Notes under the pieces: generated by a model
What the model was told of the DNA's origin: nothing
Databases searched by the model: none
What the model saw: only the letters and a program-made list of their open reading frames with translations
Shown: positions 1-64,000 of the stretch, piece after piece
Layout of the letters: each line of letters starts with the position of its first letter
How positions within the stretch are numbered: position 1 is the stretch's first letter
Assembly (NCBI GenBank): GCA_030603385.1
Contig: JAUVXW010000006.1
Location: 1 to 64,000 of the forward strand
Direction: 5' to 3'
DNA length: 64,000 nucleotides
DNA from: Promethearchaeota archaeon
GTDB lineage: Archaea > Asgardarchaeota > Lokiarchaeia > Sigyniarchaeales > SOKP01
Program-made: the position numbers and the translations under genes

Positions 1-162
1 AGTTATTTAATGAAAAGTAGTAAAAAGAAAAAAATTGGGTATAAAATCCTTGAAAATAAGCGGAATTTTGTTCAAACCGTTTTAAACGCCTTCGAGTAAA
101 AACTTAAATTCCTTAATCACCTAAAAGGTATTATACCCGAAAATAATATTAATACATTTGAG

Positions 163-621
163 GTGAAAATAATTTATAAAAAAATTTTGTTAGCAACAGA
201 TGGATCTTTTCATGCTAATAATGCTGCTAAGCAAGTAGTTGAATTTCAAAAGATATGGAATAGTAAAGTTTTGATTATTCATTCAATCAAAGATAATAGG
301 ATTCCATCAGAACTTTATCCTGATGCTACAGTTCTATATTCAAAACATACCACTATTGAAGAAGTATACAAAGAAGCGGGAAACAACTTACTAGAAAAGA
401 CAAGGAATATGTTTGGAAAAAACCAGGAATTAGTCGAAACTCGTTTAATTGAGAATGAGGTCCCTGAAGTTTATATTACCCGAATTGCGGAAGAGGAAAA
501 TTTCGATCTTATCGTTATAGGAAGTAGAGGACAACATTCTAAAATAAAAAAGGCCTTATTAGGAACAGTTTCCACTAAGGTTGCTAAAAGGGCTCCGTGT
601 AACGTCTTAATAGTTAAATAA
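163..621 (+). CDS. Universal stress protein (UspA family), GTG start
   Basis: ILLATDGSFHANNAAKQVV N-terminus and C-terminal DLIVIGSRGQHSKIKKALLGTVSTKVAKRAPCNVLIVK are typical of UspA. Confidence 0.93.
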   Translation: MKIIYKKILLATDGSFHANNAAKQVVEFQKIWNSKVLIIHSIKDNRIPSELYPDATVLYSKHTTIEEVYKEAGNNLLEKTRNMFGKNQELVETRLIENEVPEVYITRIAEEENFDLIVIGSRGQHSKIKKALLGTVSTKVAKRAPCNVLIVK

Positions 622-757
622 ATTATTAATTTTTAGCTTACAATTGTTTTATTTTTTATATTATTATTCAATTCTTAAAGAAATTGGCCCATGTACTTTA
701 CTAATAAGCCTAAAAGGACTAATGTTAATTCTTTTCTTACTCTATTGATTTTTTAAT

Positions 758-1039
758 TTAACTAATATTTTCCATTATTACAATGATTTTAGATGCTAAG
801 CCCCTACCAAGCACTAGTGAAGTTCCTTTCACCATTATCTCGATTGGTCCTCGAAAAGGAGCAGCCTTTTTTTTTACAATTTTAACACCAGGGATAATTC
901 CTAAACAAGCAAGTCTTCTTTTAGCATGAAAACCGGCATTAACTCGTAGTACTTTTAATTTTTCCCCTACAGGACATTCACTTAAATGTCTTAATATAGA
1001 ATTAGATTTAGTAGAATAATCTTTAACTGTTCTGTCCAT
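758..1039 (-). CDS. FeoA-domain protein
   Basis: GFHAKRRLACLGIIPGVKIVKKKAAPFRGPIEIMVKGTSLVLGRGLASKI matches the FeoA SH3-like pattern. Confidence 0.88.
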   Translation of the reverse strand: MDRTVKDYSTKSNSILRHLSECPVGEKLKVLRVNAGFHAKRRLACLGIIPGVKIVKKKAAPFRGPIEIMVKGTSLVLGRGLASKIIVIMENIS

Positions 1040-1289
1040 TATATTACTTCTAAATAAAGTATATTTCTTCTTCTCCTAATATAATATATAATTATTCTTA
1101 TTTAAGATTATTAGTTATACCTAGGATAAGAAAGCTTTTCTGTGATTAGATTAAAGTAATTCTTAAATTAAGTTAGCTATTAGATTAAGACTTTTAAAAT
1201 GTATTACTTAAATTGATATATATCAAAATAGAGCATTTAATAAATAGTTGCATTAAAAATAAAGATTTTTTAAATTTATATATTTATAA

Positions 1290-1364
1290 TGAATTATTAT
1301 TCATAAAAATATCAAGTCTAAACGTTATATATGACGAGTAATTAATATTGTGAATGATTATTCA
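1290..1364. promoter_or_regulatory. Two copies of palindrome TGAATnnnnATTCA upstream of the DUF5320 gene (1290-1303 TGAATTATTATTCA; 1351-1364 TGAATGATTATTCA)
   Basis: Read directly; same 5-4-5 inverted repeat recurs at 4131, 7104 and (one mismatch) 8839. Confidence 0.6.
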
Positions 1365-1432
1365 ATAAGTTTATATTTGAGTATTTCTTATATTAATCTA
1401 GAAAATAAAATTAAAAGAGGTAAAAAAAAATA

Positions 1433-1765
1433 ATGCCAGGTGGAGATAGAACTGGCCCTAGTGGATTAGGGTCAATGACAGGTAGAGGTTTAGGATATTG
1501 CGCGGGTTATGATATGCCAGGATATACAAGAGGTCTGGGAATGAGTCGAGCAGGGGGGCGAGGAAGAGGTATGGGATATGGTCGAGGCTATGGAATTCCA
1601 ATTTATCCTCAATATGCACAACCAGTCATGCCAATAACCAGTCCAGAAAATCAATTAACTATGCTAAAACAACAAAAAGATTATCTAGCATCAGAGATGA
1701 ATAATATCAAAGGAGCAATAGACGAGATCTCAAAAAAAATTACTGAATTTGAAAAAGAAGATTAA
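1433..1765 (+). CDS. DUF5320-like Gly/Arg-rich protein with C-terminal coiled coil
   Basis: MPGGDRTGPSGLGSMTGRGLGYCAG start and SPENQLTMLKQQKDYLASEMNNIKGAIDEISKKITEFE end. Confidence 0.75.
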   Translation: MPGGDRTGPSGLGSMTGRGLGYCAGYDMPGYTRGLGMSRAGGRGRGMGYGRGYGIPIYPQYAQPVMPITSPENQLTMLKQQKDYLASEMNNIKGAIDEISKKITEFEKED

Positions 1766-1810
1766 TTTTTTTTTTTATATTTTTTTAATTTTAAAGAGGT
1801 TTTTATTCAA

Positions 1811-2197
1811 ATGACTAATATTCATGAAAGTTATGAAGATTATTTAAAAGCAATTTTTTTAATTTCAAAAAATAATAAAGGTGGGTGGATCTCTAACTCG
1901 GAGATTTCAAATTTCTTAAATGTTAAACCATCTTCAGTTACTAATATGCTGTATAATTTAAAAGCGAATGAATTTATAGATTGGAGACCGAGAAAATCTA
2001 TTAGAATAACTAAAAAAGGTAAAGAAATTGCTATTGAGATTATTAAAAACTATAATTCCTTATTCAATTTCTTTTCTCGTGTTTTAAAGTTGAAAAATGA
2101 GATTTTAGTACAGAAATTATCATGTGAAATTGAGCATCACATAAATCCAGAGATATCAAATGCTCTAGAAAATCTCATTCTTGAATCAAATACTTGA
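1811..2197 (+). CDS. DtxR/MntR-family metal-dependent transcriptional regulator
   Basis: ESYEDYLKAIFLIS....ISNFLNVKPSSVTNMLYNLKANEFIDW plus C-terminal dimerisation segment. Confidence 0.88.
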   Translation: MTNIHESYEDYLKAIFLISKNNKGGWISNSEISNFLNVKPSSVTNMLYNLKANEFIDWRPRKSIRITKKGKEIAIEIIKNYNSLFNFFSRVLKLKNEILVQKLSCEIEHHINPEISNALENLILESNT

Positions 2198-2237
2198 ATT
2201 TGTGAATGAATGATGGAAAAATTATTCCCTATAAGGA

Positions 2238-2654
2238 TTAATCCTCAATTTTGTATTCTTTGTCAAAAATGCTCATATTCTTGCCCTTCAAAATTAAACT
2301 TCTTTGAACTTCTTCTTGATAAAGTAAACTTCCATTTGTAATCACACATACTGGTTTTTCTGATAGCTCTTTAGCCTTTAATATTAAATCTTTTAAATCT
2401 TTATATAAAGTGGGTTCACCACTGCCTACAAACGTTATATAGTCTATATTATTTTCATTTAATTTAATAGCTTGTTCCATTTCAGCAATTATTTCTTTTT
2501 TAGGATAATAATTTTCTCTAAAATTAGTAAGGTTAGTTGTCCTTCCTAATTGACAATATATACATTGGTAATTACATGTTTTTGAAGGGATTGGATCAAT
2601 TCCTAATGAATATCCTAATCTCCTACTAGGTACAGGACCATATATGTATTTCAT
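2238..2654 (-). pseudogene. Radical SAM protein, truncated (N-terminal half only)
   Basis: GPVPSRRLGYSLGIDPIPSKTCNYQCIYCQLGR with CxxxCxxC and GSGEPTLY motif; ends at 138 aa whereas recalled family members are much longer. Confidence 0.6.
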
Positions 2655-2662
2655 ATTTTTTT

Positions 2663-3115
2663 TTAAGGATCTTTACTGATATTTTGAAACTTATATTTCT
2701 CAATTGCATGTATTAGCGTTCTAATTGCTAATTCTCCACAATGTTTATGGTCATCTGGTAAACCTCCTAAAGCGTTGTCAATATCTATTGGTTTTAAACT
2801 CTCGGCAAATTCCAATGGTTTTCCTTCTATCATCATTGTTGTTTGACTACCTGCTGCTACTGTCGCTCCGCAACCATCAGTTATAAAATTAGCTTTTTCA
2901 ATTATATCATTCTCAATTTTTAAAAAAAAATGCATTGTATCACCACAAGGTCCCTCGTATGCATGCCACACACTTATTTCATGACTTTTTGGTTTACCCC
3001 AGTTTTTTGGATTTTGAAGCAACTCAACAATATATTCATTGTATCTCTTAACTGCTTCTTCATTTATTTCTTTCTGAAGTTCCTCTACCCATTTATCTAA
3101 ATCATCTAATGGCAT
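2663..3115 (-). CDS. NifU/IscU-like iron-sulfur cluster scaffold protein
   Basis: ITDGCGATVAAGSQTTMMIEGKPLEFA... DHKHCGELAIRTLIHAI resembles NifU N-terminal domain. Confidence 0.75.
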   Translation of the reverse strand: MPLDDLDKWVEELQKEINEEAVKRYNEYIVELLQNPKNWGKPKSHEISVWHAYEGPCGDTMHFFLKIENDIIEKANFITDGCGATVAAGSQTTMMIEGKPLEFAESLKPIDIDNALGGLPDDHKHCGELAIRTLIHAIEKYKFQNISKDP

Positions 3116-3143
3116 TTTAATGATATTTGCTACTTTATGAGAT

Positions 3144-4025
3144 TTATTTTTCTAATATCATTTGAATTTTATTTACAATTTCTTTAAATGCTTTGGCACT
3201 ATCATTATTGGCGTTCTTTATAACAAATGGTAAGCCCTTATCACCCTGAATCCCTATTTCCAATTCAAAAGGGATTTTCCCTAATAGGCTTATATTAAAA
3301 TCTTCAGCTGCTTTTTCAACACCTCCAGGAGGATAAAGATCAATATATTTTCCGCAATGAGGACATTTAAATCCTGACATATTTTCTATAATTCCTAATA
3401 TTTTTCTCTCCATAATTTGAGCCATCTTTATAGTTTTTCTAGCATCCATCAATGCAACCTCTTGTGGGGTGGACACAACAATGATAGTCTCTTCAGGTAT
3501 AAGCTGCAAAATGTCTAAAGTCTCATCTGATGTTCCAGGGGGTAAATCACAAATTAAATAATCTAAGTCACCCCATATTGCTTCCCCTAAAAATTGTCTT
3601 ACTGCACTCATTTTCATTGGTCCTCTCCAGATAACTGGTGAATCTGAGTTCTCGATGAGAAAGGCCATGCTCATCACTTTCATATTTAAGGGACCATTCA
3701 CAGGATAGAATCTCTTAGCCTTAGCATCAACCCTTGGTTTGAGCTCTGGGGCAATTCCCAACATTTTTAGCACATTTGGACCTGTAATATCTACATCGAG
3801 AATTCCCACTCTTAATCCTATACTGGCTAAACTCATTGCAAGATTTACTGCTACTGTAGTTTTTCCAACTCCACCTTTACCCGATATGATTACTATTTTA
3901 TGTTTGATTTTTTCCATGTTTTTATTAATATATTCCATTAAGGTATCTAATTTTTCTTGCTTCCCTTCCTTGATGGTTTCTTTTAAATTTATATCTGGAA
4001 CTTCCTTTTCTTGAATATACATCAA
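3144..4025 (-). CDS. Mrp/NBP35-family P-loop ATPase (Fe-S cluster carrier)
   Basis: KHKIVIISGKGGVGKTTVAVNLA; GFKCPHCGKYIDLYPPGG CxxC motif. Confidence 0.95.
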   Translation of the reverse strand: MMYIQEKEVPDINLKETIKEGKQEKLDTLMEYINKNMEKIKHKIVIISGKGGVGKTTVAVNLAMSLASIGLRVGILDVDITGPNVLKMLGIAPELKPRVDAKAKRFYPVNGPLNMKVMSMAFLIENSDSPVIWRGPMKMSAVRQFLGEAIWGDLDYLICDLPPGTSDETLDILQLIPEETIIVVSTPQEVALMDARKTIKMAQIMERKILGIIENMSGFKCPHCGKYIDLYPPGGVEKAAEDFNISLLGKIPFELEIGIQGDKGLPFVIKNANNDSAKAFKEIVNKIQMILEK

Positions 4026-4130
4026 CCTCTTTTTCTTTGAATATTTTAATTAATTAATTCAATTATATTAACTATTGACTACTGAATTAGAATAAGTTAA
4101 ATTTATAAAACATCGAATGTTTTTTAATTA

Positions 4131-4144
4131 TGAATAAATATTCA
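4131..4144. promoter_or_regulatory. Palindrome TGAATAAATATTCA between divergent Mrp and NifX-like genes
   Basis: Same 5-4-5 inverted repeat as 1290/1351/7104. Confidence 0.6.
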
Positions 4145-4190
4145 TAATTTAAAAAAGTTACTAAAATTATAATAAATAAAAAAGGTTGAA

Positions 4191-4655
4191 TTGATAATGG
4201 TTGTTATAGCAATTCCTTCAATAGGAAAAGGGGGTTTGAACGATGATATGAGCCCTCGTTTTGGAAGATGTGCCAGTTTTACATTTGTTGAATTAGAGGA
4301 TAAAGAAATTAAGGCAGTTAAAACTGTTCCAAATCATGCTGCTGATGCTATGGGTGGAGCTGGTGTGCAAGCAACGCAAATAATTGGCAATAATAATGCT
4401 GAAGTAGTAATTGTCGGATTTTTAGGTCCGAATGCTTCTAATGGACTTAATGCTTTAAATATAAAGATTCTTCAAGCCCAAAATAAAAAGATGACAATAA
4501 ATGAAGTGGTGAATCTGTATATAGAAGATAAGTTGCAGGGATTAAGTTCTGCAAATGTAGGACCTCACCATGGTATGGGGGGTGGTCGTGGTATGGGCGG
4601 TGGTCGTGGTATGGGCGGCGGAAGTGGCATGGGTGGCGGAAATCGAGGTAGATGA
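4191..4655 (+). CDS. NifX/NifB-domain (dinitrogenase iron-molybdenum cofactor biosynthesis) protein with GMGGGR tail
   Basis: Beta-strand/FGRCASFTFVELED and VVIVGFLGPNASNGLNALNIKI pattern; C-terminal (GMGGGR)n. Confidence 0.85.
   Translation: MIMVVIAIPSIGKGGLNDDMSPRFGRCASFTFVELEDKEIKAVKTVPNHAADAMGGAGVQATQIIGNNNAEVVIVGFLGPNASNGLNALNIKILQAQNKKMTINEVVNLYIEDKLQGLSSANVGPHHGMGGGRGMGGGRGMGGGSGMGGGNRGR
4572..4643 (+). repeat. Four tandem 18-bp units encoding GMGGGx
   Basis: ggtatggggggtggtcgt / ggtatgggcggtggtcgt / ggtatgggcggcggaagt / ggcatgggtggcggaaat. Confidence 0.9.
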
Positions 4656-4703
4656 GTTAATTCTTAAGAAAACTATGATTTATATCGGAAAGATTAAAGT
4701 TTT

Positions 4704-5627
4704 ATGACTGGTATTAAGCCTAAGACAATTTGTATTACTGGGGGTAAAGGAGGTACAGGGAAAACATTATGCGCTGTTAATATCGCAGTCATGTTTAAAA
4801 ATGAAGGATATAATGTACTCCTTATAGATGGGGATGTAGAGAACCCTAATACATACCTTTTATTAAATGGTGAACTTGAAAATAAAAGGGAAGTCCCTTT
4901 TTTCATGCCTAAAATTGATGAAGATAAATGTTCTCGATGTGGAATTTGTGCTCAAAATTGTACAAATCACGCTTTATTATATATTGATGATTCAATTCCG
5001 ATCTTAATGTCATCTCTTTGTTCTGGATGCAAATTATGTTATAAGATATGTCCAGAAAAAGCGATTGAAGCAGATTTCAAAACACTTGGTTGGCTATATT
5101 CCACTGAAATTCTTGGGCTTACACTCTTCGTCGGAGAATTAAAACCTGCAGAAGCTCGGTCAGCTGGAATTGTAGAAGCGCTTCTTGAAAATCTTGAAAA
5201 TATCATAAAAAATGAACCAAATAAGTTCGATGTTATCATTTTAGATACCGCTCCAGGAGCACATTGTGATGTAGAACTTTTAATTGAAATGGCAGATGTA
5301 AGTATTCCTATTACAGAACCTACAAGATTTGGCAAATTAGATTTAAAGAGAATAATGGAATTGATAAATTTATTGGAGAAAGATTGCAAGGTAATAGTAA
5401 ATAGATCATCATTATTGGGTTTTAGAGATCAATTTTTAGACGAATTACAAGAAGAAAACATTGAAATTTTAGGTGATATCCCAATGGACGCAGATATTGT
5501 GGATTCTTATTGTCAGGGAACACCAATTATGGATAATAATAGTGGCTATGATAATAATGGCGCAGGATTCATAGCTTTCACTAATATTTATGAAAATTTG
5601 AAAAAGTGGATAAATTTAAATGAATAA
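4704..5627 (+). CDS. MinD/Mrp-superfamily P-loop ATPase with inserted 2x[4Fe-4S] ferredoxin domain
   Basis: CITGGKGGTGKTLCAVNIA; CSRCGICAQNC and CSGCKLCYKICP inserts. Confidence 0.93.
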   Translation: MTGIKPKTICITGGKGGTGKTLCAVNIAVMFKNEGYNVLLIDGDVENPNTYLLLNGELENKREVPFFMPKIDEDKCSRCGICAQNCTNHALLYIDDSIPILMSSLCSGCKLCYKICPEKAIEADFKTLGWLYSTEILGLTLFVGELKPAEARSAGIVEALLENLENIIKNEPNKFDVIILDTAPGAHCDVELLIEMADVSIPITEPTRFGKLDLKRIMELINLLEKDCKVIVNRSSLLGFRDQFLDELQEENIEILGDIPMDADIVDSYCQGTPIMDNNSGYDNNGAGFIAFTNIYENLKKWINLNE

Positions 5628-5649
5628 TTGATAAAAGGGACGTAAACTG

Positions 5650-6576
5650 ATGGAAAGGAAAATAGTTGGGGTTGTTTCTGGAAAAGGCGGTGTGGGTAAA
5701 ACCTCAATTACAGCTTCTTTAGCAAGTCTCGCTAAAAAAGATTCAATGATGAAAGTTATTGTATCAGATTGTGATGTTGATGCTCCTAACTTAGCAATTA
5801 TTCTTCCTCCTGATGAGGAATCAAAAATAGATATTAAGGATACTTTTACTACGCTAAAATCAGAATTTTTAGAAGATCTTTGCAATAATTGCAGGCAATG
5901 TGTTGACGACCATTTCTGTGAATTCAATGCTTTACACTGGGATAGTCAAAATTCAATACCTAAAATTGATTTTTTGAAATGTGAGGGGTGTGGAGCTTGT
6001 AAAGTTTTGTGTCCTACGCATGCTTTTAAAATAGTTGCTGTAAAAAGTGGTGAAATTATATCTTATAGGAGCAAAATGGGATTTCCGTTAACATATGGAA
6101 AAACCCAATTAGGAAGCACTACATCCGGAAAACTAGTCTCAGAATCTAAAGAACATGTAAAAAATTTAAAAGAATATAATGAAAGTAATTTAATATTTAT
6201 AGATGGTCCTCCGGGAATTGGGTGTCCCGTAATTGCAACTCTTTCGAATTTAGATTATGTTATTACTGTATGTGAGCCTACACCTTCTGCATTACATGAT
6301 TTATTGAGAGTAATCGAAGTTATTCATCAATTTAATATTCCATTTGGAATTCTAATAAATAAATCAGATTTACAGAGTTCCTTTCAAAACACTTTTAGTA
6401 AATACATGAGTGATACAAATTATGAAATTTTAGGAAAAATCCCCTTTGATTTATCAATCCCAAAAGCTATGTCTTTTGCCAAACCTGTAGTACAATATGC
6501 ACCAGATTCAAAAGCGAGTCTGGCTATTAAAGAAATTTATACAAATTTAAAAAGAACATTATGGGATCAAAATTAA
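5650..6576 (+). CDS. MinD/Mrp-superfamily P-loop ATPase with inserted ferredoxin domain (paralog)
   Basis: GVVSGKGGVGKTSITASLA; CNNCRQCVDDHFC and CEGCGACKVLCP inserts. Confidence 0.93.
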   Translation: MERKIVGVVSGKGGVGKTSITASLASLAKKDSMMKVIVSDCDVDAPNLAIILPPDEESKIDIKDTFTTLKSEFLEDLCNNCRQCVDDHFCEFNALHWDSQNSIPKIDFLKCEGCGACKVLCPTHAFKIVAVKSGEIISYRSKMGFPLTYGKTQLGSTTSGKLVSESKEHVKNLKEYNESNLIFIDGPPGIGCPVIATLSNLDYVITVCEPTPSALHDLLRVIEVIHQFNIPFGILINKSDLQSSFQNTFSKYMSDTNYEILGKIPFDLSIPKAMSFAKPVVQYAPDSKASLAIKEIYTNLKRTLWDQN

Positions 6577-6578
6577 GT

Positions 6579-6995
6579 TTAAATTAGTTCTCTAACAAGA
6601 AAGTAAACATTTTTAGAATTACATATGACACAATTAACTTTTCTATCTTTTGAAGCATTAGCATCGTCCCATTCATGCTTACAATCTACACATTCATAAC
6701 CCACGAACTTTGGTTTAACATCAAAATTACCTCCATATACATTAATCGCTTTCCCCTCAAGCAAGGCTAACGTATTTTTTCGATGAGCACTTTCAAGAAT
6801 CCTAGAAAATGTAGGTTGACTAACTCCCATTTTTTCAGCAGCTACTTTCTGATTTAAACCTATATAATGTTTAAGTCGCATAGCTTCAAATTCAGCAATA
6901 GTAAGTGTTATGGAATCTTCAGTTGGAGGCTCCCTGGAAAAATAAAGATTATTAGGTGTTTGAGTAACCCATCTTCGATGTCTTCTTCTTCCTAT
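6579..6995 (-). CDS. DUF134/UPF0251 HTH protein with C-terminal Zn ribbon; open frame extends 38 codons upstream of the track start to an ATA codon
   Basis: Track ORF 6579..6881 plus in-frame (I/M)GRRRRHRRWVTQTPNNLYFSREPPTEDSITLTIAEFEA, which supplies the usual DUF134 N-terminus; VAAEKMGVSQPTFSRILESAHRK HTH. Confidence 0.8.
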   Translation of the reverse strand: MGRRRHRRWVTQTPNNLYFSREPPTEDSITLTIAEFEAMRLKHYIGLNQKVAAEKMGVSQPTFSRILESAHRKNTLALLEGKAINVYGGNFDVKPKFVGYECVDCKHEWDDANASKDRKVNCVICNSKNVYFLVRELI

Positions 6996-7103
6996 AGTGA
7001 ATCACCAAAAAAATTATAATCTTTATATTTTTATAAGTTTAATTGATAAATACTTTAACCTTATTTATTATTGAGAGTTATATCTATATTATCGATATAT
7101 TTT

Positions 7104-7117
7104 TGAATAATTATTCA
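7104..7117. promoter_or_regulatory. Perfect palindrome TGAATAATTATTCA upstream of NifX-like gene
   Basis: Direct read; 55 bp upstream of the CDS at 7172. Confidence 0.6.
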
Positions 7118-7171
7118 TTAGATTTAAATATAAATATTGAATAATTGAATTAAAAAACAAGTTGGTTAAAA

Positions 7172-7579
7172 GTGAAAATATGTATTAGTTCGGATTCAGG
7201 AATTGTTTCAGCACACTTTGGTCGAGCTCCAGAATTTACTTTTATCACAATTGAAAACAATGAAGTAGTAGAGAAAGAATTACTTAAAAATCCAGGACAT
7301 ACTGTCGGAAGTATACCCAAATTTGTGAGTGATCAAGGAGCGAAATGTATGATTGCGGGAGGTATGGGCCCCAGAGCTGTAGATTTTTTTAATCAATATG
7401 GAATTGAAGTTATTATGGGGATTAGTGGTAAAATCGATGATGTTGTTAGAGAAATGTTGGATGGTACTTTAGAGGGTGGAGAAAGTCTTTGTTCTCCAGG
7501 AGGAGGTAAAGGTTACGGAGTCGACAAGATACATACTGAAGCTGATGATGATCATGAGCACCATCATCATCATGAGTAA
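7172..7579 (+). CDS. NifX/NifB-domain protein with His-rich C-terminus
   Basis: SSDSGIVSAHFGRAPEFTFITIENNEVV; tail DDDHEHHHHHE. Confidence 0.88.
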   Translation: MKICISSDSGIVSAHFGRAPEFTFITIENNEVVEKELLKNPGHTVGSIPKFVSDQGAKCMIAGGMGPRAVDFFNQYGIEVIMGISGKIDDVVREMLDGTLEGGESLCSPGGGKGYGVDKIHTEADDDHEHHHHHE

Positions 7580-7600
7580 TATTTAATATGAAATATGAAG

Positions 7601-7804
7601 TTAAAGATCTAGCTTAATTTCACCATTAGGTAGCATATTATCGGGGTGATACTCTCCGGTTTCTTCCATTTGATATCTAACACAATTCTTATTTTCTACT
7701 AAACAATAATCTTCAACCCATTTTTGGTCCAGCTTGCCTTGGTCAACAAAATATTTAATAGGGCAAACTGGATACCATTTACATATTTTATTTTTAGGTT
7801 TCAT
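7601..7804 (-). CDS. Small Cys-rich protein, possible metal or Fe-S binding
   Basis: CKWYPVCP...YCLVENKNC arrangement of four cysteines. Confidence 0.6.
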   Translation of the reverse strand: MKPKNKICKWYPVCPIKYFVDQGKLDQKWVEDYCLVENKNCVRYQMEETGEYHPDNMLPNGEIKLDL

Positions 7805-7875
7805 TTAGTTTGTAGCTTAAATTAATCTATTTATGATTTAGAAAAAAAAGAAAAATAAAAACAATTTAAAATAAA

Positions 7876-8385
7876 TTACTTTCTAATTTGTACTTTAGGT
7901 GTAATTGGGGATGCTCCACCAAAATTAGTAATCACAGGACAATGCTTAAAAACTTTATCCATTAATTCATTAATTTTTTCTTCTGGTGCATCTGCTTTAA
8001 TCCTTATGACAGGTTCAAGTTTATCATAACCCGCAAGTTTAGTATCGTCAATTCCAAAAAGAGCCCCTAAATTAATATGACCACGTGAAAAAACTTTCAT
8101 TTCTTCGATTTTGATATCCATAATCTTAGCCCAAAATTTTGTAACCGCAATAATACAAGCACCAATAGAAGATAAAATTACTAATAATGGTGATGGTCCT
8201 TTATTTGATCCATCTAATCCCCCAGGGGCATCTATGAGTAATTCAAAAGGATCTCCTGCAGGATTACCCATTGTACATTTAACTTGCATACCCTCTGGCA
8301 ACATTTCGCATTCAATATTAAAGTTCTTTTCCCCCGCATTCCAATCTGCCTTGATGGCATCATAGGTTTCTTTAAAACTTGGCAT
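7876..8385 (-). CDS. OsmC-family protein
   Basis: GPSPLLVILSSIGACIIAVTKFWAK and C-terminal HCPVITNF. Confidence 0.9.
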   Translation of the reverse strand: MPSFKETYDAIKADWNAGEKNFNIECEMLPEGMQVKCTMGNPAGDPFELLIDAPGGLDGSNKGPSPLLVILSSIGACIIAVTKFWAKIMDIKIEEMKVFSRGHINLGALFGIDDTKLAGYDKLEPVIRIKADAPEEKINELMDKVFKHCPVITNFGGASPITPKVQIRK

Positions 8386-8419
8386 ATAACTTCATCCTTT
8401 TTTATTTATAACAATTTTT

Positions 8420-8809
8420 TTAATGAGTGTGAGCATTTCCAGAGTGATCTCCACAACTAGCGTCATTTAATAACTTTAATTGACCATTGATTAACATCTT
8501 TAAATTTTTTTCAATACTCCCGTTTACCCCTTGAAATAAACTTATCTGGACTTGCTGAAAACCCATAAATGGACGCATTCCAATTCCTGTCAGAATCATA
8601 TCTGTTACATTTCTTTGTTTCATGTTCATAACCGGTTCCATGCAGCTAGAATGCCCGCCATTAGGTAATGCAAAAACTTTCCTAAACTTACCATCATCAT
8701 AGATTTCAATTCCAACAAAATAGTTACAATGTCCAAAATGAGGTGATATGTTATCAGAAGTCTCAGGGCCATCAGAAGGAATTCCAATTATTCTTTTCAT
8801 ATTTCTCAC
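8420..8809 (-). CDS. NifX/NifB-domain protein
   Basis: GIPSDGPETSDNISPHFGHCNYFVGIEI; NVTDMILTGIGMRPFMGFQQ. Confidence 0.85.
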   Translation of the reverse strand: MRNMKRIIGIPSDGPETSDNISPHFGHCNYFVGIEIYDDGKFRKVFALPNGGHSSCMEPVMNMKQRNVTDMILTGIGMRPFMGFQQVQISLFQGVNGSIEKNLKMLINGQLKLLNDASCGDHSGNAHTH

Positions 8810-8838
8810 ACATATTCTTATTCTTGTTTTATGATTTG

Positions 8839-8852
8839 TGAATAATTATTCT
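8839..8852. promoter_or_regulatory. Imperfect palindrome TGAATAATTATTCT upstream of minus-strand NifX-like gene
   Basis: One mismatch from the 7104 site. Confidence 0.5.
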
Positions 8853-8890
8853 TAAAACTTAAATTTAATTATTAATAATAATAATACTTT

Positions 8891-10129
8891 CTAAAAGAGT
8901 GCCAGAGGAACCTCTTTAAGTAGGTCTACAGTGGTATATTGATTTTTACCACCAGTTCTCAAATAATCCATTGCTTTTTCAATTCCTCCAATAGTCAGGT
9001 GGAAAGTGGGAATGATTTTAGAGATTTTCATCTTAGTCCACGACATCCACTCCAATCTGACTGGTTCGGGGTTTAACCAAATCACATTTCTTTTATAATG
9101 CTTAGCAATTTCACTTACATAATAAAGTCCTGGCTTTTTATTGCTTGCATCATCATAAATGGCACCATGGGGGTTGACTATTTCACTACGGTGCATAGTT
9201 TGATCTCCCACAATTATTACACGATAAGAATCGTCGTATTTTTTTAATAAATCCTCAAATTCTATTGCCTGATCTGTATTTCGTTCAGCGTTCTCGTACA
9301 AATAATTATAAATACAATTATGAAAGTAATAGTACTTAAAATCTTTCCAATGAGATATACTATTAGCTGCAGAGAACAAAAGATTTGCTTGGTGAATATA
9401 AATATCCATCGTTCCACCGACGTCCATCAATAGTAAAAGCTTTATATTATTCTTTTTCCTTTTATTGAAGATCAGCTCAATATCACCCCCATTACGCCCC
9501 GTTTCATGAATTGTCTTTGGAAGATCCAACTCATCTTTTTTCCCAATTTCATCTAATCTTCTTAGACGCTTTAACGCGATTTTAATTCGACGTGTATCTA
9601 TGACTAAGTCTTTTCGATAATCTTTAAATATCCTTTTTTGAGCGATTTTTACCGCGGTTTGCATACCATAGCCACCAGCAATTCTAAATCCTTCTATATT
9701 TAGACCTGAGTGCCCGAATTTTGATTGTCCTTGCGTACCAATCCACATATTTCCAAAATTATGTTCTCCATCCTGTTCTCTAAGTAGCTTTCTGAATTGT
9801 TTTTCTAAATCTTCCAAACTTGTATATTCAAAAAATTCTTTTGAAATTCCGGGCATACGGAGGATTGAAATATTTGTTTGGAGCCACTCCCAAATCTCTT
9901 GTTTAATATCTTCAGGAAAATCTAAACCAGCATCTTTAAAATAGTTAGCGAAAGCAATGTCATAGATATCAAAATGATGTTCATTCTTGCAAAGAATTGA
10001 ACGAGAGATATAATAAAAATCAACTGTGTTCTTTATTAAACCCTTATCAAGTGCCTCCAATAAGGTCATAAATTCTGTAATACTAACCGGTAATATTTTC
10101 TTAAGGTAAAAAAAATAGTCTAAAAACAT
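8891..10129 (-). CDS. VWA-domain CoxE-like protein
   Basis: LLLLMDVGGTMD (MIDAS-like), TGRNGGDIEL and LNPEPVRLEWMSWTKMKI typical of CoxE-like proteins. Confidence 0.82.
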   Translation of the reverse strand: MFLDYFFYLKKILPVSITEFMTLLEALDKGLIKNTVDFYYISRSILCKNEHHFDIYDIAFANYFKDAGLDFPEDIKQEIWEWLQTNISILRMPGISKEFFEYTSLEDLEKQFRKLLREQDGEHNFGNMWIGTQGQSKFGHSGLNIEGFRIAGGYGMQTAVKIAQKRIFKDYRKDLVIDTRRIKIALKRLRRLDEIGKKDELDLPKTIHETGRNGGDIELIFNKRKKNNIKLLLLMDVGGTMDIYIHQANLLFSAANSISHWKDFKYYYFHNCIYNYLYENAERNTDQAIEFEDLLKKYDDSYRVIIVGDQTMHRSEIVNPHGAIYDDASNKKPGLYYVSEIAKHYKRNVIWLNPEPVRLEWMSWTKMKISKIIPTFHLTIGGIEKAMDYLRTGGKNQYTTVDLLKEVPLALF

Positions 10130-10301
10130 GGAAATTTGAAATTTAAGTTGGGAATTTTAGTTTGTACTTACTTAGTTATAATTTGTTATTTTCTTTTCTA
10201 CTTTTTTTTTTTGAAAAAGATAAAATCATTAGATAAAGCTCCAGATAATAGTGTTTTTTTGATAGTAAAAGTTTAAAGTTTATTCTTAGATTAGAATTAC
10301 A

Positions 10302-10715
10302 CTAATCTTCTTTTAAAGGAACTTTTTTAATATTCTCTAATCTTGTAGAGAGATTTGTCTTTTTAATATATCGAGAAAGATCCCTGTTCAGTAATTCATT
10401 TTCAGTATTCAGTGATTTAGAATTTTGCAACCTTTCTGTAAAACTATTCTTTCCATTATCATTATTAATACTGTTGTCAATAGGAAGTTCTGTGATAAAT
10501 GATTTTGAAAGATCCTTAATTATTCGGTCTTTAACAGGATCCGGTTTACCGTATCTATGTCCTGTAAAGTTACACTCAATAGATTTTTCGTTATTTAATT
10601 CATAATAAGAACATCTACGGCAATATAAATCCTGCAAATATAGAAGCGTCTTAGGGCATAATATTAAATCTATCCTAATTTTGTTGGGTCTAATTGGTAT
10701 CTTATTAATTTTCAT
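10302..10715 (-). CDS. Hypothetical protein with N-terminal Cys motif
   Basis: ILCPKTLLYLQDLYCRRCSYYELNNEKSIEC; open frame only. Confidence 0.45.
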   Translation of the reverse strand: MKINKIPIRPNKIRIDLILCPKTLLYLQDLYCRRCSYYELNNEKSIECNFTGHRYGKPDPVKDRIIKDLSKSFITELPIDNSINNDNGKNSFTERLQNSKSLNTENELLNRDLSRYIKKTNLSTRLENIKKVPLKED

Positions 10716-10897
10716 CTTATTTCTCTCTTAAAGAACCCATGATTACAAAGACTTGAAGAATTTGTCTCAAATCAAAAGATAAATACAATAAATTAATGAA
10801 AATTGAGAATTATAAATCTATTTATACATAATTTCGTATTGAAATTTCATTATAGCACAACAAAAAAGTTAAAAATTACATTTGCAAGTAATAGCTT

Positions 10898-11077
10898 ATG
10901 TATCTAATAATTTTTCCAGAGGGCCAAAGAGCACATTTTAGCAATCAAACCGAGTTTTGTAAGAGTGTGAGAGATTACCTTAAAAAGAAAAAGGGCAAGT
11001 GGGTTAAGATAAAGTGTTACTATACCACTTCGAAAAACGTAAATGAAGCGTTCCAACAATTATATGGGATAAAGTAG
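10898..11077 (+). CDS. Small hypothetical protein (59 aa), below the ORF-track cutoff
   Basis: ATG...TAG frame MYLIIFPEGQRAHFSNQTEFCKSVRDYLKKKKGKWVKIKCYYTTSKNVNEAFQQLYGIK. Confidence 0.35.
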   Translation: MYLIIFPEGQRAHFSNQTEFCKSVRDYLKKKKGKWVKIKCYYTTSKNVNEAFQQLYGIK

Positions 11078-11100
11078 GTAGTTTAGAGTTCGAATTGAAT

Positions 11101-11769
11101 TTATTCTCTTACTATTCCAATACCCTTCTTTCTTAAATTTTGGATAACAAAATCGTATTTAATTAAGGGCTCATATTCTAAATCAGGAATTCCTAAACTA
11201 TTTATCTGTTCTTCCGTATAAATGTTAAACAGGATAGCAGCTCTATACTGAATACCATATTTTTTAAGCAACTTTAATGCTTTTAATTGATTATTAAAAA
11301 GTTTCCCGTCAACTCCAGTGTTTTGCTCAAAAGTCTGCTCATCGACTCCTTTCAGAGAAACTCTCACATATAAATTGCTAAATTTGCTTAAATCCTTAAT
11401 ATAGACTTCATCTAATAAGATTCCATTGGTTTCAAGAATAAATAGAATATTTTCTGGAATACAACTCAAGAGCTTAAGTAAGTGGTCTTTTCCAATGGTT
11501 GGTTCTCCTCCACTTACTCGTACTAGTGGTTGGTTCATAGTGAGAAGTCTTTCACTCACACTCTTAGGGGAATAATATTTGCCAAATTTTTGAGGATGCC
11601 ACACTTTTTTCTGAGCCCAACAATACACACATCGAAGATTACAGCCCAAACAGTCAGCAGTCGCACATCCACCATAGAATTGAGTTTTACGGAATCTATA
11701 ATACTTTTTAGAATCGTTTTTACACACTTGATTCTTAACAGTCTGAGCTAACTTAAAAGGATCGACCAT
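11101..11769 (-). CDS. Radical SAM protein
   Basis: CNLRCVYCWAQKK and VRVSGGEPTIG. Confidence 0.85.
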   Translation of the reverse strand: MVDPFKLAQTVKNQVCKNDSKKYYRFRKTQFYGGCATADCLGCNLRCVYCWAQKKVWHPQKFGKYYSPKSVSERLLTMNQPLVRVSGGEPTIGKDHLLKLLSCIPENILFILETNGILLDEVYIKDLSKFSNLYVRVSLKGVDEQTFEQNTGVDGKLFNNQLKALKLLKKYGIQYRAAILFNIYTEEQINSLGIPDLEYEPLIKYDFVIQNLRKKGIGIVRE

Positions 11770-12088
11770 ATTCTATTATAAGAAAGGAATTGCACTTTTA
11801 AAATCTTGACTTTAAAAGATTATAAATATAGTATTTTTGTCGGGATCAACCCTACCTTATTTTCTGGTTAATTCCAACCTTTAAAACTGAAAGAGACTTG
11901 TTTTTTATATAATAAAAGGGAAATTGTATAGGTATGGGAGAAAAGAAGAATCTCGATCTCTCGTTGATGAACTTTATTGAGCCAGTTCAAGCTAGTCAAG
12001 ACTACTTTATCAATAAAGAAATTACCAAGTTAGTAAAAATTGAACTAAAAGGATTTCCCTATTTACCATAAAAAGTATTTAAAATTCC

Positions 12089-12292
12089 CTACTTATTTTG
12101 GATTTGATTGATTTTCTTCTTCATTTGATTTTTTAAAAATTTAGAGACTGTTATATATTTAGAGGGAATACCTTTTTCATAGTTTTCCTTTTCTTTTTTT
12201 AAACATATGGGGCATACAGCTAATTTCAAATCATTTCTAAATTCTTTGCCACATTCTAAGCAGAGATAAAGTGTTTCAGACTCCATCGTCAA
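12089..12292 (-). CDS. Small zinc-ribbon protein
   Basis: YLCLECGKEF...LAVCPICLKK. Confidence 0.5.
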   Translation of the reverse strand: MTMESETLYLCLECGKEFRNDLKLAVCPICLKKEKENYEKGIPSKYITVSKFLKNQMKKKINQIQNK

Positions 12293-12510
12293 ACATACTC
12301 CTTTTCAATGCTTTATTACGGTTTTTTATATAATCATGAAAATAATAAAAATAAATTATTAAAATATAGGGAGAGCAGAAATTTTTGAGAATTGGAATGA
12401 AAATAAATATATTATTCAAAATAGAATGGGGGCGAGACCTATGGGTTATTAAAAGGGAAGGGAGTCGATAATTTCAAGAAAGATGTTTTAAAATAATGTA
12501 AAGGAAATAG

Positions 12511-12870
12511 TCAGGATTTTAATAGATTGTCAAGCTCAATGAGTTTATCTAATACCATTTTACCTTTTTTAGTTAATCTGATAATTTTCTTATTATTTTT
12601 CCGTTCAATAGCTATCAATCCCCTTTCTATTAATTTGGATTTTATTCTGAGAAAGGAGTTATAGTAGCTGAATTCTTTTAATTTCTGGTAAAAGTTGTGG
12701 GTTTCTGTTCTATTATTTTTACATTGGGAAAGTACCCGAAAAGTGTCCCAAAAACCCCTTTTTTTAACAAATTTGAATAACTCCTCTAAAGTCAGATTAA
12801 TTCCCTTAACTATTATTCGAGATATATAATAGTAAAGAAGCGTTTGGATTAAAATATTGGGTGTAGAAAT
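12511..12870 (-). CDS. Winged-helix-like protein lacking a canonical start codon (open frame begins ATT after an upstream stop)
   Basis: Translation ISTPNILIQTLLYYYISRIIVKGINLTLEELFKFVKKRGFWDTFRVLSQCKNNRTETHNFYQKLKEFSYYNSFLRIKSKLIERGLIAIERKNNKKIIRLTKKGKMVLDKLIELDNLLKS; wHTH-like C-terminal half. Confidence 0.5.
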   Translation of the reverse strand: MSTPNILIQTLLYYYISRIIVKGINLTLEELFKFVKKRGFWDTFRVLSQCKNNRTETHNFYQKLKEFSYYNSFLRIKSKLIERGLIAIERKNNKKIIRLTKKGKMVLDKLIELDNLLKS

Positions 12871-12948
12871 TTAGTTATTCACCTTAGTTTTTTTCTTTAT
12901 AAATACTCATCAATATTCCAACAATGATATACCATTTAAGGTGATAAA

Positions 12949-13254
12949 ATGAGTCTTGATGAGCTGATTAGTATTGAACATGTAGAGTTTGAAAGGTCGA
13001 GAATTCAAGAAACTTATTCAGTAAATAACCTTCTCCTATCAAGGTTGTTTGAAGAATTGATAACAGAAGTAAAAAAAGACATTTTGCCTGTTTTAGATAT
13101 GTATATCTTGCTACAAACATTACAATCTGTTCCGTTTACTGATGAGGTAAAAGGTATTGAGATTATTGAAATCCTTAGTAAATGGATGAGTGAGGAGCTT
13201 TACGGAAAAGAAGTAAAATGCTCTGAAATTGCAAAAAAGCGAGGAAAAAAATGA
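12949..13254 (+). CDS. Hypothetical protein, possibly the N-terminal part of the following ORF
   Basis: Open frame; overlaps 13229..16090 by 26 bp in another frame. Confidence 0.5.
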   Translation: MSLDELISIEHVEFERSRIQETYSVNNLLLSRLFEELITEVKKDILPVLDMYILLQTLQSVPFTDEVKGIEIIEILSKWMSEELYGKEVKCSEIAKKRGKK

Positions 13255-16090
13255 GTCTAAACTAGAAAAATCATCTGAATCTCAAAACACTAGTAAAAAA
13301 GAATTAAATAAAATAGAAATTACTGCTTCAAAATCACAAAAACAAAGTAAATCAAGTGAAGATTCGGATAAACAGAGCAAGAGTGAAATAGTCTCAAAGA
13401 ATAGACTAGAATTGAGAGAAAAATATAGACAAGAAACAGGGAAGAGACCAATTTACAATAAAAAGGAAACTAAAGGATTTCTTTCTTGGTTAGAAAAAAG
13501 AAAAAAAATAGTTATAAAAAAGATACAAGTAAAAAAGGAAGAAAAAATTGGAGAAGCAAAAGAACAGTGGCAAATTCTTCTAGAAAAATGGATATGGGAA
13601 GCTAATGAATCTAAAATCTCAAAAGAGATCAAAGAAGAGCTTATAGATATTATTAGGAAATATCGAAGGTTTAGAGAAATATATCTAAAGTTGATTAAAT
13701 TACTCGAAAGAAGGAATCTAACTGAGGAAGAAAATGAAGTTATTGAAAAATTGTTTAAAAAACTTGAACAAATAAATCAAATTCAAGCAAATATATTTAC
13801 AAATCTCAGAGCCTTTCACTCGATATATAATCAATATCATATATGGGACATGAATCGAATTCTAAAAGAGCGTGAAAAATTCATAAACTACCTTATACAG
13901 AAGTTACAGAATCTAAAAATTAATGAAAGAACTCCGCAAGGTGTTGAAAAAAGTTGGAAGGAGGTTTTAAAAGAAAATTTACATAGAATAACAACCTTAA
14001 GCTTCAAGCAAAAATCACAAATAGTTAAGATCATCCAAAAAAATAAAACAAATGAAGAAGACAAGTCGGAGCTTGTCTCGATATTAAAAAAACTTCCAAT
14101 AGAAGATTTGATTTCTTTATTAGGAAAAGATTTTGAAAAACACTCAAAAAATTATATAAGATGGGGTTGGGACTTTTATGAATATATCAAGAAAGACATG
14201 CTAATTTCCTACATAAACAAAAATGAATCTAATTATTTTTTAGGAAAGAATATCTCTGTTGAAACAGCCAATAAAATCATTAGGAAATGTCTTGAATTTG
14301 ACATAGAAATAAAAAACTTATTTGATTATAAAGGAAGAACTTCTAAACTAAAGCTAGTATGTAAAAAATGTGGTCATGGAAGTGAAGAAGGAAAAGAATG
14401 GTATAAAACAGGAAATAACATTCTCAAAGTAACTTGGAAAGGATGTCCAAAATGTCAAAGTAGAAATAGACTTATTAAATACTTCAACCTTTTGAAGACT
14501 AGAGCAAGCCAAAAAGGACTTGAAGTTATTTCTGATTTTAATGATTATCAAAATAGTCGATCAAAAATCAAATTATCTTGTCTTAATCCTGATTGTTTAT
14601 TTGGTCAAAATGGTGATTGGTCCAGAGTTGCTAGCTCCATAATGGAATCAAGTTTTCACGGGTGTCCTAAATGCTATAAACCTCAAATAGGTACTTTAAA
14701 AAGCAAGCAGTATTACTATAAGGAATTGAAGACCTTAGCTACATTAAAAGGCGGAAAAATTATAAATGAGAGATATACGAATAGTAGAAAAAAATATGAA
14801 TTTGAATGTAAGAATGGTCATACTTTTAAAAGATATCCTTATGAGATAAAAAAAGGTTATTGGTGTAAACAATGCTTTAAGAATAAGAAATTAAAAGAAA
14901 TGCAAAAAATTGCTAGAAAAAAAAATGGAAAGTTAATATCAACTGAATATGTTAATGCTCTTACTCCCTTAATTTGGGAGTGTAATAAATGCTTTTTAGA
15001 AGGAAGACCTTTTAGATGGTCAGCGCGACCTGCTGATATTAAAAAAGGTAATTGGTGTCCGAAATGCGCAGGTAAATTTAAATATTCTATTGAAGATATG
15101 AAGAAATTTGCTACTTCGAAAAAAGGCTATTGTCTCTCAAGTGAATATAAAAATATGAAATCTCCTTTATGGTGGAAGTGTGGTGAATGTGGAAATGAAT
15201 GGTTATCTACTCCTACAAGTGTTATTCATCAAGGAACTTGGTGTCCAAGATGTGGGCGTTTAGGCATCAGTGAAAGAGTTTGTCGAAAATTTTTTGAAAT
15301 ACTTTTTAATAAGGAATTTCCGACCACCACTAGTTTAAAATGGTTAGTGAATGAAAATGGTTATAAAATGCATTTAGATGGCTACGATGATGAATTAAGA
15401 ATAGCCTTTGAATATAATGGGATTCAACATTACATATACAATAAACATTTTTATAAAACAAAAGAAGAATTTGAACAAAGAATAAGGGATGATAGACGGA
15501 AAAAAGAATTATGTAATCAAAACAACATTGTATTAATTATTATTCCGTATTATGTATCTTTTGATGAAATGGAAGATTTCATAAGGAAAGAATGTAAAAT
15601 AAGAGGAATTCATATTCCTGAAACAGAGGATAAAATTGATTGGAATGATTTTAATATAGCTACTCCTAATAAATTAACTGAAATGCAAAATGCTGCAAAG
15701 GTGGTAGGAATTAAGAGATATGGATATCCTGGTAAATGTTTATCAAATAATTATTTAGGGAGATTTACACCTTTAAGATGGGAATGTGGGAATCCCTCTT
15801 GTAGACATCAATGGTGGGAGACTCCAAATAATGTCATTAATCATCAAAGATGGTGTCCACGCTGTGCAGGAAAAAGATATACTATTAAAGATATGCATAT
15901 ATTGGCATCAGAAAAATTAAATGGAGGAAAATGTTTATCTGAAAAATATAAAGGTGCAAAGGTTCATTTGGCATGGGAGTGTGGTATATGTGGGAATATA
16001 TGGTCTGCAAGTCCAGATAATATACGTAGAGGTAAAGGATGTCCTAAGTGGAGAGAACATAAATCTAAAAAAAAGTTAAAAAGAATATAA
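13229..16090 (+). CDS. Multi-zinc-ribbon (treble-clef repeat) protein with embedded Vsr/PD-(D/E)xK-like nuclease domain
   Basis: About seven modules of CxxC...W...(G/W)CPxC; HLDGYDDELRIAFEYNGIQHYIYNKHF...RDDRRKKELCNQNNIVLIIIPY. Confidence 0.8.
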   Translation: MQKSEEKNESKLEKSSESQNTSKKELNKIEITASKSQKQSKSSEDSDKQSKSEIVSKNRLELREKYRQETGKRPIYNKKETKGFLSWLEKRKKIVIKKIQVKKEEKIGEAKEQWQILLEKWIWEANESKISKEIKEELIDIIRKYRRFREIYLKLIKLLERRNLTEEENEVIEKLFKKLEQINQIQANIFTNLRAFHSIYNQYHIWDMNRILKEREKFINYLIQKLQNLKINERTPQGVEKSWKEVLKENLHRITTLSFKQKSQIVKIIQKNKTNEEDKSELVSILKKLPIEDLISLLGKDFEKHSKNYIRWGWDFYEYIKKDMLISYINKNESNYFLGKNISVETANKIIRKCLEFDIEIKNLFDYKGRTSKLKLVCKKCGHGSEEGKEWYKTGNNILKVTWKGCPKCQSRNRLIKYFNLLKTRASQKGLEVISDFNDYQNSRSKIKLSCLNPDCLFGQNGDWSRVASSIMESSFHGCPKCYKPQIGTLKSKQYYYKELKTLATLKGGKIINERYTNSRKKYEFECKNGHTFKRYPYEIKKGYWCKQCFKNKKLKEMQKIARKKNGKLISTEYVNALTPLIWECNKCFLEGRPFRWSARPADIKKGNWCPKCAGKFKYSIEDMKKFATSKKGYCLSSEYKNMKSPLWWKCGECGNEWLSTPTSVIHQGTWCPRCGRLGISERVCRKFFEILFNKEFPTTTSLKWLVNENGYKMHLDGYDDELRIAFEYNGIQHYIYNKHFYKTKEEFEQRIRDDRRKKELCNQNNIVLIIIPYYVSFDEMEDFIRKECKIRGIHIPETEDKIDWNDFNIATPNKLTEMQNAAKVVGIKRYGYPGKCLSNNYLGRFTPLRWECGNPSCRHQWWETPNNVINHQRWCPRCAGKRYTIKDMHILASEKLNGGKCLSEKYKGAKVHLAWECGICGNIWSASPDNIRRGKGCPKWREHKSKKKLKRI

Positions 16091-16112
16091 TGTCTTTAAT
16101 AAAATTCATCAA

Positions 16113-16996
16113 TTATGTTGGGAACTTTAGTTTATCCAAGGCAATCTCAAAGTCTTTCTCTTTTTTTATTAAAACTCCAAGAAATGGAATATTTGTGCGT
16201 AACTCCTCAATAGTAATTCCACTTTTCAATAACACACCAATCCAATCAAGGAGTTCAGAAGTAGAAGGTAATTTTCTCATTTTCGTTATAGCCCTTAATG
16301 CATAGAAATGGTTAAGACATTGTTCCAATAAATTCACTTTTAAATTCGGATAATGAAGGTTACAGATATCTGCCATAAATTCTCTAGAAGGAAACTCAAT
16401 CCAATGGAATACGCATCTTCTTAAAAAGGCGTCAGGAAGTTCTTTTTCATTATTAGAAGTAATGATGACTATTGGTCTGGTTTTGGTCCTAACAAATTCT
16501 TTTGTTTCTTTGATATAAAACTCCATAACATCCAATTCTTGGAGCAAATCATTCGGAAATTCTATTTACAGTAATGCTAATTATTATTTAGCATTATATC
16601 TGCTTTATCGATCTCATCGATAAGAAGAACGACCTGCTCATCAGAATCAAAAGCTTCTCCTAATGGACCAAAAGTAATATAATCATTAATATTATCAACA
16701 TCGCGATCCTCACAGCCAAATCTACTATCATTCAATCTTTGAACGGTGTCGTACATGTAGCATCCGTCGATGCCTTCAGTTGTACTCTTAATATTCCAAA
16801 TTATCAATCTTTTGCCTAAGTTTAACGATATCGCATGGGCTAGCATAGTTTTTCCTGTTCCAGGCTCTCCTTTCACTAATAAAGGGCGTCCTAAAGCAAT
16901 AGACACATTAACAATATTTCTAAGCTGTGGGTCTGCTAAATACTTAACAGTTTCTGTTTTTACGTCTCCTTTAAATTTATTAAAAGTAGCATCCAT
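16113..16996 (-). pseudogene. MoxR-family AAA+ ATPase, interrupted by a 32-bp hairpin insertion (track ORFs 16577..16996 and 16113..16547)
   Basis: LLVKGEPGTGKTMLAHAI, LLIDEIDKADI | EFPNDLLQELDVMEFYI; removing 16563-16594 restores one continuous frame. Confidence 0.8.
16572..16596. repeat. Perfect 9-bp inverted repeat with 7-nt loop (taatgctaa-ttattat-ttagcatta)
   Basis: Direct read, inside the MoxR interruption. Confidence 0.85.
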
Positions 16997-17020
16997 GCTT
17001 AATCAAAATTATTGTAAAAT

Positions 17021-17073
17021 TAAATAATTTTTGAATTAACTATGGTTGATCATTATTTAGAATTATTACTCAA
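17021..17073 (+). repeat. Direct repeat copy A (53 bp)
   Basis: About 5 mismatches against 18370-18422. Confidence 0.85.
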
Positions 17074-17297
17074 TTAATGAATACTTTATCTTTTTCGAAA
17101 TTCTTTTTTCTAAGAGACATACGCAATAGTAAGTGTGAATTTTAAAATTTCCAATTTATAAACTAAAATAAGAAAATATAGTATTTTGAAAGTAATGGTC
17201 GAAGATATTAATTATACCTAATGAAAATAAAAAGTCATGATAATAAACCTCAAGTTAATTCAACAACTTTTAAAAGATTATAAATCATAATCTTAAA

Positions 17298-17768
17298 TTG
17301 ACAAAAATGAGTAAAAATAATGATGAAAATGTACCCAACGAAAATGGTCAAAAACCTTCAAAATCCAAATGGTGGAAAGTTTGGATATTAACCAATATTT
17401 CGATGGTCGGTTCGGGAATATTTGGTTATTTCTTCTTTCATGTTGATTTTGGACTCATCATTATATATGAAATTATCTTTTCTTTAGCCTTAGGTATTGC
17501 CTATTATATCCGTATAAGACCCTCTATAAAGGTGAATAAAGCGGTTTACATTTTACTTGGAATCACCCCCATCGGGTTTGGCTTATGGATATTGTACGCA
17601 GTTGTGTGTGGATTAACGAATTTTTGTCATTTCCTAAACAATCTTAGACCTTATGGGTATGTGCTTAATATAGTATTTCAAATACTTCTTTTTATTATAG
17701 GAGGATTTATTGGGAATTGGATAGGTAAGACAAGAAAATATCGCCTTCCTTTAAGGCCTTATACTTAA
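17298..17768 (+). CDS. Multi-pass membrane protein, function unknown
   Basis: Several hydrophobic segments (ILTNISMVGSGIFGYFFF, LIIIYEIIFSLALGIAYYI, ILLFIIGGFIGNWIG). Confidence 0.6.
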   Translation: MTKMSKNNDENVPNENGQKPSKSKWWKVWILTNISMVGSGIFGYFFFHVDFGLIIIYEIIFSLALGIAYYIRIRPSIKVNKAVYILLGITPIGFGLWILYAVVCGLTNFCHFLNNLRPYGYVLNIVFQILLFIIGGFIGNWIGKTRKYRLPLRPYT

Positions 17769-17808
17769 ATATTAATTAATTAAAAAAAACTAAATTTATG
17801 GTGCGAAA

Positions 17809-18300
17809 ATGAATTCTAGTATTACTAGAAAAGATCGAGAAATGCCTTATACTCCTTTAATAGGTTTTAGTACTTCAATGATTTTTATTTTAGTATGGAT
17901 GAATGATAACCTTTTTTCAATCTCAGTTATCTTAAATAGATCTTGTCCGTTTATTATCAGATCAATCTTATTTTTTATAATATTGTGTTTAGGAGTGATT
18001 TTTATATATCTTTCACGTAAAACTTTGCTTCATGATGGTGAACTTTCAGATACACTTATTACTAGAGGAATTTATGGGCGTGTAAGACATCCATTGTATC
18101 TTGGGGGGCTTTTAATTTTCTTATCATTCATTCTGTTATCGATTTCTTTGATTTCCATAGCTCTATTTATTATAATGTTCATCTTATACAACAAAATGGC
18201 AACCTACGAAGAGAAAATTCTAGAAGATATGTTTGGTGTACAATATTTAGATTATAAAAAACAAGTGCCAAAATGGATTCCCAAACTAAAGAAAAATTAG
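17809..18300 (+). CDS. Isoprenylcysteine carboxyl methyltransferase/PEMT-like membrane methyltransferase
   Basis: GRVRHPLYLGGLLIFL...MATYEEKILEDMFGVQYLDYKKQVPKWIP. Confidence 0.87.
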   Translation: MNSSITRKDREMPYTPLIGFSTSMIFILVWMNDNLFSISVILNRSCPFIIRSILFFIILCLGVIFIYLSRKTLLHDGELSDTLITRGIYGRVRHPLYLGGLLIFLSFILLSISLISIALFIIMFILYNKMATYEEKILEDMFGVQYLDYKKQVPKWIPKLKKN

Positions 18301-18369
18301 AAGAAAGCAAGATTGATGAAAAATTTTGACAATTACTTAACTGGTTCACGAAACTTACTTGCTAGAAAC

Positions 18370-18422
18370 TAAATAATTTTTAAATTAACTTTGGTTGATT
18401 ATCATTTAGAATTATGACTCAA
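18370..18422 (+). repeat. Direct repeat copy B (53 bp)
   Basis: About 90% identical to 17021-17073. Confidence 0.85.
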
Positions 18423-18485
18423 CGTTTATAATAATGAATGCGAGAACTCCTAGTGGGACAAGATCAACAACCGAGACATTTAATT

Positions 18486-18644
18486 CTATAAAACAATCAG
18501 AATTATACCAGTGCTCCTTTTGGGGGAAAAAATATTCCTAGACTCACATCGTATACATCTTAGAAAATAATTAGATTCATTCTTCTCCAATATAACGTCT
18601 CTCCATATATATCCACAACCCTTACATATATATTGAGGCCTCAT
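18486..18644 (-). CDS. Small zinc-ribbon ORF (52 aa), not in ORF track
   Basis: MRPQYICKGCGYIWRDVILEKNESNYFLRCIRCESRNIFSPKRSTGIILIVL; two CxxC pairs. Confidence 0.4.
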   Translation of the reverse strand: MRPQYICKGCGYIWRDVILEKNESNYFLRCIRCESRNIFSPKRSTGIILIVL

Positions 18645-18660
18645 ATTATATACACATACT

Positions 18661-18690
18661 AATCGCTGTAAAATTAATCGCTGTAAAATT
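18661..18690 (+). repeat. Perfect 15-bp tandem duplication (aatcgctgtaaaatt x2)
   Basis: Direct read. Confidence 0.9.
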
Positions 18691-18811
18691 CAATATTTTA
18701 TGAGTTTTTTTTAAGATAATTAATTGCTATTTGAATAATAGCCTAAAATCTTTCAAAAAAGTTTATTAGTGAACTTGATATAGTTTTAATTTAGCTAAAA
18801 GAATCCATTTT

Positions 18812-19921
18812 TTGAATATGCCCAATATCACATCTCTAATCGCTCGAAGAATTAAACCTATTTGTGCAGTATGGGAAATTACGTTAAGATGTAATGGCAA
18901 TTGTATTCATTGCGGCTCAAAAGCTGGAAAGAGTCGCCTTAACGAGTTGAATACTCATGAAGCTTTGACGTTGGTAAAAGAATTATATGATTGCGGTTAT
19001 AAAGGAGTTGCATTAATGGGTGGAGAACCATTAATTAGAGAAGATTGGTATGATATTGCTAAAGAAATAAAAAAATATAATATGGATTTATCAATTGTAA
19101 CAAACGGATTAAACTTAATTCAACATATTCAAAATCTAAAAAAGTTAGATGCAGATTGTGTAAGTTTAAGTTTAGATGGAGGTACTCCAAAAACACATGA
19201 TTACATTCGGGGAGTTCAAGGATCATTTGAAAAAACACTAGAAGCTATTGGTAAGTTAAAGGATTTAAAAATACCTATAAGTGTTATCACGAGTGTTAAT
19301 AAAATTAATTTTAAGGAATTGAACTTAATAAAAAATTTACTTTTAGATAGAAATATTGCTTGGCAAATTCAAATTTGTATCCCAATTGGACGTTTTCCTA
19401 AAGAATTAGTTATAACAAGGGAGGAATTTTACACCATAGCATTATTTATAGCGATTAATCAAAAAAAATATTCGTATAGAAGATTACCATTAATAGGAGC
19501 CCATTGTTTTGGACATTTCTCAAGATTTATACCAAATTTGGGATTAACTCCGTGGGTTGGATGTCAGGCAGGATTATCCGTTTTGGGGATTCAAAGTAAT
19601 GGAAATATTAAAGGATGTTTAACACTTCCAGATGAGTTTATTCAAGGAAACGTAAGAACTCAGAGTTTAAAAGAAATTTTAACTCGGTTAAGATCTAATA
19701 AGAGAAAGTTAAATCGATTGTGTGTAAATTGTGATTTAGTAAATTCATGTATGGGAGGTTGTTTGGGAACAGCTTATGCACTAAACTGTTTTGAAGATCC
19801 TTATTGTTTAAGATCAATCGAAAAAAAATTATTTAATTTAGAAGAATTGCCTATTAGGGGAAAATTAGATTCAACATTCTCAAAATTCAAAAATTTATAT
19901 TACAATTCAATATTCAAATAA
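18812..19921 (+). CDS. Radical SAM/SPASM-type protein, candidate peptide maturase (ATG at 18818 is the more likely start)
   Basis: WEITLRCNGNCIHCGSKAGKSR, ALMGGEPL; C-terminal GCLTLPDE...CVNCDLVNSCMGGCLGTAYALNCFEDPYC. Confidence 0.88.
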   Translation: MNMPNITSLIARRIKPICAVWEITLRCNGNCIHCGSKAGKSRLNELNTHEALTLVKELYDCGYKGVALMGGEPLIREDWYDIAKEIKKYNMDLSIVTNGLNLIQHIQNLKKLDADCVSLSLDGGTPKTHDYIRGVQGSFEKTLEAIGKLKDLKIPISVITSVNKINFKELNLIKNLLLDRNIAWQIQICIPIGRFPKELVITREEFYTIALFIAINQKKYSYRRLPLIGAHCFGHFSRFIPNLGLTPWVGCQAGLSVLGIQSNGNIKGCLTLPDEFIQGNVRTQSLKEILTRLRSNKRKLNRLCVNCDLVNSCMGGCLGTAYALNCFEDPYCLRSIEKKLFNLEELPIRGKLDSTFSKFKNLYYNSIFK

Positions 19922-19955
19922 TTTATATTTTAAGAAAAATGGTGAAATTACTACA

Positions 19956-20204
19956 ATGTTTAAAGATTTTTTTCAATTATATCAAATTGGTAAGGAATTA
20001 GGATTAAATAAGAAAGAAATAAAGAATATATTCTTATTTGACAATTCAAGGCATTATATATTATACACGATCTTATTGATTGTATCCATTGTTGCATTTG
20101 GGATTTTAATGATTATTTTAGGTATACAAGCCTTTAGAAATACATATCCCTCAGGAACATTGTATTCAACAGTAAAGAAAAAGGATTTTAACCGAAGAAA
20201 GTGA
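19956..20204 (+). CDS. Small single-TM peptide, copy 1 (candidate RiPP precursor)
   Basis: MFKDFFQLYQIGKELGLNKKEI...TM...NTYPSGTLYSTVKKKDF. Confidence 0.72.
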   Translation: MFKDFFQLYQIGKELGLNKKEIKNIFLFDNSRHYILYTILLIVSIVAFGILMIILGIQAFRNTYPSGTLYSTVKKKDFNRRK

Positions 20205-20304
20205 ATTTAATAAATGTAATTTAGAAAATATATAATTTTAAATTATCGTTAGTAAAAGAACTCTAAATAGAGGCGTTTTTATAATATTAAGATTAGGAGG
20301 GGAA

Positions 20305-20586
20305 ATGTTTAAAGGAATTATTCAATTGTACCAAGTAGGTAAAGAATTAGGCTTAACAAGAAAAGAAATTAATGGATTATTTTTCTTTAGAAAAGAGGCT
20401 CATAGTTTAAGATATAAAATCATATTCTATATTATTTTGATAATTACTATGTCCTTAATTGGATTAACATTAGTATTAATAAGAATTAGCATTACTAGAG
20501 ATACTTATCCTAGCGGAACAAAATATTCTACCATTAGGATAAAGGATTTTAAGAAGAAATTAAAGATTTTTATTCAAATAAAATAA
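20305..20586 (+). CDS. Small single-TM peptide, copy 2 (divergent)
   Basis: MFKGIIQLYQVGKELGLTRKEI...TM...DTYPSGTKYSTIRIKDF. Confidence 0.72.
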   Translation: MFKGIIQLYQVGKELGLTRKEINGLFFFRKEAHSLRYKIIFYIILIITMSLIGLTLVLIRISITRDTYPSGTKYSTIRIKDFKKKLKIFIQIK

Positions 20587-20616
20587 AATTTTAAAAAATG
20601 AGGTGAAATTACTACA

Positions 20617-20871
20617 ATGTTTAAAGGATTTTTTCAATTACATCAAATTGGTAAGGAATTAGGATTAAATAAGAAAGAAATAAAAAAGATATTCTTATTT
20701 GACAATTCAAAGCATTATATATTATATACAATCTTATTGATTGTATCTATTGTTGCATTTGGGATTTTAATGATTATTTTAGGTATACAAGCCTATAAAA
20801 ATACATATCCCTCAGGATCATATTACTCAACAGTAAAGAAAAAGGATTTCAAACGAAGAAGGCGAATTTAA
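20617..20871 (+). CDS. Small single-TM peptide, copy 3 (near-identical to copy 1)
   Basis: MFKGFFQLHQIGKELGLNKKEI...TM...NTYPSGSYYSTVKKKDF. Confidence 0.72.
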   Translation: MFKGFFQLHQIGKELGLNKKEIKKIFLFDNSKHYILYTILLIVSIVAFGILMIILGIQAYKNTYPSGSYYSTVKKKDFKRRRRI

Positions 20872-20915
20872 TTAAGGATTTTAAGAAGAAATTTAGATGT
20901 GAATACTCTTAAAAA

Positions 20916-22262
20916 ATGAGAATAAATGTAGGTTGTGGAAAAAAATTCGAACCAGAATATTATAATATAGATTTATATGAAGATTTAATAGCAGATAAGC
21001 TAATGTCTGCTGTTAATCTTGAAATCGATGACAATATCTGTGAGGAAGTAAAAGCAATTCAAATTATTGAACATTTATCTTTTTTTGAAGCTATTTATGC
21101 TCTAAATGAATTCTTTCGTGTCTTGCAGTTGAAGGGTAAATTAATTATTGAAATCCCTGATCTGATGAAAGCATGTCAATTGTATTTAAACTCTAATGAT
21201 GAACAGAAAAAGATTGTATTAGGGTGGATTTATGGAATACCAGATAAAGGATTGCAACACAAATTCTGTTTTCCTGCTTACTTATTAACAGAAATATTAG
21301 AAAATATCGGATTTATAAATATTAAAACTACAAAATTTTCTAACTCTGAATCGATTCCAATATTGAGATTTGAATGCTATAAACCTGTAAATTGGGATGA
21401 TGCTGAAATCTTCCAGATCTTGGCAAAAATGCACAAAATACTACGATCTGAAAACTATATTGATTTTACTAATTCTCTTATGGTTAAGGAACAAGAAGAT
21501 TTATTATCTTTATATTTAGTTAGATTACTTGAATTTCGAAAAAAGAAGAAAAAAGAAATTTTTTTTGAGATGCTTATTGAATCCTTGATAAAATGGCCCC
21601 AATCTGTTAAAATATTATTAAGAGTTCTAAAAGATAAAAATTTCATTTCTCAGTTGGAGAACAAACATATTCTTAATGTAACAGATCTCTTAATTCAGTT
21701 AAATTTTCCCAATATTTTGTGCTACTCATTGAAAAATGTATTTATTTATCCCGGAACTCAGAAAATAGCATTTTCCTCAATTGAATCCTTTGCGAGGAAG
21801 ATAATAAAAAAATTGATACAAAATGATGAAGAAAAAGATAAAATAATAAGTAAATTGAAAATGTTGTCTGATAAAACTGAATATCCAGAGATAGAATTCT
21901 TTTCTCTTAAAGTTTTAGAAAAGAAGGCATTAGATTATTTTTATCTTGGAATTAAAGCTTTTTATGGAGAAAATTACAAAATCGCATATAATCGTTTTCT
22001 GAGAGCTATAAAACTTTATAGAGATGATTTCTTATATTTTTGGAATCTTGCTAAGATTTTAGTAAAGCTACATCAAAAGAATGAGGCAATTAGATATTAT
22101 AAGAGAACACTTAGGTTAGTAAAGATAACTAAAATTGGCAAAAAAAATACTATTCGAAACGAAATCATTAAAGAACTTAATTGTTTAAAGAAAGATAAAG
22201 AAGCTGCTCAAGAATTCAAACCAGTAATGTCCATCGAAAATCTATTAAATAAAGTTAATTGA
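20916..22262 (+). CDS. SAM-dependent methyltransferase with C-terminal alpha-helical/TPR-like region
   Basis: INVGCGKKFEPEYYNIDLYED...IQIIEHLSFFEAIYALNEFFRVLQLKGKLIIEIPD; DYFYLGIKAFYGENYKIAYNRFLRAIKLY TPR-like. Confidence 0.8.
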   Translation: MRINVGCGKKFEPEYYNIDLYEDLIADKLMSAVNLEIDDNICEEVKAIQIIEHLSFFEAIYALNEFFRVLQLKGKLIIEIPDLMKACQLYLNSNDEQKKIVLGWIYGIPDKGLQHKFCFPAYLLTEILENIGFINIKTTKFSNSESIPILRFECYKPVNWDDAEIFQILAKMHKILRSENYIDFTNSLMVKEQEDLLSLYLVRLLEFRKKKKKEIFFEMLIESLIKWPQSVKILLRVLKDKNFISQLENKHILNVTDLLIQLNFPNILCYSLKNVFIYPGTQKIAFSSIESFARKIIKKLIQNDEEKDKIISKLKMLSDKTEYPEIEFFSLKVLEKKALDYFYLGIKAFYGENYKIAYNRFLRAIKLYRDDFLYFWNLAKILVKLHQKNEAIRYYKRTLRLVKITKIGKKNTIRNEIIKELNCLKKDKEAAQEFKPVMSIENLLNKVN

Positions 22263-22452
22263 ATTAACTCAAATAGAGAAAATCTTGTTAAGGATTTTTC
22301 ATCTATTTAATTTTTGAGAAAGAAACATTTAAAAGTTTTATTCAATCACTTTGAATTTTTGAATTTTTATGTTAGATGGAGAAAAATAGAATCTAATCTC
22401 ACTGTCTTTAATCATTGTGAAAATATTAACAAATGATGAAAATACAATTGCA

Positions 22453-23235
22453 CTAATTATTGAGTTTTGATAGGTGTTTTTTATTGATTGGGCATACATC
22501 TAAGCATGTGGTACAACCAATAGTATATTCTAATAAGAAGGTATTCGAAATCAATTCAATATTCTTTAAATATTCCTGATCATAAGGATGTAATATATTG
22601 ATCCCATGCTTAACTGTATTTGGTAGACAGGTCATCTTTTTAAAATTACCACTTTTGTCAAATGCTTTATTAGGGCACTTATCAACACACAAATTACATT
22701 CTTTGCATACATTATCTTTCATTATCGGATCTGCAATTAGTTTTGCGGTTGTTATTACAGCTGACAACCTCAATAATGTGCCATGGATTGGATGAATTAA
22801 CAACCCATTTTTTGCGATTTTTCCGAGACCTGCTGCCAATCCTGCATGTTTTAATGAAATAATTCCCCACGGTTGAAAATTCTCTATTGCTAGAGGATTA
22901 TACGATGGAATGGAAATCGAATAATAGCCAAGAGATTCAACATAATGAGCTAATCTGACTCCTGTAATATCTAAAAATTTATATAAACTATGATAGGCTC
23001 TATGAACAAGGTTAGTATGATGATTTTTCAATCTAAAAATTGATCTTGGCATTGATTTACCAAAAACAATAACTGAATTAGCATCTTCCAAGATATTTTT
23101 TGGTTGATGAGATTCCGGTGCTTCCAGGAAAAGATCGTTATTCACATCTGCAATCCCAACTATATCCATGTCGGCTTTTAAAACAAATTTTTTTACTTTA
23201 TCTGTTAGCTCTTGATTTCGATTCGTTTCTGACAT
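22453..23235 (-). CDS. QueG-like [4Fe-4S] protein (epoxyqueuosine reductase-related)
   Basis: CKECNLCVDKCPNKAF and CTTCLDVCPINK; N-terminal ADMDIVGIADVN. Confidence 0.7.
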   Translation of the reverse strand: MSETNRNQELTDKVKKFVLKADMDIVGIADVNNDLFLEAPESHQPKNILEDANSVIVFGKSMPRSIFRLKNHHTNLVHRAYHSLYKFLDITGVRLAHYVESLGYYSISIPSYNPLAIENFQPWGIISLKHAGLAAGLGKIAKNGLLIHPIHGTLLRLSAVITTAKLIADPIMKDNVCKECNLCVDKCPNKAFDKSGNFKKMTCLPNTVKHGINILHPYDQEYLKNIELISNTFLLEYTIGCTTCLDVCPINKKHLSKLNN

Positions 23236-23333
23236 ATTAAATCCCCATAATTAAAATTCCTAATTATAACTCATTTCTTTGTTAAGAAATAATTATTTAA
23301 TTATCTATTTTTTGAAAAAAAAAAAATTTGATT

Positions 23334-24509
23334 TTAATCACGTTGACCAAGAATAGTCACTGAACAAACGGCATAAGCGCCTCCCAAATTGTGAGCTAAG
23401 CCAAGTTTAGGTTCAGGAACTTGTCTTCCTTCAGCTCTTCCTTGAAGTTGTTTAGTAACCTCCTGGACCATTCTGCAACCGGTACTTCCTATTGGATGGC
23501 CAAATGATTTAAGTCCACCACTTGGATTCACTGCTGTTTCCCCATCCCAATTAAACGTACCATTTTTTAATTCTTCAGCTGCTTTCCCTCGCTCACAAAA
23601 TTGCAGATCTTGACAGTTCAATAACTCAGTTATTGTAAAACAATCGTGAACTTCTGCTAAGTCAATTTCCTTCCTGGGATTTATAATACCTGCTTCTTCG
23701 TATGCCATTTTTGCCGCATCAACAGTAGCTGGAGCTGATATGAAATCAAAATTTGTATCATACCAGGGGTAAGCCGTATGTACAGAAAGTGAATTGGATT
23801 TAACAAGAATATAATCATCGGCGTGAGCATAAGATTCTGCTAGTTCGGGTCGGGTTAGGATTAGTGCAGCAGAACCATCACTCATTGCGCAACAATCAAA
23901 TCGTCCTAAAGGATCTGCAATCATAGGAGCATTTAAAGCTTGTTCTAATGTAATTTTAATTCTGAAATGGGCTTTTGGATGATAATAACCATTCTCATGG
24001 TTCTTTACAGCCACACGTGCTAAATCCTCTTTATTCCAACCATATTCATGAAAACTACGAGTAGCAAGTAAGCAAAACATCGCTGGAGCTGATGGACGCG
24101 GTAATACAGGATGACCCATTACTGTAGTACCAGGAAGACCTCTTCCTCCCTCATCCATCAATTTTTCCACACCACAAGCCATAGCCACGTCATAGGCTCC
24201 AGAAGCAACCCCAAAACATGCATTACGAAAGGCATCCATACCTGAGGCGCAGTAGTTCTCGACTCGAGTTATTGGTTTACCACCTAACCTTAATGAATCT
24301 TCTAAAGTAGTTCCAGAAACACCTGTAAAGAAGTAATAAACTCCAAGCCAAGCTGCATCAACTTCCTCTTTAGTGATACCAGCATCTTTTATAGCTCCTT
24401 GAGTTGCTTCAAAAAGTAAATCTTCTTTGCTTTTATTCCATAATTCACCATATTTTGTAGCATCACATCCAATAACGGCAACTTTATCTTTAATACCATG
24501 TGCAACCAT
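23334..24509 (-). CDS. Thiolase / acetyl-CoA acetyltransferase (SCP2/archaeal type)
   Basis: VENYCASGMDAFRNACFGV; NPSGGLKSFGHPIGSTGCRMVQE. Confidence 0.93.
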   Translation of the reverse strand: MVAHGIKDKVAVIGCDATKYGELWNKSKEDLLFEATQGAIKDAGITKEEVDAAWLGVYYFFTGVSGTTLEDSLRLGGKPITRVENYCASGMDAFRNACFGVASGAYDVAMACGVEKLMDEGGRGLPGTTVMGHPVLPRPSAPAMFCLLATRSFHEYGWNKEDLARVAVKNHENGYYHPKAHFRIKITLEQALNAPMIADPLGRFDCCAMSDGSAALILTRPELAESYAHADDYILVKSNSLSVHTAYPWYDTNFDFISAPATVDAAKMAYEEAGIINPRKEIDLAEVHDCFTITELLNCQDLQFCERGKAAEELKNGTFNWDGETAVNPSGGLKSFGHPIGSTGCRMVQEVTKQLQGRAEGRQVPEPKLGLAHNLGGAYAVCSVTILGQRD

Positions 24510-24567
24510 GTATTTAACCTCATTTGTTAAATAAATTTAATAAAAAAAATATTTGATTTTTAATTTT

Positions 24568-25755
24568 TCAATCCCTCTGTCCCAAAATCGTGACTGAGGC
24601 AACACTGAAAGCACCCCCAAGATTGTGACATAAACCAATCTTAGCATCAGGAACTTGTCTCCCTTCAGCACGACCTTGCAATTGTTTAGTTATCTCTTGA
24701 AGCATTCTACAACCTGTTGAACCGATTGGATGCCCAAATGATTTCAAACCTCCACTTGGATTGATTGCTGTTTCTCCATCCCAATTAAATGTTCCATTCT
24801 TTAATTCTTCAGCAGCCATACCACGGTCGCAAAATTGCAGGTCTTGGTCATTGATAAGTTCGGTAATGGTAAAACAATCGTGAACCTCTGCTGCTTCAAT
24901 CTCTTTTCTAGGATTGGTAATCCCCGCCTCTTTATATGCCAATTTAGCAGCTTTAACCGTTGAGGGGAAACTCGTAAAATCTGCCCCAGGTCCATTAGGT
25001 GGAACATACCATGGAAAATTCGTCCTTGCTGATATTTGATTTGATTTTACTACTATATAATCGTCCGCATGTGCGTAACTCTCAGCAAGTTCGGGTCTTG
25101 TTAAGATTAATGATGCTGCTCCGTCTGACATTGCACAACAGTCGAATCGGCCAAGAGGGTCAGCAATCATAGGAGCTTTCATCGCTTGTTCAATTGTAAT
25201 TTTACTTCTAAAATGGGCTTTTGGATGATATGAGCCATTATCATGATTTTTCACTGCTACTCGAGCTAGATCTTCTTTTGTCCATCCAAATTCATGAAAA
25301 CATCTTGTTGCTGCCATTGAAAACATTGCAGGAGCAGATGGTAATGGTAATACAGGATGCCCAAATATCTTAAATCCAGGTAATCCACTTGAACCTTCAT
25401 CCATAAGTTTTTCAACGCCACATGCGAGAACTACATCATAAGCACCACTAACAACACCAAAACATGCATTTCGAAAAGCATCCATACCTGAGGCGCAGTA
25501 GTTCTCGACTCGAGTTATTGGGATACCATCAAGCCTTAAAATATCTTCAACTGTAGCACCTGACATACCAGTAAAATAATAGTAGATCCCTGCCCAAACT
25601 GCCTCAATCTCCTCTTTTTTGATTCCAGCATCTTTAAGAGCACCTTGAGTTGCTTCAAAAAGTAAATCTTCCCTTCCCTTATCCCATAATTCTCCATATT
25701 TCGTAGCATCACATCCAATAATAGCAACCTTATCTTTAATTCCTTTTACTGCCAA
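24568..25755 (-). CDS. Thiolase / acetyl-CoA acetyltransferase (tandem paralog)
   Basis: Highly similar to the preceding ORF along its length. Confidence 0.93.
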   Translation of the reverse strand: MAVKGIKDKVAIIGCDATKYGELWDKGREDLLFEATQGALKDAGIKKEEIEAVWAGIYYYFTGMSGATVEDILRLDGIPITRVENYCASGMDAFRNACFGVVSGAYDVVLACGVEKLMDEGSSGLPGFKIFGHPVLPLPSAPAMFSMAATRCFHEFGWTKEDLARVAVKNHDNGSYHPKAHFRSKITIEQAMKAPMIADPLGRFDCCAMSDGAASLILTRPELAESYAHADDYIVVKSNQISARTNFPWYVPPNGPGADFTSFPSTVKAAKLAYKEAGITNPRKEIEAAEVHDCFTITELINDQDLQFCDRGMAAEELKNGTFNWDGETAINPSGGLKSFGHPIGSTGCRMLQEITKQLQGRAEGRQVPDAKIGLCHNLGGAFSVASVTILGQRD

Positions 25756-25769
25756 CTTTTACACCTCCT

Positions 25770-27209
25770 TTAAAATCTCCCTCTTATTGGTCGACATTTC
25801 CAATAGTAATTCTTGAAGTCCGCACCTTCATGCTCTTTTCTAAAAGTTAATTCAACTTCCATTCCGATTTTTACATTATCTTCTGGATTTTCTATTTCTG
25901 TCATATTTAGCAAAATCCGCCCGCCACCATCAAGATCTATTACACAACGTGGAACAGGTGTAGCTAAATATGAACCCCCAACTAGATGATCTAGTGTGTA
26001 AGTAAATATTTTACCTTTTAGCGCAAGTTTAACAAGTTCCATTTGATCATCAGCTCTACACACGATACAAGAACGGAATGTAGAAGGATATTGAACAGTC
26101 CCACAACTTTTACATCGATTACCGTACATTTTATATACAGTAAGAGTATCACGCCACATTGTCACAGCTGAGCTTTTTCTTACATACCGGTCTTTTGCAA
26201 GGAGTTTTTTACTTTCAATATACACATTATAATTTTGTAGAGTTTTCATTGATTTTTGGTGCCCTGCCATGCCCATATGATTTTTGGATAGTTCTCTCAG
26301 AGCTCTTCTATCTTGAACATGCATCAATATCGCATCGGCACCATCACCATATCCAGCTAAAATTATTTTTGCTTCTTCTTTTGGGCGCTTCATAGCAGAA
26401 ATTAGCAACATAAAAGACATTGGAGTTCCGAGGTCACCAACTTGAAAAAATAATCCATTTTGGGCGACACCTTGGCTGAATTTCATTCTCTTGGAGATAC
26501 GACCATGTGTTCGGGGATTATTATAGTAGTATGCAGCTACATCAATATCTTCAGGATTCAAGTTATTTCTTTTCATAATCTCAGACATTACTCTTGTAAT
26601 ACTTTGAGTATAAATTTGGTTGTCCATTTTCGATTCAAAGGTTCTAATAAAATTATCTTCTTTAGCCCTTTTCCAGGGGCCTGTAACATTAACTGAGATA
26701 GAATAATAATCATCAATAATAATAGGCAGGTTTTCTCCTTCTGAAACCAAGAGAGCAGCAGCACCATCAGCATATCCAAATTCATACATAGTTGCAGGTT
26801 CTGCTTCTCTAGTATCTGAAGCGATAATAAGTATGCTGCTGATGTCTTTATTTGCTTTAATGGTATCCATTGCTCTTGCTAAGGCCGTTGTTCCTGCCTT
26901 CAAGGAATCTGTAAAATCTATAGTTATAATATCTTCTCTCATATCTAATACGGTAGCTATGAATGAGGCTGAATCTTTTTCAGTATACACTTGAGTTGTA
27001 GAAGCAAAATACAAACCGTCAATACTCTTTGGATCAATTCCGCTTAAACAATCTAATCCTGCCTCTACAGCCATAGTAAGACTATCTTCATCAACACTCG
27101 CAATAGCTTTAGTACCGGGGACTGTTGGAAAGTCCCACGCTTTAGCAATCAACTCACGGGGCATAAGATATTTTGGTAAATATGCGCCATAAGACTTTAT
27201 TCCTATCAT
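25770..27209 (-). CDS. HMG-CoA synthase-family protein fused to DUF35 Zn-ribbon/OB-fold domain
   Basis: N-terminal GIKSYGAYLPKYLMPRE...; C-terminal CKSCGTVQYPSTFRSCIVC + OB-like region. Confidence 0.85.
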   Translation of the reverse strand: MIGIKSYGAYLPKYLMPRELIAKAWDFPTVPGTKAIASVDEDSLTMAVEAGLDCLSGIDPKSIDGLYFASTTQVYTEKDSASFIATVLDMREDIITIDFTDSLKAGTTALARAMDTIKANKDISSILIIASDTREAEPATMYEFGYADGAAALLVSEGENLPIIIDDYYSISVNVTGPWKRAKEDNFIRTFESKMDNQIYTQSITRVMSEIMKRNNLNPEDIDVAAYYYNNPRTHGRISKRMKFSQGVAQNGLFFQVGDLGTPMSFMLLISAMKRPKEEAKIILAGYGDGADAILMHVQDRRALRELSKNHMGMAGHQKSMKTLQNYNVYIESKKLLAKDRYVRKSSAVTMWRDTLTVYKMYGNRCKSCGTVQYPSTFRSCIVCRADDQMELVKLALKGKIFTYTLDHLVGGSYLATPVPRCVIDLDGGGRILLNMTEIENPEDNVKIGMEVELTFRKEHEGADFKNYYWKCRPIRGRF

Positions 27210-27523
27210 TTATTTATTTCTCCCTTTTTTTTAATATTTAATTTATTATATGATTCTGAATTTTCCACAATTAAAATATTTCTTCAAATTTAGTACTGCA
27301 ATTACATAAAAAAAAAGTTATTAAGTAAAATTTTTAATAATTTCCTTTTGAGGATTAAAGAGATATAGTTTTTAGTTGGCAAAACTTACACTTTTTCTAT
27401 GGTTAAATAATTCTCCATTAGGATATTTGAAAATGGGAAAAGGATGGGAGACCTTTATAAGAATCTTTTTCTATTCGTCATACCTAATTATTCTTAATAT
27501 ACTAAATTGTATTCTATGATGAT

Positions 27524-28903
27524 ATGATGAATGGTCCTGTTGAACCTTTTAAAATTAAAATGGTCGAACATGTAGGAATGCCAGATGAAAAGAGAAGAAA
27601 AGAAGCTATTAAAGAGGCAGGGTATAACACCTTTTTGTTAAAATCTGAAGATGTATTTATTGATTTGTTAACTGATTCTGGTACTTCTGCTATGTCTGAT
27701 TATCAGTGGAGTGGCATGCTCTTAGGTGATGAGGCTTATGCTGGAGCTCGTAATTTTTACAATCTTGAGAAAGCGATACAAGATATTTTAGGTTATAAAT
27801 ACATAGTCCCTACTCACCAAGGTCGGGGTGCTGAACACCTCATGTATAGCCATCTTGTAAAACCAGGGCAAATAGTTCCAAGAAATATGTATTTTACTAC
27901 ATCTAAGTTACACGTTGAACTTCCTGGTGGAAAGATGGTAGATATGATTATTGATGAAGCTCATGATCCAGAGAATGAGCATCCATTTAAGGGAAATGTG
28001 GATTTAAAAAAATTACAGAAATATATAGATGACTATGGATTGGATAAAATCGCTTTTGTTAGCGTAGAACAAGATGTAAATATGGCTGGAGGACAGCCTG
28101 TTTCTATGGAAAATTTAAGAAAATTAAGGGAATTTTGTAATGATTATAAGCTTAAAATAATATATGATGCAACTCGTTCAAGTGAAAATGCATATTTTAT
28201 TCGAGAACGTGAAAAAGGTTATGAAAACACTCCAATTATTGAAATTTTAAGAGAAATGATGGGTTATTCTGATGGATGCATTTATAGCGCGAAGAAGGAT
28301 TGCTTAGTTAATATTGGTGGTTTCCTTGCTACTAATGATAAAGACATTTTTGAAGCTACTCGAAATATGGTTGTAGTCTATGAAGGACTACATACATATG
28401 GAGGTATGGCAGGGAGAGACATGGAAGCGGTTGCTAGGGGTTTGAGAGAGGGTACTAAATATGAGTATTTAAAATATAGAATTCACCAAGTACGGTATTT
28501 AGGCGACATGTTAAGAGAGGTGAACGTTCCAATTGTAAAACCTATTGGTGGTCATGCTGTCTTTCTTGATGCCGTGAAATTTTTGCCCCATCTCGAAAGA
28601 GAACAATGGCCAGCACAAACATTAGCCGCAGCGATTTATGAGGATTCTGCGGTGAGAAGCATGGAAAGAGGGGCTATTTCGAAGGGAAGAGATAAAGAAA
28701 CGGGTGAAAATCTTTTTCCAGCCTTAGAATTAGTAAGACTGACAATTCCAAGAAGAGTTTACACAAATTCCCACATGGAATATACAGCAGAATCAATAAT
28801 AAGACTCTACGAGAAGAGAAATACGATTCCTGGATTAAAAATGATTTACGAACCAGAGTATTTAAGATTTTTTCAAGCTCGATTTGAAAAATTATCTCTT
28901 TAA
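27524..28903 (+). CDS. Beta-eliminating lyase, tyrosine phenol-lyase-like
   Basis: YSAKKDCLVNIGGF (PLP Lys); YEGLHTYGGMAGRDMEA; VRSMERGAISKGRDKETGEN. Confidence 0.88.
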   Translation: MMNGPVEPFKIKMVEHVGMPDEKRRKEAIKEAGYNTFLLKSEDVFIDLLTDSGTSAMSDYQWSGMLLGDEAYAGARNFYNLEKAIQDILGYKYIVPTHQGRGAEHLMYSHLVKPGQIVPRNMYFTTSKLHVELPGGKMVDMIIDEAHDPENEHPFKGNVDLKKLQKYIDDYGLDKIAFVSVEQDVNMAGGQPVSMENLRKLREFCNDYKLKIIYDATRSSENAYFIREREKGYENTPIIEILREMMGYSDGCIYSAKKDCLVNIGGFLATNDKDIFEATRNMVVVYEGLHTYGGMAGRDMEAVARGLREGTKYEYLKYRIHQVRYLGDMLREVNVPIVKPIGGHAVFLDAVKFLPHLEREQWPAQTLAAAIYEDSAVRSMERGAISKGRDKETGENLFPALELVRLTIPRRVYTNSHMEYTAESIIRLYEKRNTIPGLKMIYEPEYLRFFQARFEKLSL

Positions 28904-28908
28904 AATAT

Positions 28909-29394
28909 TTAAAATCTTTTTTCAAGCACTGTTATTATTGGATGAAATCCTGCTTTGCTAAAAACATCAAGAAGTTTTTCATCAGTCTTATAAGCAAGAT
29001 TGATTCTTATCGAATCACATCCCCACGATTGCAAAATCTGAATGGCCCTATCTGCTAAGAGTTTTCCAACACCTCTACCTATATATCCTTTTTTAATTGC
29101 CCAATTATCTAAATATCCAATGTATTGCCCTAAGGTATTTTTTTGAGCTTCAATCACACCCATACTTACTACTTTACCAGACTTCAATTCTGCAATTAGA
29201 GTAATTCGTTTTCGATTTGGTTTAAATTGTCTTAATCCGGAAGATTCTCTCCATTGATTTTCATTGAACCCAATATCAAATAATTTATTAAGTTCTTTCA
29301 AGATTTCTAAAGTTGCTTGATAATCTGATGTTCGGTAATTTCTTATGATTATATCTTCATCTTTAATTACATCGTCTGACATTATATTTTCCAC
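28909..29394 (-). CDS. GNAT-family N-acetyltransferase
   Basis: IKKGYIGRGVGKLLADRAIQILQSWGCDSIRINLA. Confidence 0.88.
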   Translation of the reverse strand: MENIMSDDVIKDEDIIIRNYRTSDYQATLEILKELNKLFDIGFNENQWRESSGLRQFKPNRKRITLIAELKSGKVVSMGVIEAQKNTLGQYIGYLDNWAIKKGYIGRGVGKLLADRAIQILQSWGCDSIRINLAYKTDEKLLDVFSKAGFHPIITVLEKRF

Positions 29395-29396
29395 TA

Positions 29397-30431
29397 TTAA
29401 CTTTTAATTTTATTTATTATTTTCAAATCTATTCTTTGAGTAAGGATTTTTTGAATGCTTTCACTTCCCTCTCGTTGATTGATAGAAAACAAATATTCAT
29501 CAATATAAGGAACGATTGGGGAAACAAATAAAAGTTCCTCTTGGGGAAACCAAAAATCAATCTCTTGTGTCATAACCTCCTTCTCAAAAAATTCTTTCAG
29601 ATGATTTATTGTTATAGAAATGTCCTTCAACTCTTTATTTGTGTTGTTTTGAACTGTAATCTCAATTTCTTGGCTATTTTCTACGAGGTTGACGGCTGTT
29701 ATAGATAGCGGTTGCTTAATTGTAAGGTCGTTATCTTTTTGCTTATTAGGGTCAAATAGTTCGATAGTTGAAAATTCATTTACTCCTTTTAAACTAGTAG
29801 GATCAAATCCTTTTAATGAGAAATAAGAAATAGCTCTTTGAGTTTTAAGAGAGGGTGATTCGGCTCTTTTTTGAATTACATTTGAAAAGTACTCTTTAAC
29901 GGTTTTATCAATCAATTCTCTCATAAAAAACTTTATTTTTTTCCCTTTTTTTATATATTCTTGTATTTTTGGTGTTTTGATTACTGTCTCCCTTGCAATC
30001 TCACTTTCAATAACCTCATAAAATTCATTTTCAAATTTATTTCTTATTTCGTCCGTTAGTTTTCGAATGAGATCATCCCCAAGAATTTCTAATTCGATTG
30101 GCAAAGACACTACTACTACTATTGTTTCTGGAGTTTCTTCTTCAAGGCCTGCGCGTCTTTTCTTTCTTTCCGATTTAGCTGAGAATTTCTTACCAAAAAA
30201 AGCGTATCCTTTGTATTCTAAATCTATATGATCAAGTTCCTCTGTTTCTAAAAACCATATTGGGTGATAATTTATGGGTCGCATGTATTTTTTATTGCTT
30301 CTAAATCTATCATCGGGATACATTAATAGAGGTATTTGTCCCTTTTTTTCATCAAAATACATTATATAGACTACGCATAAATATTCGTTAGGATTTTTTT
30401 CCAATGAATCACTATTAAATATATCAGCCAC
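29397..30431 (-). CDS. Hypothetical protein; possible N-terminal longin-like and C-terminal beta-sandwich regions
   Basis: YLCVVYIMYFDEKKGQIPLLMYPDD start; LSITAVNLVENSQEIEITVQNNTNKELKDISITI beta-rich C-terminus. Confidence 0.5.
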   Translation of the reverse strand: MADIFNSDSLEKNPNEYLCVVYIMYFDEKKGQIPLLMYPDDRFRSNKKYMRPINYHPIWFLETEELDHIDLEYKGYAFFGKKFSAKSERKKRRAGLEEETPETIVVVVSLPIELEILGDDLIRKLTDEIRNKFENEFYEVIESEIARETVIKTPKIQEYIKKGKKIKFFMRELIDKTVKEYFSNVIQKRAESPSLKTQRAISYFSLKGFDPTSLKGVNEFSTIELFDPNKQKDNDLTIKQPLSITAVNLVENSQEIEITVQNNTNKELKDISITINHLKEFFEKEVMTQEIDFWFPQEELLFVSPIVPYIDEYLFSINQREGSESIQKILTQRIDLKIINKIKS

Positions 30432-30635
30432 TTGAAACCAGTTTTTAAAGGTATTCTATAACAATTAGTTAATCTTTCTACAATGGAATTAAATTTTACT
30501 TATATTAAAAAATTTAACGATATTACTTATTATATTTACAATTTTGCAAAAATAGTAAAAAATTGAATTCTTCAGAATTTTTAAAACCTAATTTAGATTA
30601 TCTCCTCTTATTCATAAGTAAAAAGGTAAATTCAT

Positions 30636-31724
30636 ATGATTATTACAGATGTTAAATCGTACTTATTAGAGCTTGATTTTAAGATTAAGATTGGCTCTAT
30701 GCCGAGATTAAAAGCAACAGGTTTATATATAAACATTTTAACAGATGAAGGAATCGATGGTTGGGCATTAAGTCATTGGAATCTTAGTAACGCCGCCCAG
30801 AAGATTTTTATAGAGGAAGCGCTTAAAAAAATGTTGATCCGGAAGGATCCTTTTATGACAGAAGATATCTTCCATACAATCTACACATCCAGTAATCGGA
30901 TTATGTTTGGAATTCCATCAGCTACTTCTGCTATTATGGTTGCGTGCTGGGACATTATAGGTAAAGCAACAAAACAACCAATCTATAGATTATTAGGAGG
31001 GAGAAAACAAAAAATTAGAGCCTACGCTTCTATGCCACGTGGATATAAACCCAAAGCGGCAATAGGCGCTGTTGAGTCTGCTATGAAACCAGAATTAGGT
31101 GGTTTTAAAGCCGTCAAATTAAGAATTGGAAATGGACCAAAAAAAGATGAAGAATTGATAAGAGAAGTAAGAGACACATTTCCAGAGATAGATATTATGG
31201 TTGACGCTAATTCTGCTTATGATTCTGTAAATGAAGCACTTAAAGTGGCAAATATTTGTGCTAAATATGATGTGGCTTGGTTAGAGGAACCTATTCCAAC
31301 CGATAATCTTAATGGACTAGCCAAGATAAGAGAGAAATCTCCGGTTCAAATTGCCGGTGGGGAAAACGACATGGGTATATATAGATTTGAGGATATCCTC
31401 TCTAAAGAATGCTTTGATATCATACAACCAGACACTACTCGTAGTGGGGGGTATCTACAAATGAAAAAGATTGATGCAATGGCAGAAGTTAAAGGTGTTC
31501 GGTGTATTCCTCATATATTTGGATTTGGGCATATTTTGGCGGCAAATCTTCATTTTATAATGTCAACTAGATGTGATTGGTGCGAGTTCCCATTCATACC
31601 TGAAGTATATCAGCTCTTAGAAGAGCCAATTAAGGCTGAAAACGGAATAGTAAAAGCTTTAGAAAAGCCTGGTTTAGGTGTGGAAATAAATCAAAAAATG
31701 TTCGAAGAAAATGTTCTTAAATAA
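30636..31724 (+). CDS. Mandelate racemase/muconate lactonizing enzyme family (enolase superfamily)
   Basis: KAVKLRIGNGPKKD, IMVDANSAYD, WLEEPIPTDN, IAGGEND. Confidence 0.93.
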   Translation: MIITDVKSYLLELDFKIKIGSMPRLKATGLYINILTDEGIDGWALSHWNLSNAAQKIFIEEALKKMLIRKDPFMTEDIFHTIYTSSNRIMFGIPSATSAIMVACWDIIGKATKQPIYRLLGGRKQKIRAYASMPRGYKPKAAIGAVESAMKPELGGFKAVKLRIGNGPKKDEELIREVRDTFPEIDIMVDANSAYDSVNEALKVANICAKYDVAWLEEPIPTDNLNGLAKIREKSPVQIAGGENDMGIYRFEDILSKECFDIIQPDTTRSGGYLQMKKIDAMAEVKGVRCIPHIFGFGHILAANLHFIMSTRCDWCEFPFIPEVYQLLEEPIKAENGIVKALEKPGLGVEINQKMFEENVLK

Positions 31725-31742
31725 AATAATAAATTTCTTTTT

Positions 31743-33719
31743 TTAAACTTGGTTTACAATCTTTTCTTTTTCTAAAAAGTTAACGAGTTCTACAACCTGA
31801 TTTGGCAGAATAACGATGTTATATTCCAAAGACAAAAAGCTTGTTACCCTTAAAAGGTTATATCCCTTACATAATAAATTAATCAACTCACTTATTGGAC
31901 CTAAATACTCAGACTTCAAACGCTTGCAAAAATCTTTAAATGATGGATTTTCAAATAGAAGAAATATCTGGTCTACTACTAAGGGTCCATTAAAGGTGGG
32001 AGTATATTTTAACTTTAATTTAGATTCTAATATTCCAACTTCCTTATCTCCTCTGTATTCTTTAACATGGCTATTCCATCTTAAATTTTGAATTTCAAGT
32101 ATTTCTGAAATTTCTTTTTTAGCTGATTCTAGCAATCTGACGACTTTAGAGGATGAATCAACCTTTTCTATCCACTTTAATAGGTTCAATTCATAATCAT
32201 AAAATGCTTTAATGATATCCATTCCTAATAATACTAATTCAATTATATCTTCTTTCCTTGACTGATCTTTTGGTATAGTTATGCTTAACATTAATTCTTC
32301 TAACAATTTGATTGCTTTCCCCCATCTATTATATATACCTTGATGGATAATAGGCCATAACTCAAATATTAAATTATTGTCTAATATTGAGAGGATATAA
32401 GAGATAGATATCCCCATGCCAATAACTCTTTTCAGTTCTGTAGAATCACAGTATTCTACAGTATCCATTGATGAGTGATAATAAGGATCCTTATGTCCAA
32501 ACATAAGTGAGGGTATTCCGAAATATGAGTCCGCAAAAAGAACATGGTCACTCCCTCCTTCAAAACTTGTTATTCGGTAACTCATTGGAACTTTTGTTCC
32601 ATTAATCGCAATACCCTTAGGATGATCAGCAATCTTCTTTATATAAAGTGATGCAATATCATTAAGGATTGATGGAGTGGAATGTGGGGCCAAATTAACC
32701 TCTAAAGGATACCCTATTTTAAGACGATGTTCACCAATCATATCTAAATTAAGACAGGCTAACACGTTGTTAATTTTATTTTTGTGATATTTCATCCACG
32801 GGGCGGTCCCATTAAACTCGGGCACCCATGCAAACCTGATAGTTCTTTTAGGTTGTTCTAATACCTTTTCGTCAAGTAAATATTTCATTGCTCTTGCTAG
32901 CTCTAATAATCCTGCAGCTCCGCTAGCATTATCATTTGCACCTGGAAATGGATGGCATAAATGAGCAATAACAATTATTTCTTGCTCAGGATATTCTGTT
33001 CCTCTAATAGAAGTCGTTATTACTTCTAGATTTCCATTCATAAATTTCGCATTTATTTTCGCATGTACGTTTACTGGCCCTTTTTCTAATAACTCTTTTA
33101 AGTAAATAGCTTGTTTGTAAGAAATGCTAAAACCAAATTTAGCTTTATCAAGCCGGTCACGAGTAGTAAAAAAACTATTATAAATTCGCTTATCTAATTG
33201 ATCTCCCGTTCTTTTCAAATCAGGATAATAAATCACCCCTAGTGCTCCTGAACTTTCGATGTAGGAATGAAACTTATATGTTGGACTAGAAATCAATATC
33301 AGTTTACCGTCGATATCCTTACTTTCATAATCTTCCTTTTTATCCCCTTTTCCTATATCAACTACTTCAGCTATAATATCACATGATTTTGAATGTGTTA
33401 CAATAGATGTTTGAATTTCATTATAATCGCAAAGTTTTATTCTTTCTGGCTCGGTAATCCAAAGCTCACCAGACTCAATTTCCCATTGGTAAGCTGCGAC
33501 ATATCCCCAAGCATTATTTTTTCCATCAGCAGGGGATTTAAAGTGTTCAATCTCCCTATATCCAATCAGGGATAATTCATTCTTTATTATCTCAGCAATT
33601 TCGTGATACCCCTTAGAACCTTGTATTCTGCTAAATTGAGATATCTTTGCGACCCAATCCCAAGCTCCTTGCCCATTAACTTCAGATAAAATATCATTAA
33701 GGTATTTTTCAATATCCAT
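31743..33719 (-). CDS. M28-family zinc peptidase with PA-like insert
   Basis: HLCHPFPGANDNASGAAGLLELARA; NLDMIGEH; GGSDHVLF; HSSMDT. Confidence 0.9.
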   Translation of the reverse strand: MDIEKYLNDILSEVNGQGAWDWVAKISQFSRIQGSKGYHEIAEIIKNELSLIGYREIEHFKSPADGKNNAWGYVAAYQWEIESGELWITEPERIKLCDYNEIQTSIVTHSKSCDIIAEVVDIGKGDKKEDYESKDIDGKLILISSPTYKFHSYIESSGALGVIYYPDLKRTGDQLDKRIYNSFFTTRDRLDKAKFGFSISYKQAIYLKELLEKGPVNVHAKINAKFMNGNLEVITTSIRGTEYPEQEIIVIAHLCHPFPGANDNASGAAGLLELARAMKYLLDEKVLEQPKRTIRFAWVPEFNGTAPWMKYHKNKINNVLACLNLDMIGEHRLKIGYPLEVNLAPHSTPSILNDIASLYIKKIADHPKGIAINGTKVPMSYRITSFEGGSDHVLFADSYFGIPSLMFGHKDPYYHSSMDTVEYCDSTELKRVIGMGISISYILSILDNNLIFELWPIIHQGIYNRWGKAIKLLEELMLSITIPKDQSRKEDIIELVLLGMDIIKAFYDYELNLLKWIEKVDSSSKVVRLLESAKKEISEILEIQNLRWNSHVKEYRGDKEVGILESKLKLKYTPTFNGPLVVDQIFLLFENPSFKDFCKRLKSEYLGPISELINLLCKGYNLLRVTSFLSLEYNIVILPNQVVELVNFLEKEKIVNQV

Positions 33720-33815
33720 GATCTAAACAAGAATGAATGTTTTTTAATTATTTTTAATTAAAATGTGAAGCAATTAGAATAAAATATACTTCAATTGGAT
33801 TTTTTCTTTTCTTTA

Positions 33816-35180
33816 TCATTTATTCTCTAAATCAAGTCTCCTTTTTAATAAAGTATCTCTACATTCCTTAAAATCATTAGGATAATAAAAGTATGGAATG
33901 ATCCAAAAGAGTGATCCAGTTAACCAAATAATTAAAACTACAAAAACAGCAAAAGGTAACAATGACATATTCCTTTCGATCATGGAAGATATCAGCAAGT
34001 TTCCAATAATACCCCCGAGATTCACCATTAATCCATTCATAGCATTTGCTGTACTTCTAACCTCAGGTAGAGATACCTCTGAATAAATAGCAAATTGATT
34101 TCCAGAAGAGAAAGCTACAAAAAAAAATCCTAAATAACCTATTATCACAAAAAATATCCAGGAAAAGACAATTTGAAGCGTTGTTTCAGTATAGAATGGT
34201 ATTAAGTAAAATGCCAATAAAAGAGAAATTCCTACAATAAGACCGATTAACGAAACAATCACTCGGCCTTTTAACTTTCCGGATCTGAAATATCGATCTC
34301 CTAATCTTCCTCCTATAATGGATCCAAGGAGAGCACCACTTCCAGCTAGAATATAAATAGTTGTGACTATTAATTCAGAATCAGTACCATTTATTTTAGT
34401 ATTTAAATAAAAGATTGCCCATATCCCAAGTGTAGCATTAGCTATACCTGAGCATAGCACTGAAATTAATATTCCTCCTACTGATCGTGTTCTAAATAGT
34501 TGCTTCAGATTACTATAAGTTATTTTGTAGTTATAATTTATTTCACCTTTAAAATTCTTAAATTCGGGTTCTGAGCGTAACCGTTCTGGTTCTATAGCTG
34601 AGAAAGTATAAAAGATTAAAGTAAATAGTCCGAGTATAAATCCTACACCATAGGCAATTCTCCATCCTAAAGGTCCGGCATAATTTCCTAGCAACCCTCC
34701 AAATATAATCCCCATGCCTGCCCCTAAAGTTAAACTAAATGACATCATTCCATATCTTTTTCCTCTATCTTTAGGTGAATAGAAATCTCCAATCATAGAA
34801 AAACCAAGAGGTAAAAAAGCTCCAGTTCCAATTGCGCCTACTATAATAAAAAAGAAGTAATAAAAAAAATTTAATGATAAAGAAGCTAAACCAAATGTAA
34901 AAACCCATACAAAATTAGTATAGATAAAAATTTTCTTCCTTGAAATTTTTTCTGAGATTTTATCTCCATAATAACCAAATACTAAGATACTAATAATCCC
35001 GATAATTAATGCTGAAGCTGAAACTATTCCAATTCCAAATTTTGTTGTTTTAGGAAGATATATCAATAAATTATCTATATTCACAGGTAAAATTCCCGCA
35101 CAAAAAAATATCATGAAATAAAGAAGAAAAATCGAGAGGAAAGTTTTTTTTCTGTTTTCTTGATATGATTCACTCATCAT
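33816..35180 (-). CDS. Major facilitator superfamily transporter
   Basis: Multiple TM segments; GYYGDKISEKISRKKIFI and GRLGDRYFRSGKLKGR signatures. Confidence 0.92.
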   Translation of the reverse strand: MMSESYQENRKKTFLSIFLLYFMIFFCAGILPVNIDNLLIYLPKTTKFGIGIVSASALIIGIISILVFGYYGDKISEKISRKKIFIYTNFVWVFTFGLASLSLNFFYYFFFIIVGAIGTGAFLPLGFSMIGDFYSPKDRGKRYGMMSFSLTLGAGMGIIFGGLLGNYAGPLGWRIAYGVGFILGLFTLIFYTFSAIEPERLRSEPEFKNFKGEINYNYKITYSNLKQLFRTRSVGGILISVLCSGIANATLGIWAIFYLNTKINGTDSELIVTTIYILAGSGALLGSIIGGRLGDRYFRSGKLKGRVIVSLIGLIVGISLLLAFYLIPFYTETTLQIVFSWIFFVIIGYLGFFFVAFSSGNQFAIYSEVSLPEVRSTANAMNGLMVNLGGIIGNLLISSMIERNMSLLPFAVFVVLIIWLTGSLFWIIPYFYYPNDFKECRDTLLKRRLDLENK

Positions 35181-35283
35181 TCAAATCTGAATTAGCCTAT
35201 AGTATTTTTTTTGATATTTTGAATAATAATATTTGAACTTCATCTTATAATAGTGTTTATTTTATTCAAAAAGAGAAAATTAT

Positions 35284-37512
35284 CTATTGATTTATATCAA
35301 CTTTGATAAACTTGCCGATACCATTACTCAGTATTTTTAGAGTTTCCTCTTCTAATTCCTCTGGAATATGTCTGAAAGAAAAATCTTCGAGTGCTGGTAA
35401 GAGATTCTGAAGAGTTAATCTGGTTAAATAGTCTAATTGATCACATAAAGCAATTAATTGAAAATGAGTTGAATTCTCAATTAATACAGCGCCTTTACTT
35501 ACGGTAAAATAATTCACTTGTTGTTGTAACATATATTTCCTTACATTATTCCATAGATCATGAAATCCTATGAGATAATTTGCATCTTGAGGAGATCCAC
35601 TCTTATCATTTTGTAAAATTAATTCCCAAGCAGAATCTTGTGTTCCTATAAATATTGTTTGCACAATACTTTTCTTTTTTGACTTAGTCTCCTCAGATTT
35701 TCTGAATGTTAATCTTTGAAACATTCTTCGTAAAACTGAGCCTGCTGATTTTTCTATTGTACCAGTATTTAACTGTTCTAAATTTACATTTATATCTTTT
35801 TCAAGACTTGATAAATTAAATTCCTGTGCTGTTTTTAATGCTTCTTCAAAGTAAAGTTTTGCTTGTTCGGGTAACCTACTTTCTGCCGCTAACAATCCTT
35901 TAAGTATAACCAATCTGCAAAGATCTAAATAACTTTGATTTTCAATAGCAATAGTCTTTGCTAATTCCAAATGATTATAAGCATGATTTAAGTGCTCTAG
36001 ATTCCCAGTTTCTTGGAAATATTTAAAATATCCTTCAACTAGCCTAATTTCAATATCACTCGCATCTTCAACAGATTGGTTCATAAACATAATTTCTCTT
36101 TCTTCATTCAGATGATCGATCAATTCTGACCAATTGCCAAGTAATTCTCCTTCTATGGCTTGCAGATCATGCATAAAAATATTGCCTACTGGCGATTTTA
36201 AGAAATCTGAATCATTTGGTAAGTTATTTCGTACAAAATCTAATAGTTCAAGAGAATCTGTTTTACCAGCAATTCTTTTCAGAGTAGAAAGTAGATCAAG
36301 TTTATAATAAGTAGGTACATTTTCTTCTGAAAGAACTTTTTGGCATAATTCTTTTGATTCATCATAACGTTCAGAAATAAATAGTGTCTCAGCAATAATA
36401 CTCAATAATGAACTTCTTATAAAAAACTCTTCTTGGACAATTGGCAATTCTAGTATAGCCTGTTGACGTTTCAGAGCTTGATCATATAATCCTTGTTTGG
36501 ACTCAAGAACTGACATATTCGATGAAATTACCGCATGAGTTCTTTCGTCACCCATTTCTTCGCTCACTTTTAACACAATCTCGAAGATTTTTAGTGCTTT
36601 TTCTAAATCTCCACTGGATTGATTAACAGCAGCATAAAAATTTCCTACAACACTTATGATTTCTCGATTATCTAATAATTGGCCAAAATTAAAAACGGGT
36701 TCTATTACTTCTATAGCTTCATTTATTTTTCCAAGAAAATATAACCTAAAGCCATAATACCCTTGTAAAAGCATTAATCCCGTTTTCATTTCTATAGAAG
36801 TTTGGTCACCCCATTCCTTTTGACAATTATCATATAATTCCTCTAAGAGATTATAAGCGCTTAAACGAAGAAAAGCTTCAGCTTTTGCAATTGCTGCTTC
36901 TAATTGAATTATTGGTGGAGCAAACTTGAAGTCAATTCTTTTGGCTATTAATATTAACTCTGATGAGGGCGCAAACCTTGCTTGTAATCGTAAATATATT
37001 GGATAACTCCAAGAGCTAGGCTCATATTTATAATTTAGAAGTTCCTTACCTTTTCCAATTATAAAACCCCATTTTACCGCTAAGAATGTAAGTAATTGAC
37101 TATGAGGATTATTATGTCTTAAATCCGTTAAATACTCATACCATTCGCCTATAGTTTTATTTTGTATCCCTGAAATTGTAGTAAGAATATTTATTTCTTC
37201 TTCATTTGCTAAAGATAAATAAGCCCGTAGTTCTAGAGGAACGAGACGCTGAAAGGTGATCCATAGATCAGGAGCTCCTTTTCCCGCTTTTTTTTCTTCA
37301 TAGTAATCTTTATGAGCACGATATTCTCCCTTTTCATCAATTACAACAACATTGATATGTAAAGAATCTGAATCAGTAGGGTGCCCTACCCGGATTGTAT
37401 ATAGTTTTCCAATCATTGTATTACCTGACTCAGACTTATGGATGTAGGTATTTGGATTAATAAGGTTAAAAGTGATCTTCTTATCACATATTTTACAATT
37501 AATTTCAGTCAT
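35284..37512 (-). CDS. TPR-repeat protein with N-terminal Cys-motif domain and C-terminal globular domain
   Basis: CKICDKKITF N-terminus; repeated TPR-like helices. Confidence 0.7.
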   Translation of the reverse strand: MTEINCKICDKKITFNLINPNTYIHKSESGNTMIGKLYTIRVGHPTDSDSLHINVVVIDEKGEYRAHKDYYEEKKAGKGAPDLWITFQRLVPLELRAYLSLANEEEINILTTISGIQNKTIGEWYEYLTDLRHNNPHSQLLTFLAVKWGFIIGKGKELLNYKYEPSSWSYPIYLRLQARFAPSSELILIAKRIDFKFAPPIIQLEAAIAKAEAFLRLSAYNLLEELYDNCQKEWGDQTSIEMKTGLMLLQGYYGFRLYFLGKINEAIEVIEPVFNFGQLLDNREIISVVGNFYAAVNQSSGDLEKALKIFEIVLKVSEEMGDERTHAVISSNMSVLESKQGLYDQALKRQQAILELPIVQEEFFIRSSLLSIIAETLFISERYDESKELCQKVLSEENVPTYYKLDLLSTLKRIAGKTDSLELLDFVRNNLPNDSDFLKSPVGNIFMHDLQAIEGELLGNWSELIDHLNEEREIMFMNQSVEDASDIEIRLVEGYFKYFQETGNLEHLNHAYNHLELAKTIAIENQSYLDLCRLVILKGLLAAESRLPEQAKLYFEEALKTAQEFNLSSLEKDINVNLEQLNTGTIEKSAGSVLRRMFQRLTFRKSEETKSKKKSIVQTIFIGTQDSAWELILQNDKSGSPQDANYLIGFHDLWNNVRKYMLQQQVNYFTVSKGAVLIENSTHFQLIALCDQLDYLTRLTLQNLLPALEDFSFRHIPEELEEETLKILSNGIGKFIKVDINQ

Positions 37513-37584
37513 TTTAACACCTCATCTCACTTGATAATTAGAAGATGAGAGTTTTTATTCAATTATATAACTCCTTTTATTATT

Positions 37585-38187
37585 TTACTTAAGGTGTTTT
37601 TTACTCATTTTTGTAATCTCATCTAATAAATTATCAATACCTCTACCATCTAAAGAACATGTTTCTATGTATTTTTGAAAATATTTCTTTTTTCCAACTA
37701 CAGACTTGATTAATTCATTTGATATATTTCTTTCTAAATCTATTTTATTTCCTACAAGAATTAAACCTGCTTGTCCATTTTTAGATTCATTAGTAAGGTT
37801 CATTAATTCCATCCAATCATTTAAATTTTCAAATGACTCATATACATCAACTGAAAAGACAAATATGTAAATGTCTATAGATTTGGTTACTTGATCTTTT
37901 ATGATATCTAAGGGATGTGCGCCAGGAGTTCTTTGCCCAGCTAAATCATAGCACTGAAATCGCAAATCTTTATATGCCCATGATTCTATTTCCATAAATG
38001 GTGTACGGGTGATCTCTTTACTATCTAATACTTTGCCCCCATTAGAGCTATTTACATATTGTGTTGTTTTCTGAATTAATGCTTGTACCATTGTTGTCTT
38101 TCCGACTGCTCCATCTCCTACAATAGTCATTCGAACTAATTTTCTTGATTTCTTTAATCTTTTTAAGAATTGAGATAATTTCCCCAT
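37585..38187 (-). CDS. Ras/Arf-superfamily small GTPase
   Basis: G1 GDGAVGKTT, G3 DLAGQ, G4 NKID. Confidence 0.92.
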   Translation of the reverse strand: MGKLSQFLKRLKKSRKLVRMTIVGDGAVGKTTMVQALIQKTTQYVNSSNGGKVLDSKEITRTPFMEIESWAYKDLRFQCYDLAGQRTPGAHPLDIIKDQVTKSIDIYIFVFSVDVYESFENLNDWMELMNLTNESKNGQAGLILVGNKIDLERNISNELIKSVVGKKKYFQKYIETCSLDGRGIDNLLDEITKMSKKHLK

Positions 38188-38330
38188 GTGAAATACTCCT
38201 AATATTATATTAAATTAATTGTTGAAAAATTGTCCCTAATTAAGGAAGTAGCTATGTTTTTTAATGGTGATTGTAAGATATTAAAGTAATCTTTAAAACG
38301 TTAGTACGTGTTATTAAAAGAAACAAAGGA

Positions 38331-38355
38331 TTTGTCAAATATTTCATTTGACAAA
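38331..38355. repeat. Perfect 10-bp inverted repeat with 5-nt loop (tttgtcaaat-atttc-atttgacaaa), possible operator or RNA hairpin
   Basis: Direct read, 144 bp upstream of the GTPase start. Confidence 0.75.
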
Positions 38356-38624
38356 AGCGATTTTACCAAATTTCTAATGAAACGCCAGTTGCTTAGAACC
38401 ATTGAATGTAATTGATAACTAAAATAAATTCAATCTTATGTGTTATAAAACTAATGTGATATCGAAATATATATTAAGAATATAATTATCACTTTTTTCT
38501 TTTAATTATCCTTACCTTGAATGTTATTACCTTTAAAGGATTTGAATAACTTATTTTTGTATTCTTTTGTAAAAAGAAGTAATAAAGTAGTGAATAGCGA
38601 ATTTTATATCAATAATAGTTTTGT

Positions 38625-39899
38625 TTAATTAAAAACTGAGTTAAAATCTAAATATAAATTGAATTCTTTTGTTCTATTATTAAAATCTTGTGAAGCATTT
38701 TCTATTATCTTCGTGAGAGTATTATAATTTAGTTCCTTTTTAAACTTTCTATCCCAATTCCACCAATTGGGTAAACCTGTGAAATGTACATTCCATAAAT
38801 GTTCAATATTTCTGTTAGATCTTTTTTCAACCTCTTTTGCGAGTAGAACCCAAAATAAAATAAGATTATTGGAGATTTTGTCATCTTCTCTAATTGGACC
38901 TCTAAAAAATTTATTAAAAGCTAATAACATTAGTATAGCTAAACCATACTTCATTTGGATTTTCATAGTATTAATTAAATATTTCTCTTTCAGATTATCC
39001 CAATTTATTACATCAGTTATTTTTTCTATGTCTTTATTTATACTCTCTTTTACTCTTTCAAAATAAAAATCTTTTGTTAAATATGGTTGAGTATTAATAT
39101 ACTGAAAAATTCGAAGAGCTCCTGCTATTCGCCATTCTATCCATTCTTGAGAATAAGTTAATGCTTTATTCAAAGCCTTTTCTTTATCTGGCCATAAGCT
39201 TAAGATACCTTTTAATTTATTGTTGATTTCATCATAATAATCTGTATAATGATCATAAATTCGAGCATAAGAATAACCTAATATATCAATATATGTGAAA
39301 ATCTCTAATAGATCAATGAATCTATTAATATTATCTATGTTAGTTAATAATTCATTAATCTCTGTATCGTTTAATAACGAATAAACTCCATAAAAAGTAG
39401 ATTCACCTGTATAGATTGTGGCAAATAACAGATGATATTGAATTACTTTATTAATTAGTAGCTTTTCAATATCTGAAAGCCCAAATAGTTCGAGTAAATT
39501 CTCTCCAGAAATCAATTTGTAGCTATGATAAGGATGATCTTTTTTATCAACTAATCTTCCTATATCGTGATACATTAAAATAATTGGGATTATTAACTCG
39601 TTTTGAGAGTCTTGATTCAGCAGTTTTTCTCTAATTACATTTAAAGATTCTTGTGAAAGGGTTTCATGGGAGAACTCTCCATTTTTTATTAGAAAGAATA
39701 TTTTAAACAGTCTAAATATATGTCTTACTGTTCTTTGGAATTCTTCCTTTTCTCCATTATTTCCATCTTGAAAAATTTTCTCTAAGTTCGGAAAAATAGA
39801 TAATAGACGATTGTAATCATTAGATTTATCAATTTCAGAATAAGAATCAATCCAAGAGAGTTCCAAGTTTGAAAATATATTATGAAGCTTATCTATCAT
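38625..39899 (-). CDS. HD-domain-like phosphohydrolase, function unknown
   Basis: ILMYHDIGRLVDKKDHPYHSYKLI and QYHLLFATIYTG. Confidence 0.6.
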   Translation of the reverse strand: MIDKLHNIFSNLELSWIDSYSEIDKSNDYNRLLSIFPNLEKIFQDGNNGEKEEFQRTVRHIFRLFKIFFLIKNGEFSHETLSQESLNVIREKLLNQDSQNELIIPIILMYHDIGRLVDKKDHPYHSYKLISGENLLELFGLSDIEKLLINKVIQYHLLFATIYTGESTFYGVYSLLNDTEINELLTNIDNINRFIDLLEIFTYIDILGYSYARIYDHYTDYYDEINNKLKGILSLWPDKEKALNKALTYSQEWIEWRIAGALRIFQYINTQPYLTKDFYFERVKESINKDIEKITDVINWDNLKEKYLINTMKIQMKYGLAILMLLAFNKFFRGPIREDDKISNNLILFWVLLAKEVEKRSNRNIEHLWNVHFTGLPNWWNWDRKFKKELNYNTLTKIIENASQDFNNRTKEFNLYLDFNSVFN

Positions 39900-40858
39900 A
39901 ACTTAACAACTCTTTTTTCTAATAATTGAAAGAATGGCTCTATATCAATATTGCCCCCACTTAAAATAATACCAACTTTCATATTATTTACATTAACTTT
40001 CTTTGAGAGTAAGGCTGCCAAAGGAACTGCACCTGAAGGTTCGACTATTAATTTCATCCGTTCCCAAAGAAATCTCATTGCATTGATGATTTCCTTTTCA
40101 GAAACAGTAACTATTTGATCTACAAATTCTCGAATAATATTAAAGGTTCTCTCACAAATTGAAGTTCGCAAACCGTCAGCAATGGTATTTGGATAAGTAC
40201 TTTCTATTATGTAACCTGCTTGAATGGATTGATAGGCATCATCTGCCATTGAAGGCTCAACCCCAAAAACTTGAGCTTTTGGACATAAACCTTTAGCAGC
40301 AAGGGCAGTACCACTCAATAACCCACCACCACCAAGTGGCGCAATTACCATATCTAATTCTCCAATCTCTTTTATTAATTCATATGCTGCTGTTCCTTGC
40401 CCACATATTATATTGTTATCATCATATGGATGAATTAGAAAATAATGATATTTTTCAATTAACTTTTCAGTAGTTTGAGATCTAGCTTCTAGTGTATTAT
40501 CGCAAAATATGATTTCAGCACCATAATTCTTAGTAGCATTAATCTTATTTGCGGGAGCTCCTTTTGGCATTACAATTGTGGCATGAATACCTAATATCGA
40601 AGCCGCAAGCGCAACAGCTTGGGCGTGATTACCACTTGAGTGTGTAATAACCCCAGTTTTCTTTTCTTCTTCTGAAAGTAAACTTAATGCATAATAGGCT
40701 CCGCGAAATTTAAACGCCCCAACTCTTTGAAAATTTTCACATTTAAAATATATTTCTGCTTGTAATTTTGAATTTAATGTCCTTGAAGTCATTACTGGAG
40801 TTTTATTTGCAACATCACTAATTTTCATAGATGCTTCTTTTATTCCCTGAAACGACAT
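39896..40858 (-). CDS. PLP-dependent threonine ammonia-lyase/serine racemase-like
   Basis: FKCENFQRVGAFKFRGAYYAL; SSGNHAQAVALAA; GGGGLLSGTALAAK. Confidence 0.93.
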   Translation of the reverse strand: MSFQGIKEASMKISDVANKTPVMTSRTLNSKLQAEIYFKCENFQRVGAFKFRGAYYALSLLSEEEKKTGVITHSSGNHAQAVALAASILGIHATIVMPKGAPANKINATKNYGAEIIFCDNTLEARSQTTEKLIEKYHYFLIHPYDDNNIICGQGTAAYELIKEIGELDMVIAPLGGGGLLSGTALAAKGLCPKAQVFGVEPSMADDAYQSIQAGYIIESTYPNTIADGLRTSICERTFNIIREFVDQIVTVSEKEIINAMRFLWERMKLIVEPSGAVPLAALLSKKVNVNNMKVGIILSGGNIDIEPFFQLLEKRVVKL

Positions 40859-41108
40859 TAATATTCTAACTATTAATTTCTAAATTATATTTTTAAAAGT
40901 CTCTTAGGGATATAAGTATTTAGAATAATTAAGAAATTATAACTCTAATCGAAGTTCAAGGTCCCCAACTGATAATTTTTTCCCTGTTGGACTTAATTTT
41001 TAGCCTTGCAATTTTATGATAATTACGCCTAGTAATTCTACGTAAGGTTATTGCCTTGATATTATTCAATGGGGTGTTCTCATCTGTCGTGCTTATAATA
41101 AATCCTTT

Positions 41109-42104
41109 TTAAACTTCTAAAAGAATCTTAACAAAATCTCTTTCTCTTGGTTCGACATATTTTTCGAAAGCTTTTTGGGCATCTTTTAAGGGAACTACTT
41201 CAGATATAAATTCATTGGCTTCTACATTATAATTAACAAATATATCAATAGCTGCTAAGATATCTTCACGATCATGACCTAAGCATCCTTTTAAAGTAAC
41301 TTCTTTGGAGTTTATCATAAAGAAGGGAAAGGGGATACTCCCCTTATGGATTCCCTCAAGTACAATTGTTCCCCCTCTTTTTATTAAAAAAATTGAATCT
41401 GATAACGTTTCTTGATTTCCAACACAATCAAAAATGAATGTAGGTTCTCCTAGATTTTTTATCGTCTTTTTTATTTTAGCTCTTCTTGGAGGTACTGCTG
41501 CGGTTGCTCCAAATTGTATTGCTTTATTTCTTAAAAATTCTTGCGGTTCAACTACAACTACATAGTTTGGATCTTTCAGAATTAATAAAGCTTTTAAAGT
41601 AGTTAAACCCACACTACCTCCTCCAAATATTAATATTTTTTCCTTATCTTTAATTTTTGTTAGTTTAAACGCTCTAATCGCTAGTGAAAATGTTTCAATC
41701 AAAACTGCTTCTTTTATTGATATTTTTGACGGAATTTTAAATACCCATTCTTTTGGCACTTTAACATATTCTGCAAATCCCCCATCCTGAAATGTACCTA
41801 ATCCCTTTAGTTTACCCTCACTAAGATCAAGTGAAACAGTAAAACATACAACCTTGTCTGCTATTTTTACTTCAGAAACATTCTCTCCTATCTCTGCAAC
41901 TTCACCTGCTATTTCATGTCCCATTACTAAAGGAACCTGATACATTTTATATTTAAAATTTGTTATATCCGACCCACAAATACCACAGTAATGAACTTTA
42001 ACTAAGACCTCATCAAAACCGAGAGTTGGTTTCGGATAATTTTCTCTATACACAATTTTTTGAATATCCTCAAAAACTGCTGCTTTAATTGCTTTTCTCC
42101 TCAA
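41109..42104 (-). CDS. Medium-chain alcohol dehydrogenase (MDR) family
   Basis: CGICGSDITNF; MGHEIAGEVAEIG; IFGGGSVGL. Confidence 0.92.
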   Translation of the reverse strand: MRRKAIKAAVFEDIQKIVYRENYPKPTLGFDEVLVKVHYCGICGSDITNFKYKMYQVPLVMGHEIAGEVAEIGENVSEVKIADKVVCFTVSLDLSEGKLKGLGTFQDGGFAEYVKVPKEWVFKIPSKISIKEAVLIETFSLAIRAFKLTKIKDKEKILIFGGGSVGLTTLKALLILKDPNYVVVVEPQEFLRNKAIQFGATAAVPPRRAKIKKTIKNLGEPTFIFDCVGNQETLSDSIFLIKRGGTIVLEGIHKGSIPFPFFMINSKEVTLKGCLGHDREDILAAIDIFVNYNVEANEFISEVVPLKDAQKAFEKYVEPRERDFVKILLEV

Positions 42105-42447
42105 ATTAGTTTTAGTTGTACAAGATTACGTTTTAATAAGTTTTTCACTATTAATCCAATATTAAAATTTTTAACCCAATAAAATTTTCGTTTATGTGAA
42201 TGAAATCTAACACATAAACTTAAAGGATAAATAAAAATTAAATATTTTTTTTCAATTATTCTGTCTTTAATTTGATTAGTTTTACGAGATATGATATTGC
42301 TAAAAAGGAAATACAAAAAAGATTCCCATTTCAATTATTATATCGTAATTAATATTTTAAAAACAATGTTTTTAAGTAAATAGGTTGAATATATTTCATT
42401 TATTTTTTTCATTTATAAGTTTTTAAAATTCTTAGGAGGTTTAAGAT

Positions 42448-43677
42448 TTGAAAAAAAGACTTTATTCACTTGATTTTTTTCGAGGAATAGCTATCATTAT
42501 GGTTATTATCTTTCATAGACTTATGTATGATTGGCCAGGTTCAGAATTTTTTTTTACAGATCCAAAGGGATTTCTTAAAATACCTTGGTTTACAGCAATA
42601 ATGTTCTTTGCGGGAATGGGAGGTATTTTTTCATTAATTAGTGGAGTCGTCACAGCATATTCAACTCATAATCGAATAACTTCAGGAAAAGCTAATAAAA
42701 AAATGATTTTATATGCTGGTCTTTTTTCTTTTTTATGGTTAGCATTAGTAGATTATATAAGAAAATTCCTATTTAGCACTAAGAGCTATTTTGAAGGAAA
42801 ATTTTATAATGGGTTAATCACAGGTTCGCTTTTAGAAGGAGAATTAGTCATCCCACATTTGGAATTATTATACTATACGAGCACTTTGATGATAATCGGG
42901 CTTTCTGGATTTGTCGTACCTGTTATAATGATATTACTGTCTCGTAAGGGTGGTCTTGAAAAAGTACGTCGTAATAAAATTATTCTTGGAACTCTTGCGG
43001 GTGTAATACTAATTGCAACCCCATTTTTGTCATTTACGCTCGAGCCAATCGTGGAGGATTTATTTATCAGCCGTAATTATTTAGGAGGTTTTCTTTTGGC
43101 ATTAATCGTTTCTCCATATTTCCCAATTTTCCCCATTATCGCTTATGCACTACTCGGAGGTATATTAGGAATCTCCTTAGCTAGAGATGAAAACAAACGT
43201 AAAATAACCATTTTCTGGTTAGTGTTTGGATTTGCTTTGTTAAGTATTGGAAACTACATTCTATTAACGTTTCTAATTCGTTTCGAGGTCTATAATTATA
43301 ATTTCGTTCGATTTATGCAATTAGGAGTCTATCTTATGATTATTATTATTTTACTAAGATTAATAGATTTCAAGCCAGAAGAAAAACAAGAGAAGATTGT
43401 AAAAAAAGTAAGCCCTATTATCATGTTTGGGAGAGCATCACTAACTATTTTTGTCTTTGAAGCCATTGTTGCAACCATATTTCATGTGATTCTCGATTCT
43501 ATACTGCCTGATTGGAATACAGAAGCTTATGTAGTGTTGATATTTGGTCTTTTCAATCTAGCTTTTTGGTATTTAATATTACACTTCTGGAAGAAGAAAG
43601 ACTTTAAAGGTTCAGTTGAATGGACGGGAGTATATATTATCAGAAAACTCTCTGGAATTGGAAAAAAAGAACCATAA
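42448..43677 (+). CDS. Heparan-alpha-glucosaminide N-acetyltransferase-like/DUF1624 membrane protein
   Basis: RLYSLDFFRGIAIIMVIIFHRLMYDW and about 9 hydrophobic segments. Confidence 0.75.
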   Translation: MKKRLYSLDFFRGIAIIMVIIFHRLMYDWPGSEFFFTDPKGFLKIPWFTAIMFFAGMGGIFSLISGVVTAYSTHNRITSGKANKKMILYAGLFSFLWLALVDYIRKFLFSTKSYFEGKFYNGLITGSLLEGELVIPHLELLYYTSTLMIIGLSGFVVPVIMILLSRKGGLEKVRRNKIILGTLAGVILIATPFLSFTLEPIVEDLFISRNYLGGFLLALIVSPYFPIFPIIAYALLGGILGISLARDENKRKITIFWLVFGFALLSIGNYILLTFLIRFEVYNYNFVRFMQLGVYLMIIIILLRLIDFKPEEKQEKIVKKVSPIIMFGRASLTIFVFEAIVATIFHVILDSILPDWNTEAYVVLIFGLFNLAFWYLILHFWKKKDFKGSVEWTGVYIIRKLSGIGKKEP

Positions 43678-43825
43678 AATAATTAATTCAAGTAACTTTT
43701 TCCACTTTTTTTTATATAAAATTTAGATAAACACGCTTAAATTTCTTTAATATAACCCGAAAAATTAAAAACTATTTTTAACTCATATTTAATATTTTAA
43801 TTCTAAAACATTAGGAAATAGCAGA

Positions 43826-44452
43826 ATGTTTTCTATTTGTACCGCCTATATTGAAGATGGAAAATTAGAAGAGACAATAAAACAATATGCTGAGTCAGAG
43901 AAAAAATTTACAGAAGAAATTGGTGTTCTTTTTCGTAAATTCTTTCAATGTCAGATACAACCTCACATTATTTGGTCGATTACAGAATGGGAGTCTGAAA
44001 AAGCTCATCATGATGCAGCTCAATCAATTATGGGAGTTAGGCGAGATGATCGTTTCGCTGCAATAGCTTTTGGTCCTGAGCCTTATTTTGAAATATTCTG
44101 TAATGAAGATGAGTCGCTTACAATTGGAAAGTTTTCAGAAAAATTTCAAATAGTAATTGTTATCCATGGTCTTATTAGCGAAAAAGCCAAAGAGAAATAT
44201 TTGGAAATTAGAAAAGAAAGAATAAGAGAGTATAGAGCACAACTTCAATGGTTAAGTGTTTTTTATAATACCTATAATTCAAATGAGTTTGTAGCATTTA
44301 TGGGATTTAATTCTGAGGAATATTTTAATAAAATTCGAAAAATTGATGATTATTTTTTAGAAGAATATCTATTTACAGGATTAAGAAACACTCTTGGAAT
44401 GTCTTATATAGCTAATTATAATCAATTTATATGTAAACCTATATTATTCTAG
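43826..44452 (+). CDS. Dimeric alpha/beta-barrel (antibiotic monooxygenase-like) protein, possibly two tandem domains
   Basis: HIIWSITEWESEKAHHDAAQSI pattern in the N-terminal half. Confidence 0.5.
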   Translation: MFSICTAYIEDGKLEETIKQYAESEKKFTEEIGVLFRKFFQCQIQPHIIWSITEWESEKAHHDAAQSIMGVRRDDRFAAIAFGPEPYFEIFCNEDESLTIGKFSEKFQIVIVIHGLISEKAKEKYLEIRKERIREYRAQLQWLSVFYNTYNSNEFVAFMGFNSEEYFNKIRKIDDYFLEEYLFTGLRNTLGMSYIANYNQFICKPILF

Positions 44453-44461
44453 GTAATTATT

Positions 44462-44704
44462 ATGAGACCTCCTATATGCAAAATCTGTGATAAAAACTTA
44501 GAAGAAAAAGATGACGGAGGTTTAATTTATTTTAAAAAACGCCAGTCTGATGTAGAATGGGAGAAAAGGATGGAAGAAATTGGAGGAGTAGGACATCCTC
44601 CCTACGCAGAATGGTTCTGCAAGAAACATTTTAAGAAGGCAAATGAGTTAAGACACTTACCCATTGATGAAGCCTTAAAAAATCTAATGCTTGAAGGGAC
44701 CTAA
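44462..44704 (+). CDS. Small hypothetical Cys/His protein
   Basis: [22 protein letters not shown]...[13 protein letters not shown]. Confidence 0.6.
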
Positions 44705-45118
44705 TTCTTTAATTTGGTTTGTAAATTCAGTTATTACTTCAGCAAATCGCTTACCCTCAGAGGCGCTTACCCATTCCAAGCGTACCCGCTTTGGGTTTAT
44801 ACCTAATTGCTTGATTAAAATGGTATGCAATCTTTCGAATCTTTCTTTAGTGTACTCATTTCCAGAAATGTAATGACAATCGCCTATATGACATCCACTA
44901 ACGAGAACTCCATCAGCACCATTCTTTAAAGCTTTAAGAACAAATGAAGGATCTACTCTTCCAGAGCACATGACTCTTATTACTCTAATATTTGGAGGAT
45001 ATTGGAATCGTGAAACCCCTGCCAAATCTGCTCCTGCATAACTACACCAATTGCAACAAAAAACTAAAAGATGGGGTTCAAATCCTTCTTTACTTTCTTT
45101 TGACTTTGATTTAGACAT
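44684..45118 (-). CDS. mvhD: MvhD-like hydrogenase/Hdr iron-sulfur delta subunit
   Basis: [43 protein letters not shown]...GCHIGDCHY. Confidence 0.93.
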
Positions 45119-45136
45119 GATTTTACACCTTAATAA

Positions 45137-48100
45137 TTAATTTTCTACTTCCTCCTTTTCTAATAAATAAGAATCTATCATAGCTGAAATTTGGTCAAAA
45201 TCATAATGTTTTACCATAATTGCTCCAACTGGACATGTAGCCGCGCAAGTTCCGCATCCTTTACATAGTGCTGAATTAATGGTAGATTTTGTAACAATAA
45301 TACTAATATCTTCAAAATCTTTAGTTATTTCTATAAGTTCTATTGCTTTATATGGGCAAATTTCTTCACATTTGCCACATCCTATGCATTTATCCGGGTT
45401 TACTTCAGCTACCAAACCCGAAGTTGTAATCTCCTTCGCGCTTAGAAATCTGCTTGCTCTTCCTGCTGCCCCATTCGCTTGAGAAATTGAATCTTGAATG
45501 TTTTTTGGCCATTGCGCACATCCACATAAGAAGACACCATCAGTGGCAAAATCTAAAGGTCTTAATTTGACATGTGCTTCCAAGAAAAATCCTGTTCTAT
45601 CTAAGGGAACCTTAAGCATCTTTGCTAATTCTTCTAAATTATCTGCAGGCACCATAGGAGTTGCTAAAACAATCATATTCGTGTCATATGCAATTTCATC
45701 CTGCAAATTTGTATCAAACACTTTAATTCCGTATTTTCCTTGACTTTTCTTTTTAACTTCTGGTAGATTCTCTAAATCATATCTTAAGAACATCGCATCT
45801 TTTCTTCTATTTCGATAATATTCTTCAAATTCTTTTTTAGCCATTTGAAGATCCCTGTAAAGTACGACGATTTCTAACTCTGGTCTTAATTGTTTTAAAA
45901 TGCTAATGTTTTTAATTGAAGTCCCGCAACACACATTTGAACAGTAGGTTATTCCTTCTTTTTGTCTTGCATTAGTACATAAAATAAATGTTACTCGATT
46001 AACTTTATCAAGCCACGACTTGTCTGAATTTTGAAGTTTTTGTTCTAGTTCTAATTGAGTAATTACATCGTTGTTTTTATTTCCATATTGAAATAATCCA
46101 TGCGGTTTGAATTCTTGAGCTCCAGTGGCCACAATAATAGTCCCAATTTTCAATTCTTTGAGGTCTTTTCCAGAATTGCTAATTGAAACCTCATAATTTC
46201 CAACAAAACCAATAATTGAGTTTATTTTTGACTTTAGTAAGACTTCAATATTCTTATGGTTCTTAGTTTTTTCTGTAATTTCTTTTAAGAAGATTGAAGC
46301 ATCCTCTTGAATAGGATATAATATATTTAAGTTATTTAGATTCCCACCCAATTTTTCTTCTTTTTCAACTAGATAAGTTTTAAACCCTTGATCTGCTAAA
46401 TTTAAGGCTGCGGTCATACCTGAAACACCACCACCTATTATTAAGCCTGTTGGCGTGATTTCCAGTTTTTCTTCTGGTTGTGGTTTGATCAGTCGAGCTT
46501 TCGCTACTGCCATTCTCAATAAATCCTTGGACTTTTCTGTAGCAGCCTCCTTCTCCGTCATATGAACCCATGAGCATTGGTCGCGAATATTAACCATCTC
46601 GAATAAATACTTGTTCATTCCTGCTTCTTGACAAGTTTCCTGAAATAATGGTTCATGAGTTCGAGGTGTACATGATGCTACTATAAATCTATTCAAATCT
46701 TTTTCTAGAATCAATTCTTTAATTCTTTCTTGAGAATCAGGACTACAAGAATATAAATTATCTTCACAATGTACTACATTTGGTAATGTCTTGATATAAT
46801 CTCTTACTTCAGGGACATCCACATATTTGCCTATATTAATCCCACAATGACAAATTAATACGCCAATTCTTGGTTCATCAGTGATCTTAACTTCTCTTTC
46901 AGCTATATCAAACACTTTATCTTTTACTTCAGTGAATTTTACAGTATTTAGTAAAGTTGCTACTTGGGAAGCTACCCCACTAGCATCTGCTACAGTTTCT
47001 GGTATATCCATAGGGCCTTGAGCAAATCCACATAAGAAAATACCCTCTTTTGAAGATAAAGACTTATTAAAATAAGATTTTTCTTTATAGAAATCATAAT
47101 GATCTAATTCAATATTTAGAATCTTCGATAAACCATGAGTACCCTTTGATGGTACTAATGGGGTAGCTAATACTACTAAATTAGCTCTGAAATCTTTAAA
47201 TTCTCCAGTTTTTAAATCTTCATAATGAATAATTAAATCATTTGTCTCAGGATCTTCTCCAATTGTGCTTATCTTTGTTTGGAAATATTTTACACCATAT
47301 TCATCTTGAGCTCTCTGGGTAAATTCATAGAAATTTTTACCATAGGCCCGTATATCATGTCTAAATACAAAACATTGAGAGTGTTCAGAATGTTCTTTCG
47401 TTATTATAGCCTCTTTAGCCGTGTACATACAGCAAACTGATGAACAATATGGGACATTTTCATGTAAATCTCTTGATCCTGCACATTGAATAAATGCTAT
47501 TATTTCGGGTTCTTTTTCATCGCTTGGGCGCAAAACATGCCCTCCAAATGGACCACTTGCACAAAGAATTCGTTCGTATTCAAGTGCATTTACAACATTT
47601 TGGTGATGATACCCCCATCGAGAAGATAATTCTTCTGCAAACATTTCAAACCCAGTTGCGACGACAATTGCACCAACTTTAATTTCAATATCTTGAGGTT
47701 GTTGTTCATAATCTATCGCTTCTGCTTCGCATACTTTTTCACAGACTCCACATACCCCTTTAGTGAACTTTAAACACAACTCAGGGTCGATTAAATAAAT
47801 CGGGGGCACAGCTTGGGGAAAGGGAATATATACTGATTTTCTTTTTCCTAAATTCATATCGAAAATATTTCCGACTTCAATTTTGGGACATTTCGTAGCA
47901 CAGTCTCCACATCCCTTACACTTCGTTTCATCAATATACCGAGGTTTTTTTAAAACTGTGACTGTGAAATCTCCTGGTTCTCCTTCAACTTTTTTGACCT
48001 CATGATAGGCCATTAATTCTATATTAGGATTTCGGAATACTTCAACCATTTTTGGTGCTAATATACAGAGAGAACAATCATTTGTAGGAAAAGTTTTATC

Positions 48101-48232
48101 TAATTGAGCCATTCTCCCACCTATTGACGGTGTCTTTTCCACTAAATAAACTTTAAGACCTAATTCAGTAAGATCTAATGAAGTTTGAATTCCGGCAATC
48201 CCCCCACCAATTACTAAAACTGAACCTTCCAT
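45137..48232 (-). CDS. hdrA: HdrA-like protein, double FAD-module fusion (1031 aa)
   Basis: Two GxGxxG modules (VLVIGGGIAGIQ; GLIIGGGVSGMT), CHCGINIGKYV, C-terminal CIGCGKCEEICP and CKGCGTCAATCP. Confidence 0.93.
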   Translation of the reverse strand: MEGSVLVIGGGIAGIQTSLDLTELGLKVYLVEKTPSIGGRMAQLDKTFPTNDCSLCILAPKMVEVFRNPNIELMAYHEVKKVEGEPGDFTVTVLKKPRYIDETKCKGCGDCATKCPKIEVGNIFDMNLGKRKSVYIPFPQAVPPIYLIDPELCLKFTKGVCGVCEKVCEAEAIDYEQQPQDIEIKVGAIVVATGFEMFAEELSSRWGYHHQNVVNALEYERILCASGPFGGHVLRPSDEKEPEIIAFIQCAGSRDLHENVPYCSSVCCMYTAKEAIITKEHSEHSQCFVFRHDIRAYGKNFYEFTQRAQDEYGVKYFQTKISTIGEDPETNDLIIHYEDLKTGEFKDFRANLVVLATPLVPSKGTHGLSKILNIELDHYDFYKEKSYFNKSLSSKEGIFLCGFAQGPMDIPETVADASGVASQVATLLNTVKFTEVKDKVFDIAEREVKITDEPRIGVLICHCGINIGKYVDVPEVRDYIKTLPNVVHCEDNLYSCSPDSQERIKELILEKDLNRFIVASCTPRTHEPLFQETCQEAGMNKYLFEMVNIRDQCSWVHMTEKEAATEKSKDLLRMAVAKARLIKPQPEEKLEITPTGLIIGGGVSGMTAALNLADQGFKTYLVEKEEKLGGNLNNLNILYPIQEDASIFLKEITEKTKNHKNIEVLLKSKINSIIGFVGNYEVSISNSGKDLKELKIGTIIVATGAQEFKPHGLFQYGNKNNDVITQLELEQKLQNSDKSWLDKVNRVTFILCTNARQKEGITYCSNVCCGTSIKNISILKQLRPELEIVVLYRDLQMAKKEFEEYYRNRRKDAMFLRYDLENLPEVKKKSQGKYGIKVFDTNLQDEIAYDTNMIVLATPMVPADNLEELAKMLKVPLDRTGFFLEAHVKLRPLDFATDGVFLCGCAQWPKNIQDSISQANGAAGRASRFLSAKEITTSGLVAEVNPDKCIGCGKCEEICPYKAIELIEITKDFEDISIIVTKSTINSALCKGCGTCAATCPVGAIMVKHYDFDQISAMIDSYLLEKEEVEN

Positions 48233-49530
48233 TATTCCTTTTCCTCCAGTGTCTTAATGGGATCTATTATATTTATTAAATCTACTAAAAACTCAGAAAA
48301 ATCCAATATTTCTATTGAGGAAATATCTTCATAATCATTTTGTAAACATGATAAATGAATTTTACATTTTGGGCATGATGTAATCATTATTTCCCCTACA
48401 TCTTTTGCTTCTAGCATTCTTTTATACCGTAAAGCTTTTGATCGCTCATTACAATTCATCCAAGAACTTACGCCACAACATAATGAATCTGATTTATTAT
48501 GTGCCATTTCTTTAAACTCATATCCTATTTCTTTTAAATGAGTAAAAATTTTGCGTACATTTTCTATTATATTACTATCTTTAGGCAAAAATCTACTCAA
48601 TCGGCACGGATCATGATAAGTAAATTTTATTTTTTCTTCTGATTCATTTGGATTTTTAAATTCAATCTTTTTATTTTGCCATTTTTCATAGATATATTCA
48701 ATTAAATGCTTTACTTGAAATTTATCTTTGAAATCTTCAAATAGATTTTGATAATCTACTTTTAACGTTCTATAACATTCTGCACAAGCAGTGATAATTG
48801 TTGTAGCTCCTGTTTCTTCAATTCTCTGAACATTCTTTTTTGCTAAATCAATAAAAGCATTAAGTTTTCCTTGGCCCCAATACAAATCATGTCCGCAACA
48901 AATTTCGTCTTTAAGAACTACAATCGGTTCTTTTTCAATTTGACATAGAATTTTCAAAGTACTTTCTGCTATAGAATCTGAATTTTCGAACTCAAAATTA
49001 AAGTATGGTAAACATCCAACATAATATAGAATATTTCCCTGATTTGACGTTTTACATTCTTTAGGAACCCATTCAAGAGATCTTTCTGGCTTTATATGTG
49101 GTTCACTCATAATTTCTGAGATGGTTGTATATACACCTTTATGAGCTATATACTCATCAGGATTTTGGCCATTAGAAGTTCTCATTTTATACTTTGCCAT
49201 TCTTACAATATCTGCGAAATTTATTCCCTCAGGACAATTCTGAAGACAGGTATTACATGTAAGACAATCCCACAAAATACCACTATCAATAATTTTATCT
49301 TCAAAACCCTCTAAAATCATTTGGATTATTCTACTTGGTTCAAAGCTTTGAACCCGACTGAGTTGGCATACACCACTACAACGAACACATTGATAACACC
49401 GATATAATAATTTTCTTATATTCGGTTCATAAATTTTTTCAAGATAAGAACTATTATCGCTGCTAGGTTCTTTTGAATCATCTACTTTCTCAATCTCAGT
49501 AATAACATTCACTTTTTTCAGTTTATTCAA
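48232..49530 (-). CDS. HdrC-HdrB fusion (HdrD-like) with two CCG domains
   Basis: CYQCVRCSGVC, CLTCNTCLQNCP, CCGHDLYWGQGK, HDPCRLSRF...CCGVSSWMNC...CPKC. Confidence 0.9.
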   Translation of the reverse strand: MNKLKKVNVITEIEKVDDSKEPSSDNSSYLEKIYEPNIRKLLYRCYQCVRCSGVCQLSRVQSFEPSRIIQMILEGFEDKIIDSGILWDCLTCNTCLQNCPEGINFADIVRMAKYKMRTSNGQNPDEYIAHKGVYTTISEIMSEPHIKPERSLEWVPKECKTSNQGNILYYVGCLPYFNFEFENSDSIAESTLKILCQIEKEPIVVLKDEICCGHDLYWGQGKLNAFIDLAKKNVQRIEETGATTIITACAECYRTLKVDYQNLFEDFKDKFQVKHLIEYIYEKWQNKKIEFKNPNESEEKIKFTYHDPCRLSRFLPKDSNIIENVRKIFTHLKEIGYEFKEMAHNKSDSLCCGVSSWMNCNERSKALRYKRMLEAKDVGEIMITSCPKCKIHLSCLQNDYEDISSIEILDFSEFLVDLINIIDPIKTLEEKE

Positions 49531-49673
49531 GACTTAATAATTTGAACCTATATTGCATAGAAAAAAAATGGAAACCATTTATTTTTTCTGATTAGTTTTC
49601 ATAACTCTATTGTCAAACAAGAAAGAATATAGATGAAAAATTAGGATTTCTTTTTTCTTTCTTTAATCAAATT

Positions 49674-52600
49674 TTAAATTATTAGTTCCCTTATTATAGC
49701 ATTAATTTGCTCAAAATCGTAATGTTTTACAGAGATTGCCCCGACTGGACAATTTGCAGCACAAGTTCCGCACCCTTTACATAAATTTGGATTGATGGAA
49801 GATTTATTTATTATTAAACTCACATCTTCAAATTCCTTCATTGTATTCGTAAGTTCTACAGCATTATAAGCACAGGCTTCCTCACAAGTTCCACATCCAA
49901 TACACATATCCTGATCCACTTCTGCTACCAAACCAGATGTTGTAATTTCTTTTGCACTTAAAAATCTACTTGCTCTTCCAGCAGCACCATTTGCTTGTGA
50001 TATTGAATCTTGAATATTTTTTGGCCACTGAGCACATCCACATAAGAAAATTCCATCTGTGGCAAAATCTAATGGTCTTAGTTTAACATGAGCCTCTAAG
50101 AAAAAACCGTTTTTGTCTAAAGGAACCTTGAGCATCTTCGCCAGGTCTTCTAAATTACCAGCTGGGATCATAGGAGTTGATAATACTATTAAATCTGTCT
50201 CAAATTTGATATAATCTTGTAAATTAGTATCGAATACTTTAATTTCATACTTTTCTGATTCGCCACTCTTATTACTAATTAATGGTGGTTCATCTAAATC
50301 ATATCTTAAGAAAATCGCATCTTTTCTTCGATCACGATAATATTCCTCAAATTCTTTCTTTGCCATTTGAAGATCTCTATAAAGAACTATTAATTCGAGG
50401 TCATTTTTCAATTCTTTTAGAACATTAATGTTTTTAATAGCAGTTCCACAACAAATATTGGAACAGTATGTAATGCCTTCTTTTTGTCTTGCGTTGACAC
50501 ATAACAGTGTGGTAATACGATTAATTTTATCAAGCCAAGACACATTTTCACTTTTCAATTTCTGTTCTAGTTCTAATTGTGTAATTACGTTGTGGTTCTT
50601 GAAAGAGTATTGAAATACATCCTTAGGTTTTAGTTCTTGACCTCCAGTTGCAACAATAATAGTACCAATTTTTAGATCGTGGATCTCATTTTCTGAATCG
50701 ATAACAGTAACATTATAATTTCCAAGATAACCCTTAACATCTTTCATTTGAGAGCTTAGGAAAAGTTGAATATTTACATTTTTCATAACCTTTTCTATGA
50801 TTTCATTTAGTAAGATTGAGGCATCTTCTTGAGTCGGATATAAAACATTTAGGTATCTGAGATTTCCACCTAAAAATTTCTCTTTTTCTACAAGATAAAC
50901 CATGAATCCTTGGTTGGCAATATTTAAAGCAGCACTCATTCCAGATACACCGCCACCAATTACCAAAGCAGTTTGAGTGATTTGCAGTTTTTCCTCTGTT
51001 TGCGGTCTTAATAACCTCGACTTTGCAACTCCCATTCTTATTAGAACCTTAGCTTTTTCGGTAGCTTTTTCTTTTTCTGTCATATGAACCCAAGAACACT
51101 GATCACGTATATTAACCATCTCAAAAAGATATTTATTTAGTCCTGCTTCTTGACATGTTTCTTGAAATAGGGATTCATGTGTTCGCGGTGTACAAGATGC
51201 TACAATAAATCTATTTAAGTTATATTCATCAATTACTTCCTTAATTCGTTGCTGAGAATCAGAACTACAAGAATAGAGGTTATCTTCACAAAAAACCACA
51301 TTAGGCAAGTTCTTTATATGTTCTATAACCTCAGGAATATCAATATATTTCCCAATATTAATCCCACAATGACAAATAAGTACACCAATTCTCGGATCAT
51401 CTGTTATTTTTACTTCTTTCTCGGGAATCTCAAATATCTTTTCTTTAACTTCTGTAAATTTGGAAGAATTTAGTAAAGTTGCTATTTGGGAAGCCACTCC
51501 ACTAGCATCAGCGACAGTCTCTGGTATATCCATTGGACCTTGACAAAATCCAGCTAAAAAGATACCCTCTCTTGAAGATAAAGATTTATTAAAATAAGTT
51601 TTTTCTTTGTAAAAGTTATATTCATCTACTTCAATATTTAAAACTTCAGCTAATTTCCTAGTTCCATTTGAAGGGACTAACGGTGTAGCCAATACTACTA
51701 AATTTGTTTTAAAATCCTTAAATTCTCCAGTTTTTAGGTCTTCATAATGAATAATTAAATCATTTGTTTCTGGATCTTCTATGATCTTATTAACTTTAGT
51801 CTGAAAATATTTTACTCCATATTCTTCTTGAGCCCTTTGAGTAAATTCATAGAAGTTTTTTCCAAATGCTCTAATATCATGTCTAAATATAAAACAACTT
51901 GAGTTTTCAGAGTGCTCCTTTGTAATAATTGCCTCTTTTGCTGTATACATACAGCATACACTCGAACAATAAGGAATTCCTTCATGTAAATCTCTTGAGC
52001 CCGCACATTGGATAAATGCTATTATTTCTGGTTCTTTCTCATCACTTGGTCGGAGAATATGACCTCCAAACGGACCGGATGCAGATAACATTCTTTCATA
52101 TTCTAAAGCATTGACTACATTCTTATAATTATAACCCCATCTTGAGGATAACGCCTCTCCAAGCATATCATAACCAGTCGCCACAACAATAGCTCCTACA
52201 TTTAATTCAATTTCTAGGGGTTTCTGCTCAAAATCTATTGCTTCAGCTTCACATGTTTTTTTACAAACTCCACAAACTCCTTTATTTAAAAATAAACACA
52301 TATCAGGATCGATTAGATATATGGGGGGGACGGCTTGAGGAAAGGGGATATAAACTGATTTTCTCTTACCTAAGTTCATGTCAAATATATTAGGAGTTTC
52401 GATCTTTGGACATTTGGTAGCACAATCCCCACAACCTTTACATTTAGTCTCATCAACATAACGAGGTTTCTTAAGAATGGTGACCTTAAAATTTCCAGGT
52501 TTTCCAGATACTCTTTGGACTTCATGATATGTCATTAACTCTATATTAGGATTTCTGAATACTTCTACCATTTTAGGTGCGAGAATACAAAGGCTACAAT

Positions 52601-52754
52601 CATTAGTAGGGAAGGTTTTATCAAGTTGAGCCATTCTACCTCCAATTGAAGGTGTTTTTTCCACTAAATATACTTTAAAACCTAATTCAGTTAAATCTAA
52701 AGAAGTTTGTATTCCTGCAATCCCCCCTCCAATAACTAATACGGAACCCTCCAT
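49674..52754 (-). CDS. hdrA: HdrA-like double-module protein (1026 aa)
   Basis: Close paralog of 45137..48232. Confidence 0.93.
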   Translation of the reverse strand: MEGSVLVIGGGIAGIQTSLDLTELGFKVYLVEKTPSIGGRMAQLDKTFPTNDCSLCILAPKMVEVFRNPNIELMTYHEVQRVSGKPGNFKVTILKKPRYVDETKCKGCGDCATKCPKIETPNIFDMNLGKRKSVYIPFPQAVPPIYLIDPDMCLFLNKGVCGVCKKTCEAEAIDFEQKPLEIELNVGAIVVATGYDMLGEALSSRWGYNYKNVVNALEYERMLSASGPFGGHILRPSDEKEPEIIAFIQCAGSRDLHEGIPYCSSVCCMYTAKEAIITKEHSENSSCFIFRHDIRAFGKNFYEFTQRAQEEYGVKYFQTKVNKIIEDPETNDLIIHYEDLKTGEFKDFKTNLVVLATPLVPSNGTRKLAEVLNIEVDEYNFYKEKTYFNKSLSSREGIFLAGFCQGPMDIPETVADASGVASQIATLLNSSKFTEVKEKIFEIPEKEVKITDDPRIGVLICHCGINIGKYIDIPEVIEHIKNLPNVVFCEDNLYSCSSDSQQRIKEVIDEYNLNRFIVASCTPRTHESLFQETCQEAGLNKYLFEMVNIRDQCSWVHMTEKEKATEKAKVLIRMGVAKSRLLRPQTEEKLQITQTALVIGGGVSGMSAALNIANQGFMVYLVEKEKFLGGNLRYLNVLYPTQEDASILLNEIIEKVMKNVNIQLFLSSQMKDVKGYLGNYNVTVIDSENEIHDLKIGTIIVATGGQELKPKDVFQYSFKNHNVITQLELEQKLKSENVSWLDKINRITTLLCVNARQKEGITYCSNICCGTAIKNINVLKELKNDLELIVLYRDLQMAKKEFEEYYRDRRKDAIFLRYDLDEPPLISNKSGESEKYEIKVFDTNLQDYIKFETDLIVLSTPMIPAGNLEDLAKMLKVPLDKNGFFLEAHVKLRPLDFATDGIFLCGCAQWPKNIQDSISQANGAAGRASRFLSAKEITTSGLVAEVDQDMCIGCGTCEEACAYNAVELTNTMKEFEDVSLIINKSSINPNLCKGCGTCAANCPVGAISVKHYDFEQINAIIRELII

Positions 52755-53480
52755 TATTTAACACTTCATAAATATATTTTCAAATCTTTTTCAACTGAAT
52801 TAAAAAAAAAGAAATTTAATTATATAAACATTATTATGTAAAATTATCAGTTTTCGACATAAATCACTTTGAAATGATCGAGTCCAATTATGAAATCCGT
52901 TTTATTTATTGAAATCATGCAATCAGATTATGAAATACTGCTCATTCTCGACATTATGGATGATTAGGGACAAATTTGACTTTTTCAATTATCAATACCG
53001 TACATTATGATCAATAGAGAAAATGATACTCATTGAGAATAACCTTTCTGAACACGAAACCTGAGATAATGATCCACCTCAGACAATTTTATTTTTCTCA
53101 GGATAATTACCACAAATTTATACAAAAATCTCAACTAAATTTCTTTTAAGACTCTTTTTTTCGTTTACAAAAGTTTCTTTTACTTGAATTTAAATTCGAG
53201 TGATTTTTTATAAATTTATTGTTTTATAGTTAATTTAAACAGCATTATTGATTCTGGTTTCAATTTGCTACTATATATCCATTAAAAGTTTAAGTTTGAA
53301 AATTTGTCAATCAGCAAATTTTGCTTTTTCATAATTTTTAGTAGTAAAGGTCAGACTTTTTTTCACTAAATTTTCATTGAAATCAGACTCTGAATTTACC
53401 ATTTCATACATATCTTTAGAGATGGATAAAACTATATAATTTAGAGTTAATAAGAAAAAAATTTGTAATTTTTTTAATCA

Positions 53481-53912
53481 TTAAATTGCGAGTAATGGGC
53501 CTAGTTTTTTAATTTGATTAGTAAATTCAGTGATAACTTCAGCAAATCGTTTACCTTCAGAGGCACTTACCCATTCAAGTCTAAATCTCTTATCAAGGTT
53601 AAATAATTTTAGAGTTTCTCGAAAACGTTCAAATCTTTCTTTTGCAAATTCATTTCCTTTTAGATAATGACAATCACCAATATGACATCCTGTCACAATA
53701 ACTCCATCAATACCGTCTTTAAATGCCTCTAAAATGAAAGCTGGGTCTACTCTGCCAGAACACATCACTCTTACTATTTTTATGGTTGGGGGATATTGAA
53801 AACGTGATACTCCAGCTAAATCTGCTCCGGCATAACTACACCAATTACAGCAAAAACATAAAATGTTGGGGGTAAATTCTACATTTTTTCCTTTTTTTTC
53901 TTGACTTATCAA
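53481..53912 (-). CDS. mvhD: MvhD-like subunit
   Basis: [43 protein letters not shown]. Confidence 0.93.
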   Translation of the reverse strand: MISQEKKGKNVEFTPNILCFCCNWCSYAGADLAGVSRFQYPPTIKIVRVMCSGRVDPAFILEAFKDGIDGVIVTGCHIGDCHYLKGNEFAKERFERFRETLKLFNLDKRFRLEWVSASEGKRFAEVITEFTNQIKKLGPLLAI

Positions 53913-53947
53913 TATTCCTCAGTTTTTTCATTTATTATAATTTAATA

Positions 53948-56900
53948 TTAGGCTAAAAGTGCAGTAATCATGGCATTTATTTGCTCAAAGCCAAAATGTT
54001 TAATAACAATTGTAGAATTTGGGCATTGTGCTCCACATGTTCCACATCCTTTACATAATGCAGGGTTGACATGAGATTTTTTTATCGTAATTGTGCAATC
54101 TTCGAACACTTTTAGTTGCTCTATTAATTCTATAGCGTTAAATTGACAAACTTCAACACAATTTCCACATCCAATGCAATTTTCTTCTATTACAGTTGCA
54201 ACAAGGCCAGAGGTAACAATACTTTTAGCACTTAAAACCTTAACCGCTTGAGCTGCAGCTCCGTTAGCTTGGGCAACAGATTCTCTAATATTTTTAGGTG
54301 AGTGCGCACATCCACATAAAAATATACCATCGGTTGCAAAGTCAATCGGTCTTAATTTCACATGAGCTTCTAGAAAGAATTTATCCTCATTAAGTGGAAC
54401 TTTTAGCATTTTTGCTAGGTCTTCATTTTCTTTTATAGGTGCTACGAGTCCTGTACTTAAAACGATTAACTCTGGATTTATTTCCAATTTTCCTATATCA
54501 AGTCTTTCAACTAAAATACTTAATTTTTTATTTTTTATTTTTAATTCTGGGGGCTTATCTTCATCAAATCTAATGAAAACAACTTTTTTTTCTCTTGCTA
54601 AATTGTAATATTTTTCCTTGAATCCATATGTTCTAATATCGCGATATAAAATCATTATTTCTAGATTTGGATTGATTTCTTTTGCTTTTAATGCATTTTT
54701 TATGGCTTCAGAGCAACATATTCGACTGCAGTATGGATGCTCTTCATTTCTAGAGCCAATACATTGTATCATTACTATTGAATTTAATTTTTTAACATCA
54801 TCAGTGGTAAAAAGAATTTTTTCAAAGTCAGATTGAGATATAATTCTATGATCTTGCCCAAATTTGTATTCGTTTGGTTGATATTCTTTTGCACCCGTAG
54901 CCACAATAATAATTCCATGTTCTAGATCAATACTTTTATTATTTTTTCCATAAAATATATTTGTGGTGAAATTACCTATGTACCCAGATATTGAATTAAT
55001 TTGGGCTTTTGTAAATACTCGAATTAGCTGATTGTTTTCAACTTCTTGTATTAGATTTGTAAGAAATTCCTGAATATCGTCATTTTCAAGGGTTTGAAAA
55101 ATATTTTTTGCAAATCCTCCTAGTGAATCTTCCTTTTCAATTAAGAATACTTCAAAACCTTGAGAAGCCAAATTTAAAGCCGTAGACATTCCAGATACGC
55201 CCCCACCTATAATTAAACCTTTATCGATTACATCAATTTCTTGTTCTTGTAAGGGAATTAACTGTGCAGCTTTAGCTACTGACATCCTTAGTAAGTCTTT
55301 TGCTTTCGCTGTTGCCTTTTCAGCTTCATGCATATGAACCCAAGAACATTGATCTCGGATATTGACCATCTCAAAAAGATATTTGTTCAATCCTACCTCC
55401 TGTATTGTTGCTTGAAATAAGGGTTCGTGAGTTCTTGGAGTACATGAGGCAACTATGACTCTATTAAGTTGATTTTCTCTTATTTTTTCTTTAATATTCG
55501 TTTGAGTATCAGCAGAGCAAGTGTATAGATTATGTTCAGCATATACTACATTTGGTAATGTTTTTACGTATTCAACAATCTCAGGAACGTTAACAACGCC
55601 ACCTATATTAATCCCGCAATGGCATATAAAGATCCCTATTTTTGGTGGTTGATCACTTACATCAATTTCTTCGGGTAGTTCCTTCTTTGAGATTAATGTA
55701 TTTCTTGCATCTGACAGAAGAACATTAACACATCCTGCAGCAGCACTTGCTTCGATAACGGTTTCTGGAATATCTTTGGGCGAAGCAAACATCCCACATA
55801 CATAGATTCCAGGTTTTGATGTTTCTACAGGATTAAAACTTTTAGTTTTACAGAAACCATATTCATTTAACTCTATATTTAACTTCTGGGCTAATTCCAT
55901 AGAACTCTTATTAGGCTGTGCTCCTACGGCAAGAACAACTAAATTAAATATTTCTTCAATAATTTCTCCTGCATCTGTCTCATATCTAATCTTTAAATCT
56001 TTTGAATCTGGAATTTCACTAATAGAGGAAATCCTTCTTCTAATGTATCGTATACCATGTTCATGCTTAGCTCGCTCGATATATTTATCAAAATCTTTAC
56101 CATATGCTCGTATATCCATTGTAAAGATCGTGGGTTCTATAAAATTCACATGTTCTTTTGCAATTACCGCTTCTTTTGTGGTATACATACAACATACTGA
56201 AGAGCAATATTCCGCATTAATCCTTTTATCTCTGGATCCAACACATTGTAGGAACGCTATTTTTTTCGGAATAATTCCATCAGAAGGACGGAGTATTAAA
56301 CCCGAGTGAGGACCACTAGCGCTTAATGTACGTTCAAATTCAGTACTCGTTATAACATTCAAAAATTTATCATAGCCAAGATTTGTTAAAGGACTGGGTT
56401 CAAATTCATCAAAACCAATTGCTACAATTACTGCTCCTATATTAAGGTTAATTCTTCTATCTTTAAGTTCATAATCTATAGCATTAGCTTTACAAATTTC
56501 TTTACAAACTTCACATCCTATACATTTCTCTTTATCTATTGAGAAAACTAATGGAACTGCTTGTGGAAATTTTACAGATATTGCTGCTTTTTTTGATAAT
56601 CCTTCATTGAAAAAATCAATAGCTTCAATAGGGCATTTTTGCGCACACACACCACAGCCAGTACATTTGTCTTGATCCAGATATAATGATTTTTGGACGA
56701 TATCCACATTAAAATTTCCTGGTTTTCCTTCGATTTTCTCGATAGATGAATTTATTAATATATCTATGTTTTCATGACGACCAGTAAGCACTAATTTTGG
56801 AGCAAGGATGCATATAGCACAATCATTAGTAGGAAAAGTTTTATCTAACTGAGACATAACTCCACCGATACTCATCGTTGATTCTACTATATATACTTTA

Positions 56901-56983
56901 TACCCTGAATCTGCTAAATCAATGGAAGCTTGAATACCTGCTATACCTCCACCAACAACCAGTACAGCACCAACTTTTTCCAT
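53948..56983 (-). CDS. hdrA: HdrA-like double-module protein, divergent paralog (1011 aa)
   Basis: VLVVGGGIAGIQ, CTGCGVCAQKCP, CIGCEVCKEIC, CHCGINIGGVV, C-terminal two ferredoxin motifs. Confidence 0.93.
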   Translation of the reverse strand: MEKVGAVLVVGGGIAGIQASIDLADSGYKVYIVESTMSIGGVMSQLDKTFPTNDCAICILAPKLVLTGRHENIDILINSSIEKIEGKPGNFNVDIVQKSLYLDQDKCTGCGVCAQKCPIEAIDFFNEGLSKKAAISVKFPQAVPLVFSIDKEKCIGCEVCKEICKANAIDYELKDRRINLNIGAVIVAIGFDEFEPSPLTNLGYDKFLNVITSTEFERTLSASGPHSGLILRPSDGIIPKKIAFLQCVGSRDKRINAEYCSSVCCMYTTKEAVIAKEHVNFIEPTIFTMDIRAYGKDFDKYIERAKHEHGIRYIRRRISSISEIPDSKDLKIRYETDAGEIIEEIFNLVVLAVGAQPNKSSMELAQKLNIELNEYGFCKTKSFNPVETSKPGIYVCGMFASPKDIPETVIEASAAAGCVNVLLSDARNTLISKKELPEEIDVSDQPPKIGIFICHCGINIGGVVNVPEIVEYVKTLPNVVYAEHNLYTCSADTQTNIKEKIRENQLNRVIVASCTPRTHEPLFQATIQEVGLNKYLFEMVNIRDQCSWVHMHEAEKATAKAKDLLRMSVAKAAQLIPLQEQEIDVIDKGLIIGGGVSGMSTALNLASQGFEVFLIEKEDSLGGFAKNIFQTLENDDIQEFLTNLIQEVENNQLIRVFTKAQINSISGYIGNFTTNIFYGKNNKSIDLEHGIIIVATGAKEYQPNEYKFGQDHRIISQSDFEKILFTTDDVKKLNSIVMIQCIGSRNEEHPYCSRICCSEAIKNALKAKEINPNLEIMILYRDIRTYGFKEKYYNLAREKKVVFIRFDEDKPPELKIKNKKLSILVERLDIGKLEINPELIVLSTGLVAPIKENEDLAKMLKVPLNEDKFFLEAHVKLRPIDFATDGIFLCGCAHSPKNIRESVAQANGAAAQAVKVLSAKSIVTSGLVATVIEENCIGCGNCVEVCQFNAIELIEQLKVFEDCTITIKKSHVNPALCKGCGTCGAQCPNSTIVIKHFGFEQINAMITALLA

Positions 56984-57756
56984 TATTTACCCTCCTTAAT
57001 TGATATGAATGTAGGTATTTCTTCATTAACCTCGTGTAAATCGACTAATCCTTTTTGTCTTAAAGAGACTATATGACTCAACACATTATTTGGGGCAATT
57101 TGAACTTCTTTAGAGATTTCTGGCACTGATTTACCATTTTGAGAAATTATTTGTAATATTTTATGACGTTCAAATTCATTATGGATCGCATCATCAAGAA
57201 TTTGTTCAAATTTCTCTAATGTAATTGTCTCGTTATATGCATTACCTTCATTAATAATTTTTCTTTCTCTACCAACTAGAATTCTAAGTCTTGAATCTTT
57301 CAATACAGATTTTATCGCATCAAAATCGAAACTTAATTTATTTTTTAATTTTTTGTTCTTAATTGGATTTGGACCTAAATTTTTAATATGCTCATTAAAT
57401 TCATTAACTATTTGAGCGAATCTATTTCCTTCAGCAGCAGAAACCCAATCTAAACGTAAACGTTCAGAAAACCCAATTATCTCCAATAATTTACTCAACA
57501 TCTTCATTTTTATCTCTGCTTCAAAATTACCGCTTATATAATGGCAATCTCCTGGATGGCATCCTAAAATAAGCACGCCATCAATATTTCTTGAAAGTGC
57601 TTCAGCAATAAATATAGGATCAACTCTTCCACTACACATTACTCTTACTATTCTAATATTAGGAGAATACTGAATTCGACTTACACCAGCAAGATCAGCT
57701 CCAGCATAAGAGCACCAATTACATAAAAATCCTAAAATTTTTGGATTAAAATTCAT
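56983..57756 (-). CDS. mvhD: MvhD-like subunit with C-terminal winged-helix extension
   Basis: [19 protein letters not shown]...GCHPGDCHY followed by ERHKILQIISQNGKSVPEISKEVQIAPNNVLSHIVSLRQKGLVDLHEVN. Confidence 0.9.
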   Translation of the reverse strand: MNFNPKILGFLCNWCSYAGADLAGVSRIQYSPNIRIVRVMCSGRVDPIFIAEALSRNIDGVLILGCHPGDCHYISGNFEAEIKMKMLSKLLEIIGFSERLRLDWVSAAEGNRFAQIVNEFNEHIKNLGPNPIKNKKLKNKLSFDFDAIKSVLKDSRLRILVGRERKIINEGNAYNETITLEKFEQILDDAIHNEFERHKILQIISQNGKSVPEISKEVQIAPNNVLSHIVSLRQKGLVDLHEVNEEIPTFISIKEGK

Positions 57757-57761
57757 TTCAG

Positions 57762-60700
57762 TTAATCTCCTCCATATACAATAATTTCTGATAAGATTTG
57801 GTTGTCTGTGAAGTGATGTATAGTTATTGCATTTTCAGGACAACTGGCACCACATACTCCACATCCTTTACACATAAGTTTGTTAACAACCGCTATTTCT
57901 TGTTCATTCTTCGATATCGCATTATATGGGCAAAGTTTCGTACAAACACCACATCCGATACACATTTCATCATCCACTTCTGCCACTAAACCCGATGCAA
58001 CAATATCTTCTGAACTTAAAAATCTGCTTGCTCTTCCTGCTGCTCCATTTGCCTGAGTAATTGATTCTTGAATATGTTTTGGCCAATGGGCACATCCACA
58101 TAAAAATATTCCCTCCGTAGCAAAATCTACGGGTCTTAATTTAACATGGGCTTCTAAGAAAAAACCTTGACTATCTAAGGGCACTTTGAGCATTTTTGCT
58201 AATTCTTCTGAATTTTCTGGAGGACTCATGGGAGGAGATAAGACGATTAGATCTGTTTCAAAATTGATAATATCTTGTAAATTAGTATCAAATACTTTTA
58301 TTCCATATTTTTCAGGTTTATTGCTTATTTTTTTAATTTCTGGCGGATTCTCTAAATCATATCTCAGAAGAATTGCATCTTTTCTTCTGTCAAAGAAATA
58401 TTCTTCAAATTCTTTTTTAGCCATTTGAAAATCTCGATAAAGAACAATCATTTCGAGATCCGGCTTTAATTCTTTAAGGATATTCAAATTTTTAATAGAT
58501 ATTGCACAACAAACATTTGAACAGTATGTAATTCCTTCTTTTTCTCTCGCATTAGCACACAAGATAGTCGTTATACGTTTGATCTTATCAAGCCATGATT
58601 TATCTTCAGCTTTTAATTTCCTTTCTAATTCTAATTGGGTAATCACATTTTGATTTTTATTATCATATTGAGGATATCCAATAGGTTTTAATTCTCGACC
58701 TCCAGTAGCAACTATAATAACACCAACTTTGTGTTCGCTAATTTCATGTTTGGAGTCAATAATGGACACGTCATAATTACCAATATATCCTTTAACATCG
58801 TTTACTTTAGATTCCAACCAAACTTGAATCTTTTTATTTTTTGTAATATCTTCTTTTATATTCCTTAAAAATGTTGAAGAATCTTCTTGAGTGGGATATA
58901 AGAGATATAAATCATTCAAAATTCCCCCTAGCATCTTCGCTTTTTCTACGAGATAAACAGTAAATCCTTGATTAGCGATGGTTAATGCAGCAGTCATTCC
59001 AGATATTCCACCACCTATTATTAATGCTTTTTGTGTTACTGATAGTGTTTGTTCTTCTTGGGGCTTTAATAATCTGGATTTAGCAACAGCCATTTCAATT
59101 AGATCTTTTGCTTTTTGCGTAGCTTCTTCATGTTGTTCCATGTGGACCCAAGAACACTGGTCCCTGATGTTAGCCATCTGAAACAAGTATTTATTCATTC
59201 CTGCTTCTTGACATGTCTCTTGAAATAATGATTCATGAGTTCGCGGCGTACACGATGCTACAATAAACCTATTTAAATTAAATTCATCTATCACTTCTTT
59301 AATTCGTTCTTGAGAATCGGAACTGCATGAATACAAATTGTCTTCACAATAAACCACATTAGGCAAGTTCTTTATATGTTCTATAACCCCAGGAATATCA
59401 ATATATTTCCCAATGTTAATCCCACAATGACAAATAAGTACGCCAATTCTAGGGTCGTCTGTTAATTTAACTTCTTTTTCTGGTACTTCTATTATTTTTT
59501 CTTTAGTTTCAGTAAATTTAACAGAACTAAGTAGGACCGCTACTTGTGAAGCCACTCCACTGGCATCAGCTACAGTTTCAGGTATATCCATAGGACCTTG
59601 GCAAAATCCCGCTAAAAATATACCTTTTTTCGAGGATATTGATTTAGTAAAATGCGATTTCTCCTTAAAAAAATTATAGTCATCAAGTTCGATATCTAAA
59701 ATCTTAGCTAATTCTTCTGTTCCAATAGAGGGAATCAAAGGTGTTGCCAAGACGACTAAGTTTGCTCGAAAATCATTAAGTAATCCTGATTGTAAATCTT
59801 CATAATGAATAATCAAATCATTAGTTTCAGGATCTTCCTTAATTTTACTAATTTTCGTATGAAAATAATTTACCCCATACTCACTTTGAGCTCTCTGTGT
59901 GAATTCGTAGAAATTCTTTCCATAAGCTCTAATATCATGTCTAAAAACATAACATTGTGAATGATCAGAATGTTCCTTAGTGATTATGGCTTCCTTACTC
60001 GTATACATGCAACATACGCTAGAACAATAGGGAATTCTTTCGTGCAAGTCTCTTGATCCCGCACATTGAATAAATGCTACTATTTCTGGTTCATTCTTGT
60101 CACTCGGACGTAAAACTTGCCCACCAAAAGGTCCAGAAGCAGATAAAATTCTTTCATACTCCAAGGCAGTCACTACATTATCGTAATTAATACCCCATCT
60201 TGATGATAAACCATCTCTGGCCATATCAAAGCCAGTAGCAACCACTATCGCTCCGACTTTTATTTGAATTTCTTCAGGTTTTTGTGTGAAATCTATAGCT
60301 TCTGCTTCACAAACTTTTTCACAGACACCACATACATCCCTTGTTAGTTTTAAACACATATCAGGATCAATCAAATAAATTGGCGGAACTGCTTGAGGAA
60401 ATGGGATATATATAGATTTTCTTTTTCCTAGATCCATATCAAATATATTTGGGGCTTCGATCTTTGGACATTTAGTGGTACAGTCTCCACATCCTTTGCA
60501 TTTAGTCTCATCAACAAAACGAGGCTTCTTAAGAACGGTAACCTTAAAGTTTCCGGAGTCTCCAGTAATATCTTTAACTTCATGATAAGTCATTAACTCG
60601 ATGTTAGGATTTCTGAATACTTCAACCATTTTGGGTGCCAAGATGCATAAACTACAATCTAAAGTAGGAAATGTTTTATCGAGTTGAGCCATTCTACCTC

Positions 60701-60812
60701 CAATAGAGGGAGTTTTTTCCACTAGATAAACTTTAAATCCAATTTCCGTTAAATCTAAAGATGCCTGGATTCCAGCAATACCTCCTCCAATTACTAACAC
60801 AGATCCTTCCAT
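57762..60812 (-). CDS. hdrA: HdrA-like double-module protein (1016 aa)
   Basis: Close paralog of 45137 and 49674 ORFs. Confidence 0.93.
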   Translation of the reverse strand: MEGSVLVIGGGIAGIQASLDLTEIGFKVYLVEKTPSIGGRMAQLDKTFPTLDCSLCILAPKMVEVFRNPNIELMTYHEVKDITGDSGNFKVTVLKKPRFVDETKCKGCGDCTTKCPKIEAPNIFDMDLGKRKSIYIPFPQAVPPIYLIDPDMCLKLTRDVCGVCEKVCEAEAIDFTQKPEEIQIKVGAIVVATGFDMARDGLSSRWGINYDNVVTALEYERILSASGPFGGQVLRPSDKNEPEIVAFIQCAGSRDLHERIPYCSSVCCMYTSKEAIITKEHSDHSQCYVFRHDIRAYGKNFYEFTQRAQSEYGVNYFHTKISKIKEDPETNDLIIHYEDLQSGLLNDFRANLVVLATPLIPSIGTEELAKILDIELDDYNFFKEKSHFTKSISSKKGIFLAGFCQGPMDIPETVADASGVASQVAVLLSSVKFTETKEKIIEVPEKEVKLTDDPRIGVLICHCGINIGKYIDIPGVIEHIKNLPNVVYCEDNLYSCSSDSQERIKEVIDEFNLNRFIVASCTPRTHESLFQETCQEAGMNKYLFQMANIRDQCSWVHMEQHEEATQKAKDLIEMAVAKSRLLKPQEEQTLSVTQKALIIGGGISGMTAALTIANQGFTVYLVEKAKMLGGILNDLYLLYPTQEDSSTFLRNIKEDITKNKKIQVWLESKVNDVKGYIGNYDVSIIDSKHEISEHKVGVIIVATGGRELKPIGYPQYDNKNQNVITQLELERKLKAEDKSWLDKIKRITTILCANAREKEGITYCSNVCCAISIKNLNILKELKPDLEMIVLYRDFQMAKKEFEEYFFDRRKDAILLRYDLENPPEIKKISNKPEKYGIKVFDTNLQDIINFETDLIVLSPPMSPPENSEELAKMLKVPLDSQGFFLEAHVKLRPVDFATEGIFLCGCAHWPKHIQESITQANGAAGRASRFLSSEDIVASGLVAEVDDEMCIGCGVCTKLCPYNAISKNEQEIAVVNKLMCKGCGVCGASCPENAITIHHFTDNQILSEIIVYGGD

Positions 60813-60835
60813 TATAATATGATCTCCTCAATTTT

Positions 60836-62092
60836 TTAACTATTCAAAATTATTATTATATCTGCGAAAAATTCTGAAAGATCTGAAATTTCTACTGAAG
60901 AAATATCATCATAATCTTTTTTAATACAGTTTAAATGAACATTACATTTAGGACACGATGTAAATAGTTGAGTAGCAACTTCTTTTGCTTCTAAGATACG
61001 GGTGTATCGTAATGCTTTAGAGCGCTCGTTACAATTTAACCAAGAGCTTACTCCACAGCATAAGGAATTTTCTTGATTGTGTTTCATTTCTTTAAAATTA
61101 TATCCTAAGACCTGTAAGTAATTAAAGATTTCCCTTAAATTTTTTACCAAGTTATTGTCGGCTGGTAAAAATCTACTTAACCTACATGGATCATGATATG
61201 TAAAAGTGGTTTTCTTATATTTTTCATTTGGTTTTTTAAAATCAATCTTACCTTGCTTCCACTTATCATAAACATATTCTATAATATGTTTAACATCAAA
61301 TTGCTCATTGAAATCATCAAATAAATTCGAATAATCTACCTTGAATGTCCTGTAGCATTCCGCACAAGCAGTGATTATTGTTGTTATTCCTGCTTTTTCA
61401 AAATTTTCTCGATTCTTCTTTGCTAACTCAATAAAAACTTCAAATTTTCCTTGACCCCAATATAAATCATGTCCGCAACAAATTTCTTCCTTAAGTACAA
61501 CGATTGGGTCATTTTCAATTTGACAAATAGTTTTTAAAGTACTTGCTGAGATAGATTTTAAATTCTGAAAATCGTAATCGAAAAACGGTAAACATCCTAC
61601 ATAATATAGAGTTTTACCTTTATTTGCAATCTTACAACCTTTTGGGATCCAATCTAAAGGTCGATTGACATTAATATTGTTTTGGCTCATTAACTCACCC
61701 ATCGTAGGATAAATTCCTTTATGAGCAATGGATCGATCAAGATTATGAATTCCCTTATTTCTCATTTTATATCTTAGAATTCGAGCAATATCCGCAAAAT
61801 TTATGTCTTTAGGACAATTTTGAAGACAACTATTACATGTCAAACAATCCCACAATAGTCCATTTTCAACTATCTCGTCTTCAAAACCTTCCAAGATCAT
61901 TTGGATGATCCTACTAGGTGTAAATTTCTGAACCTTACTAATTTGGCATACTCCTGAGCATCGTGCGCACTGATAACATTTTTTCAACAAATTTCTTAAA
62001 TCTGTTTCATATATTTTATCTAAATAAATATGATTTTCATCAATTTCTTGGTCAATTTTACTGCGTTTTTTTGGCTCAGTCAGGTAACTCAC
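60836..62092 (-). CDS. HdrC-HdrB fusion (HdrD-like) paralog
   Basis: CYQCARCSGVC, CLTCNSCLQNCP, CCGHDLYWGQGK, CCGVSSWLNC. Confidence 0.9.
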   Translation of the reverse strand: MSYLTEPKKRSKIDQEIDENHIYLDKIYETDLRNLLKKCYQCARCSGVCQISKVQKFTPSRIIQMILEGFEDEIVENGLLWDCLTCNSCLQNCPKDINFADIARILRYKMRNKGIHNLDRSIAHKGIYPTMGELMSQNNINVNRPLDWIPKGCKIANKGKTLYYVGCLPFFDYDFQNLKSISASTLKTICQIENDPIVVLKEEICCGHDLYWGQGKFEVFIELAKKNRENFEKAGITTIITACAECYRTFKVDYSNLFDDFNEQFDVKHIIEYVYDKWKQGKIDFKKPNEKYKKTTFTYHDPCRLSRFLPADNNLVKNLREIFNYLQVLGYNFKEMKHNQENSLCCGVSSWLNCNERSKALRYTRILEAKEVATQLFTSCPKCNVHLNCIKKDYDDISSVEISDLSEFFADIIIILNS

Positions 62093-62099
62093 ATCCTTA

Positions 62100-63200
62100 C
62101 TATAAATTTTTCATAAAACTTACTTCCCGTTCCATTTTTGAATGAGAGAACTTTGTTATTAGCTCTTTCATATTTTCTTTTTCAGGAGCTTTAAGTACTA
62201 AATTTTTGATAATTTTTTCACCTAAAACTTTATGAAATAATTTTTTGCCTTTTTCTGTACGGGGAATTACAGTGGTGTATTTATCTGGAGATCCAAGCCC
62301 TCCAAAAGAAATGTCTGAATAAATATTGGTGAAATCAGCACAACTAAAGCAAGCGGGACGTACATAATCAACTATTTTATCAAAGGGAATATGTACTACT
62401 CTCCCTTCTGGATCAATTTTTAAAATAAGATCCTCTTTAATGTTTATTTTTGTGATATTTTCAAACTTAACATCAAAATCTTTCTCAAATCTTTTTATTT
62501 GAGATTTGTCAAAAAGAAAATTGTGATAACAAAACAATCCTAAACAAATTTCAATATATTCTGAAGGAGTAACCCCTAAATTTTGCATACATCTAATTGT
62601 ATAAATTTGACAAGGAGTTCCTACTATTGCTAGTTTTTTAAACTTATAATGGTTTAATTGTGGAATGGAGCGTGTGTAGGTACAGAAGTTCTGGATTTCA
62701 TCTAATTGTGTAGATATTTCAAGTTTTATCCCTGAACCTTTAATTAAATCCATTTTATCACCAGCAAACATAGCTTCTCTGGAAAAAGGTCCCTGAACTT
62801 TAGCAACTATTGCTCCATCTATTAATTTCTTTTCTATCATATAATTAATTATTGAGTTCACTACTCCACCATCAGTTCCATATTTTAGAAAATCAGAATC
62901 AGTAGATTGGCAAGAAAAAATATCTTCGAAATGACCAAGTGGCATTGATTTAAAATCTGTAAATTTATAAGTTTTGTTAAGCTCATCATCTAAGATATGA
63001 GTTTGAGGACAGAGATAATAACAAATGCCACATTCAAGGCAGGCATCCTTATTTACATATTCTGGGGGTGAATTCGGTTTTTTAAAACCTATTACTTTTT
63101 CGAATGCTGCTGAACAAAAAGAAGTGCATCCTCCACATTCTTGACAGATTCCTTTTTCATGAACTTCCTTAATTAAATCTTGAAATGTTTTTATACTCAT
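62100..63200 (-). CDS. FrhB/FdhB-like coenzyme F420 hydrogenase/dehydrogenase beta-subunit family protein
   Basis: CQECGGCTSFC, CLECGICYYLCP, GTDGGVVNSIINYM, VGTPCQIYTIRCMQ. Confidence 0.9.
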   Translation of the reverse strand: MSIKTFQDLIKEVHEKGICQECGGCTSFCSAAFEKVIGFKKPNSPPEYVNKDACLECGICYYLCPQTHILDDELNKTYKFTDFKSMPLGHFEDIFSCQSTDSDFLKYGTDGGVVNSIINYMIEKKLIDGAIVAKVQGPFSREAMFAGDKMDLIKGSGIKLEISTQLDEIQNFCTYTRSIPQLNHYKFKKLAIVGTPCQIYTIRCMQNLGVTPSEYIEICLGLFCYHNFLFDKSQIKRFEKDFDVKFENITKINIKEDLILKIDPEGRVVHIPFDKIVDYVRPACFSCADFTNIYSDISFGGLGSPDKYTTVIPRTEKGKKLFHKVLGEKIIKNLVLKAPEKENMKELITKFSHSKMEREVSFMKNL

Positions 63201-63216
63201 AATAAAAATTTTTAAT

Positions 63217-63999
63217 TTACTTTTTTTCTAATTTGATTGATTTACAGTTTTTTCTTTTGGTGCCAGCAATCCTTTCTAATAAGGGTTGTCCTGGTTTAAC
63301 CTCCTTTAAGCTTTTAGATTCTATTAATCCTGCTTTAATTGCATCTTTATAGATTTTATCACCTTTTTTGTTTCGCGTAATTACTGTAGACCAACCACTA
63401 GGGGACCCAATCGATCCGACAGAAATATCAGCATAATCAGCAGTTAAATCCTCACAAAAATGACAATTATGGCGAGCGTAGGATTTAACTTCTTTTAAGG
63501 GTACTCCAAAATCTTCACCCGAATCTAAATATATAATAAATTTGCCCCCACTTATATCCATTTTAGTAACTTTTTTAAAATCTTTATCAAATTGATCTTT
63601 AATTAAATTAAGTACACCTTCATATGGAAAAGATTCCATGCAGAAAAGCCCTATTCTATATTTGATGTTTTTGAAAAAAGGTTGTCCACTTGGAAATAAA
63701 TACCCTTTTTTCAATGCATTCATCATACAAGGAACTCCTACGACTGCAATATTTTCGTACTTTTTTGTTTCATCAATGATACTCAAAGTTGAGGCATTAG
63801 CGTATTTAGTGCCACTGGTTTTGTACAGATCTTTAACATTTTCAACTATTACTGGCTCTGGTTTCCATAGTTCCTCTGAATGTTTAACAGCTACAATTGC
63901 ATCAACTAATTTATTCTTGAGTAAATATTCAAGTAAAGAAGTAACTATCCCCCCATCTTGTCTTACTTTTTTAATATTGTCTTTAGTGGTGGTGGCAGA
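63217..63999 (-). CDS. FrhB-like protein, 5' end truncated by the window edge (frame open past the track TTG start at 63786)
   Basis: Upstream frame reads SATTTKDNIKKVRQDGGIVTSLLEYLLKNKLVDAIVAVKHSEELWKPEPVIVENVKDLYKTSGTKYANAST, contiguous with VVGVPCMMNAL. Confidence 0.87.
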   Translation of the reverse strand, partial: SATTTKDNIKKVRQDGGIVTSLLEYLLKNKLVDAIVAVKHSEELWKPEPVIVENVKDLYKTSGTKYANASTLSIIDETKKYENIAVVGVPCMMNALKKGYLFPSGQPFFKNIKYRIGLFCMESFPYEGVLNLIKDQFDKDFKKVTKMDISGGKFIIYLDSGEDFGVPLKEVKSYARHNCHFCEDLTADYADISVGSIGSPSGWSTVITRNKKGDKIYKDAIKAGLIESKSLKEVKPGQPLLERIAGTKRKNCKSIKLEKK

Positions 64000-64000
64000 A

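Follow-up and report, generated by a model that had tools for sequence, protein, structure and literature searches.

A single-strand cassette in a Lokiarchaeota genome

The window analysed here is a 64-kb stretch of a 3.9 Mb Lokiarchaeota MAG, in which the plus strand carries, in order, a radical SAM/SPASM enzyme, three short paralogs and a methyltransferase. All five open reading frames lie where they had been predicted, and the gaps between them (34, 100, 30 and 44 bp) were reproduced exactly on re-checking. The first gene (18818..19921, +) encodes a radical SAM/SPASM maturase of 367 aa, as judged by Pfam, NCBIfam, the tree and clade motifs. The ATG at 18818 is the more likely start, since homologs of the enzyme begin MPxI; the alternative TTG at 18812 would give a protein of 369 aa. 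Relatives at 83 and 61% identity are encoded in Candidatus Lokiarchaeota MAGs. The CxxxCxxC motif and Cys-rich SPASM-like tail of the original prediction are both present: the enzyme carries CNGNCIHC and a SPASM tail in which all of the cysteines are conserved, and Pfam matches were obtained to Radical_SAM (94.9 bits) and SPASM (28.6 bits).

The three genes that follow on the same strand encode putative substrate peptides of 82 aa (peptide 1; 19956..20204), 93 aa (peptide 2; 20305..20586) and 84 aa (peptide 3; 20617..20871), each with one predicted transmembrane (TM) segment. Their C-terminal sequences are NTYPSGTLYSTVKKKDF, which contains two invariant Tyr residues, DTYPSGTKYSTIRIKDF and NTYPSGSYYSTVKKKDF, respectively. 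The peptides are indeed paralogous, with peptides 2 and 3 sharing 46 and 88% identity with peptide 1 and 35 columns being invariant. A sactipeptide or ranthipeptide assignment was rejected because Cys is absent from all three. The peptides gave no significant match in Pfam (no Nif11/NHLP-type leader among them), NCBIfam, PHROGs or the solved structures of the PDB. Counting these three, the Loki family comprises 63 homologous peptides. The size of this family, the excess of dS (0.15) over dN (0.06) between peptides 1 and 3 and the low dN/dS of the enzyme and methyltransferase orthologs (~0.14–0.19) argue that the peptides are real genes.

Comparison across the 63 peptides bears out the remaining features that had been proposed for them. 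The leader-like N-terminus corresponds to a near-invariant GxxLGLxxKEI helix, each peptide has a single strongly hydrophobic segment (family mean Kyte–Doolittle value of 2.97), and the shared C-terminal motif contains two Tyr residues and a Phe that are invariant in 63/63. The TM sequence drifts, and the exposed tail, ahead of the TM segment, is the best conserved part. The association of the tail motif with the rest of the protein is not a matter of chance, because a profile built from the N-terminus only, and hence blind to the motif, retrieved 64 short Loki ORFs and the C-terminal Tyr motif is present in all 64.

The last gene (20916..22262, +) encodes a 448-residue protein. The prediction of a SAM-dependent methyltransferase holds for its class I methyltransferase domain, but the protein is not a simple methyltransferase, as a C-terminal tail of approximately 250 residues of helices, including TPR, is added to this domain. 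Methyltransf_11 was matched in 19 of 25 homologs. Foldseek searches with the AlphaFold model (pLDDT of 92.6) retrieved ordinary class I methyltransferases over about 200 residues, corresponding to the N-terminal domain only. The protein is probably a tailoring enzyme.

Family placement of the radical SAM/SPASM enzyme

Among known RiPP SPASM families, the two nearest to the window enzyme in NCBIfam are TIGR04103 (nif11-class peptide maturase 3; 195 bits against a cut-off of 725) and TIGR03913 (GDL-motif peptide maturase; 165 bits). Both are also matched by 28/28 diverse Asgard homologs, with the best E-values in the list. The score lies far enough below the TIGR04103 cut-off that the enzyme is not an equivalog of this family. 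Membership of a heme or cofactor family would have spoken against a peptide maturase, but the heme b synthase AhbD (136 bits; cut-off 500), NirJ2 (121 bits; cut-off 500) and MftC (113 bits; cut-off 265) all score below TIGR04103. The heme/cofactor reading was rejected on these scores and on the tree. Identity with mycofactocin MftC was rejected in the same way; MftC shares the radical SAM/SPASM architecture, as do AhbD and NirJ, but lies outside the clade described below, and no MftA or MftB neighbours were seen at the locus. The connection from TIGR04103 to PlpX comes partly from annotation and partly from InterPro IPR026482, which we take to be the TIGR04103/PlpX family.

In a tree of Asgard enzymes, bacterial references and other radical SAM proteins from the genome of the window, the Asgard enzymes form one clade (support of 98/98). 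Its sister group consists of enzymes from Desulfobulbaceae (L067) and Agathobacter (L211) (97/93), and the next branch (91/95) adds one enzyme from Tropicibacter, two of the GDL type and the Nostoc member of TIGR04103. MftC falls outside this PlpX/GDL clade, as do the other radical SAM proteins from the genome of the window. The motifs HCGS, WQ[ILV]Q and WxGCxAG are found throughout the clade and in no other radical SAM protein compared. All 28 of the diverse Asgard enzymes have HCGS, WQxQ and WxGCxAG, the versions in the window being HCGS, WQIQ and WVGCQAG. As far as sequence can tell, the enzyme belongs to this broader clade, as an archaeal member related to the PlpX/GDL 'splicease' group.

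PlpX represents a SPASM subclass with Nif11-type precursors, from which tyramine is excised at Xaa-Tyr-Gly (PMC11002830); it acts at MYG and LYG sites, following an XYG rule (PMC10533398). Splicease-type enzymes have been reported as spread across bacteria (PMC10373908). Our literature search, the scope of which did not extend to the splicease survey of Scott et al. 2022, found no archaeal splicease and no link between Asgard archaea and these enzymes. Related motifs are present beside most of the bacterial relatives inspected. The Nostoc enzyme annotated as TIGR04103 adjoins a Nif11 precursor ending ALYGLPPELF, a peptide beside the Azospirillum GDL-type enzyme carries RPYGPAM, and the GDL neighbours in Aureibacter carry QPYGAG, VLYAAG and PMYAAS, with a class I methyltransferase also adjoining the enzyme. 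In Desulfobulbaceae the protein upstream of the enzyme carries LYYGV, KYGIQ and repeated xYN[VF]P, and in Agathobacter an unannotated ORF before the enzyme carries VMYGTG. One Azospirillum DUF1843 peptide is without a clean XYG, no x-Tyr-small peptide was found in the neighbourhood of the Tropicibacter enzyme, and the bacterial relatives often have one XYG only.

The Asgard cassette resembles the PlpXY spliceotide system in its nearest named enzyme family, in the HCGS/WQIQ/WxGCxAG motifs and in its x-Tyr-small target. It differs in that the enzyme is only ~33% identical and far under the family cut-off, and the substrates are membrane-anchored, with Tyr-Ser in the Lokis, a second Tyr motif and no Nif11 leader. 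The Asgard cassette also has a methyltransferase, while no PlpY (truncated RRE) partner was recognised at the Asgard loci, where the small ORFs were inspected without an RRE-model screen. The GDL-motif/DUF1843 system (TIGR03913), the second-best enzyme family, likewise has several short paralogs adjoining the enzyme, with PYG, LYA or MYA motifs, and in Aureibacter a class I methyltransferase; however, its DUF1843 peptides are soluble with the Tyr at the N-terminus, and the methyltransferase of Aureibacter, at ~187 aa, is short and lacks the TPR tail. The Desulfobulbaceae and Agathobacter enzymes have xYG/xYN neighbours, but no adjoining methyltransferase of the Asgard type was noted. By kinship the enzyme is of the PlpX/GDL type; the apparent novelty lies in its occurrence in Asgard archaea, the anchoring of the substrates in the membrane, the paired Tyr motifs and a dedicated methyltransferase with a TPR tail.

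The cassette and its putative substrates across Asgard archaea

The cassette is Asgard-wide in distribution. The enzyme profile matches 61 of 227 Asgard genomes at the strength of this family and the methyltransferase profile matches 60, with both present in 57 (table of 57/3/4/163; Fisher p of ~8e-45, uncorrected for phylogeny). Most of the singletons (three and four genomes) lie at contig ends. Where both genes occur they are co-directional in 53/53 loci and 0–1.8 kb apart, with substrate genes between or beside them; in several loci the two genes overlap with no gene between. Within the Loki family, clear peptides were found in about 27 of 65 genomes, with the enzyme in the same genomes, and the loci that were fetched each hold a single co-directional module of the enzyme, one to four peptides and the methyltransferase, in which the methyltransferase start often overlaps the stop of the last peptide. 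Peptides are present in 43 Asgard genomes, and the enzyme is also present in 41 of these. The regular occurrence of peptides away from a radical SAM gene, which would have told against the proposed system, was not seen: in the two exceptions (G050 and G056) a contig end adjoins the methyltransferase. By sequence, there is good support for pairing the enzyme with these substrates.

The layout had been likened to that of a RiPP cluster. Co-encoding of short genes with a modifying enzyme stands, but the neighbourhood gives no support for release of the peptides, as expected of a strictly defined RiPP: no protease, exporter or other transporter is conserved among neighbours of at least 100 aa, although genes for these functions could lie elsewhere in the genome. 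Outside the module no neighbour is common to more than 9 of 32 loci. The system may instead modify resident membrane proteins. A viral origin was rejected, as no relatives were found in viral contigs; PHROGs gave generic radical SAM matches only.

Three substrate builds are found in the Asgard loci. The first comprises single-TM proteins ending Y..G..Y[SGA].[IV]...[DE]F. The second comprises proteins of 140–185 aa with approximately three TM segments; their first loop always contains YP, and Y[GNS][VTI][YF] lies close to the C-terminus. As many as seven diverged copies are adjacent in one locus (L158). The third, found in one genome (G146; locus L155), consists of three TM-less peptides of 46–65 aa between the enzyme and the methyltransferase. 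These are without the N-terminal helix, and their sole common features are GYP[FY] and xYGVY. All builds keep the C-terminal x-Tyr-[Gly/Ser/Ala/Asn], and a second Tyr motif (TYP/YP) is usual. This diverged set isolates the recognition motif, and the soluble peptides offer ready-made minimal substrates.

In the multi-TM forms YP and the C-terminal Tyr are each invariant in 34/34, a count made on ORFs picked partly by motif. When the test was repeated with a profile excluding the motif, YP was present in 41/41 and the C-terminal Tyr motif in 40/41, the single exception being a protein cut by a contig end. The residue x before the second Tyr is highly variable and that after it is small: in counts again based on ORFs picked partly by motif, it is Ser in 60/63 Loki peptides, including those of the window (S/G/A overall), G/A in other single-TM forms and mostly G/N/S in multi-TM forms, with Tyr-Gly in 31/42 and 26/34 of the latter two groups, respectively. 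The spacing between the two Tyr motifs ranges from 6 to ~100 residues. The N-terminus and loop 2 of the multi-TM forms are positively charged (loop 2 net ~+4), while loop 1 has a net charge of ~−0.6; this bias suggests an N-in topology with both Tyr motifs outside. The charge bias of the single-TM forms is weak.

Candidate chemistry at the paired tyrosines

The original prediction had named Tyr, Pro, Ser and Thr alike as candidate modification sites. Tyr is retained, but the four do not rank equally: the Asgard-wide comparison singles out the two tyrosines, and the second above all, as candidate sites. Conserved Tyr motifs beside an enzyme and a methyltransferase suggest that the backbone or side chain of the tyrosines is rewritten post-translationally. 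The window set is likely to be one single-operon protein-modification cassette with the small proteins as its substrates, and we consider it probable that the Tyr of x-Y-[small residue] is its target, the likeliest reaction being a PlpX-like excision of tyramine followed by methylation. The enzyme would attack the invariant second Tyr in x-Tyr-[Ser/Gly/Ala/Asn]-[Thr/Val/Ser]-hydrophobic and excise tyramine there (−135.0757 Da), after which the TPR-tailed methyltransferase would methylate either the resulting product or a different site of that peptide. The product would stay membrane-anchored, its modified tail lying immediately beyond the bilayer; a ketoamide in this position could bind nucleophilic enzymes, proteases for example, or inhibit them.

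Several observations run counter to tyramine excision, namely the Tyr-Ser of the Lokis, the lack of a recognised PlpY and the TIGR04103 score of 195 versus 725. The first Tyr motif (TYP/YP) is moreover as invariant as the second, which simple tyramine excision leaves unexplained. This is the strength of the leading alternative, a Tyr–Tyr or Tyr–backbone cross-link or cyclophane in which YP is joined to Y[GSN], or a three-residue Y-x-T/V ring is formed. Both tyrosines are invariant in the Loki and multi-TM peptides alike, the charge bias of the multi-TM forms would orient the two motifs together towards the outside, and the soluble peptides of G146 retain exactly these two motifs; triceptide enzymes, which join aromatic residues i to i+2, provide a precedent (PMC11002830). 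A cross-link nevertheless seems unlikely, given that splicease-type families are the closest to the enzyme, with cyclophane families not among its top NCBIfam matches, that the spacing of the tyrosines is so variable and that the bacterial relatives so often have a single XYG. Tyramine excision is preferred to a cross-link because x is variable, the Tyr invariant and Tyr+1 small at the Asgard sites, a pattern that fits the XYG rule of PlpX.

Were tyramine excision correct, splicease-type enzymes would extend from bacteria (PMC10373908) to archaea, in a branch acting on resident membrane proteins rather than on secreted peptides. The system provides a specific case, open to testing, of dedicated post-translational chemistry on Tyr residues of membrane proteins in Asgard archaea, of all known prokaryotes those most closely related to eukaryotes. 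The broader proposition, that Asgard archaea perform non-canonical protein splicing by tyramine excision on resident membrane-anchored proteins and so display reactive ketoamides, tuned by the methyltransferase, at the outer surface of the cell, is put forward tentatively, its chances being somewhat less than even.

The peptides could instead be membrane anchors or scaffolds, bringing the enzyme and methyltransferase to a different target, for example a lipid or some other protein. Most of the peptides are membrane proteins whose N-terminal helix is conserved, the TPR region of the methyltransferase could dock to them, and lipids can be substrates of archaeal radical SAM enzymes. We regard this as improbable: conservation peaks in the exposed tail and not in the TM segment, the soluble peptides keep both motifs with neither TM segment nor N-terminal helix, loci with as many as seven diverged paralogs are better explained by substrates, and the lipid enzyme GDGT-MAS is no close relative, appearing at rank 20 in the structure comparison. 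Maturation of the tail into a redox or quinone-like cofactor, possibly membrane-retained and following the logic of PQQ or mycofactocin, is very improbable, with MftC under its cut-off and outside the clade and with the larger neighbours including no conserved dehydrogenase or partner resembling PqqD or MftB, even though the SPASM enzymes PqqE and MftC act on Tyr. PqqE is also the first-ranked Foldseek match of the enzyme, but the structure model resembles PqqE, SkfB and SuiB about equally, so that structural similarity does not discriminate among the three.

N-terminal tyrosine sites in bacterial GDL-motif peptides

The bacterial DUF1843 ('GDL motif') peptides of two comparison loci (L212, 4305-4517; L224, 2153-2866) adjoin TIGR03913 enzymes and carry an x-Tyr-[Gly/Ala] site at the N-terminus, which is missing from one of the five DUF1843 peptides. 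The presence of this site suggests that DUF1843/TIGR03913 could be a further splicease-type family.

Neighbours of the bacterial sister enzymes

In one member of the Desulfobulbaceae, the gene immediately upstream of the sister radical SAM enzyme gene (L067, 247-930) encodes a protein with an N-terminus resembling chagasin, a protease inhibitor, and numerous xY[NGS][VIF] sites on its C-terminal side. In Agathobacter, the radical SAM gene lies directly downstream of a small unannotated ORF (L211, 4707-4910) with the C-terminal end NLFGPVMYGTGVRM, and is followed by an MFS transporter.

Broken and duplicated genes in Asgard loci

The maturase gene in L144 (7066-8131; genome G065) is broken into two ORFs in different frames, reflecting either gene decay or an assembly error; the adjoining substrates and methyltransferase appear intact. 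A 132-residue piece of the methyltransferase tail in L068 (15664-16059), approximately 4 kb downstream of the intact methyltransferase gene, is a remnant of duplication.

The window also contains a MoxR-like AAA ATPase gene (16113-16996, minus strand) that is broken into two ORFs of 144 and 139 residues; in L068, a related gene (6866-7723) is contained in one ORF of 286 residues. At 13229-16090, the window encodes a 953-residue protein that has numerous CxxC repeats resembling zinc ribbons, along with a region that looks like an endonuclease.
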